DNA of 35,902 bases, from NCBI GenBank assembly GCA_900315435.1, contig OMYY01000035.1:1-35902 (forward strand), written 5' to 3'. Numbering within the stretch: the first letter of the stretch is position 1; the number at the start of each line of letters is the position of its first letter. The notes beneath the pieces were generated by a model that had not been told where the DNA came from, did not search any database, and worked only from the letters and a program-made list of their open reading frames with translations. A program made the translations under genes and the position numbers. Of the stretch, positions 1 through 35,902 are shown piece by piece. Source of the stretch: an uncultured Spirochaetaceae bacterium (GTDB lineage: Bacteria > Spirochaetota > Spirochaetia > Sphaerochaetales > Sphaerochaetaceae).

Positions 1-593
1 AGAGCGGCCCTTGCCGACCCACAGGACATCGCCACTCTCGAGGTCCATCACGCAGGTCGCATAGCTGTGCCCCTTGTGGACCGCGAACTCGTCCACCGCC
101 AGATAGGTGGGCCGGTAGCCGCTGTCCCTGGTCTGGAGCCATCTCCTGACAAGGGCCTCGTCCATAGTCTGCTTGTGGATTCTCCGGATTGTTTCCCAGT
201 GTATGCCGGTGATCTTCTGTACCGTGCTGACCGGCATCTGCCAGCGCATCAGTCCCTTCACCCAGGCGGCGGCCCTGTGGGTTATTCTCGTCTCAGGATA
301 AGTGAGCGGGACTTTCTCGCTGGATGTCTTGCCACAGTGCGGGCAACGGTAGCGGTGGTAATGCACCTCAAGGGTCTGGGTCGTGCCATACTGCAACGGC
401 ATGTCCTGACATGCATCACGCCGTGGTCATAGACATGCATCCTGCCCTTGCACTGGGGGCATTTGACCGTGCTTGTCTGCCTTGTGCTGGAGAATGGCAG
501 AATCAGGCGCCTTTTCTGCTTGTCAAACCGGAAGGAGTCGCACCGGAAGTGCTGACACGAAAGGTGGATCTGGGTATCTTGTGAGTCGGGCAT
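1..593 (-). pseudogene. ISL3-family transposase, frameshifted and cut by the window edge
   Basis: The minus strand encodes the N-terminal part of an ISL3-type transposase. From the ATG at 593 (preceded by AAAGGAAA) it reads MPDSQDTQIHLSCQ, then a zinc-finger CPQC at about residue 51 in the first frame. The matching second CPHC finger and the catalytic-domain start (TYLAVDEFAVHKGHSY, with the expected Asp-Glu pair) lie in a different frame and run off the left edge. The switch is at about 402-406, where one base appears to be missing: restoring a G would join HVR to DMPLQYGTTQTLEVHYHRYRC without a break. In the first frame the protein stops at 282. I see no slippery site that would make this a programmed frameshift, so a decayed copy is more likely. 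The C-terminal half is outside the window. Confidence 0.82.
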
Positions 594-685
594 GTCTGTA
601 TGGTTTCCTTTTTGTGGTTGGTAACCAAAATGGAACCAGACGACATGCCCTATTTTTCTCATCCCCCAACTTTCCGTGAAGAACC
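1..685 (-). mobile_element. ISL3-type insertion sequence, one end in window
   Basis: The transposase piece is followed upstream (to the right) by about 90 bases of leader. On the minus strand the outermost stretch reads GGTTCTTCACGGAAAGTTGG (about 666-685), which looks like an ISL3 terminal inverted repeat. The other end lies outside the window, so the repeat match and the target duplication cannot be tested here. A short dyad TTGGTAACCAA lies in the leader at about 618-628. The boundary is an estimate. Confidence 0.5.
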
Positions 686-763
686 TTTTTCTTGCGGGTG
701 AGCGAACCATGAAGGCCGGATTGCGGCACATCACGACCGGCTCCCTGTCCGTTTTTTAGTCCA

Positions 764-792
764 TTGACACCCTTTGTGGGGAAACATACCAT
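764..792 (+). promoter_or_regulatory. sigma70-type promoter of the thiamine operon
   Basis: TTGACA (764-769), a 17-base spacer and TACCAT (787-792). Transcription should start near 799, one base before the riboswitch P1 stem. The same -10 hexamer, TACCAT, occurs in the 23996 promoter. Confidence 0.8.
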
Positions 793-799
793 GGAAGAG

Positions 800-865
800 T
801 CCTAGGGGTGGTCGAAAGGCCTGAGATGATACCCGTTACCTGATCTGGATAATGCCAGCGTAGGA
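800..865 (+). promoter_or_regulatory. TPP (THI-box) riboswitch
   Basis: The conserved TPP aptamer core is present: GGGGTG, then CTGAGATGATACCC, ACCTGATCTGGATAATGCCA and GCGTAGGAA. The closing P1 stem pairs TCCTA (800-804) with TAGGA (861-865). It sits between a strong promoter and thiB, so it should lower thiB-thiP expression when thiamine pyrophosphate is plentiful. No terminator with a U-run is seen between aptamer and gene, so translational control is more likely. Confidence 0.95.
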
Positions 866-891
866 AGTGGAGCAAATCACCGAACACAAAC

Positions 892-913
892 CCCCGGAGA
901 ACATTCTGGGAGG
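892..913 (+). promoter_or_regulatory. possible ribosome-site-sequestering hairpin of the riboswitch
   Basis: CCC(GG)AGA-ACAT-TCTGGG can fold into a six-pair stem with a two-base bulge. This covers the first Gs of the thiB Shine-Dalgarno GGGAGG (908-913), six bases before the start ATG. It could be the expression platform of the TPP riboswitch. The pairing was found by eye; no competing antisequestor was worked out. Confidence 0.4.
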
Positions 914-919
914 TGCGAA

Positions 920-1975
920 ATGCACAACAAATCAATGCTTATGGCCGCTCTGGCCATGTTGGTCGCCGGCGGCAGTCTGCTTGCGAATGGAACCAAGGAA
1001 GAATCAAAAGCGAAGCAGGCGCAGGACGAGTCGGGCGTCACCGTCTATGCCACCAGCTCCTTCTGCGGAGACTGGGGTCCCGGCCCGAAACTGGCCAAGG
1101 AATTCGAAGCCAAGACCGGCATCAAGGTAAACCTGGTCGACGCGGGAAGCACCGGTGAGATGCTGACCAGATTGATCGCGGAGAAGGAGGCCCCGGTGGC
1201 CGATGTGGTCATGGGCATCTCCGACAACCTTGCCCCCCGCATCTACGATGCCGGCATCCTCGCCTCCTACGACGCTCCGGCGCTGAAAGAAATCCCCGAT
1301 TTCCTCGAGTTTGACCCGCAGGACCGCCTGCTTCCCTATGACTACGGCAATTTCGCCTTCGTCTACGACAGCGAGAAGCTCGCCCCGGAGGACATTCCCC
1401 ACTCGCTTGACGACCTGCTCGACCCGAAGTATGCGAAGAAGGTGATCCTGATCGACCCGCGCACCAGCGCCGTCGGCATGGGCCTGCTGGAATGGACCAT
1501 CGAGGTCTACGGCGAGGACCACTGGCTCGACTGGTGGAAACAGATGGAGCCAAACACCCTGACCATCGCCAGCGGCTGGTCCAGCGGATACGGCCTCTTC
1601 ACCGAAGGAGAGGCGCCACTGGCGATCAGCTACACCACCAGCCCGGTCTACCATGTCATGTTCGACAAGACGACCCGTTATCAGGCGCTGATCTTCGACG
1701 AGGGTCACAACACCACGGTCGAGGGTCTGGGATTGATCAAAGGCGCCAAGCACCAGGCAGCGGGAAAAAGCCTGATCGACTTCGTCCTGACCGACGCACA
1801 GCTGGATATCGCCGAGACCGACTCGATGTACCCGGCAAACGCCTCCGTCAAGCTTCCCGACGCTTTCGACTATGCCCCGAAACCGGAGAAAAACCTCTTC
1901 ATGGACGCTGACGTGCTGGCAAAGAAACAGAACGAATGGCTGGATGCCTGGGAAAAGGCGATGGGGAACAAGTAA
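920..1975 (+). CDS. thiB: thiamine ABC transporter substrate-binding protein ThiB
   Basis: Periplasmic binding protein that delivers thiamine (and probably thiamine phosphates) to the ThiP permease. The 351-residue sequence follows E. coli ThiB closely by recall: DWGPGP near residue 50, PYDYGNFAFVYD near 140, DPRTS followed by GMGLLEW near 180, and YGLF-EGE-LAISYTTSPVYH near 225-245. The N-terminus is a signal peptide (basic start, hydrophobic core to about residue 21) ending in SLLANG, with no lipobox cysteine. The start at 920 is fixed by GGGAGG six bases upstream. The gene follows a TPP riboswitch, which supports the substrate independently. Its TAA stop overlaps the thiP ATG (TAATG). Confidence 0.95.
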   Translation: MHNKSMLMAALAMLVAGGSLLANGTKEESKAKQAQDESGVTVYATSSFCGDWGPGPKLAKEFEAKTGIKVNLVDAGSTGEMLTRLIAEKEAPVADVVMGISDNLAPRIYDAGILASYDAPALKEIPDFLEFDPQDRLLPYDYGNFAFVYDSEKLAPEDIPHSLDDLLDPKYAKKVILIDPRTSAVGMGLLEWTIEVYGEDHWLDWWKQMEPNTLTIASGWSSGYGLFTEGEAPLAISYTTSPVYHVMFDKTTRYQALIFDEGHNTTVEGLGLIKGAKHQAAGKSLIDFVLTDAQLDIAETDSMYPANASVKLPDAFDYAPKPEKNLFMDADVLAKKQNEWLDAWEKAMGNK

Positions 1976-3636
1976 TGCGTGCCAGGCGCCACAACTCCTA
2001 CGACACCCCAGGCTGGGTGGCTCTGCCTTCCAGCCTGCTTGTCGCGGCGCTCTTCTTCATCCCGTTGCTGGCGACCCTCAAGGGGGCCGTCACCAGCGGG
2101 ACCTTGCTTTCTTCCTTACGGGATCCATACATCCAGAAAACCCTCTCATTCACCATCTGGCAGGCCTTCCTCTCCACCCTCGCATCGCTTGCAATCGGTC
2201 TTCCTGGAGCATGGATCATGGCCACCTTCAAGTTCCCAGGCAAGCGCTTGGTACGGGCAGTCAGCACTGTGCCTTACGTACTGCCCTCCATCCTTGTGGT
2301 CCTCGGCTTTGTGATTTTCTATGGGAACAATGGAATCCTGAACCGGGCGCTGATGACGCTGACGCGCATAAGCGAGCCCCCACTCCATATCCTCTACTCC
2401 CTGAAGGCGATCATTCTCGCCCACGCCTTCTATAACTTTCCCCTGGTCATGAACCTGGTCTCCACCGCGTGGAGCCATCAAGACCCCCACCCCGCCCAGG
2501 CGGCGTTGACGCTGGGAGCCAGCAGATGGAGGGTTTTTTGCACCATCACCCTGCCCAATCTGGCCAGCATGGTGGTCTCTTCGGCCATCCTGGTCTTCCT
2601 CTACTGCTACAACAGCTTCTCGATCATCCTGGTCCTTGGCGGAGGGCCGGCGCGCACCACGCTGGAAACCGAGATTTACCGGTACGCCAAAATCACCCTC
2701 CAGCCGGACAAGGCCGCAGCCATGGCCCTGATCAGCCTTGTCGTCGCCTTGGCGTTCCTGGTTCTCTATCTCTGTGTCTCCCGCCTTTTCAGCCAACCTG
2801 ACGAGGTCTCCTCCGCGGTCCGGACCAACGCCAAAGCCCCGAAAGGGCTGGCCGCAGTCGCCATTTACGCCTTCTCGTTCCTGGCGATCCTCTTCGTCCT
2901 TGGGCCAATCGTCAGTGTCATCTGGCGTTCCTTCACCAACAAGGCGAGCCTCGCCGGAGGAAACACTTTCAGCTTGAAGTGGTACAAGCAGCTCTTCGGC
3001 ATCACCCAGGCGAACGGCACCATGGGCATCGCCCAGGACGCCCTGGTCCACAGCCTTGCCATCGCCCTTGCCTGCGCCCTGTGCAGCATCCCCACCTCGC
3101 TTTCCCTGGTGGTCGCCATGCGGAAAAAGAGTATGGCGACCAGCCTCTTGGAGCTGTTCTGCATGCTCCCGCTCGCAGTCAGCAGCGTAATCATCGGCCT
3201 TGGATACCTCTTCATCGCTACCAGACTGAGGATCGTAGGCTATCCGATGGTGGTGTTAGCCCACCTGGTCATCGCCATCCCAGTCTGTATCCGCACCCTG
3301 CTTCCCGAGGCACGTCGCTTCCCCCAGCACTATATCGACGCCGCCCACACCTTGGGGGCCAATTCCTGGAAGTGCTTCTGGACGGTGGAACTGCCGCTAC
3401 TTCGCGGCAGCCTGATTACCGGTGTCGCCTTCGCCTTCGCCATGAGCCTGGGCGAGCTGAACGCGACGCTGACCCTGGCAGGGAGATCCATCCGTACGCT
3501 ACCGATGGTCATGTACCAATTGATTGAATCCTACAACTACCAAGGGGCCTGCGCCCTGGGCACCATCCTGATTCTCGCCAGCCTGCTGGTATTCTGGCTG
3601 GACGAGCAGCTTCGGGGAAGGGAGAGCCTGCTATGA
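1975..3636 (+). CDS. thiP: thiamine ABC transporter permease ThiP
   Basis: Inner-membrane permease of 553 residues made of two fused permease halves, the usual form of ThiP and of FbpB-type iron permeases. About twelve hydrophobic segments are visible. Each half carries an EAA-type coupling loop: AALTLGASRWRVFCTITLP around residue 185 and AAHTLGANSWKCFWTVELP around residue 465. The start at 1975 overlaps the thiB stop and uses GGGGA just upstream; the open frame continues 39 bases further up inside thiB but without reason to start there. It forms the channel for ThiB-delivered thiamine and needs an ATPase, which is not adjacent but is encoded at 6604. Its stop overlaps the following esterase start as ATGA. 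Confidence 0.93.
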   Translation: MRARRHNSYDTPGWVALPSSLLVAALFFIPLLATLKGAVTSGTLLSSLRDPYIQKTLSFTIWQAFLSTLASLAIGLPGAWIMATFKFPGKRLVRAVSTVPYVLPSILVVLGFVIFYGNNGILNRALMTLTRISEPPLHILYSLKAIILAHAFYNFPLVMNLVSTAWSHQDPHPAQAALTLGASRWRVFCTITLPNLASMVVSSAILVFLYCYNSFSIILVLGGGPARTTLETEIYRYAKITLQPDKAAAMALISLVVALAFLVLYLCVSRLFSQPDEVSSAVRTNAKAPKGLAAVAIYAFSFLAILFVLGPIVSVIWRSFTNKASLAGGNTFSLKWYKQLFGITQANGTMGIAQDALVHSLAIALACALCSIPTSLSLVVAMRKKSMATSLLELFCMLPLAVSSVIIGLGYLFIATRLRIVGYPMVVLAHLVIAIPVCIRTLLPEARRFPQHYIDAAHTLGANSWKCFWTVELPLLRGSLITGVAFAFAMSLGELNATLTLAGRSIRTLPMVMYQLIESYNYQGACALGTILILASLLVFWLDEQLRGRESLL

Positions 3637-4259
3637 TGGTGTTGTCGGGAAGCATGTACAGCGCCACGCTAGGGGGCAAGACCCATCTGACCGTGTTGCT
3701 CCCTTCGGACAGTCAGGACTACGGGGACGGACAACCCAAGGCCCTCAAAGGCCCGTACAGGACCCTCTACCTGCTGCACGGCATGGGCGGAGACGATAGC
3801 GACTGGATCACCCACACCAGCCTCAGCCACCTTGCCAAGCGATGTGGAATCTGCGTGGTGCTCCCCTCGTGCCTTTCCTCCTTCTATGAGGGAAAATGGG
3901 GCGAGTACGTGGGTCGCGAGCTCGTCGAGGTCACCAGGCGTGCCTTTCCGCTCTCGTCCAAACAAGAGGATACCTGGATCATGGGCGCGTCGATGGGGGG
4001 CTGGGGAGCGTTGCACCTCGCGGCAAGCTATCCCGGCACCTTTGGCCGTTGCATCGCCCTTTCCACCGCCGCCATGGGCCGGCCCCTTCCCTTTCCCCGT
4101 TGCCCGCTCTATCTGGGATGCGGAAGCGAGGACGCGCTGCTTGCCGAGAACAAGGAACTAGCATGTCTTCTGGGAAGCGAGCTCCATGTCTCCAAGGGCG
4201 GGCATGATTGGACCTATTGGAACAGCGCCCTAAACAGCCTGCTTCAGCCGGCAAGCTGA
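3633..4259 (+). CDS. esterase D-like alpha/beta hydrolase in the thiamine operon
   Basis: 208-residue serine hydrolase of the esterase D/tributyrin esterase kind (PF00756). Visible parts are the oxyanion-side motif YLLHGMGGDDSDW (residues 46-58), the nucleophile elbow GASMGGWGA with Ser120, Asp167 in GSEDAL and His191 in GGHDW, giving a complete catalytic triad. No signal peptide is seen, so it should be cytoplasmic. The ATG at 3633 overlaps the thiP stop and a second in-frame ATG follows at once, so translation is coupled to thiP and the gene should be under the TPP riboswitch. A role in hydrolysing an acylated or otherwise esterified thiamine compound is a guess from context; S-formylglutathione hydrolase activity is another possibility. 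Its 3' end overlaps the convergent Nudix gene by 16 bases. Confidence 0.85.
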   Translation: MMVLSGSMYSATLGGKTHLTVLLPSDSQDYGDGQPKALKGPYRTLYLLHGMGGDDSDWITHTSLSHLAKRCGICVVLPSCLSSFYEGKWGEYVGRELVEVTRRAFPLSSKQEDTWIMGASMGGWGALHLAASYPGTFGRCIALSTAAMGRPLPFPRCPLYLGCGSEDALLAENKELACLLGSELHVSKGGHDWTYWNSALNSLLQPAS

Positions 4260-4633
4260 GCGATGATCGCTCGGTCGCTGGGGGCGAACGGCATCGACGC
4301 CATCTCTTCCTTGGTCACCCAAGCCAGCCTGCTGTGGACGGAAAGCTTGAACCTCTCGCCTTCCGGCAGGGTCACCGCGTGGGCGGTCAAATGGTACAGG
4401 GTCTCCTTGTTGACGAAATCGTAGCTTGCCAGTTCGTCTCCCACCCCGATATGGACCCCGAGCTCCTCCATCCACTCCCGTTGCAACGTGTCGGCGACAC
4501 TCTCACCCCAACGGTTCTTTCCCCCGGGAAATTCCCATAGGCCACCGATGGCGCCACCTTTTTCCCGAAGTCCGACCAGATACTTTCCTTCCCGGTCCCT
4601 CAGAATGCCACATGTCGTGATGCGATGTTCCAT
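4244..4633 (-). CDS. Nudix hydrolase, MutT-like
   Basis: 129 residues, one Nudix domain, the normal size of MutT-type pyrophosphohydrolases. The Nudix box is complete at residues 38-60 (G-x5-E-x7-REWMEELGV), followed by the usual beta strands. Such proteins hydrolyse nucleoside diphosphates linked to another group; the compact size and the GLWEFPGGK motif suggest an 8-oxo-dGTP or CTP pyrophosphohydrolase-like enzyme. The substrate is not determined. AGGAG lies five bases before the ATG. It is third in a minus-strand run after the Nnr and membrane-protein genes. Proximity to thiamine genes is worth noting because some Nudix enzymes act on thiamine pyrophosphate intermediates, but nothing in the sequence shows this. 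Confidence 0.88.
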   Translation of the reverse strand: MEHRITTCGILRDREGKYLVGLREKGGAIGGLWEFPGGKNRWGESVADTLQREWMEELGVHIGVGDELASYDFVNKETLYHLTAHAVTLPEGERFKLSVHSRLAWVTKEEMASMPFAPSDRAIIAQLAG

Positions 4634-4641
4634 ACCAGCTC

Positions 4642-5058
4642 CTACAACAATACGATCATCGGGAAAAGAAAATGGATGACGGCAATCACGAAGACTGCCT
4701 TCCCCAGTTCATGCTTGTTCCGCTCGATGACACTTGCGGCGTCATCCACTATACCGCTCACCCTTCCATGGGCCTGACGGCGCGCAATGGCGATGTACCA
4801 GACCACCAACGGGAAAATGGTCACGGTAATCAGAAAATCCCCGAGCAATGGCGGACCTGGCTCATACGGGAAGAAAATGGAAAGGATCCCAAGGACACAA
4901 CCACCTTCGATCAACAGATGCCGTACCCAGCTGACCGAGCGGAAGGCATAGCGCAACGAGAGCAGGATCGGGAACTTGACCCCGTGGGTGTCGCTGAGCA
5001 GCATCATCGACCCGATGGTCAGATAGACCAGCTCCAGGAAATAGACCTGGCTCATCAT
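4642..5058 (-). CDS. uncharacterised small integral membrane protein
   Basis: 138 residues with about four hydrophobic segments: residues 5-22 (FLELVYLTIGSMMLL), 50-62 (GGCVLGILSIFF), 72-92 (LGDFLITVTIFPLVVWYIAIA) and the C-terminal end (AVFVIAVIHFLFPMIVLL). A charged loop sits before the last helix. I do not recognise the family. The ATG at 5058 overlaps the stop of the upstream Nnr gene (ATGA) and follows GGAGGAG; a second ATG at 5055 is also usable. Position between the Nnr and Nudix genes suggests co-transcription only. Confidence 0.7.
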   Translation of the reverse strand: MMSQVYFLELVYLTIGSMMLLSDTHGVKFPILLSLRYAFRSVSWVRHLLIEGGCVLGILSIFFPYEPGPPLLGDFLITVTIFPLVVWYIAIARRQAHGRVSGIVDDAASVIERNKHELGKAVFVIAVIHFLFPMIVLL

Positions 5059-6503
5059 AGGCACTCCTCCAGCTCCTGGCTGGTGAAGTACCCGCCCGCG
5101 CCCAACAACTTCCCCTTCCACTGGTGCAGCCGGCAACCCTGCAGGGCGGCCTCGAAGGGCTCGAGTTTCTGGCCGAGCAGGCAAAGGATGATGCCGGCCA
5201 GCACATCCCCGCTTCCAGCGACGGCGATGGCGGGGTTCTTGCAATCCAGGAAGGCCATGCGCCCCTCTTCCACAATCTGGTTGACCGCGCTTTTCAACAC
5301 GACCACCGCTCCCAGCTGGGTGGCAAGACGGGTGATTCCCGAAAAGAGCGCCTGGGGCGTGTCATGGACGATATCCTGACCGAGAAGAGCCGACGAGAGA
5401 CGGGAAAGCTCTCCCACATGGGGGGTCAGCACCATGGGACAATGGGGCCGGTAGCCATCCCTGACCAAGTTGGCAAGGGCGGTCAGCCCATCAGCGTCCA
5501 CCACGACCGGCTTGCCACTCTCGAGGATCCTCCGTAGCAACGCCTCCCTTCCCGCGCCCCATCCCGGACCAGCGAGGATGGCGTCAAACCGGGAAAGGTC
5601 GAAGTCTTCCTCTTCGTGCCGTACCATGACCGAAAGGCCGGAAGCGGTGACCGCCACCGGATAGGAATCCCGGTCGGCGAACAAGGTCACCAGTCCGCTT
5701 CCCGCGTGGAAGGCTGCCTGGGATGAAAGCCTTGCCGCGCCGGAGTACTGCCTGCTGCCAGCAAAGATGGCGACACTTCCACGGCTGTTCTTGAAGGCGT
5801 CCAGCCGAAGAGGAGGCTCCACCGCCGAGACAATCGACTCCCAGCTGCCAACTGACGGGCAGGCCTCGATGAAACGGGGAGGAAACGAGGGATTGAGCAC
5901 CACAATCTCCCGGCCACAGGAGGCGCAGGTCGCGGGATGGAACATGCAGCTCTTGGCGAGACCCATCGTGTAGGTCACGTCGGCATGAAAGGAAAGCGCC
6001 GATACGGGGATTCCATCCCCGATTCCGCTAGGCAGGTCGATGGCGACCTTCCAAGCCCGGGTGTTGGCATTGGCGCGCTCGATCCATCTCTTCGCGACAC
6101 CTTCGACCGGACGGTTCAGACCTACCCCGAACAAGCCGTCGACAATCACCTGGGAGAAGTCGATTGCCTCATCAGCCCGGTCCAGAAGGATACGGTGTAT
6201 CGGAAAATCAGTGATAGCCTCGCTTTGGATCCTGCAAAGCTCGCTCCGGGACTCCATGCACAACACCCGCAGGTTGCTGTAGCCGTCACACGCAAGACTT
6301 CTGGCAAGGGCGAGCGCGTCCCCTCCGTTGTTTCCCGGCCCGACAAGGAAGAGGATGGCGTCGTCCTTCCCGATCCGCCCATCGCGTTCCATCACCTGGC
6401 CCATGCGGCATGCCGCCTGTTCCATCAGGATGATGGCGGGAACGTGCTGCTGGCTCAATGTGTCAAGGCCCTGCGCCTGTGCGCAAGAAATGAGGGAATC
6501 CAT
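5055..6503 (-). CDS. nnr: bifunctional NAD(P)H-hydrate repair enzyme Nnr (epimerase and ADP/ATP-dependent dehydratase)
   Basis: 482 residues, the usual length of the fused enzyme. The N-terminal YjeF/NnrE domain has GPGNNGGDALALAR (residues 55-68), which epimerises NAD(P)HX. The C-terminal ribokinase-like NnrD domain has ILAGPGWG and the signature GSGDVLAG (about 430-437), which dehydrates the S form back to NAD(P)H using ADP or ATP. It repairs damaged nicotinamide cofactors in the cytoplasm. There is no Shine-Dalgarno before the ATG, and a TGA-TACAGT extended -10 lies six bases upstream, so the mRNA may be leaderless. It heads the minus-strand run Nnr, membrane protein, Nudix, and is divergent from thiQ. 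Confidence 0.93.
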   Translation of the reverse strand: MDSLISCAQAQGLDTLSQQHVPAIILMEQAACRMGQVMERDGRIGKDDAILFLVGPGNNGGDALALARSLACDGYSNLRVLCMESRSELCRIQSEAITDFPIHRILLDRADEAIDFSQVIVDGLFGVGLNRPVEGVAKRWIERANANTRAWKVAIDLPSGIGDGIPVSALSFHADVTYTMGLAKSCMFHPATCASCGREIVVLNPSFPPRFIEACPSVGSWESIVSAVEPPLRLDAFKNSRGSVAIFAGSRQYSGAARLSSQAAFHAGSGLVTLFADRDSYPVAVTASGLSVMVRHEEEDFDLSRFDAILAGPGWGAGREALLRRILESGKPVVVDADGLTALANLVRDGYRPHCPMVLTPHVGELSRLSSALLGQDIVHDTPQALFSGITRLATQLGAVVVLKSAVNQIVEEGRMAFLDCKNPAIAVAGSGDVLAGIILCLLGQKLEPFEAALQGCRLHQWKGKLLGAGGYFTSQELEECL

Positions 6504-6509
6504 GTAACT

Positions 6510-6518
6510 ACTGTATCA
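6510..6518 (-). promoter_or_regulatory. extended -10 element before nnr
   Basis: On the minus strand TG-A-TACAGT with the -10 ending six bases before the ATG at 6503. No good -35 is seen at 16 to 18 bases, which fits an extended -10 promoter. Confidence 0.45.
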
Positions 6519-6554
6519 CACATTGGGTTTTCTTGTGGATGAGTCTGCTATGGC

Positions 6555-6583
6555 TTGAGACTTCAAAGTGGTCATGGTACATT
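6555..6583 (+). promoter_or_regulatory. sigma70-type promoter of thiQ
   Basis: TTGAGA (6555-6560), 17-base spacer, TACATT (6578-6583), about 20 bases before the thiQ start. No riboswitch is present between it and the gene, unlike at thiB. Confidence 0.65.
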
Positions 6584-6603
6584 GCTCTGGAGAGGAATAA
6601 CGC

Positions 6604-7662
6604 ATGCAGGACGCTGGTCTGGTCTGTTCGTTGAAGGCGAATTACCCGAATTTCAAATTGGACACGGAATTCTCCGTCAGGAAAGGGGAGCTGGTCTGCA
6701 TCATCGGACCCTCTGGTTGCGGCAAGAGCACTACGCTGAGCATCCTCAGCGGTTTGCTTGACGGCGATACAGGCACCAGCATCATCCTGGATGGCAACGA
6801 CATCACCCATCTTGCCCCGGAAAAACGCCAAGTGGCCCTGGTCTTTCAGGACTACGCGATTTTCCCGCAGATGAACGTGCAGGACAACATCGCCTATCCC
6901 TTGAAACTGCAGAAGGTCCCCCGCAAGGAGCGGACGGCCAAGATCAGCGCTTGGCTTGACCTGGTCTCCCTTTCCGGCTTCCAGAAGCGCAAGCCGAGCC
7001 AGCTTTCGGGTGGGGAGCGCCAGCGCGTCGCCTTGGCGCGCGCCCTGGCAAGCCAGCCCAAGCTGCTGTTGCTTGACGAGCCCCTCTCCGCGTTGGACAC
7101 CAAGCTGCGCAGACATCTGCGCGAGGAAATCCGAAGAATCCACGACGAGACCGGCGTGACGATGGTCTATGTGACCCACGACCAGGAAGAGGCCATGGCA
7201 ATCGCGGACAGGATCATCGTGATGAACCAAGGACATATCGAGCAGATGGGTGATCCCGAGGAACTGTACCACCACCCCCAAACGCTATTCACCGCCACCT
7301 TCATGGGCGACGGCACGACGATGCCCTATTCCATCATCGCCGAAACGTTGAAGAGCGAGGGAAACTCCTACGTCCGTTTCGCGCCAAAACAAGGAGAACA
7401 GGTGATTTTCTTCCGTCCCGAGCAGGTCACCGTCCAGGACGACAGCGACCTCCCCTTCCCTGAATACCTTCCCCACCTGGAATTCCAAGATGCCAAGCTG
7501 GTGTCCTGCATCTTCCAAGGCGCGGTCTTCGAGGCGGTGTTCCAGTGGCATACATACCGGATTGGAGCCATCGTAAAAAAACGCCCCAAGCAGGACTATG
7601 CCACGCTTGGGGTACGTCTGGTGGATATCCGGCAGTTCCTCGATGGCGAGGCAATCCGCTGA
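6604..7662 (+). CDS. thiQ: ABC transporter ATP-binding protein, probable ThiQ
   Basis: 352-residue ATPase of the PotA/FbpC/ThiQ class. Walker A GPSGCGKST (35-43), Q-loop Gln82, signature LSGGERQR (134-141), Walker B LLLLDEP and the switch His192 are all intact. A C-terminal extension of about 120 residues resembles a TOBE-like regulatory domain. It is assigned to thiamine because ThiB-ThiP lacks an adjacent ATPase and this is the only ABC ATPase gene in the window. It could instead power the two sugar importers, whose ATPases are also missing, but MsmK/MalK-type partners usually have a longer conserved C-terminal region. GAGAGG lies eight bases before the ATG. Three opposite-strand genes separate it from thiP. 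Confidence 0.72.
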   Translation: MQDAGLVCSLKANYPNFKLDTEFSVRKGELVCIIGPSGCGKSTTLSILSGLLDGDTGTSIILDGNDITHLAPEKRQVALVFQDYAIFPQMNVQDNIAYPLKLQKVPRKERTAKISAWLDLVSLSGFQKRKPSQLSGGERQRVALARALASQPKLLLLDEPLSALDTKLRRHLREEIRRIHDETGVTMVYVTHDQEEAMAIADRIIVMNQGHIEQMGDPEELYHHPQTLFTATFMGDGTTMPYSIIAETLKSEGNSYVRFAPKQGEQVIFFRPEQVTVQDDSDLPFPEYLPHLEFQDAKLVSCIFQGAVFEAVFQWHTYRIGAIVKKRPKQDYATLGVRLVDIRQFLDGEAIR

Positions 7663-7680
7663 CAATCCGGGAGGAAGGAC

Positions 7681-7893
7681 TCACGCCTCCAGACCACAGA
7701 TGTCGTCGATGTCGGCGTCATCGATTCCTACATCGTGCACGCCGTGCATCAGCATTTCCGCCTGGTCGAAACAGACATCGATACCCTGCGCATGGAGATT
7801 GCGAACTACCTGCTGCGGGTTCTTCATGCGGCTGATATAGGCAACCTTGCTCCGGGTGCCAATGTGAAACAAATTCAAAATATTCCTAAACAT
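7681..7893 (-). CDS. small hypothetical protein
   Basis: 70 residues from the ATG at 7893, which is preceded by AAGAGG at nine bases. It starts MFRNILNLFHIGTRSKVAY and ends in an acidic tail (GIDDADIDDICGLEA). No membrane segment or known motif is recognised. It converges with thiQ, leaving 18 bases between them. A longer start at 7920 has no ribosome site. Reality rests on the good ribosome-binding site and on the lack of a better reading of this stretch. Confidence 0.45.
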   Translation of the reverse strand: MFRNILNLFHIGTRSKVAYISRMKNPQQVVRNLHAQGIDVCFDQAEMLMHGVHDVGIDDADIDDICGLEA

Positions 7894-8444
7894 ATATGAT
7901 AACCTCTTACGTGCAAGCAAAAAACAACTGACAAAAATACACTTCGGGAAGCACTCTCAAGTGTCCGATTCACCCAAATCACCTAATGACGTTATTGGTT
8001 GTCTTGCGGTGGAGGTTCGTGGATGTTACCACGACTAAACCAAATAGGGGACTTCTTGTCGGTAACCCCAATATAGGCAAAGAGGGAGCGGAAACAGCAT
8101 GCGTGCCGCTCGCTCCAGAGAATGAATTTCCTTGCCCTCATAGTGGGATATACCTCTTCAGTTGTTCATATAATAACACCAATTCCCGTTATTGTAAAGT
8201 ATTATCCATGTCCAGGAAGCCTAGGCACCCTGACTCTATTCCCTGAAACACGCCCAAGACAACCATTTTCAAAGGCGAAAACCACCCTGTACGAAGAAGT
8301 GCGATGGCGCTGAAAATCTTTTGAACCATCGTTTGTCGGCCGTCAGAACGAGACAGACCCACTACCCAGACTGTTGGAGAAGAGAGGACCAGAATCTGCA
8401 ATCGACGGCTATGGAGCCACACCAAGAACGGAGACAATCCTGGT
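7894..8444. other. 551-base intergenic stretch without a recognised gene
   Basis: AT-richer than its neighbours. It holds two small dyads, TCGTGG-ATGTTA-CCACGA (about 8010-8029) and GAGCGG...CCGCTC (about 8086-8113), neither followed by a T-run. The ORFs here are short and lack ribosome sites. The composition and the adjoining damaged gene suggest decayed sequence, but no parent gene was recognised. Confidence 0.4.
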
Positions 8445-10031
8445 TCAGTCCAGCACCTCTTCCTTCCAGTCCTGAACGGTGTGCCCCGTGGAGCTGAAGG
8501 CGATGCCAAGCAGGTGGATCGTCTTCCCCCGCTCCAGGCGGAACTTGTCGGCATAGTGTTTGTCCTTGATCTGCCTCAATGCTGCCTCGGCACTCTTGTC
8601 CGCCTTGAACTCCATCACGTATACATGCTCCCCCGCATCCACCGACAGGTCGATCCGCCCCTCGCTCGTCTGGTCCTCCGCCACGACCTTCACCGCCTTC
8701 CCGCACAGCAGCATCACCACGTCCACCACCTGCGCGAAGTCCGGCTCCTTCTTCCCCGCTCGGTACGGCACCGACGCGAAGATTGCCGTCAGCGTCTGCA
8801 TGTACCCCTGCGTGTCCCCCTTCCTCAGGGCAACCACCAGGTTCCGGATCACTACCCCGGATTCCCTCGAGCACCACCGGGTCAGAAGGTTCCGGTAGTA
8901 GGCCTCCCGCACTTCCTTGTTCGGAAAGCGAAGGTAGTACACCCCAAGCTCTTCGTCGTAGCCGCCCATGGTCAGGTACCCCGTCTGCAACAGGAACGCC
9001 TGCACCTCGTCCATATCCCCTTCGGCCTGGCTCAGCTCCGCCACGTCGAACGAGCTGAGCGCGTCGGCGCCCATGCCCTCCTTCAGGTCCTCTGTCACGT
9101 CAAGGTCAACCGACTGCGCCATGTCCATCACCAGCTTCGAGCTGCCTGTCTCGATCCAGTAGTCGTTGAAATCCTGCCCGCGGCCATTCGAGAAGAACAG
9201 GCCCACCGACACCGGGTTGTACACCGTCTCGCATCCCGGCGCGAACCGGTAGCCGTCGTACATCTCCCTCACCTTCGCAAGGTACGCCTCGCGGCCCATC
9301 CCCGTGTCCTTAATCCCCTGTTCGATATAGCCGGCGAAGTTCTCTTCCAGCTCTTTCTGGGTATACCCCAGCATCGTCGCGTACGCAGGCACCAGGCTCA
9401 GGTCGTTCAGGTTGCCCGGAGAACACCCCCATCTTCGCGTACTTCGTCACTCCCGTCATGAACACGAAACGGAGCAACCCCCCTTCGCCTTGATCACCTG
9501 GTAGAAGCCCCTCAGCGTGTCCCGCAGTTCCCCAACGTTCTCCGCCAGCGCGTTGTCCGACACCACCTTGTCGTACTCGTCGACCAGCACCACGACCTTG
9601 TCTTTCTTGGAAAGCAGCAGGATGAGCTTTGCGAACAGATCGTCGCTCGTCTTGGCCATGTCCAGCGGCCCGACCCCATACGAGTCGGCAACCTCCTCAA
9701 GCCGGTCCTTCAGCCACCCGTCAAGCGCATCTGCCGTCTTTTTCCAGCAGTTCGTGAAATCGATGTGGATGATAGGGTAGGTCTTCCAGTCGTAGTCCAG
9801 AGAATCGATGGCTAGACCCTTGAACAGTTCACGCTTTCCTTGGAAGATCGCTTCCAAGGTGGAGACGGTCAGCGTCTTTCCGAAACGGCGGGGACGGGAG
9901 AGGAAATACATGTCAGCCCCTGTCACGAGGCGATACAGGTACGCGGTCTTGTCCACGTACAGGTATCCTTCCTTCCTGACCATCTCGAAGGAACTGTACG
10001 ACGTCGTGATCTTCTGTTCGGTACCCTGCAT
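8445..10031 (-). pseudogene. AAA-ATPase / PD-(D/E)XK (DUF1703) protein gene broken by two indels
   Basis: The two halves together make about 529 codons, the full length of the AAA-ATPase_like plus DUF1703 family (PF09820/PF08011), which is common in multicopy in gut bacteria and of unsettled function. The N-terminal half (10031-9456) has the family Walker A variant RPRRFGKT and Walker B VVVLVDEYDK. The C-terminal half (from 9392 on) ends with the nuclease-like DAGEHVYVMEFK motif. Between them, TGA at 9456 interrupts the frame. The missing piece LLRFVFMTGVTKYAKMGVFSG is readable one frame over. A run of six Gs (9478-9483 on the opposite strand as Cs) should hold seven, and the family's SGLNNLND near 9415-9425 has lost about five bases. 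The outer halves are in the same frame. Confidence 0.85.
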
Positions 10032-10134
10032 GCCTCAAGCATACCACAGCAAAGCGCGAATAGCAAAAGAGCGACACGAAAGCCGCCTAAAGGATGCCCG
10101 ACACCCGGTTTTGCCACATTTCAGGCAAGCGAGA

Positions 10135-10165
10135 AGCACCCCGCGTGAACACACGCAGGGGTGCT
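10135..10165 (-). terminator. intrinsic terminator of the ten-gene carbohydrate operon
   Basis: Perfect AGCACCCC/GGGGTGCT outer stem extended by GCGTG/CACGC with one bulged base and an AACA loop. On the minus strand it is followed by TTCTCGCTT, a weak U-rich tail. It lies 14 bases after the dehydrogenase stop at 10179. Confidence 0.72.
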
Positions 10166-10178
10166 GGATGAGAATTCC

Positions 10179-11648
10179 TTACGCTTGTTGGAGGAAAGAA
10201 CGCAGAGCGCCCGCTATCCCCTTCTGCTCGATCGATGCGAGATCTCGGTCAAAATCGGCGCAGAGCGTTTTCATCTGCTCTCCGTTCAAACGGGAGACTC
10301 CGGCTCCGGACAGGAAAGCCTTCGCGTCATGGCAGGTGGCGGTCAGCTCATCACGTTTCGGGTCATCAATCGGAAGCGCGTTTCCCTCCTCGTCCTTGCC
10401 TTGGCAGAAACGGGCCCATCCAGCCAAGGCAAACACCATGGCATCGTGCTTCCTGCCGGAGAGGACCGCCTCTTCCAACGGCTTGATGATCGCGTTGGAG
10501 ATCTTCTTCGAGCCATCGCTGGCCAAGCGCAGGATCTTGTCGGCGATATACTTGTTGGAGAAACGGGAGAGGAGCTTGTCCTTGTAGGAGACCAGATCGA
10601 TGCCGGGAACCGGGGGCAAGGTCTGGGTAATCTCCTCCATATAGACGTCACGGATGAAACGGTGGATCAAAGGGTTGGTAGCCGCCTCGTCCACGTCGCG
10701 GATCCCCATCAGATAGGCCGGATAGGAAAGGGCGGAATGGCTGCCGTTGAGCAGTCTGATTTTCATCAGCTCATACGGCTCCACATCCTCTACCACCATC
10801 GCACCCGCCTTGCCATAATCGGGAATCTCGGTAGTCCGCTTGCCCTCGATGACCCACTGCAGGAATTCCTCGCAGTGTACCGGGCACTCGTCGCGGTAGC
10901 CACCCTTCTTCTCGATTGTCAGCTTATCCTCCTCGGTGGTTCCCGGAGTAATCCGGTCGACCATCGTACAGGGGAAGGCGACATGCTTCTCGACCCAAGG
11001 AAGGATCTGAGGGTACTTCTTCTCGCAGAACTGACGGACACAGCTCCAAAGCACCTTTCCGTTCGTCGGGATGTTGTCGCAGCTCATGATGGTCACAGGA
11101 GCGCCGATGGCCGCTCTCCTGGCCAATGCTTTGGAAAGGTAACCGACTGCGGTACGCGGGAAAGGATTCTTGTCCTCCACGTCGCTCCGGACGTCCGGAT
11201 TGTCCCAGTCCAGGGAATGGGTGTCGTCAAGATAGCAGTAGCCCTTCTCGGTGATGGTGAGGGTAATCAGCCGCACCGAAGGATCGGAGAGCTTGTCCAG
11301 CACGGTCTGAGGCTCCCATGAGGCATTGGCATAACCGATGATCGGGCCGTTGACCCGGATGCTCGAGCTACCGTCGCTGTCCCAGGAAAGAACCGAATAC
11401 AGGTAATCCTGTTTCTGCAAGTTGGCGATGAACTCCTCGCGGGCGGGGGGAATGTCCACCTCGAAGACGCCCCAATCCTTCACATCCCCTTGATTCAGCA
11501 GGGTATCGAGATAGGTAAGGTAATGGGCCCTGTGGAAGTGTCCAAGCCCGATATGGACCTGGCGCAAGGCAAGACGTGAGCGGTCATAGCTCGGAACCGA
11601 CGCGATGATCCCCTTCAAGGAAGCAACTGTCTTTTGCGAAAGCATCAT
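10179..11648 (-). CDS. mannitol/fructuronate-type polyol dehydrogenase
   Basis: 489 residues, the usual length of the long-chain mannitol dehydrogenase/UxuB family (PF01232 plus PF08125). Visible motifs are HIGLGHFHRAH (32-42) of the nucleotide-binding fold, TITEKGY (131-137), MSCDNIPTNG (188-197), FPCTMVDRITP (225-235) and the catalytic KIRLLNGSHSAL (Lys296, Asn301, His304). It oxidises a polyol or reduces a keto sugar or ketouronate with NAD(H). Similarity to UxuB is close in the motifs, but substrate cannot be told apart within the family. Start at 11648 follows AGGAGG at ten bases; a second ATG follows directly. It is the last gene of the operon. Confidence 0.88.
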   Translation of the reverse strand: MMLSQKTVASLKGIIASVPSYDRSRLALRQVHIGLGHFHRAHYLTYLDTLLNQGDVKDWGVFEVDIPPAREEFIANLQKQDYLYSVLSWDSDGSSSIRVNGPIIGYANASWEPQTVLDKLSDPSVRLITLTITEKGYCYLDDTHSLDWDNPDVRSDVEDKNPFPRTAVGYLSKALARRAAIGAPVTIMSCDNIPTNGKVLWSCVRQFCEKKYPQILPWVEKHVAFPCTMVDRITPGTTEEDKLTIEKKGGYRDECPVHCEEFLQWVIEGKRTTEIPDYGKAGAMVVEDVEPYELMKIRLLNGSHSALSYPAYLMGIRDVDEAATNPLIHRFIRDVYMEEITQTLPPVPGIDLVSYKDKLLSRFSNKYIADKILRLASDGSKKISNAIIKPLEEAVLSGRKHDAMVFALAGWARFCQGKDEEGNALPIDDPKRDELTATCHDAKAFLSGAGVSRLNGEQMKTLCADFDRDLASIEQKGIAGALRSFLQQA

Positions 11649-11695
11649 GGAAATACAACCTCCTCTGACAAGCCGGAACAAACATGCGCCGGCAA

Positions 11696-12025
11696 TCATT
11701 CCTTCAGCGCAATCGCGGTGGTCACCTCCACCGGCGACGCCTTCTCGGTCGTCAATACCAAACGCAACCATCCGCCGAACTCGCGCACACGGACAAAGAA
11801 ATCCCCTGGCTCCTTCATCAAAGGAAACTCGGTCCCCTCGTCGGCCCAGGCGATGCCGTCGACCGACATCTGCACCTTTCCATGGAGCGCCTGGTCCGGC
11901 CCGATCTTCTGGAGCTTTACCCAGACCTGGGCCTCGCTTGCCCAACCGCACTCGTAGGGTTCAGAGGCAAGCGTCCCCCCGAATTCCTTCATCCGATCAA
12001 GCACTACCGTATAGAATTGCCTCAT
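11696..12025 (-). CDS. uncharacterised 109-residue protein of the carbohydrate operon
   Basis: Begins MRQFYTVVLDRMKEFGGTL and is rich in short beta-like segments (QVWVKLQKI, KVQMSVDGIAW, DFFVRVREFGGWLRLVLTT). The -SVDGIAWAD-/-GGWLRLVL- pattern resembles a small beta-sandwich. No family name is recalled. The start at 12025 uses GGAGG eight bases upstream, which lies inside the end of the preceding gene, so the two are translationally coupled. No signal peptide. Cytoplasmic partner or structural accessory of the neighbouring DUF6772-like protein is a guess from coupling only. Confidence 0.72.
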   Translation of the reverse strand: MRQFYTVVLDRMKEFGGTLASEPYECGWASEAQVWVKLQKIGPDQALHGKVQMSVDGIAWADEGTEFPLMKEPGDFFVRVREFGGWLRLVLTTEKASPVEVTTAIALKE

Positions 12026-12028
12026 CGC

Positions 12029-12964
12029 TTAATCCTCCCAATCCATAGAATTGACCATAGAATCAACGGAAAGAAAGACACGTCGGTTGGTGTCACTCTC
12101 AATAAAGACCACAGGGTTCAGCAAGTTGTCGATCCTCGGGAACCGGGGATTTGTCGTCGCCGCAATACCCCTGAGGTCCCACCTCCTGTTCATCGAGCAA
12201 AGCTCGACGTACTCCTTCTTGCGCATGTCGACAGTCAGAGCGAAATACTGCCAGTTGATCTTGTCCGGCGTCTCGTTGTAGCACATCTTCTGGGTGCTGT
12301 CCGGCACATCCCAGTAGCCATCACTGCCCCCCTGCTCGTCACGATTGCCCAACCACTGGGTATCGACACCGCGGAGCAAGGTCACCTGCTCGTCCTTGTC
12401 GCCCGGCGCACTCACCCCCTCGTACCCCCATGGCTTGGTACTTGCCGGGTCGGCGCGGAAAATCTGCCAGTGCTGCCGCATCTTCCCGTTGGCGCAGTTG
12501 ATGTACCGGGCACCGTAGTAGGTGCGGTTGGTCTCGTTCTGGCTGTCCCAGAAGAATCCGAAGGCGCGGATTGCGTTTTCGCCGATACCGGGACGGTCCT
12601 GCTCGGCGGTGATGGCATACCACATCTCGCACTTTAAAAGACCCTCGTGGCGATGGGTGATGCGCTTGATCGCCATACCCATGGAGCCAGCTACCGGACG
12701 CTCCTGCGCCGGAGCGGCGATCGGGCGGCTTGCCACCTTCATCGAATAGGTGCCATGTAACGAACCATGGGTGCCGGCATACGTGTAGGTCGACGAAGAA
12801 AGCATCGGAGGCCCCCACTCCGTCCATCCCTTCATCTGCGGATAGTAGGCAAAAGCGTCCTGCCTGAAATTCGGATTCAATGCAATCCAGCCATTGTAGC
12901 CCGTGTCGAAATCATCCGCGAACAGCACATGTCTGAGCGGCTCGTAATCAGTAAGATCCATCAT
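12029..12964 (-). CDS. uncharacterised beta-rich protein, possibly DUF6772
   Basis: 311 residues beginning MMDLTDYEPLRHVLFADDFDTGYNGW. The opening VLFADDFDTGYNGW and later aromatic-rich segments (TYTYAGTHGSLHGTYSMKVAS, GFFWDSQNETNRTYYGARYIN, INWQYFALTVDMRKKEYVEL) look like a concanavalin-like beta-sandwich. I believe this matches the family named DUF6772, found in sugar-utilisation clusters, but this is from memory and unsure. No signal peptide is present, odd for a lectin-like fold, so it should work in the cytoplasm. The ATG at 12964 overlaps the HAD gene stop and follows GGGAGG at seven bases. Confidence 0.75.
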   Translation of the reverse strand: MMDLTDYEPLRHVLFADDFDTGYNGWIALNPNFRQDAFAYYPQMKGWTEWGPPMLSSSTYTYAGTHGSLHGTYSMKVASRPIAAPAQERPVAGSMGMAIKRITHRHEGLLKCEMWYAITAEQDRPGIGENAIRAFGFFWDSQNETNRTYYGARYINCANGKMRQHWQIFRADPASTKPWGYEGVSAPGDKDEQVTLLRGVDTQWLGNRDEQGGSDGYWDVPDSTQKMCYNETPDKINWQYFALTVDMRKKEYVELCSMNRRWDLRGIAATTNPRFPRIDNLLNPVVFIESDTNRRVFLSVDSMVNSMDWED

Positions 12965-13575
12965 CTGCAATCCTCCCAAACCCCCAGAGCGTCTAGCCGC
13001 TTCCGTAGGGCGTCAGTGTCAGTAAAGCGGAAAGCTTCGAGTCCCACCGCACGGGCAGCCTCGACGTTCTTTTCCAAATCATCGGTGAAAAAAGCCTCTT
13101 CCGGAGGATATCCCTCCTTTCGAAGTATCTCCTGATAGAAAGCGGCATCCGGCTTGGCAAGGTGCATTTCGCAGGAGATATAGGCTTTGTCAAAGACGTC
13201 GTAGCGATGGTTGGCGCGGTTGACCTCCAGGAAACTGGGAATCAGGTTGCTGCCTGCGACCACGCGCTTTCCCGCACCCCGCAGGTCGCGGATCACCTCG
13301 GAGACGCCGGGGATGTAGGCAGTCTTGTAAAAACGGCCGACAAGTCCATCCCTCCAAGGAATCGGACTGCCAAACTCGATGGAGATTTCGTCCCAGAATG
13401 CCTTTTCGGTGATGGCACCACGGGAAAAGGCTTCGACGGCCTCGTTCGAGCGCGGTCCGAAAGAGCGGATGCTTCGCACCCCATCATGCCCAAGCGAGGC
13501 AAAGAACTCCTCCCAGACCTTCTCTGAAAACAGGACTCCGCCGCAATCGAAGATGAAAAGAGAAGGAGTCTTCAT
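12961..13575 (-). CDS. HAD-superfamily phosphatase, YihX-like
   Basis: 204 residues, Rossmann-type HAD hydrolase with a small helical cap. Motif I is FDCGGVL with nucleophile Asp10; the second position usually held by Asp is Gly12, as in the YihX glucose-1-phosphatase type (FDLGNV). Motif II is VVAGSN near 105, motif III the Lys of LAKPDAAFYQ near 142, motif IV FFTDDLEKN near 165. Probably dephosphorylates a sugar phosphate of the pathway encoded by this operon. Start overlaps the preceding stop as ATGA. Confidence 0.85.
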   Translation of the reverse strand: MKTPSLFIFDCGGVLFSEKVWEEFFASLGHDGVRSIRSFGPRSNEAVEAFSRGAITEKAFWDEISIEFGSPIPWRDGLVGRFYKTAYIPGVSEVIRDLRGAGKRVVAGSNLIPSFLEVNRANHRYDVFDKAYISCEMHLAKPDAAFYQEILRKEGYPPEEAFFTDDLEKNVEAARAVGLEAFRFTDTDALRKRLDALGVWEDCR

Positions 13576-14318
13576 ACCGCCTCCTCCGGCGCCACCAGCC
13601 GATAAACGGCGCTACGGCCGTGACGGAGGTTCAAGCCGGTGATCAGTTGATTTCCCTCACCCCGGTACAGCCCCTCGGACTCCCCAAATCCGGAGAAGCA
13701 GACGTCGTCCACCACTTTCCCGGAGTGCAAGTCGTAGTCGATGAAGCGGGTGGTCGCCGAATCCCCGCCATCATTGGAGGTGATGAAGAGGTCATCCCCG
13801 CGGACGGCGCATCCCTGCACGAACCTGTGGTGTTGCGGCAAGGTGAAGAGCGGCTTGACCTCGCCTTTTTCGAAATCGAATCGAGCGACAGTCATTTCCG
13901 TACGTTGGTCCAAAGCAATCGCCTGAACCAGGACGAGCAACAAGGTTCCCTCCTTGCTCCAAGCACAACTGGCAGTCCGGAACCCGGGAGTATGCAAGAG
14001 CCAGCGTTGCGTGACCGAATTCGATGACCGGTCGAAACGGCACAAGGACGGCGATTCCCGCCCGGTATCCACTTGGATGAAATATGATCCATCAAGTTCC
14101 GTGTCATTGGCGTGATAGAGGTCGCCACGCACGACGTCCTCGGAAACTAGTTCTCCATTGCGGTACCGCTGTACGATCGAATCGTGATAGAAGGCATAGA
14201 GGATGCCTCCATAGAGGGCGACGCTCTGAATGGATGTCCCCCTCTGGTTGGGTTGCAACCCGAACAGCGGGACAAGCGACCAAGTGCCTTTCTGTCCTTC
14301 TGCATGGAATGTGTTCAT
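13572..14318 (-). CDS. uncharacterised beta-propeller-like protein
   Basis: 248 residues with repeated short beta-rich blocks ending in Asp-containing turns (GGILYAFYHDS, GSYFIQVDTGRES, GTLLLVLVQAIALDQ, GDDLFITSNDGGDS, HSGKVVDDVCFS), the look of a propeller. No signal peptide and no known catalytic motif. GGAGG lies eight bases before the ATG, and the ATG overlaps the lacI stop (ATGA). Not recognised as a named family; it could bind a sugar or act as a lyase/isomerase scaffold, but nothing visible decides. Confidence 0.68.
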   Translation of the reverse strand: MNTFHAEGQKGTWSLVPLFGLQPNQRGTSIQSVALYGGILYAFYHDSIVQRYRNGELVSEDVVRGDLYHANDTELDGSYFIQVDTGRESPSLCRFDRSSNSVTQRWLLHTPGFRTASCAWSKEGTLLLVLVQAIALDQRTEMTVARFDFEKGEVKPLFTLPQHHRFVQGCAVRGDDLFITSNDGGDSATTRFIDYDLHSGKVVDDVCFSGFGESEGLYRGEGNQLITGLNLRHGRSAVYRLVAPEEAV

Positions 14319-15352
14319 CTGACTGTCCTCCGGTCCTTCACGCTCTCCCTGGGAACAATCCCAATGGGGACGCTGATTACCGTTTTCTCCCCGTGGCTCT
14401 TCTTCTCAGAGACCATGCGCAGCATCATGTCGGCCGCCAATCTTCCGGAAAGCTCACGATTCAGGTTCACGGCCGTCAACGCCGGCGAAGCATAGCTGCA
14501 GAGGAAGGAATCGTCAAAGGAAAGCACCGAAACGTCGTCAGGCACGGAGATGTGCCGCTCATAGAAGAAGCGCAGCGCACCCAGACCCATGATATCGTTG
14601 GCCATCACCGCGTCGAAGGGTCCGTTGGAATCCCAGACGGACTTTACCGCGGCGCGTCCCCCCTCGCCCGAGTTGCTTTGTGGAGACACCAACGTGACCG
14701 TTCCCTCGAGAAGTCCCTGGTGTTCGCAGAACTCGGCGACCGCCTTCTTACGGATTTCCGCCGTGCCGTATCCGGCCGGGGAATTGAGGCAGAGAATCCG
14801 CTTGTGTCCCTTGCCGAGAAGATATCTCAGACCAAGCACGGAACCGGCCCCATAGTCGGTGAAGACGTTGTTTTCTTGTTCCATTTGCTGTCCGACCACC
14901 ACGACAGGCAACCCCAGCCGCCCGGCGGCACTGATGAGCGAGTCCATCTGGGCAGTGCCGATGAGAAAGACGCCATCGACACACCTTCGGCGTAGAATCC
15001 ACGGCTTTTCCTCGCTCGGCGACCAGTAGGCGGAAAGCAAACCGTAGTTCGTGTCGACCAATCCTGCAAGGATGCCGTCCGTGGCATCGCGTGCGAAGGT
15101 GTTGGCCTCATGACCAAAATCATAGGTCGAGATATGGGGAATGACGGTACACTCGATCACGCCGAGATTGTAGGTCCGGCTCTTGATCAAGCCACGGGCG
15201 GTGGTGTTCGGAACATAGCCGATCCGTTCCATCGCATCGAGTACCGCCTTGCGCTTCGACTCGCTGATATGAGGACTGTTGTTCAGCACGAGGGAAACGG
15301 TACTCTTGGAAACATTCGCCTCATGCGCGACATCAATAATTGTCTTCGCCAT
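14315..15352 (-). CDS. LacI/GalR-family transcriptional regulator
   Basis: 345 residues with an N-terminal LacI helix-turn-helix (TIIDVAHEANVSKSTVSLVLNNS, about residues 4-26), a hinge helix with NTTARGLIKSRT and a periplasmic-binding-protein-like effector domain ending in the usual NREL-GRLAADMML segment. Dimers of this family bind palindromes centred on CpG. Three TGGAACGTTCCA palindromes with that symmetry lie at the two importer operons in this window, and this is the only LacI-type gene here, so it is the likely regulator of both (inference). It is the fifth gene of the operon it would control, giving autoregulation. AAGGAG lies eight bases before ATG. Confidence 0.92.
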   Translation of the reverse strand: MAKTIIDVAHEANVSKSTVSLVLNNSPHISESKRKAVLDAMERIGYVPNTTARGLIKSRTYNLGVIECTVIPHISTYDFGHEANTFARDATDGILAGLVDTNYGLLSAYWSPSEEKPWILRRRCVDGVFLIGTAQMDSLISAAGRLGLPVVVVGQQMEQENNVFTDYGAGSVLGLRYLLGKGHKRILCLNSPAGYGTAEIRKKAVAEFCEHQGLLEGTVTLVSPQSNSGEGGRAAVKSVWDSNGPFDAVMANDIMGLGALRFFYERHISVPDDVSVLSFDDSFLCSYASPALTAVNLNRELSGRLAADMMLRMVSEKKSHGEKTVISVPIGIVPRESVKDRRTVR

Positions 15353-15364
15353 CCTGTTCGCTCC

Positions 15365-16678
15365 TTAGTCGAGTACTGCTCCCATCCGCTTGAGTTCTTT
15401 CACAAGACGGCCGGTATCGATCTTCTGGACCGGCTGCTTTTCGTCCAGACTTTGGGCGGCGGCGACTCCGACGGCCTGACCCATCCCCATGCAACTGGAC
15501 TGCACCCGCAGGGACGCGAAGGCAGTCCGGTCTGCCGAGACCGTCCGTCCCGCCACCAGCAGGTTCGGGAAATCTGCCGGAACCAAGGCCCGATAGGGCA
15601 CATAGGCCGCCTGCTTGATGAAGGTACAGGACTGCCGCGCACCATCAGTCGTGTGGATATCAACCGGATGGGCACAGCGCGAAACACTGTCCGGATACTT
15701 GACGCCCGCCAGGTATTCCTCGCCGGTTATCGTGTGGAGTCCGACGATATTCCTGCTTTGTCGATGGCCTGCCTGGACCGCGGTGGCGGCGACATAGCTG
15801 TGGCGGAATTCCTTGAACTGTTTCCTCAGCAGGTCGGCGAACAAGAAAATCTCCTCGCGCATCCTATCCTGGGCATCGGTGAAGGCACGATTATCGCACT
15901 CGTCCACCTCTGCACGGGTCATGTTGACCATCACCGAACCCTCGTGGGTCGTGGTGCAGAACCATGGACCGCCGAAGAGGGGCAGCTTCATCGTCCTGGA
16001 AAGCTCCAACAACCTCTCGCGCACAGGAAGGCAGTGGCAGTTCACCCCCTGCAGGTGATGGTGCATCGCCTTTTTCACCAGGTGGGACTTGGTGTCGACC
16101 CCATTGAGCATGAAACAGTAGGAAGCTGGCTGGAGCGGATAGCGCTTCGTCCACTCCTGCATCGGCACTCCCACCGCGGCTGCGATATCGGCGTCCCCAG
16201 TGGCGTCGATAAAGCACGTTCCCCCCACAGCCTCGAGGCCGTTCTTGTTGGCAAAGACTACCGCCTTGATGGTACGCTCCTCGCTCACCACCTGGGTAAC
16301 ATAGGAGTTCATGTACAGGGCGATTCCTTCTTCCCGGACCATACGTTGCATGCAGAGCTTGTAGCGTTCCGGATCGAAGGCAACATTATGCAGAGGCTGC
16401 TCGATGCAGGCGCCACCCATGCGCTCCAACCGCTGGACGAACTCCCACGGGATACCTCCCGTGGTGGGCTGCCCGTTATAGCTGAATACGGAGAGAGGCA
16501 ACACGTAGGCCGCAGTGGCCATGCCGCCAAAGAACCCGTACCGTTCCACCAAGGCAACCTTGGCTCCATGACGGGCCGCTGCGATGGCTGCCATGCACCC
16601 GGCAGGGCCACCACCGGCAACGACAACATCATACTCCCCGACAACAGGAACCGTTGCCGACATTGCTATGTGCTTCAT
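15365..16678 (-). CDS. FAD-dependent oxidoreductase (FAD_oxidored family)
   Basis: 437 residues. Dinucleotide-binding motif YDVVVAGGGPAGCMAAIAAA from about residue 16, the FFGGMAT flavin-contact motif near 50, DATGDADIA near 175 and a C-terminal LLVAGRTVSADRTAFASLRVQ segment, all typical of PF12831-type oxidoreductases. These oxidise an unknown small molecule, often in sugar or polyol clusters. Here it sits between the importer genes and the regulator, and a pathway starting with oxidation of an imported sugar, then NAD-dependent reduction or oxidation by the 10179 dehydrogenase, is plausible but unproven. Start at 16678 uses GAGAGGG at eight bases. Confidence 0.85.
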   Translation of the reverse strand: MKHIAMSATVPVVGEYDVVVAGGGPAGCMAAIAAARHGAKVALVERYGFFGGMATAAYVLPLSVFSYNGQPTTGGIPWEFVQRLERMGGACIEQPLHNVAFDPERYKLCMQRMVREEGIALYMNSYVTQVVSEERTIKAVVFANKNGLEAVGGTCFIDATGDADIAAAVGVPMQEWTKRYPLQPASYCFMLNGVDTKSHLVKKAMHHHLQGVNCHCLPVRERLLELSRTMKLPLFGGPWFCTTTHEGSVMVNMTRAEVDECDNRAFTDAQDRMREEIFLFADLLRKQFKEFRHSYVAATAVQAGHRQSRNIVGLHTITGEEYLAGVKYPDSVSRCAHPVDIHTTDGARQSCTFIKQAAYVPYRALVPADFPNLLVAGRTVSADRTAFASLRVQSSCMGMGQAVGVAAAQSLDEKQPVQKIDTGRLVKELKRMGAVLD

Positions 16679-16746
16679 CTTCCATACCCTCTCACATACA
16701 TATACGCTGTCATTTCCTTTGGGAAAAACACAGCTTCAGGGAAAAA

Positions 16747-17586
16747 CTACTCTTTGATGCCGCTCCTTGCAATTCCTTCGACAAAATATCGTTGGGAAAA
16801 AAGGAAAATAATCAAGATGGGAATAATCGCACTTGTCGCTGTCGCCATCGTCAGTTCGTATCTCTGCGCCTCGTCCAGCATCCACCAGCGGATGGCCTGG
16901 CTAATCACATATTTCTTCGGTTTGACAAGGAATATCAGAGGACTCAGATAATCATTCCAACTGCCGATAAAGGACAGGATGCCCATGGAAACAAGAGATG
17001 GGACTGTTAACGGAAGCATGATCCGAAGCCAGATGGTCCAATGTCCTGCGCCATCCACCTTCGCTGCATCGACCAAGTCCCTTGGCAGAGCAAGGTAAGC
17101 TTGTCGAAGGAAGAAGATTGCAGTCGCACCAAACAGTTCGGGAAGGATCAGTGCCCAGAGCGTATTGTAGAGCCCCATGGTCTTGAACATCATGAAGCGT
17201 GGAATGATGGTCACCTGTGTCGGAATCATTAGCGAACTCAGAATCAGGATGAAAAAGATTCTCTTTCCACAAAACTCGATACGTGCGAAGGCATAGGCTG
17301 CCAGCGAAGCAAAGAACAGTTTGACAGTCGAAGCAACAACAGCGACGATGATTGAATTCAGAAAGACATGCGGTAACGGCAGTTCCTCGGAATTCCAGAC
17401 CATCCGATAGTTCGACCAACGAAGGGGTGGGACAATCCATCGGAAAGGAGAGCTGAAAACGTCACGAGTACCTTTTAAGGATGAGGAAATCATCCACAAC
17501 AGCGGGAACAGGAAAAGCAGTGCGACAAAAGCAAGGATCATTGTCTTGGCAACCAGCTTGGGTGCAAATTTCTTTTGTGCCATCAT
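16747..17586 (-). CDS. carbohydrate ABC transporter permease, MalG-like
   Basis: About 279 residues with six hydrophobic segments and the EAA coupling loop DAAKVDGAGHWTIWLRIMLPL near residue 185. This is the CUT1 second permease. The frame begins GTG-ATG-ATG-ATG; the Shine-Dalgarno GAGAGG ends at 17593, touching the GTG, so one of the later ATGs (17589, 17586 or 17583) is the real start; 17586 is given. It pairs with the permease at 17596 and the binding protein at 18512. The importer has no ATPase gene nearby, as for many CUT1 systems served by a shared ATPase. Confidence 0.9.
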   Translation of the reverse strand: MMAQKKFAPKLVAKTMILAFVALLFLFPLLWMISSSLKGTRDVFSSPFRWIVPPLRWSNYRMVWNSEELPLPHVFLNSIIVAVVASTVKLFFASLAAYAFARIEFCGKRIFFILILSSLMIPTQVTIIPRFMMFKTMGLYNTLWALILPELFGATAIFFLRQAYLALPRDLVDAAKVDGAGHWTIWLRIMLPLTVPSLVSMGILSFIGSWNDYLSPLIFLVKPKKYVISQAIRWWMLDEAQRYELTMATATSAIIPILIIFLFSQRYFVEGIARSGIKE

Positions 17587-17595
17587 CATCACCTC

Positions 17596-18492
17596 TCAAT
17601 CGTAGTTGACCCATCTTTTCTCAAGGGTAAAATTAATTACCGTCGCCAAGAGAATCAGAGCGAGAAGCACAAGAGCCTTTGCGCTCGCATATCCAAACCG
17701 ATACCGGACAAAAGAGCTTTGATAGATCTCATTCACCATTGATGTGTTCGACTCGTTATACGTGCCGATTGTCATGATATTGACCGATGAGAAAATTTTG
17801 AAAACAGCAATGACACGGACAACAAGCAGGTAGAAGGTCGTCGGAGTAATCATTGGGAAGGTGATGTCCCAAAACTTCTTCCAGCCATTTGCACCCTCCA
17901 AGTCAGCCTCCTCGTACAACGATTTGGGGACGTTCTGCAGAGCCGCCATATAAATTATCAGCTCGTAACCGATAGTCGTCCAAATGGAAAGAAGACAAAT
18001 CGGAATCTTGTTTAATGCGGTGCTGTCCATCCAAGCCGGACCAGTTTTCAACAGATGAAGTACCTCTACCAGCAAATAGTTGCAAATACCGTCATCCCTG
18101 AACATGAACTTGAACACCGCCGCGAGCGCAACTTGGCTCGAGATGTACGGGATGAAGAAGATGAAGCGGAGCACATTCTTCGCGTACACCCGTGAGTTTA
18201 ATGCATAAGCCAGAAACAGTGCGAAGAGAATCGACTCGGGCACAATTCCCACAACGTAGACGAACGTATTCTTCAAGGCATAGATGAAATGCCTATCGTG
18301 AGCGAGTTCACGGAAATTCTCCAGCCCCGCGAACGTAAGGCCTTGTACTCCGCTCAGGAAGTTCCAATCCGAGAAAGCCAAGAGGATGGAACTGCCAATC
18401 GGAAACAAGAAGAATACCGCGAATACGGCAATTGTCGGCGCTATGAACAGATAGCCGGCTAAATTCTCATGCACTGTTTCCTTCCTAGTCAT
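17596..18492 (-). CDS. carbohydrate ABC transporter permease, MalF-like
   Basis: 298 residues with six membrane segments and EAA loop EEADLEGANGWKKFWDITFPM near residue 205, the CUT1 first permease. N-terminal MTRKETVHENLAGYLFIAPTI is typical. AGAGGTG lies five bases before the ATG. It is 19 bases after the binding-protein stop and directly followed by the second permease. Together they carry an unidentified sugar or oligosaccharide across the inner membrane. Confidence 0.91.
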   Translation of the reverse strand: MTRKETVHENLAGYLFIAPTIAVFAVFFLFPIGSSILLAFSDWNFLSGVQGLTFAGLENFRELAHDRHFIYALKNTFVYVVGIVPESILFALFLAYALNSRVYAKNVLRFIFFIPYISSQVALAAVFKFMFRDDGICNYLLVEVLHLLKTGPAWMDSTALNKIPICLLSIWTTIGYELIIYMAALQNVPKSLYEEADLEGANGWKKFWDITFPMITPTTFYLLVVRVIAVFKIFSSVNIMTIGTYNESNTSMVNEIYQSSFVRYRFGYASAKALVLLALILLATVINFTLEKRWVNYD

Positions 18493-18511
18493 GCAAACAC
18501 CTCTTTACGAC

Positions 18512-19939
18512 TCACTTGCTTTTCTTGGAAAGCTCAAGCTTGATTGCCGCATCGGCATCAGCCTGCATGCGCGCCATACCCTCATCAATCGAGCACTGGT
18601 CATGGGCTATATCCATGGTATAAGTGGTAGCGGCCTTATTCACGTCAGGGTAAGCGGTAATGATATCTTCGTAGAAAGCAGGGTTCTTATAATTGACAAC
18701 GACTCTCTGAAATGAATCGACATCAATCAGTTGCTTCGCATTCTCCTCGCTTCCGAAGACCAAATCGACCAAGTCGGAGGTATCAGTGTACTTCCAGGTG
18801 GATTGATGACCTGCGACAATCAGATAGCGGGAACCGTAGGTGGCATAGAATTTGGTGAAAGCCCAGATTGCCTCCCAGTCTTTCTTGCTGGAGTTCACAC
18901 TTATGCCAACATGGGAGTATGGGGAGACCCCTGCCATATAGTTGGTCTGCCCCTTCTCCATCACAGGCCAAGGAGCAAAATAATTCACCCAGTCAATCGG
19001 ATAGTTCTCCTTGTCACGAATAAAACGAATCATGTTTGGAGTGATTGCAGAGGCACTCTGGCCAGCCATATAGACCATCTGGGTCTGGATGTTGTCGGAT
19101 CGATACTTTGACAACGGGAACCAAATTTTTTCGACATTGTCTGCCTGGTAACGGATTTCCATCCCCTTCTTCATGATTGGGTCACCAAAACGGGAGAGAC
19201 CATCATCACCGTAGTAGGGGTTCCGCCCATAGACTTGGGCGCCGACGAAACTCCAGTAGTTGATTGAATGGTAGTCCGTCCCGCCATAAACAGTAGTATT
19301 GCCACTGGCATCCTTTTTGGTCATCTTCCGGCAAACGTCGAGATATTCGTCCCAAGTCCACTCGGTGGGAATGGCTCCAAGACCAGCCTCATCCCAAGCC
19401 TTCTTATTGATAACGATATAATAGGATAGACCTCCACAGGGGAAAGAATAGGTCGTATCCTTGTACCTGTATTTGTCGGTACCCCAATTCTCGACCAGGT
19501 CGATTCCCTCTTTCCGCATCAGGTCATCAAGAGGAATAAACATGTTATTGACCCATCGATTGTAGGTGGCATTCAGCCCAAACGACGCCAGGACATCAAT
19601 GTCTCCAGCCATCAGAGCGGTGTTGACTCCGAGATTTCCGTCCGTGTTGTTGTTAAAAGGAGTTAGCTCGACCGTTACATTGGGATAATATTTGTTGAAT
19701 TCGGCAATCATCGCATTCATGCCAGCAGGACCTTTGAACGGAATCCAAAAGCGAACGGTACCCTTCACGCTTGCAGGATTTTTTGCAAACACCCAAGCAT
19801 GGTCTGCAGCATCCGCAGGAAGTATGACTGCAGGAGTTTGGGCCTGGGCAGATACCACGGTCGGTTCTTCGCCCTTACCGTTTCCGAACGCCATAGTGGT
19901 GGCAAGTACCACAGCCATGAGAGCAACTAGTTTTTTCAT
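18512..19939 (-). CDS. extracellular sugar-binding protein (CUT1)
   Basis: 475 residues. Signal peptide MKKLVALMAVVLATTMAFGNG with no lipobox cysteine, so it would be cleaved by signal peptidase I or kept as an anchor. The mature part has the family 1 solute-binding pattern (GTVRFWIPFKGPAGMNAMIAEFNKYYPNVTVEL, then PFNNNTD and DIDVLASFG). It captures a sugar for the two permeases that follow. GGAGGG lies six bases before the ATG. First gene of the ten-gene operon, preceded by an operator at 19960 and a promoter with an overlapping operator at 20153. Confidence 0.9.
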   Translation of the reverse strand: MKKLVALMAVVLATTMAFGNGKGEEPTVVSAQAQTPAVILPADAADHAWVFAKNPASVKGTVRFWIPFKGPAGMNAMIAEFNKYYPNVTVELTPFNNNTDGNLGVNTALMAGDIDVLASFGLNATYNRWVNNMFIPLDDLMRKEGIDLVENWGTDKYRYKDTTYSFPCGGLSYYIVINKKAWDEAGLGAIPTEWTWDEYLDVCRKMTKKDASGNTTVYGGTDYHSINYWSFVGAQVYGRNPYYGDDGLSRFGDPIMKKGMEIRYQADNVEKIWFPLSKYRSDNIQTQMVYMAGQSASAITPNMIRFIRDKENYPIDWVNYFAPWPVMEKGQTNYMAGVSPYSHVGISVNSSKKDWEAIWAFTKFYATYGSRYLIVAGHQSTWKYTDTSDLVDLVFGSEENAKQLIDVDSFQRVVVNYKNPAFYEDIITAYPDVNKAATTYTMDIAHDQCSIDEGMARMQADADAAIKLELSKKSK

Positions 19940-19959
19940 AAGGTTCCCTCCTATTTATG

Positions 19960-19973
19960 TTGGAACGTTCCAA
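19960..19973. promoter_or_regulatory. LacI-type operator, copy 1 (5' leader)
   Basis: Perfect palindrome TTGGAACGTTCCAA centred on CpG, 20 bases before the binding-protein start and about 175 bases inside the transcript from the 20153 promoter. It could block elongation or loop to copy 2. Confidence 0.82.
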
Positions 19974-20152
19974 ATTGCCAACAAAAAAATTTCCCTCTTC
20001 TTCACGAGAAAGAAAGATTCTTTCGTACGACTCGTGGGCAGGATTCTCTTTTCCTCTTTTCCATGAAACAAACCGATCCTCAAATGCATCCATCCGAATG
20101 TTGGTTCGACAATACCGTTACTTGGAAAGCAATAACGATGAGGTTTCAATAA

Positions 20153-20181
20153 ATAGTATTATGGAACGTTCCAAACGTCAA
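20153..20181 (-). promoter_or_regulatory. promoter of the ten-gene operon with operator copy 2 in its spacer
   Basis: Minus strand: -35 TTGACG (20176-20181), 17-base spacer, -10 TACTAT (20153-20158). The spacer holds the palindrome TGGAACGTTCCA (20162-20173), so a bound repressor would exclude RNA polymerase. Confidence 0.8.
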
Positions 20182-20311
20182 CAAGAAAATTCCCTTTTCG
20201 ATTCGAGGCACATGCATCAAAAAAATGAAGAAAGATTTTTGGGAGCAAAGATGGCTCCACACCAATTCCCTCCCTCGGCCGAGGGAGAGGATCGGTGCGG
20301 GAAACCCACCA

Positions 20312-21865
20312 TTATTTCTTCGAATCCAGGTAGGACTGCAACTCTGCCCTCACCTGCTCACCACCGGCGGCCGTCCAGTCTTTCTGGAAAGACGACAGGT
20401 CGTTGATGGTGCGGGTTCCAGCCATGATCTGGAAGATGAAATCGTTGACATTGTTGCTCAGCGTGGTCTCGTACTTCGCGTAGTTCGGGGAAGCCGGCAT
20501 GAACGAGAAGTAGGCTGGCACGAAGACTTCCGGATGCTTCTTGCTGAAGTCGATGGTGACCGCGTTGAAAGCCAGCCACTGGGCGGCGGACTTGCGGATG
20601 CGGCTCGGCCACTGCCATTTGTATGCCTCGGCATCGGTGGCATCGATGTAGTAATAGGAGTCACCTCTCTCGTCAGCGAAGATCGGGTTGATGGGGATGA
20701 TCGAATGGTCGTTCGGATCCCACTTAAAATGCGTCCCCTCGACACCGATATTGATGAACAGCTGGTCCTTGACCTTCAGGTTCATCCAGTTGACCGCGTC
20801 AGCCGGATGTTTGCTGCCACGCAGAACCGCGGACACGTGGTTGATTGCCGTCGTCTTCATGTACTTGCAGGTACCGTCAGCGCCGAACAAAGCGGAGACA
20901 AAGCCGAAGTCGTCGTCGGACAGACTATAGGTCTTCTTCAGGGCAGGAATGGCGTTCTGGGCGAGAGAACGGTCGGCGCATGCCATGATCGCCTTACCGG
21001 AAGCGAACTTCTCGGAGACACTCGTGGTGGTGTTGGCGGCCCAATCACTGTCGAAGAGCCCCTCCTTGGAGCATTTGGTCAGGAACTCGACCATCTCCTT
21101 GAACTTCGGATGCTCGGTCAGGTAGATGACCTTGCCGTTGTCATCGACCATCCAGTCATTGTAGATGCCGAAGGCGCAGGCGATGTTCATCGGGAAGTTC
21201 AGGTTGACGATACCCTCCGACGCGGCGTTGTACGGTCCGCAGAGCAGGATGTACTTGTCGCCATAATAGCTCTTGAGCTTGCTCATCGTGGCATACAACT
21301 CGTCGATCGTGGTCGGTACCTTGTCGATGCCGGCCTGGCGGAGCAGGTCCATGCGGACGATGATGAACTTCGAGATTTCGGTGTCATACGGATACATGTA
21401 CGGAACGCCGTAAATGGTTCCCTTGCCATCGGACAAGGTATCCCAGGTTTCCTGGGAGTTGCCTTTGAGGATATCCTGGCCATACTTGTCCAACAGATCG
21501 TTCAGCGGCAACAGGGCATTTTTGGAAAGCAACGTGCGGAACTGGTTCAACGACAGGTTGACGATGTCATAGTCCGCTCCGGAGGCGACGTCCATCAACA
21601 GCTTCTGGTCAGGATTCTGAGCAGGAAGCATGGAGAACTCCACCTTGTATCCGGTCGATTTCTCCATGACCGGGACCATGTAGTCGGTGTTCACGTCGAA
21701 ACCGGTATTGTAGCCAAGCCGTTTCAGCGTGACATTGCCTGGTCCGAGCAACTCGCTTGCCCCGCCCTTCTTTTCCGGCGCTTTCGCCGAACCTTCCGAC
21801 GATCCTTGAGCAAACACAGCCAGCGCGCTCAAAAGTACCACAGGAATCAGAAAATGTCTTTTCAT
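20312..21865 (-). CDS. extracellular solute-binding protein, LplA/YtcQ-like
   Basis: 517 residues, long-type binding protein of the LplA/YtcQ group that serves uronide or complex glycan-derived oligosaccharide importers. Signal peptide MKRHFLIPVVLLSALAVFAQG without a lipobox cysteine. The mature part has NVTLKRLGYNTGFDVNTDYMVP, an ASGADYDIVNLS block near residue 100 and YGVPYMYPYDTEI near 150, as seen in this group. AGGAGG precedes the ATG. It is third in its operon after the LplB- and YtcP-like permeases. Confidence 0.88.
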   Translation of the reverse strand: MKRHFLIPVVLLSALAVFAQGSSEGSAKAPEKKGGASELLGPGNVTLKRLGYNTGFDVNTDYMVPVMEKSTGYKVEFSMLPAQNPDQKLLMDVASGADYDIVNLSLNQFRTLLSKNALLPLNDLLDKYGQDILKGNSQETWDTLSDGKGTIYGVPYMYPYDTEISKFIIVRMDLLRQAGIDKVPTTIDELYATMSKLKSYYGDKYILLCGPYNAASEGIVNLNFPMNIACAFGIYNDWMVDDNGKVIYLTEHPKFKEMVEFLTKCSKEGLFDSDWAANTTTSVSEKFASGKAIMACADRSLAQNAIPALKKTYSLSDDDFGFVSALFGADGTCKYMKTTAINHVSAVLRGSKHPADAVNWMNLKVKDQLFINIGVEGTHFKWDPNDHSIIPINPIFADERGDSYYYIDATDAEAYKWQWPSRIRKSAAQWLAFNAVTIDFSKKHPEVFVPAYFSFMPASPNYAKYETTLSNNVNDFIFQIMAGTRTINDLSSFQKDWTAAGGEQVRAELQSYLDSKK

Positions 21866-21909
21866 GTAAAACCCTCCTCCTTTTTCTATTCCTCAACACA
21901 TATCGTGTG

Positions 21910-22827
21910 TTAACCTTTGACAGATCCCAAGGTGATGCCTTGCACCACGTAGCGCTGGACGAACGGGTAGAGCGCCACAATCGGGATGATCGAGAGCGTG
22001 ACCGCGGCGGCAGTGACACCCTGCGTGGTGATGTTGGCCTCGTAGTTGCCCTGGGCCGAGCCCAAAGCGGCTCCAGCAAGGTTCTCCAGCACCGACTGCC
22101 CATTCTGGATCAGGTCGTACAAGTAGACCTGAAGCGTACGCATCGATGCGCTCTTCGTGTACATCATCGCATGGAAGTAATTGTTCCAGTAGTTGACCGC
22201 GTACAACAGGCCGACGGTCGCCAGGACCGACTTGGACATCGGCAGCACAATCTGGCAAAGAGTCTGCGTGTCGGTCGCCCCGTCGATGGTCGCCGCCTCG
22301 GATACACTCTCGGGCAGCCCCTCGAAGTAGCTCTTCATGACGAACATGTTGAAGTGGACGATGGCGAACGGCAGGATCAGAGCCGCGTACGTGTCCAGGA
22401 TTCCAAGGGAGTTGACCACCATGTAGGCAGGAACGATACCCCCAAAGAAGACCATGCTGAAGACATAGAGCATGATGATGAACTTGCGTCCTGGCATGTG
22501 GGTCTGCGCAAGCGGATAGGCGGTCGTGATGGTGGTGAACATGCTGACCAAAGTGCCGATGATGGTGACGACCAGACTGTTCTTCAAGGCATTGAAAAAG
22601 GCGGTCTTCTTGACGATGTACCCCATGGTGTCCCACTGGATCTGGCGGGGCCAGAAGGCAATCTCTCCCGTGGTGACCAAGGTGCCGTTGCTGATGCCGG
22701 TCGAGAAGATGTTCAGGCATGGCAGGATGCAGATGAGCGCGAAAGCGGTCATCAGCACGTACGAGAGGATCCCAAACACTCGCTCGGAAAACGAAGCAGG
22801 CTTCAGATGTTTCACTTGGTGTCTCAT
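21910..22827 (-). CDS. ABC transporter permease, YtcP/LplC-like
   Basis: 305 residues with six membrane segments and EAA loop EAATIDGATDTQTLCQIVLPMSK near residue 190. The N-terminal FGILSYVLMTAFALICILPCLNIF is typical of the YtcP group. The open frame starts at 22833 but the Shine-Dalgarno GGGGGG touches that ATG; the ATG at 22827 is six bases from it and is preferred. It works with the 22840 permease and the 20312 binding protein. Confidence 0.89.
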   Translation of the reverse strand: MRHQVKHLKPASFSERVFGILSYVLMTAFALICILPCLNIFSTGISNGTLVTTGEIAFWPRQIQWDTMGYIVKKTAFFNALKNSLVVTIIGTLVSMFTTITTAYPLAQTHMPGRKFIIMLYVFSMVFFGGIVPAYMVVNSLGILDTYAALILPFAIVHFNMFVMKSYFEGLPESVSEAATIDGATDTQTLCQIVLPMSKSVLATVGLLYAVNYWNNYFHAMMYTKSASMRTLQVYLYDLIQNGQSVLENLAGAALGSAQGNYEANITTQGVTAAAVTLSIIPIVALYPFVQRYVVQGITLGSVKG

Positions 22828-22839
22828 GTCCATCCCCCC

Positions 22840-23784
22840 TTACCAGATACTGCGGCCGAGCAACTTCTTGCTTGCCGTGTTGGCGCCGACAATCAGGATG
22901 AAGGCGACGACGGAATTGAACAGGCCGAGCGCGGTAGCCAACGAGAAGTTCGCCTGACCAAGACCGATGCGGTAGACATAGGTCTGGATGATATCAGCGA
23001 CGTCATAGACAGCCGGGTTGTAGAAAATCAAAACCTGCTCGAAGCCGGTGTCGAGGATATAACCGACCTTCAGGATCAGCATCAGCACGATTGTCGGCAG
23101 CAGGCCAGGCAACGTCACATGCCAGATCTGGCTTACCTTCGAAGCACCATCGATACGGGCAGCCTCGTAGAGGGTCGGGTCGATAGAGGTCATGGCGGCC
23201 AGGTAGATGATGGTGTTGTAGCCGATTTCCTTCCACCCCTCGGTGAAAACCAGTACCCCGCGGAACACCTGCGGGTCGGAGAAGAACATGATTCTCTTGA
23301 GGCCAAGCGAGGAAAGCCACTGGTTCACCAGCCCGTAGGAACCCAAGATCGAATAGAAGACACCATAGATGACGACCCAGGAAAAGAAGTAGGGAACGTA
23401 GATTGCGGTGGAGACCGTCTTCTTCCAGATGCCGTTATGGATCTCGTTGATCATGATGGCGGCAAGGATCGGAATCCAGAACAGGAAGAGGATCTTCATC
23501 AGGTTGATTTCCAACGTGTTGAGGAAGACCGTCTTGAACTGCGAAGAGCTAAAGAGCTGCCTGAACCACTTCAGCCCGACCCATGGGCTCTTGGCGACAG
23601 CGTCAATCGGGTTGCTGCCTGCGAAGATGTCGTAATCCTCAAAAGCCATGAGCAGGCCGTACAGGGGTCCGAACTTGTAGACGAAGACAAAGAAAAGGCC
23701 GGGCAAAAGCATCAGGTACATCGCCGGATGGCCCTTCACCCATTTCCACTTTTTCCGAAGAGCATACGCTTGTTGCCTAGCCAT
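22840..23784 (-). CDS. ABC transporter permease, LplB-like
   Basis: 314 residues, first gene of the second importer operon. Six membrane segments and EAA loop EAARIDGASKVSQIWHVTLPGL near residue 210. The N-terminal basic stretch followed by MYLMLLPGLFFVFVYKFGPLYGLLMAFEDY matches LplB/YteP permeases. AGGAG lies nine bases before ATG. Two promoters with operators precede it. No ATPase gene is adjacent. Confidence 0.9.
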   Translation of the reverse strand: MARQQAYALRKKWKWVKGHPAMYLMLLPGLFFVFVYKFGPLYGLLMAFEDYDIFAGSNPIDAVAKSPWVGLKWFRQLFSSSQFKTVFLNTLEINLMKILFLFWIPILAAIMINEIHNGIWKKTVSTAIYVPYFFSWVVIYGVFYSILGSYGLVNQWLSSLGLKRIMFFSDPQVFRGVLVFTEGWKEIGYNTIIYLAAMTSIDPTLYEAARIDGASKVSQIWHVTLPGLLPTIVLMLILKVGYILDTGFEQVLIFYNPAVYDVADIIQTYVYRIGLGQANFSLATALGLFNSVVAFILIVGANTASKKLLGRSIW

Positions 23785-23825
23785 TCGATTCCACTCCTTT
23801 TGTCCGAGGAAAGCACTTATGCCTC

Positions 23826-23853
23826 ATTGTAAATTGTTTGTAACAAACGTCAA
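23826..23853 (-). promoter_or_regulatory. proximal promoter of the LplB operon with a different palindrome
   Basis: Minus strand: -35 TTGACG (23848-23853), 16-base spacer, -10 TACAAT (23826-23831), about 40 bases before the ATG at 23784. The spacer holds a 13-base palindrome GTTTGTAACAAAC (23836-23848), unrelated to the LacI-type operators, suggesting a second regulator. Confidence 0.7.
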
Positions 23854-23995
23854 TATTATTTTTATAAACATGAATCCGAAGAAATGATTGTTGCTTTCGC
23901 TCATTTATCGGTCAAAATGTCCACAAAAGGCATCGTACATCGGTTCCACTCCCCACGACCAGGAGCAAAAGGATCCAATCCCTAGTTGTAAAAAA

Positions 23996-24024
23996 ATGGT
24001 ATTATGGAACGTTCCAGCTGTCAA
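23996..24024 (-). promoter_or_regulatory. distal promoter of the LplB operon with LacI-type operator copy 3
   Basis: Minus strand: -35 TTGACA (24019-24024), 17-base spacer, -10 TACCAT (23996-24001). The spacer holds TGGAACGTTCCA (24005-24016). The layout is the same as at 20153, with matching flanking bases (TATTA before and GTCAAC after on the plus strand). Confidence 0.8.
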
Positions 24025-24316
24025 CGAAAATGTACTCTCTATCATTTATCCATCTACCATATAAGAAATTCCATGATAAAAAAACAAAACAGAATGATGG
24101 CAATTTTTTACATTGAAATAACATTTTTATTGCTATTTTAAAAATTTTGTTCAAGTAAAAAGACAGTAAAACAGGACAAACAAGCGAAAACACCATGTCC
24201 TATCGCCCCTTCTCCACACCAGACATCCGTGAAGGCCGACCCGATAGGAAAGATGGAGACCATGTAATACCATGGTACGATTTTCAACCACCAGCCCCAG
24301 TTCCACGATAAGGCTC

Positions 24317-24820
24317 ATGGACACGACACAAATCTGTACATTCCGTCTTTCATGGAGACAGGTTTCCCGGTTGAGGCACCTTGCCAACGGCACCCTGATT
24401 GTCTACAACCACCTCCTGCTCTACGGCTTCGGGCAGTGGAAGCGAAAGGGCCTGCAGCCATCGCCGGCCTTGCTTTCCGAGGAACTGGGGACGATGCGGG
24501 CCACCCAGCGGTGGCTGATCGACATCCCCCTCTCCCTGCTGCAGAAGGAAGTCGATGAAGTGTCTCAGAGACTTGCCCTCCTCATCCTCAAACGACCCCA
24601 CGCCACGTTCGCTCCGAAAATCAAAAAGGGCCGCACCAGAGTCCTCGACATCCAGCCGATCTGCCGTTGTTTCGGCAAGGTGCTGCTCATCGAGTCCCTC
24701 GGGACCTTCGTGCTCCGCCGCACTCCCAACCTCCCCCTCCGCGGTACCACTCTGCGTTGGGAAGGCGGACCCTACATGGTCCTTCGCGTTGAGGAGAGTC
24801 CATGCGAAAGCGAACGGTGA
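24317..24820 (+). CDS. TnpB/OrfB N-terminal-like protein without a RuvC domain
   Basis: 167 residues from the ATG at 24317; an upstream in-frame ATG at 24272 (GGAGA 12 bases before it) would add 15. By eye it follows the N-terminal half of IS200/IS605 TnpB: CTFRL at 7-11, the helix ending in VYNHLL (29-34), an LSEEL helix near 53, WLIDIPLSLLQ (66-76), PKIKK (100-104), then a beta-rich stretch GKVLLIESLGTFVLRR...RWEGGPYMVLRVEE (120-160) like the wedge domain that precedes RuvC-I. The protein then stops; no RuvC catalytic residue or zinc ribbon follows in any frame. The next gene starts inside its last codons behind GAGGAG, so it is the first gene of a coupled operon. It could be a domesticated nucleic-acid-binding protein or a transposon remnant. 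No similarity search was possible. Confidence 0.6.
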   Translation: MDTTQICTFRLSWRQVSRLRHLANGTLIVYNHLLLYGFGQWKRKGLQPSPALLSEELGTMRATQRWLIDIPLSLLQKEVDEVSQRLALLILKRPHATFAPKIKKGRTRVLDIQPICRCFGKVLLIESLGTFVLRRTPNLPLRGTTLRWEGGPYMVLRVEESPCESER

Positions 24821-25272
24821 TGGTGCTCCTGCTTGCCTGCCAACCCCTCTACGCCCATGGCATTACCGCAACCGCGGGCATTTCCCGGTCTGGAAAACGA
24901 TGCCAACCGGTGTTCACTACGGCGCTTGCCCTGCAGGGAAAGGCAGGATCCTTGGTGGGACGCTTCTCGATTCCCGCCCGTTGGGCCCTTGCCGGAAACG
25001 TCGACCATTTCCGCGCATTGAGGGAACACCATGGCCTGGGGGTGGCACTCGCGTTCGGCTGGCAGGAGGAGCATTGGAGCCTGCTGGTGGAGGGAAGCTC
25101 GATGCGCCTCTGGACCAGGGGTGACGGGGTGAGCCTGCTGTACGCAATGACCCTGATTCCGGGTATCAAAGCGATCCCCTGCTGCTCGTTCCTTCTGCCG
25201 TTGTCCGTGGAATGGCACAGCGGCGTCACCACCCTCCACACGTCCTTCGGCGTCCATGTGGAACTACCATGA
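24802..25272 (+). CDS. small exported protein of unknown function
   Basis: 156 residues with a clear signal peptide (MRKRTVMVLLLACQPLYAHG, cleavage likely after YAHG or near residue 19). The mature part has alternating beta-like segments (GVALAFGWQEEHWSLLVEGSSMRLW, SFLLPLSVEWHSGVTTLHTSFGVHVEL), which could be a small beta-sandwich or part of a membrane barrel. Not recognised. GAGGAG lies five bases before ATG; it overlaps the TnpB-like gene by 19 bases and its stop overlaps the caspase gene start (ATGA). Confidence 0.72.
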   Translation: MRKRTVMVLLLACQPLYAHGITATAGISRSGKRCQPVFTTALALQGKAGSLVGRFSIPARWALAGNVDHFRALREHHGLGVALAFGWQEEHWSLLVEGSSMRLWTRGDGVSLLYAMTLIPGIKAIPCCSFLLPLSVEWHSGVTTLHTSFGVHVELP

Positions 25273-26075
25273 TCCGGATGATGTTCCTCATGGGATTGCT
25301 CTGTGCCTCCTGCGCCCTTCCCGGACCGGAGCTTCCCGGCATGGTGCATATTCTTTCCATTGGCATTTCTTATGAGGGAACTGACGCGCAACGTCTCCGC
25401 GGAACGTTGAATGACGCAAAAGAGTTGCTCGCCGCCTTCTCGCAACGCTACAAGACATGCACCACCCAATTGCTGGTCGAGGAAACGGCGACCAAAGAGC
25501 ATGTCGTACAGGCCTTGTCCATGATGCCCGACGGGGAGCTGGCCATCATCATCTACAGCGGCCACGGGACGAAGGACGGCAGTTGGGTGCTTCGCGACCC
25601 GGAGGGAAGACAATTCGGGGATGATGGCAAGGTGAAGCAAGAAAACCTGCTCGCCCCGGATGAGCTTTGGCGGATTCTTGACTGTCGCCCGGAACCCGTG
25701 CTGGTGGTCAGCGACAGCTGCTACAGCGGGAACCTGCTTCCCGCCAGCGCTTCGGTCTCCTCCCCCAACGACAAGGAATGCGAACTCTCGCTAGGCTCCT
25801 GTCCGGACTCGCGGTTCGCCCTCGTCTGCACCACCCGGGAAAACACCGGCAAAGAAGACAGGGAAAGCCACCGGCACGGGTATTTCTCCCGGGCTTTGCT
25901 CGGAGAGCTGGGATGGGACCATGAGCAGGAAAGACTTGCCGCCCCTCCCCGGGCCATCTCCCTGGACAGCCTGTACGAGGGGGTGCTCCATAGGCAGGAA
26001 CTGGCAGTGGACGGGCCAGGAAGGAACAGCCAGCACCCCGTGGTCAGCCCTGGTCCCTGGGAACTTTGGCTTTAG
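25269..26075 (+). CDS. caspase-fold (C14-like) lipoprotein
   Basis: 268 residues. The start MIRMMFLMGLLCASC is a lipoprotein signal with Cys15 as the probable lipid site, so the protein should be membrane-anchored outside the cytoplasm. The rest is a caspase-like peptidase domain: HILSIGISYEGTDAQRLRGTLNDAKEL (27-53), IIIYSGHGTKDGSW with His99 and VLVVSDSCYSGNLL with Cys151, the catalytic His/Cys dyad, then ALVCTT...ENTGKEDRESHRHGYFSRALL (about 195-220), as in metacaspase-like proteins. The ATG overlaps the previous stop. It could cleave an envelope protein; substrate and activation are unknown. The 3' end overlaps uvrB by four bases, tail to tail. Confidence 0.85.
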   Translation: MIRMMFLMGLLCASCALPGPELPGMVHILSIGISYEGTDAQRLRGTLNDAKELLAAFSQRYKTCTTQLLVEETATKEHVVQALSMMPDGELAIIIYSGHGTKDGSWVLRDPEGRQFGDDGKVKQENLLAPDELWRILDCRPEPVLVVSDSCYSGNLLPASASVSSPNDKECELSLGSCPDSRFALVCTTRENTGKEDRESHRHGYFSRALLGELGWDHEQERLAAPPRAISLDSLYEGVLHRQELAVDGPGRNSQHPVVSPGPWELWL

Positions 26076-28180
26076 GCGAAGGGGAACTGATAACCGGCAT
26101 CCATCTTGGTGCCGTTCAGCTCGCCCTTGGTGACCCGCTCGATCTCGTCGCGGATCATCGCCGCCTCCTCGTACTTCAAATCCTTGGCGCACTCCAACAT
26201 CTGCTTCTCCAGGGCCTTGATGTATTTCTTGCGGTCGCCCTTCTCCAGCAGGTTGTAGCCGGCCTTCTGAATCTTCAGGTCCTGCTTGAAGTTCTCCTGC
26301 TCGTCCTTGTTCTCGCGCTCGATGATGTCCTGGACTTCCTTGACAATTGTCTTCGGCGTGATATGGTGCTCCTGGTTGTAGGCCATCTGCACCTGGCGGC
26401 GGTGCTCAGTCTCACTGATCGCCTGCTTCATCGCATCGCTGACATGGTCGGCGTACATGATGACGTGGCCGTCGGCGTTGCGGGCGGCACGCCCGATGGT
26501 CTGCACCAGGCTGGTCGCCGAGCGGAGGAAACCAATCTTGTCGGCATCGAGGATCGCCACCAGCGACACCTCGGGAAGATCGAGACCCTCACGCAGCAGG
26601 TTGATGCCGACCAGAACCTGGAACTCGCCCAGCCGCAGCTTCTTCAGGATTTCGACACGCTCGACCGTCTCCACCTCGCTGTGCAGATAGGCCACCTTCA
26701 GTCCAAGGCCTGCAAGATAGTCCGCCAGGTCCTCCGCCATCTTCTTGGTGAGGGTCGTCACCAGCACACGCTCGTTTTTCCCGATCACCTTGCGGATCTC
26801 GCCATACAGGTCCTCCATCTGCCCTTCGGTCGGCTTGACGGTGATTTCCGGATCAAGCAGTCCGGTCGGGCGGATCAGCTGCTCTACGACCTCGGTGGAA
26901 TCCTCCAGCTCCTTCGGTCCTGGCGTTGCCGAAACATAAATCCTTTGACCGACGATGTCATCAAACTCGTTGAACTTCAGAGGACGGTTGTCCAGAGCCG
27001 AGGGAAGACGGAAGCCGTAGTTGACAAGGTTGAGCTTGCGGGAACGGTCCCCCTCGTACATGGCCCCCACCTGGGGCAATGTCACATGGCTCTCGTCGAT
27101 GAAGGTGATGAAGTCGGGAGGAAAATAGTCAAGCAGCACGCTCGGCCGCTCTCCTTCGGCCCTTCCCGCCAGCGGACGGGAGTAGTTCTCGATGCCGGAG
27201 CAGTAGCCCACTTCCTGCAACATTTCCAGGTCATACTCGACCCGGGTCTTAATGCGCTCGGCCTCCAATGGCTTGCCGGCGTCGAGGAAATACTTGTACT
27301 GGTCCTCCATCTCGCTGCGGATCAGCCGGATACCTGCCTTGACCTGCTCTTCCGGCATGACGAACTGCTTGGCCGGATAGAGGGTGAACGAGCTGACGTT
27401 GTCCTGCCGTTCCCCGGTCAGCGGATCGAACCATTGGATGGACTCGATCTCATCCCAGTCAATCGACAGGCGGATCGCGTTCTCCAGGTAGGAGGGACAG
27501 ATCTCGATGCTGTCGCCACGGACCCGGAAGGAACCACGCTGGAGAACCGCGTCGTTGCGTTCGTACTGCATCCGCACCAGCTGGCCGAGCACCTCCCGCT
27601 GGTTGAAAGGTTGCCCGACGTTGAAGGTATAGACCATATCTCGGATCGAGACCGGGTTGACCAAGCCGTAGATGCAGCTTACCGTGGCGACCACGATGAT
27701 GTCGCGACGCTCCATCAAGCTGAAAGAGGCCGACAGGCGCATCCGGTCGATCTCCTGGTTGATGTCGGCGTCCTTCTCAATGTAGAGGTCCTTGCCAGGC
27801 ACATAGGCCTCGGGCTGGTAATAATCATAGGTCGAGACGAAATACTCGACAGCGTTATCGGGGAAAAACGTCTTGAACTCCCGGTAGAGCTGGGCGCTCA
27901 GCGTCTTGTTGTGGGACAGGACCAAGGTGGGCCGCTGAATCTGCTCGATCACCTTCGCCATAGTGTAGGTCTTGCCGCTGCCGGTAACGCCCTTCAAGGT
28001 GACAGCCCGGTCTCCTTCCCTGATCGCATGGGCGATCTTGTCGATTGCCTGCTGCTGGTCGCCCGCCGGCTCGTAAGGAGCGACAACGTGGAACTGTTTC
28101 TGCCCGCCGAGTGCGGCATCTCCGTGGACGTTGTCCACCTCGCCGCCCCACATGGTCTGTACGTCAAAATGTTTTTCCAT
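26072..28180 (-). CDS. uvrB: excinuclease ABC subunit B
   Basis: 702 residues, slightly longer than usual. UvrB takes damaged DNA from UvrA and recruits UvrC in nucleotide excision repair. Walker A GVTGSGKT at 64-71, the beta-hairpin region STYDYYQPEAYVP near 115-127, FIDESHVTLPQV for the DEAD-like box, YVSATPG, and the C-terminal UVR motif (LEKQMLECAKDLKYEEAAMIRDEI) are all present. The N-terminus carries about 22 extra residues before the family's YEPAGDQ start. GAGGG lies six bases before the ATG. It is the last gene of the HD/PfkB-like/HtrA/UvrB run. Confidence 0.98.
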   Translation of the reverse strand: MEKHFDVQTMWGGEVDNVHGDAALGGQKQFHVVAPYEPAGDQQQAIDKIAHAIREGDRAVTLKGVTGSGKTYTMAKVIEQIQRPTLVLSHNKTLSAQLYREFKTFFPDNAVEYFVSTYDYYQPEAYVPGKDLYIEKDADINQEIDRMRLSASFSLMERRDIIVVATVSCIYGLVNPVSIRDMVYTFNVGQPFNQREVLGQLVRMQYERNDAVLQRGSFRVRGDSIEICPSYLENAIRLSIDWDEIESIQWFDPLTGERQDNVSSFTLYPAKQFVMPEEQVKAGIRLIRSEMEDQYKYFLDAGKPLEAERIKTRVEYDLEMLQEVGYCSGIENYSRPLAGRAEGERPSVLLDYFPPDFITFIDESHVTLPQVGAMYEGDRSRKLNLVNYGFRLPSALDNRPLKFNEFDDIVGQRIYVSATPGPKELEDSTEVVEQLIRPTGLLDPEITVKPTEGQMEDLYGEIRKVIGKNERVLVTTLTKKMAEDLADYLAGLGLKVAYLHSEVETVERVEILKKLRLGEFQVLVGINLLREGLDLPEVSLVAILDADKIGFLRSATSLVQTIGRAARNADGHVIMYADHVSDAMKQAISETEHRRQVQMAYNQEHHITPKTIVKEVQDIIERENKDEQENFKQDLKIQKAGYNLLEKGDRKKYIKALEKQMLECAKDLKYEEAAMIRDEIERVTKGELNGTKMDAGYQFPFA

Positions 28181-28189
28181 CGGATTCCC

Positions 28190-29455
28190 TCAATGAACCA
28201 GGTTGCTCACGTCATCGCTCTGCCGGAAGACCAGAGTGACCGGCATCTTCCGGTTCTGGCCGGCACGGTGCACGGTCACCTGCACGGTATCTCCCTCGCG
28301 GGTGCCGAGCAGGGCCATGTAGAGGTCGCTCAGACGTCTGACGGGAGTACCGGCGATCTCGGTGATCACGTCCCCGCCCAAATAGATGACCTCGTCCCCG
28401 TACTTGACTGCCTCGGTACCCCCTTTCAGCCCGGCTATCTCCGCATTCCCGCCAGAAACCACCTGGCTGACCAGGATTCCCTCGTCGATGTCCATGTGCC
28501 CATAGGCGGCAATCGCCTTGGTCAACTGCACCGGGACGATATCGATCCAGCCACGCCGCACCGTCCCGTACTTCAGCAGGTCGGGAAGCAGGGAGATGGC
28601 TGTATCGATCGGGATAGCGAAGCTGATGCCCTGGCTGGTGCCGGTGGTGGAGAAGATCGAGCTGTTGATGCCGACCACCTCTCCCTGCCCGTTGATCAGC
28701 GGACCTCCGCTGGAACCTGGGTTGACCGCAGTGTCGCTCTGGATGGCATCCATGATCACCTTGCCGGTCTCGGTCTTGACCGACCGCCCCAAACCGCTGA
28801 CTACCCCGACCGAAAGGGTCCGGTCGTAGCCGAAAGGATTGCCGATGGCAAGCACCTTCTGTCCGACCTTCAGTTCCTGGCTCTCGCCCAAACTGACTGC
28901 GGTCAATTTCTCGTTGGTGTCGATGCGCAGCACCGCCAAGTCGTCAATCGAGCTGATACCGACAATCGTCGCGGCAATGGTGCTCTCGTCGGAAAGGCTG
29001 ACCGTGATGGCGTCAGCACCTTCGACCACATGGGCGTTGGTCATCAGGTAACCGTTGTCCGAAAGGATGAATCCACTGCCACGCTCCACCTTGTGGCTGC
29101 CCCCGGCAAGGGGCATGCTGCTGGAGATAGCGACCACGCTGGGACCGACCTTCTCGTAGATGCGCATGTTCCGCATCTCGTCGTAGCTGTACTGCCACGA
29201 CTCGTCGTCTCCGCTGAGGACCGTCAGCCCTTCATCGCCATAGAGGATTTCCTTGACCGGGAGATCCGCCAGATCGAAGAGCGCACGCTCTCCGTCTTCC
29301 TTGACGATAGTCTTCAAGGTCTTCTTCAGCTGCTCTCGCTGCCGGTTACGCCCGATCGAGCGCGTCCATCCGACAAGCAACGCCCCCACAAGGACCGCCA
29401 TCAGGACGACGACGAAAAGGGTGAAAAGCCGCATCAGGTCGACCTTACGCTTCAC
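28190..29455 (-). CDS. HtrA/DegP-family serine protease with PDZ domain
   Basis: 421 residues. N-terminal membrane anchor (residues 9-30), then a trypsin-like domain with His142 (TNAHVV), Asp172 (DDLAVL) and Ser249 (GSSGGPL), and one PDZ domain in the last 110 residues (GDEVIYLGGDVITEIAGTPVRRLSDLYMALL). It should degrade or chaperone misfolded envelope proteins. The start is a GTG at 29455 behind GGAGG with six bases spacing; it overlaps the end of the PfkB-like gene. Confidence 0.93.
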   Translation of the reverse strand: MKRKVDLMRLFTLFVVVLMAVLVGALLVGWTRSIGRNRQREQLKKTLKTIVKEDGERALFDLADLPVKEILYGDEGLTVLSGDDESWQYSYDEMRNMRIYEKVGPSVVAISSSMPLAGGSHKVERGSGFILSDNGYLMTNAHVVEGADAITVSLSDESTIAATIVGISSIDDLAVLRIDTNEKLTAVSLGESQELKVGQKVLAIGNPFGYDRTLSVGVVSGLGRSVKTETGKVIMDAIQSDTAVNPGSSGGPLINGQGEVVGINSSIFSTTGTSQGISFAIPIDTAISLLPDLLKYGTVRRGWIDIVPVQLTKAIAAYGHMDIDEGILVSQVVSGGNAEIAGLKGGTEAVKYGDEVIYLGGDVITEIAGTPVRRLSDLYMALLGTREGDTVQVTVHRAGQNRKMPVTLVFRQSDDVSNLVH

Positions 29456-30191
29456 AGCACGCCTCCAGCGCCTTCCGCACTGCCTCGATGCTCATGTGGT
29501 AATCCGGCTTCTGGCCATCTTGTCCAAAGCAACCGCCGTCGTGGAGCGAAGCCGCCACTGTCCCGCTCTCCAGCCCAGGCTTGTCCGAAACAGGACTTTC
29601 CACCGTCCAGCCAGCCTGGTCCCACCACAGTTGGCGGCTTTTTCCCCTCAGCCAGATGTCCCTGATCCCAAGCCTCTTGCCCAGCATGGCGAGGGCGGCT
29701 TCGTCCCCGGTTCCCGGACAAAGGAGCGAGAGCTCCTTCTCGGTCAGCTTGACCAGGTCGGCTCCCGAGAGCACCTGGAGGAGACGGTCTTCGTCTTCCG
29801 TGGTTTCCGCCGGCTCCAGCATCACCATCGGTTCCGGTATGCAGGCATCCAGGGCTGCCAGAATGGCGCCGCCCGTGGATCCCGTCAAAGGGACACCACC
29901 CACGTAGGCAAGCCTGATGTCGCTGTTGACCTTCAGGGCATTGGCAAGCCCCTCCTTGGTCAAGGACATGGCAACCTGGGCGCTCGGCAGCGGGTTCTGG
30001 GCAAGGTCCGGGTCAAACATGACCCAGTGGTCCACCATGTACTCGAGGATGGCCCTGCCTTCCTCGTCCTGGCTTACCGGACCGAGCATGGCGGCACTGG
30101 AACCCCTGGCAACCGCTTGGGCGGCCACAGCCAAGGCCAGTCCACCAAAACCACCATCCATCCGCCGTGCCTCGCCAATTGCCGCGATCAT
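29445..30191 (-). CDS. degenerate PfkB-family (ribokinase-like) protein
   Basis: 248 residues, shorter than the usual 300 or more of PfkB kinases. The fold is recognisable: GGLALAVAAQAVARG near 15-29, LGPVSQDEEGRAILEYM near 36-52, and GADLVKLTEKELSLL near 143-157, the conserved lid and core segments. The catalytic GAGD motif is missing; the matching place reads LESGTVAASLHDGGCFG. The nucleotide-binding VT-G-G step is also altered. It is probably a non-catalytic or rewired member. The ATG overlaps the stop of the HD gene. Sits between the HD protein and HtrA in one operon. Confidence 0.72.
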   Translation of the reverse strand: MIAAIGEARRMDGGFGGLALAVAAQAVARGSSAAMLGPVSQDEEGRAILEYMVDHWVMFDPDLAQNPLPSAQVAMSLTKEGLANALKVNSDIRLAYVGGVPLTGSTGGAILAALDACIPEPMVMLEPAETTEDEDRLLQVLSGADLVKLTEKELSLLCPGTGDEAALAMLGKRLGIRDIWLRGKSRQLWWDQAGWTVESPVSDKPGLESGTVAASLHDGGCFGQDGQKPDYHMSIEAVRKALEACCEA

Positions 30192-31000
30192 AGATATCGT
30201 TTCCTTTCCCCGCCGATGACGGTGGCATAGACTTCGACGAAGCGCTTGTCCGGGCTCTTCCCGATTTTCTGCAGGAGCACCTCCTCGACCTGGAAATAGC
30301 CCACATCGCTGGACATGGTCACCTCGATCTTGATCGGATGCTCCTCCCCGCGGGAGATTTCCACATGCTCGATCGCGTTCGCCGAGTACTTGTGGATATC
30401 TCCCACTTCACCCTGCTCCCCGTGGTTCAGCATCATCGGAATCCGCGCGCGGCCCTTTTCCATGTCGCAACCGTCAGCTACCAGAACCAGCCCTGCCTCG
30501 AGACTGTGGATCTGATGGGTGGCCATATGGCCGTAGATGCCCTCGGTGGCGACGCTGATGATAGCGGTCCGCTCGGCCAGATTGTCAGGGTAGAGCGCTT
30601 CCAGCAACCGCTGCATGATCGGGCGCGCGATGATGGTTCCCGTCACCTCATGGTCATTCCTGCTGATGGTCATGCCGAGATCGTGGAGAAAGCTGGCCAA
30701 GAGGACGGCACTGACGGAGTCCTCGTAGCTACCACCATCCTCTTCCTCAAGACTGGTCTTGATTCCCGCCTGGTGGAGCAGGTCGAGCATGTGTAGCGCA
30801 TTGACGGCGACTTGCCGCATGTGGACGGGTCCATGGTCATTGTATCCGAGCCGCTTGATGGCGACTTCGTTCGCATAATCCTGCAATGCCTGGATTTCTG
30901 GATCCGAGACAAGCAGTTTGCCGAGCTCGCGAGCTTTGCCGCCCTCGGCGAGGTGTCGCAGCACCACCCGGTCGAGCGCCTGTTCTTTTGGAGATTTCAT
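30188..31000 (-). CDS. HD-domain phosphohydrolase-like protein
   Basis: 270 residues from the ATG at 31000. The metal-binding pattern of an HD domain is visible: HGPVHMRQVAVNALHML near 48-64, then LLASFLHDLGM near 92-102 and further His in GHMATHQIHSLEAGLVLVADGCDM. Such proteins hydrolyse phosphoesters, often nucleotides; substrate is unknown. No Shine-Dalgarno lies before 31000 or the alternative ATG at 31012, and TATGCT lies seven bases before the 31000 start, so a leaderless mRNA is likely. First gene of the four-gene run leading to uvrB. Confidence 0.82.
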   Translation of the reverse strand: MKSPKEQALDRVVLRHLAEGGKARELGKLLVSDPEIQALQDYANEVAIKRLGYNDHGPVHMRQVAVNALHMLDLLHQAGIKTSLEEEDGGSYEDSVSAVLLASFLHDLGMTISRNDHEVTGTIIARPIMQRLLEALYPDNLAERTAIISVATEGIYGHMATHQIHSLEAGLVLVADGCDMEKGRARIPMMLNHGEQGEVGDIHKYSANAIEHVEISRGEEHPIKIEVTMSSDVGYFQVEEVLLQKIGKSPDKRFVEVYATVIGGERKRYL

Positions 31001-31007
31001 AGTTGCA

Positions 31008-31013
31008 AGCATA
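31008..31013 (-). promoter_or_regulatory. possible -10 box of the HD/PfkB-like/HtrA/uvrB operon
   Basis: TATGCT on the minus strand, seven bases before the ATG at 31000. The -35 region is poor (TTTTCG at 17 bases). Confidence 0.35.
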
Positions 31014-31048
31014 CACGTTTTGACGTCCAACGAAAACCGGTCGGAGGC

Positions 31049-31077
31049 TTGCCGCGGACCACTCTTTCCGCCACAAT
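31049..31077 (+). promoter_or_regulatory. promoter of the DUF1349-like gene
   Basis: TTGCCG (31049-31054), 17-base spacer, CACAAT (31072-31077), six bases before the ATG. No Shine-Dalgarno, so the mRNA would start at or next to the start codon. Confidence 0.55.
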
Positions 31078-31083
31078 AGAGCC

Positions 31084-31605
31084 ATGCCGAAATTGACGAT
31101 GAAACAGATGCTCTGGCTGGGCAAGCCGTTGTCCTGGAAAAAGGACTGGAGAAGCCTCTCCTTGCGGGTTGACCCCCACACCACATACCCAGAGAACTGT
31201 CCCTCCATCATCGCCGCCTGGGACGAGGATATCCGCGCTGTCGCCCGCCTTTCCCTGGCTCCCTCCGCCTGCGAGGGTGGCATCATCGTCTTCCAGACTC
31301 CGCAAAGCCTCTGTGCCGCCGGCGCCAGCCCCGAGGGCTTCCGTCTCCACTACCAGGTGATGGGCTACAGGCATGACACATTCCTTCCCTGTCCGATATC
31401 CCAGAGCCATATCTGGATGGGCTTCTCCAGGATGGGGGCACGGTTTGCCGTCTCCTACTCCCTTGACGGAAACCAGTTCCGACAGGTCGACCAAGGAACG
31501 TTGCCCGGCCTCGCGAAGAGCTACAGCTTCGGATGGTACTGGTCCAATCCGGAAGACACCCCGTTTGAGGCAAGTGTCGACACCTTGGCCGTTACCAAGC
31601 TCTGA
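31084..31605 (+). CDS. DUF1349-like beta-sandwich protein
   Basis: 173 residues with the DUF1349/regulation-of-enolase-1-like pattern: PLSWKKDWRSLSLRVDPHTTYPEN, then AGASPEGFRLHYQVMGYRHD, HIWMGFSRMGARFAVSYSLDGNQFRQVDQ and KSYSFGWYWSNPEDTPFEASVDTLAV near the end. This is a concanavalin-like sandwich that usually binds carbohydrate; function unknown. No signal peptide. It lies between divergent promoters and is followed 80 bases later by glnS with its own promoter. Confidence 0.75.
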   Translation: MPKLTMKQMLWLGKPLSWKKDWRSLSLRVDPHTTYPENCPSIIAAWDEDIRAVARLSLAPSACEGGIIVFQTPQSLCAAGASPEGFRLHYQVMGYRHDTFLPCPISQSHIWMGFSRMGARFAVSYSLDGNQFRQVDQGTLPGLAKSYSFGWYWSNPEDTPFEASVDTLAVTKL

Positions 31606-31611
31606 AACCAT

Positions 31612-31639
31612 TTTCCAAAGCACCAGAGTGTGCTACCAT
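31612..31639 (+). promoter_or_regulatory. possible promoter of glnS
   Basis: TTTCCA (31612-31617), 16-base spacer, TACCAT (31634-31639), about 45 bases before the glnS start. The -10 hexamer is the one used at thiB and the 23996 promoter. Confidence 0.45.
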
Positions 31640-31684
31640 TCCGCTATCTTTAGGTCCCGTTGGAAGGACAAAGGAAGGCCCACA

Positions 31685-33427
31685 ATGGCTGAGAAAAGCA
31701 TCGAAGAGAAGAAAGCGGAAATCGAGGAGAAGTACGGGAAACCAAACAACTTCCTCGAGGACATCGTGGAAGACGATCTGGCTAACGGCCGCGTCCCGAA
31801 CGACACGGTCGTCACCCGTTTCCCGCCTGAGCCGAACGGCTACCTGCATATCGGACACATCAAGTCGATCTGCATCAACTTCGGCATCGCCCAGAAATAC
31901 CACGGCGTCTGCCACCTCAGACTGGATGACACCAACCCGGCCAAAGAGGACAACGAGTACATCTCCGCAATCCAGAAGGATATCAAATGGCTCGGATTCG
32001 ACTGGGGCGACAAGGTCTACTACGCCAGCGACTATTACGACCAGCTCTACGAGATCGCCGTCCGCCTGATCAAGGAAGGCAAGGCCTACGTCGACAGCCT
32101 GAGTCCCGAACAGGTGAAGGAATACCGCGGCACGCTGACCGAGCCAGGAAAGAACAGCCCTGACCGTGACCGCCCGATCGAGGAAAACCTCCGCCTGTTC
32201 AAGGAGATGACCGAGGGCAAGTATCCCGAAGGCAAGTACATCCTGCGCGCAAAGATCGACATGGCCTCCCCCAACATCAACCTGCGTGACCCCGCCCTGT
32301 ACCGCATCAAGTTCGCCGAGCATCCGAGAACCGGGAAGAAGTGGTGCGTCTATCCGATGTACGACTTCACCCACCCGATCAGCGATGCCATCGAGGGAAT
32401 CACCCACTCAATCTGCACGCTGGAGTTCGAGGACCACCGGCCGGCCTACGATTGGGCTACTTCGATCGACGGGATCGCGGCCACCCCGCACCAGCACGAG
32501 TTCGCCCGCCTGAACGTCAGCTACCTGCTGATGAGCAAGCGCAGACTGCTCAACCTGGTCAACCTGAAGATTGTCGATGGCTGGGACGATCCACGCATGC
32601 CGACCATCAGCGGCATCCGCAGGCGTGGCTACAGCCCGGAGTCGATGAAGGACTTCGTCGCCCGTGTCGGGGTCGCAAAGGTGGAGAGCATGGTCGACTA
32701 CTCGCTGATGGAGTTCTGTGTCCGCGAGGACCTGAACAAGCGGGCCAAACGGCTGATGGTGGTCCTTGACCCGATCAAGCTCGTCATCGACAACTATCCC
32801 GAAGACAAGACCGAGTACTTCGAGTCGGTCGACAACCCGGAGAATCCGGACAGCGCGAAGCACCAGATCCCCTTCAGCCGCGAGCTGTATATCGAACGCG
32901 AGGACTTCATGGAGAACCCGGTCAAGGGCTACCACCGCCTGTATATCGGCAACGAGGTGCGCCTGAAATACGCCTATTACGTGAAAGCGACCAGTGTCGA
33001 GAAAGACAAGGATGGCGCCATCATCTGCGTCCACTGCACCTACGACCCGGAGAGCAAGGGTGGCGCCACCGCCGATGGACGCAAAGTCAAGGGCACCAGC
33101 CACTGGGTCAGCGTCAAGGACGCCGCCGATATCGAGGTCCGCCAGTACGACAAGCTCTTCAAGGTCGAGTACCCCGGCTCCACTACCGGCGACTACATGG
33201 ACGACCTGAATCCTGATTCCCTGAAGGTAGTCGCCCACGCCTATGGCGAACCGGAGGTGCGACGAAGCAAGGTGGGAGACTACCTGCAGTTCATCCGCAA
33301 CGGCTACTACTGCGTCGACTGCAAGGACAGCACACCTGCCCATCTGGTCTTCAACCGCACCGTGACGTTAAAGGACAGTTGGGCGAAACAGCAGCAGAAG
33401 CAGAACAACCCGAAGAAGACGGAATAA
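31685..33427 (+). CDS. glnS: glutaminyl-tRNA synthetase
   Basis: 580 residues, class I synthetase that charges tRNA-Gln with glutamine. RFPPEPNGYLHIGHIKS (45-61) holds the HIGH motif, and LMSKRRL (282-288) is the KMSKS-type motif. Also present are RLDDTNPAKED (79-89) and HSICTLEFEDHRPAYDW (241-257), all GlnRS-like. The C-terminal half is the beta-barrel anticodon-binding region. The ATG at 31685 follows AAAGGAAGG. The frame stays open far upstream through the preceding gene, but without a ribosome site. Presence of a dedicated GlnRS means this organism need not rely on tRNA-dependent amidation for Gln. Confidence 0.97.
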   Translation: MAEKSIEEKKAEIEEKYGKPNNFLEDIVEDDLANGRVPNDTVVTRFPPEPNGYLHIGHIKSICINFGIAQKYHGVCHLRLDDTNPAKEDNEYISAIQKDIKWLGFDWGDKVYYASDYYDQLYEIAVRLIKEGKAYVDSLSPEQVKEYRGTLTEPGKNSPDRDRPIEENLRLFKEMTEGKYPEGKYILRAKIDMASPNINLRDPALYRIKFAEHPRTGKKWCVYPMYDFTHPISDAIEGITHSICTLEFEDHRPAYDWATSIDGIAATPHQHEFARLNVSYLLMSKRRLLNLVNLKIVDGWDDPRMPTISGIRRRGYSPESMKDFVARVGVAKVESMVDYSLMEFCVREDLNKRAKRLMVVLDPIKLVIDNYPEDKTEYFESVDNPENPDSAKHQIPFSRELYIEREDFMENPVKGYHRLYIGNEVRLKYAYYVKATSVEKDKDGAIICVHCTYDPESKGGATADGRKVKGTSHWVSVKDAADIEVRQYDKLFKVEYPGSTTGDYMDDLNPDSLKVVAHAYGEPEVRRSKVGDYLQFIRNGYYCVDCKDSTPAHLVFNRTVTLKDSWAKQQQKQNNPKKTE

Positions 33428-33452
33428 TCCGCTTCCAGAGCTTTTCACGACG

Positions 33453-33480
33453 GGAAGGCCACCCCTGCGGGTGGCTTTCC
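33453..33480 (+). terminator. intrinsic terminator after glnS
   Basis: GGAAGGCCACCC-CTGC-GGGTGGCTTTCC, twelve pairs including one G-U, followed by a short pyrimidine tail TCTT. It lies 25 bases after the stop. Confidence 0.7.
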
Positions 33481-33482
33481 TC

Positions 33483-33512
33483 TTGCCGGCACAGGCAAAG
33501 GCCTGGTACGAT
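33483..33512 (+). promoter_or_regulatory. promoter of the amidohydrolase gene
   Basis: TTGCCG (33483-33488), 18-base spacer, TACGAT (33507-33512), five bases before the ATG. Same -35 and leaderless layout as at 31049. Confidence 0.5.
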
Positions 33513-33517
33513 GGGCC

Positions 33518-34708
33518 ATGCGCCGGTTCTACGACATCCACATGCATGTGATGACGCTCGAGCACCCTTCCCTCGTTCCCTTCCTGACGGGCAAGAGCGA
33601 GGCGGGAGATTTCGTGAAGAGCGGCATGCTTTCCCCCAGCTTCATTCTCGGTGGAAGGAACCTCAGGAGCGGCACGCTGGCTCACAGTCTGGGAAACCTG
33701 CTGCAATGCATGACAGGCCCTTTGGAACGGATACTGGCCCTGCTGGAACGCGACCTGAAGGGAGCATTTACCCATCGGAGCGCCGACACCCGGTATCCGG
33801 CCCTGCCTTTCTGGCGGAAGGGAACATTCTGGATGCGTGGGAAAAGCTATGACCGGGTTGTCCTTTGTCCGCTCTTGATGGACTTCAGCGAAGACCCCAG
33901 GGAACTGGATCAACTCTACTACGAGGCCCCGGTGGAGGATCGGATCTTCCGCTATGCCGATGAGATGCTGGAGGCGATGCGGAACTACAAACGGAACCGG
34001 CAAGACGAGTGGATCTTCGATATCCTCCCCTTCATCGGCATCACGCCTCATGTCCATACCGAGAAAGAAGTCGAGCGGTTGCTTGGCTATCTGGAAAAGG
34101 GATTTGTGGGCGTGAAGGTCTACCCACCGCTCGGATTCAACCCTTGGCCAAAGGAGCGCCAAGAGCGGCGCAAGGTCGAAATGATCTATGACCACTGCCA
34201 GTGGCATAAGGTTCCCATCATCACCCACTGCGACGACCAAGGGTTCCGCCTTGTCCCCTACCAATCGGCTTGGAAATGGAGCCGGCCCCATGGATGGGCC
34301 CAGGTGCTTGCCAACTACCCGGAATTGAAAATCGATTTCGCCCACTTCGGCACCGCCTACGCGATCCAGAACCAGAATCTACGGGCGGTGACAGGACAGG
34401 GACTCAGCTCGCTCTGGAGCCAAGAGTTGCTTGAGCTGATGCATCGGTACCCCAACGTCTATGGGGACCTCTCCTACAGCGGGACCAGCCCCCTCTTCTA
34501 CCAGAAATTGCACATGTCGCTCGCAAACGAGGAAGAGGCAATCAAGGACCGGATTCTCTTTGGGAGCGACTGGTCGATCAACCTGATGAAGATCGAGTCC
34601 TACAGCGCCTATCTGGAGCTTTTTGAGGAGAGCCCATTCAGCGATCGGGATATCAAACACTTCGCAGTGACCAATCCCGAACGGTTCCTCAATATCTCGG
34701 CGACCTAG
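33518..34708 (+). CDS. amidohydrolase-family metal-dependent hydrolase
   Basis: 396 residues. TIM-barrel hydrolase (PF04909-like) with the metal HxH at the start (YDIHMHV, His8 and His10), THCDDQGF near 229 and the late Asp in LFGSDWSINLM near 347. Enzymes of this group hydrolyse or decarboxylate small ring or amide compounds; substrate unknown. A mid-part, about 80 to 120, is basic and variable. There is no Shine-Dalgarno. The start at 33518 is fixed by the barrel's first strand beginning at once (MRRFYDIHMHV). Confidence 0.87.
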   Translation: MRRFYDIHMHVMTLEHPSLVPFLTGKSEAGDFVKSGMLSPSFILGGRNLRSGTLAHSLGNLLQCMTGPLERILALLERDLKGAFTHRSADTRYPALPFWRKGTFWMRGKSYDRVVLCPLLMDFSEDPRELDQLYYEAPVEDRIFRYADEMLEAMRNYKRNRQDEWIFDILPFIGITPHVHTEKEVERLLGYLEKGFVGVKVYPPLGFNPWPKERQERRKVEMIYDHCQWHKVPIITHCDDQGFRLVPYQSAWKWSRPHGWAQVLANYPELKIDFAHFGTAYAIQNQNLRAVTGQGLSSLWSQELLELMHRYPNVYGDLSYSGTSPLFYQKLHMSLANEEEAIKDRILFGSDWSINLMKIESYSAYLELFEESPFSDRDIKHFAVTNPERFLNISAT

Positions 34709-34734
34709 ATCCTACGCATGCGCCAGATGCAAAA

Positions 34735-34756
34735 ACCGGATCCCGAAGGATCCGGT
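34735..34756 (-). terminator. intrinsic terminator of the perR-rubrerythrin operon
   Basis: On the minus strand ACCGGATCC-TTCG-GGATCCGGT, nine perfect pairs with a UUCG tetraloop, followed by TTTTG. It lies 23 bases after the rubrerythrin stop and may also stop the convergent amidohydrolase transcript, though without a U-run on that strand. Confidence 0.88.
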
Positions 34757-34779
34757 CACGCATGGGAGCTTCCTGAAGC

Positions 34780-35319
34780 TTAGTAGTTCTTGGAAATCAG
34801 CTCGAAGTAGGCCTGCGGATGGGCACATACCGGGCAGACAGCCGGAGCCTTCTTGCCGACCACAATATGGCCGCAGTTGGAACATCTCCAGATCTGCTCG
34901 CCATCGCGGGAGAAGACCAGTCCTTCCTTGACGTTCTTCAGCAAAGCCAGATAGCGCTCCTCGTGGGTCTTCTCAATCGCACCGACCAGTTCGAACAGCG
35001 TCGCGATCTTGGTGAAACCTTCCTCGCGGGCTTCCTTCGCAAAGGTCGGATACATATTCGTATTCTCGTAGTTCTCGCCATTGGCGGCATCCTGAAGGTT
35101 GGCGGCAGTGTCACTCAGGTCTCCACCGTTCAGCAGCTTGAACCAGATCTTGGCATGCTCTTTCTCATTGTTGGCGGTTTCCTCGAAGAGGTTGGCAATC
35201 TGCACGTATCCATCTTTACGGGCCTTGCTTGCATAATAGGTATACTTGTTGCGAGCCTGGGACTCACCGGCAAATGCCGCCATCAGATTTTTTTCCGTCT
35301 TAGATCCTTTCAATTCCAT
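34780..35319 (-). CDS. rbr: rubrerythrin
   Basis: 179 residues, normal length. An N-terminal ferritin-like four-helix domain with the di-iron ligands ([13 protein letters not shown] near 17-29, [10 protein letters not shown] near 50-59, [11 protein letters not shown] near 113-123), then a rubredoxin domain with two CxxC knuckles ([17 protein letters not shown]). It reduces hydrogen peroxide in anaerobes using electrons from rubredoxin partners. GGAGAG lies seven bases before ATG. It follows the PerR-type gene by 12 bases. Confidence 0.97.
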
Positions 35320-35331
35320 ATGTACACTCTC

Positions 35332-35736
35332 CTATTTCTGCGCTTCTTGCGCTGATTTGCAATTCGGACAGATTCCATGATACAGAACCTCGCGGGTGAC
35401 CGAAGTGTATCCACCAGTATCCACTATCCGTTGTCCGTCCCGGCCAGCCACCATGATGTCGCTGACTGCACCACAGATATCACACTGCACATGATAATGG
35501 GCGACCACCGTGCGGTCAAAGTGTTCCGGACCCTTCGGCACCGAAATACTCAGGATTTTTCCCTGTTCGACAAGGATGTGTAAATTTCTGTAGACCGTTG
35601 AACGACTTAGCTTCGGATTCTTGGCATGGATGCGCTGATAGATGGTCTCTGCCACCGGATGGTCGCTGGCCATCAGCACTTCCTGATACACAACGTCTCT
35701 CTGCGTCGTCTCGCGTGTATTCTTAATAGGAATCAT
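35332..35736 (-). CDS. perR: Fur-family regulator, PerR-like
   Basis: 134 residues. Winged helix with SDHPVAETIYQRIHAKNPKLSRSTVYRNLHIL (about 24-55), then the dimer domain with metal His near HFDRTVVAHYHVQCDICG and the second zinc pair CPNCKS. Short length and operon with rubrerythrin favour PerR over Fur or Zur. No clear PerR box is seen upstream. The ATG is nine bases after a -10 box with no good Shine-Dalgarno. Confidence 0.9.
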   Translation of the reverse strand: MIPIKNTRETTQRDVVYQEVLMASDHPVAETIYQRIHAKNPKLSRSTVYRNLHILVEQGKILSISVPKGPEHFDRTVVAHYHVQCDICGAVSDIMVAGRDGQRIVDTGGYTSVTREVLYHGICPNCKSAQEAQK

Positions 35737-35745
35737 TCTTAGTTA

Positions 35746-35774
35746 CTTATATCCTTTCCCATGTCGTGAGTCAA
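35746..35774 (-). promoter_or_regulatory. promoter of the perR-rubrerythrin operon
   Basis: Minus strand: TTGACT (35769-35774), 17-base spacer, TATAAG (35746-35751). Strong match to the sigma70 consensus; expected start lies a few bases before the perR ATG. Confidence 0.75.
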
Positions 35775-35811
35775 TAGGTTTCTTGAAAAAAAGGAGCCCC
35801 ATCTTGTAGTG

Positions 35812-35853
35812 AACCCTTCAAGTTGGACCAAAAACCAACTTGGAGGGTTTTTT
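35812..35853 (+). terminator. terminator-like hairpin in the IS end
   Basis: AACCCTTCAAGTTGG (35812-35826), eight-base loop, CCAACTTGGAGGGTT (35835-35849): fifteen pairs with one G-U, followed by Ts to 35853. The 3' arm contains the transposase ribosome site GGAGGG (35842-35847). Confidence 0.8.
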
Positions 35854-35854
35854 C

Positions 35855-35902
35855 ATGGTAAAGGAAAAGGATCTAAAAAGAGAACTGGAGATAGCGATCT
35901 CC
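35855..35902 (+). CDS. start of a transposase-type ORF, cut by window edge
   Basis: The ATG at 35855 follows GGAGGG and reads MVKEKDLKRELEIAIS up to the last base. Only sixteen codons are visible; it is called a transposase ORF from its position just inside an IS end. Confidence 0.5.
   Translation, partial: MVKEKDLKRELEIAIS

Follow-up and report, generated by a model that had tools for sequence, protein, structure and literature searches.

The window (the whole stretch of 35,902 nt that was analysed) carries a run of leftward genes for two sugar importers, a LacI-family repressor and a set of catabolic enzymes. The genes and sequence features of this run are listed below in the direction of reading, all on the minus strand. 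G083 refers to the genome of a sister species (a Spirochaetales MAG, contig JAQYHB010000003.1).

24005..24016, minus strand: putative operator O1, a copy of TGGAACGTTCCA within the 17-bp spacer of the importer 1 promoter
23826..23853, minus strand: second promoter-like element of importer 1, TTGACG-16-TACAAT, nearer the gene than the O1 promoter
22840..23784, minus strand: importer 1 permease (BPD_transp_1)
21910..22833, minus strand: importer 1 permease (BPD_transp_1)
20312..21865, minus strand: importer 1 solute-binding protein SBP1 (SBP_bac_1)
20257..20300, minus strand: strong hairpin after SBP1, z -4.4
20162..20173, minus strand: putative operator O2, a copy of TGGAACGTTCCA within the 17-bp spacer of the promoter of importer 2 and the catabolic genes
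19961..19972, minus strand: putative operator O3, a copy of TGGAACGTTCCA that lies 201 bp further downstream than O2, within a promoter-like frame that is degenerate
18512..19939, minus strand: importer 2 solute-binding protein SBP2
17596..18492, minus strand: importer 2 permease (UgpA-like)
16747..17592, minus strand: importer 2 permease, of which an 18-codon remnant is present in G083
15365..16678, minus strand: FAD-dependent oxidoreductase (PF12831)
14315..15352, minus strand: LacI-family repressor gene
13572..14318, minus strand: conserved protein, no Pfam match
12961..13575, minus strand: HAD-family hydrolase
12029..12979, minus strand: DUF6772 protein
11696..12025, minus strand: small protein of 109 aa, whose start codon adjoins the DUF6772 stop
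10179..11648, minus strand: mannitol/fructuronate-type dehydrogenase, which closes the run and whose start codon is inferred

SBP1 is distantly similar to AlgQ1/AlgQ2 and other family 1 solute-binding proteins. Since a strong hairpin separates them, importers 1 and 2 probably form separate transcription units within one regulon, and a hairpin similar to the one after SBP1 is readable in G083. A search for comparable pathways anchored on the DUF6772 protein turned up no further spirochaete among 393 genomes. Outside the run, an AAA-ATPase_like/PDDEXK_9 gene (window 8445-10031) lies in two frames split at about 9392-9456 and is probably broken; the gene at window 25212-26075 has a domain of caspase type (Peptidase C14), and the translation of its neighbour reads like UvrB.

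TGGAACGTTCCA is an even palindrome of 12 bases with a central CG (TGGAA-CG-TTCCA), a form that is the commonest among LacI-family operators (1173 of 1303 regulators, PMC4052901). A search of the whole window placed exact copies at 19961-19972, 20162-20173 and 24005-24016, and the three sites are identical, as the original prediction had stated. That prediction also placed copies in 17-base spacers of leftward promoters with similar flanks, which is borne out for the copies at 24005 and 20162. The O1 promoter reads TTGACA (24024-24019), 17 bp, TACCAT (24001-23996), and the O2 promoter TTGACG (20181-20176), 17 bp, TACTAT (20158-20153); both run leftward and are good matches. The flanks of O1 and O2 agree at 15/20 downstream and 11/20 upstream positions. 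The distance to the respective start codon is 220 nt for O1 and 222 nt for O2, which places both farther upstream than most LacI-family sites, more than 75% of which lie 30-140 bp upstream (PMC4052901). The leaders between have no Rfam match and weak folding z-scores (-1.5 and -1.6), and homology between leaders 1 and 2 was not found outside the promoter modules.

The second promoter-like element of importer 1 contains a palindrome of its own, GTTTGTTACAAAC (13 nt, 23836-23848), which differs from TGGAACGTTCCA, is unique in the genome and is fully conserved in G083. It is possibly the site of another regulator. Thus importer 1 may have another input, because O1 lies far upstream and a nearer promoter-like element carries GTTTGTTACAAAC. 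An extended reading would put importer 1 under two independent switches, the promoter with the LacI operator and the promoter with GTTTGTTACAAAC, give O3, within a leader of 200 nt, the dedicated task of a roadblock, and make the LacI a new orthologous group that has an operator type to itself. We hold this combination to be possible but lean against it.

The site O3 was described in the original prediction as lying 20 bases before the first gene, and it does adjoin the SBP2 start codon (19939), at a distance of 21 nt; a promoter-like frame at the same place had been missed. The frame consists of TTGGCA (19981-19976), 17 nt, and ATAAAT (19958-19953), the last a poor -10 box that runs into the Shine-Dalgarno sequence of SBP2. 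O3 could therefore be a functionless relic of a duplicated promoter-operator module, with O1 and O2 doing the work: the TTGGCA box is kept in the same 17-nt frame as in the intact modules, the -10 is poor, and the upstream flank resembles that of O2 at 10/20 positions (null P ~0.03). However, the 12-mer is perfect amid degenerate flanks, which suggests selection for binding, and we regard the relic as rather unlikely. No sequence orthologous to O3 remains in G083. A possible role for O3 as a binding site is that of a roadblock to elongating polymerase.

The putative regulator of these sites is the LacI protein encoded at 14315-15352. It has an N-terminal helix-turn-helix (HTH; PF00356, 63 bits) containing NVSKSTVSLVLN and a ligand domain resembling periplasmic binding proteins (PF13377, 104 bits). 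The hinge that follows the HTH is canonical, PNTTARGL, aligned to the ARGL of CcpA; it has the Leu that in this family inserts at a central CG, and a hinge of this type predicts a central CG in the operator (PMC2978694). In the LacI family, the linkage is between residues 15/16 and operator bases 5/4 and between residue 20 and base 6 (Camas et al., PMC2978694); at these positions the protein reads K-S...L. Two E. coli K-12 regulators serve for comparison. TreR has K-S...R, with GGGAACGTTCCC upstream of treB, and MalI has V-S...L, with TAAAACGTTTTA in its intergenic region. At positions 5 and 4, GG suits K-S, as in TreR, and at position 6 the change from G to T suits that from R to L, as in MalI. 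In support of the pairing, TGGAACGTTCCA is what mixing the TreR and MalI operators would predict.

The residue/base code does not hold one-to-one in every case: near a KS...R regulator of another spirochaete (L078) lies TGCAACCGGTTGCA. One other KS...L regulator was found (in genome G446, with an unusual hinge), and no TGGAACGTTCCA lies near it. Results of the code on further spirochaete KS...L and KS...R regulators are mixed, and these are too few. As a separate observation, the G446 regulator has TTCGAACGTTAAACGTTCGAA, an odd wide palindrome, right before its start (L074:8336-8356).

The sites could instead serve as operators for a LacI-family regulator whose gene lies elsewhere in the genome, with the LacI of the run doing something else. 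The protein had been proposed as the sole candidate regulator in view; no other LacI is indeed encoded in the window, but LacI-type HTHs number 18 in the genome, the one in the operon and 17 others. Against an outside regulator, the recognition residues K-S...L are present in the operon's own LacI and in none (0/17) of the others. In addition, TGGAACGTTCCA is confined to this locus, as is expected of a local regulator: the genome-wide search proposed with the original prediction returned three exact copies in the whole 2.8 Mb (2,803,951 bases), 3/3 at this one locus, and no further copy. A genome of the same genus, G082, is without this LacI and also without the site. An outside regulator is thus quite improbable.

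Comparison with relatives points the same way. The LacI orthologue is found in 2 of 139 genomes of the family, this one and G083, and two further weak matches in the family are about 30% identical. Outside the genus, no orthologue was detected at E < 1e-40 in 393 genomes of the phylum; elsewhere the match is only partial, at 25% identity. Promoter copies of TGGAACGTTCCA number three here and two in G083, and each other family copy examined falls within coding sequence. Site and LacI orthologue therefore co-occur only in this genome and G083 out of the 139, and the comparison with an orthologous regulator's motifs, also proposed at the outset, gives one genome that has this LacI and carries the site twice. 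The locus was found in one sister species only, so the depth of footprinting is small.

Within that depth the two G083 copies differ in what they can tell. O1 is conserved together with its flanks, but the stretch around 24005 is ~95% identical anyway. The probable counterpart of O2 is at L040:7370. There G083 is without a 3.6-kb segment with importer 2 and has instead ~140 bp that include one perfect TGGAACGTTCCA, upstream of the FAD gene and, by eye, in a 17-bp promoter-like spacer (TTGAAA, TATCAT) with changed flanks. A remnant of the importer 2 permease, GKAICWWMPNETQKHE, was detected in G083 by local comparison (L040:7276-7329, 54 bp, 80% identical, E 6e-10). Because the segment is missing and a permease remnant is present, importer 2 was most likely lost in G083, and the promoter-operator there most likely serves the FAD gene directly after that loss. 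The intact 12-mer amid nearly wholly changed surroundings is the best footprint available for the putative operator.

SBP2 is absent from G083 and has a 67% identical relative in G121, a genome of another genus. The importer 2 relatives of G121 (62-67% identical) stand beside FAD oxidoreductases, without LacI or operator; importer and enzyme type therefore travel together while control differs. The window region 9750-16000, with LacI and the catabolic genes, is 96-100% identical to G083, including 3.25 kb at 100%, vs 80-94% for most flanking genes beyond the importers. This suggests that this lineage and that of G083 recently exchanged DNA and that a breakpoint of the exchange falls within the FAD gene.

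The original prediction also raised the possibility of DNA looping between copies. O2 and O3 would be bridged by the repressor, as in the lac operon, and at 201 bp their spacing comes to 19.1 helical turns, nearly an integer; near-integral phasing alone, however, has a chance of ~1/4. The LacI protein ends about where the core of E. coli LacI ends, and the C-terminal tetramerisation helix is absent. Since that helix is missing, one dimer is unable to hold two operators at once. The looping claim is not sustained on the protein sequence, and a loop at this locus is very unlikely.

The remaining alternative, that the three copies are a coincidence of chance or repeat origin, is negligible and was rejected on the copy counts in window, genome and family: single exact copies do occur by chance in ~1/6 of family genomes, but here three lie within 4.1 kb, each in a promoter region of the same run of genes, vs 0.01 expected per window, and no longer repeat was found around them. 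None of 100 shuffles gave three copies (0/100), and TGGAACGTTCCA is the sole recurring perfect 12-nt palindrome within the window. The genome-wide motif statistics are from pattern searches, with ~0.15 copies expected genome-wide from base composition. A wider regulon beyond the locus was also considered and rejected: sites with one mismatch elsewhere in the genome number seven, all within open frames of at least 100 aa. The predicted regulon is strictly local. A literature search on GGAACGTTCC returned nothing concerning this system in titles and the openings of abstracts.

Taken from the sequences, the three palindromes are very likely the operators of the LacI encoded in the run, which would make both importers and the downstream genes a local, autoregulated regulon. 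Dimers of the LacI family routinely repress from a promoter spacer and are released by ligand. In the absence of the sugar ligand, dimeric LacI would sit between the -35 and -10 boxes at O1 and O2 and block polymerase. O3 would be a second, probably auxiliary site, acting as a roadblock to leaky transcripts. Binding of ligand would free all three sites, so that importers, enzymes and repressor are induced together. Because O2 is upstream of the LacI gene, the repressor would be negatively autoregulated. The prediction of one regulon over both importers and the pathway is thus supported by the sites, by the fit of K-S...L and by the co-occurrence in G083.

This arrangement has parallels in described systems. 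As in the local LacI-family sugar regulons of Ravcheev et al. 2014 (PMC4052901, RegPrecise), the LacI gene lies within its target run and would regulate itself, the operator is an even palindrome with a central CG, the targets are sugar ABC importers and catabolic genes, and there is more than one site per regulon; the orthologous group here, in contrast, is found in two genomes only. The TreR/treB system of E. coli shares K-S at two base-reading positions and the core of GGAAC followed by GTTCC, but differs in the R at the third position, the outer base G, the trehalose-PTS target and another ligand domain. The MalI system (malI-malX) shares L at the third reading position, the outer T and the central AACGTT; its two sites between divergent promoters, as read from K-12, are a further likeness. 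In MalI, by contrast, the first reading position is V, not K, the half-site has AA, not GG, and the targets are different.

The E. coli lac operon has three operators for one repressor, the main one at the promoter. The present locus is alike in the number of operators per repressor and in the main sites at promoters, but the repressor has no tetramerisation tail, the sites are identical rather than graded, and two separate promoters are served. The finding, then, is real, its main interpretation is very probably right, and it represents ordinary biology of a known type of control.

The locus provides a clean predicted pair of operator and regulator for a LacI orthologous group found in two spirochaete genomes. 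Co-regulation would tie uncharacterised genes, i.e., the FAD oxidoreductase, the DUF6772 protein, the HAD hydrolase and the mannitol-type dehydrogenase, to sugar uptake, and G083 shows a putative promoter-operator that was retained although the gene behind it was lost. If importer 1 does have two switches, this spirochaete could run it without the rest of the pathway.
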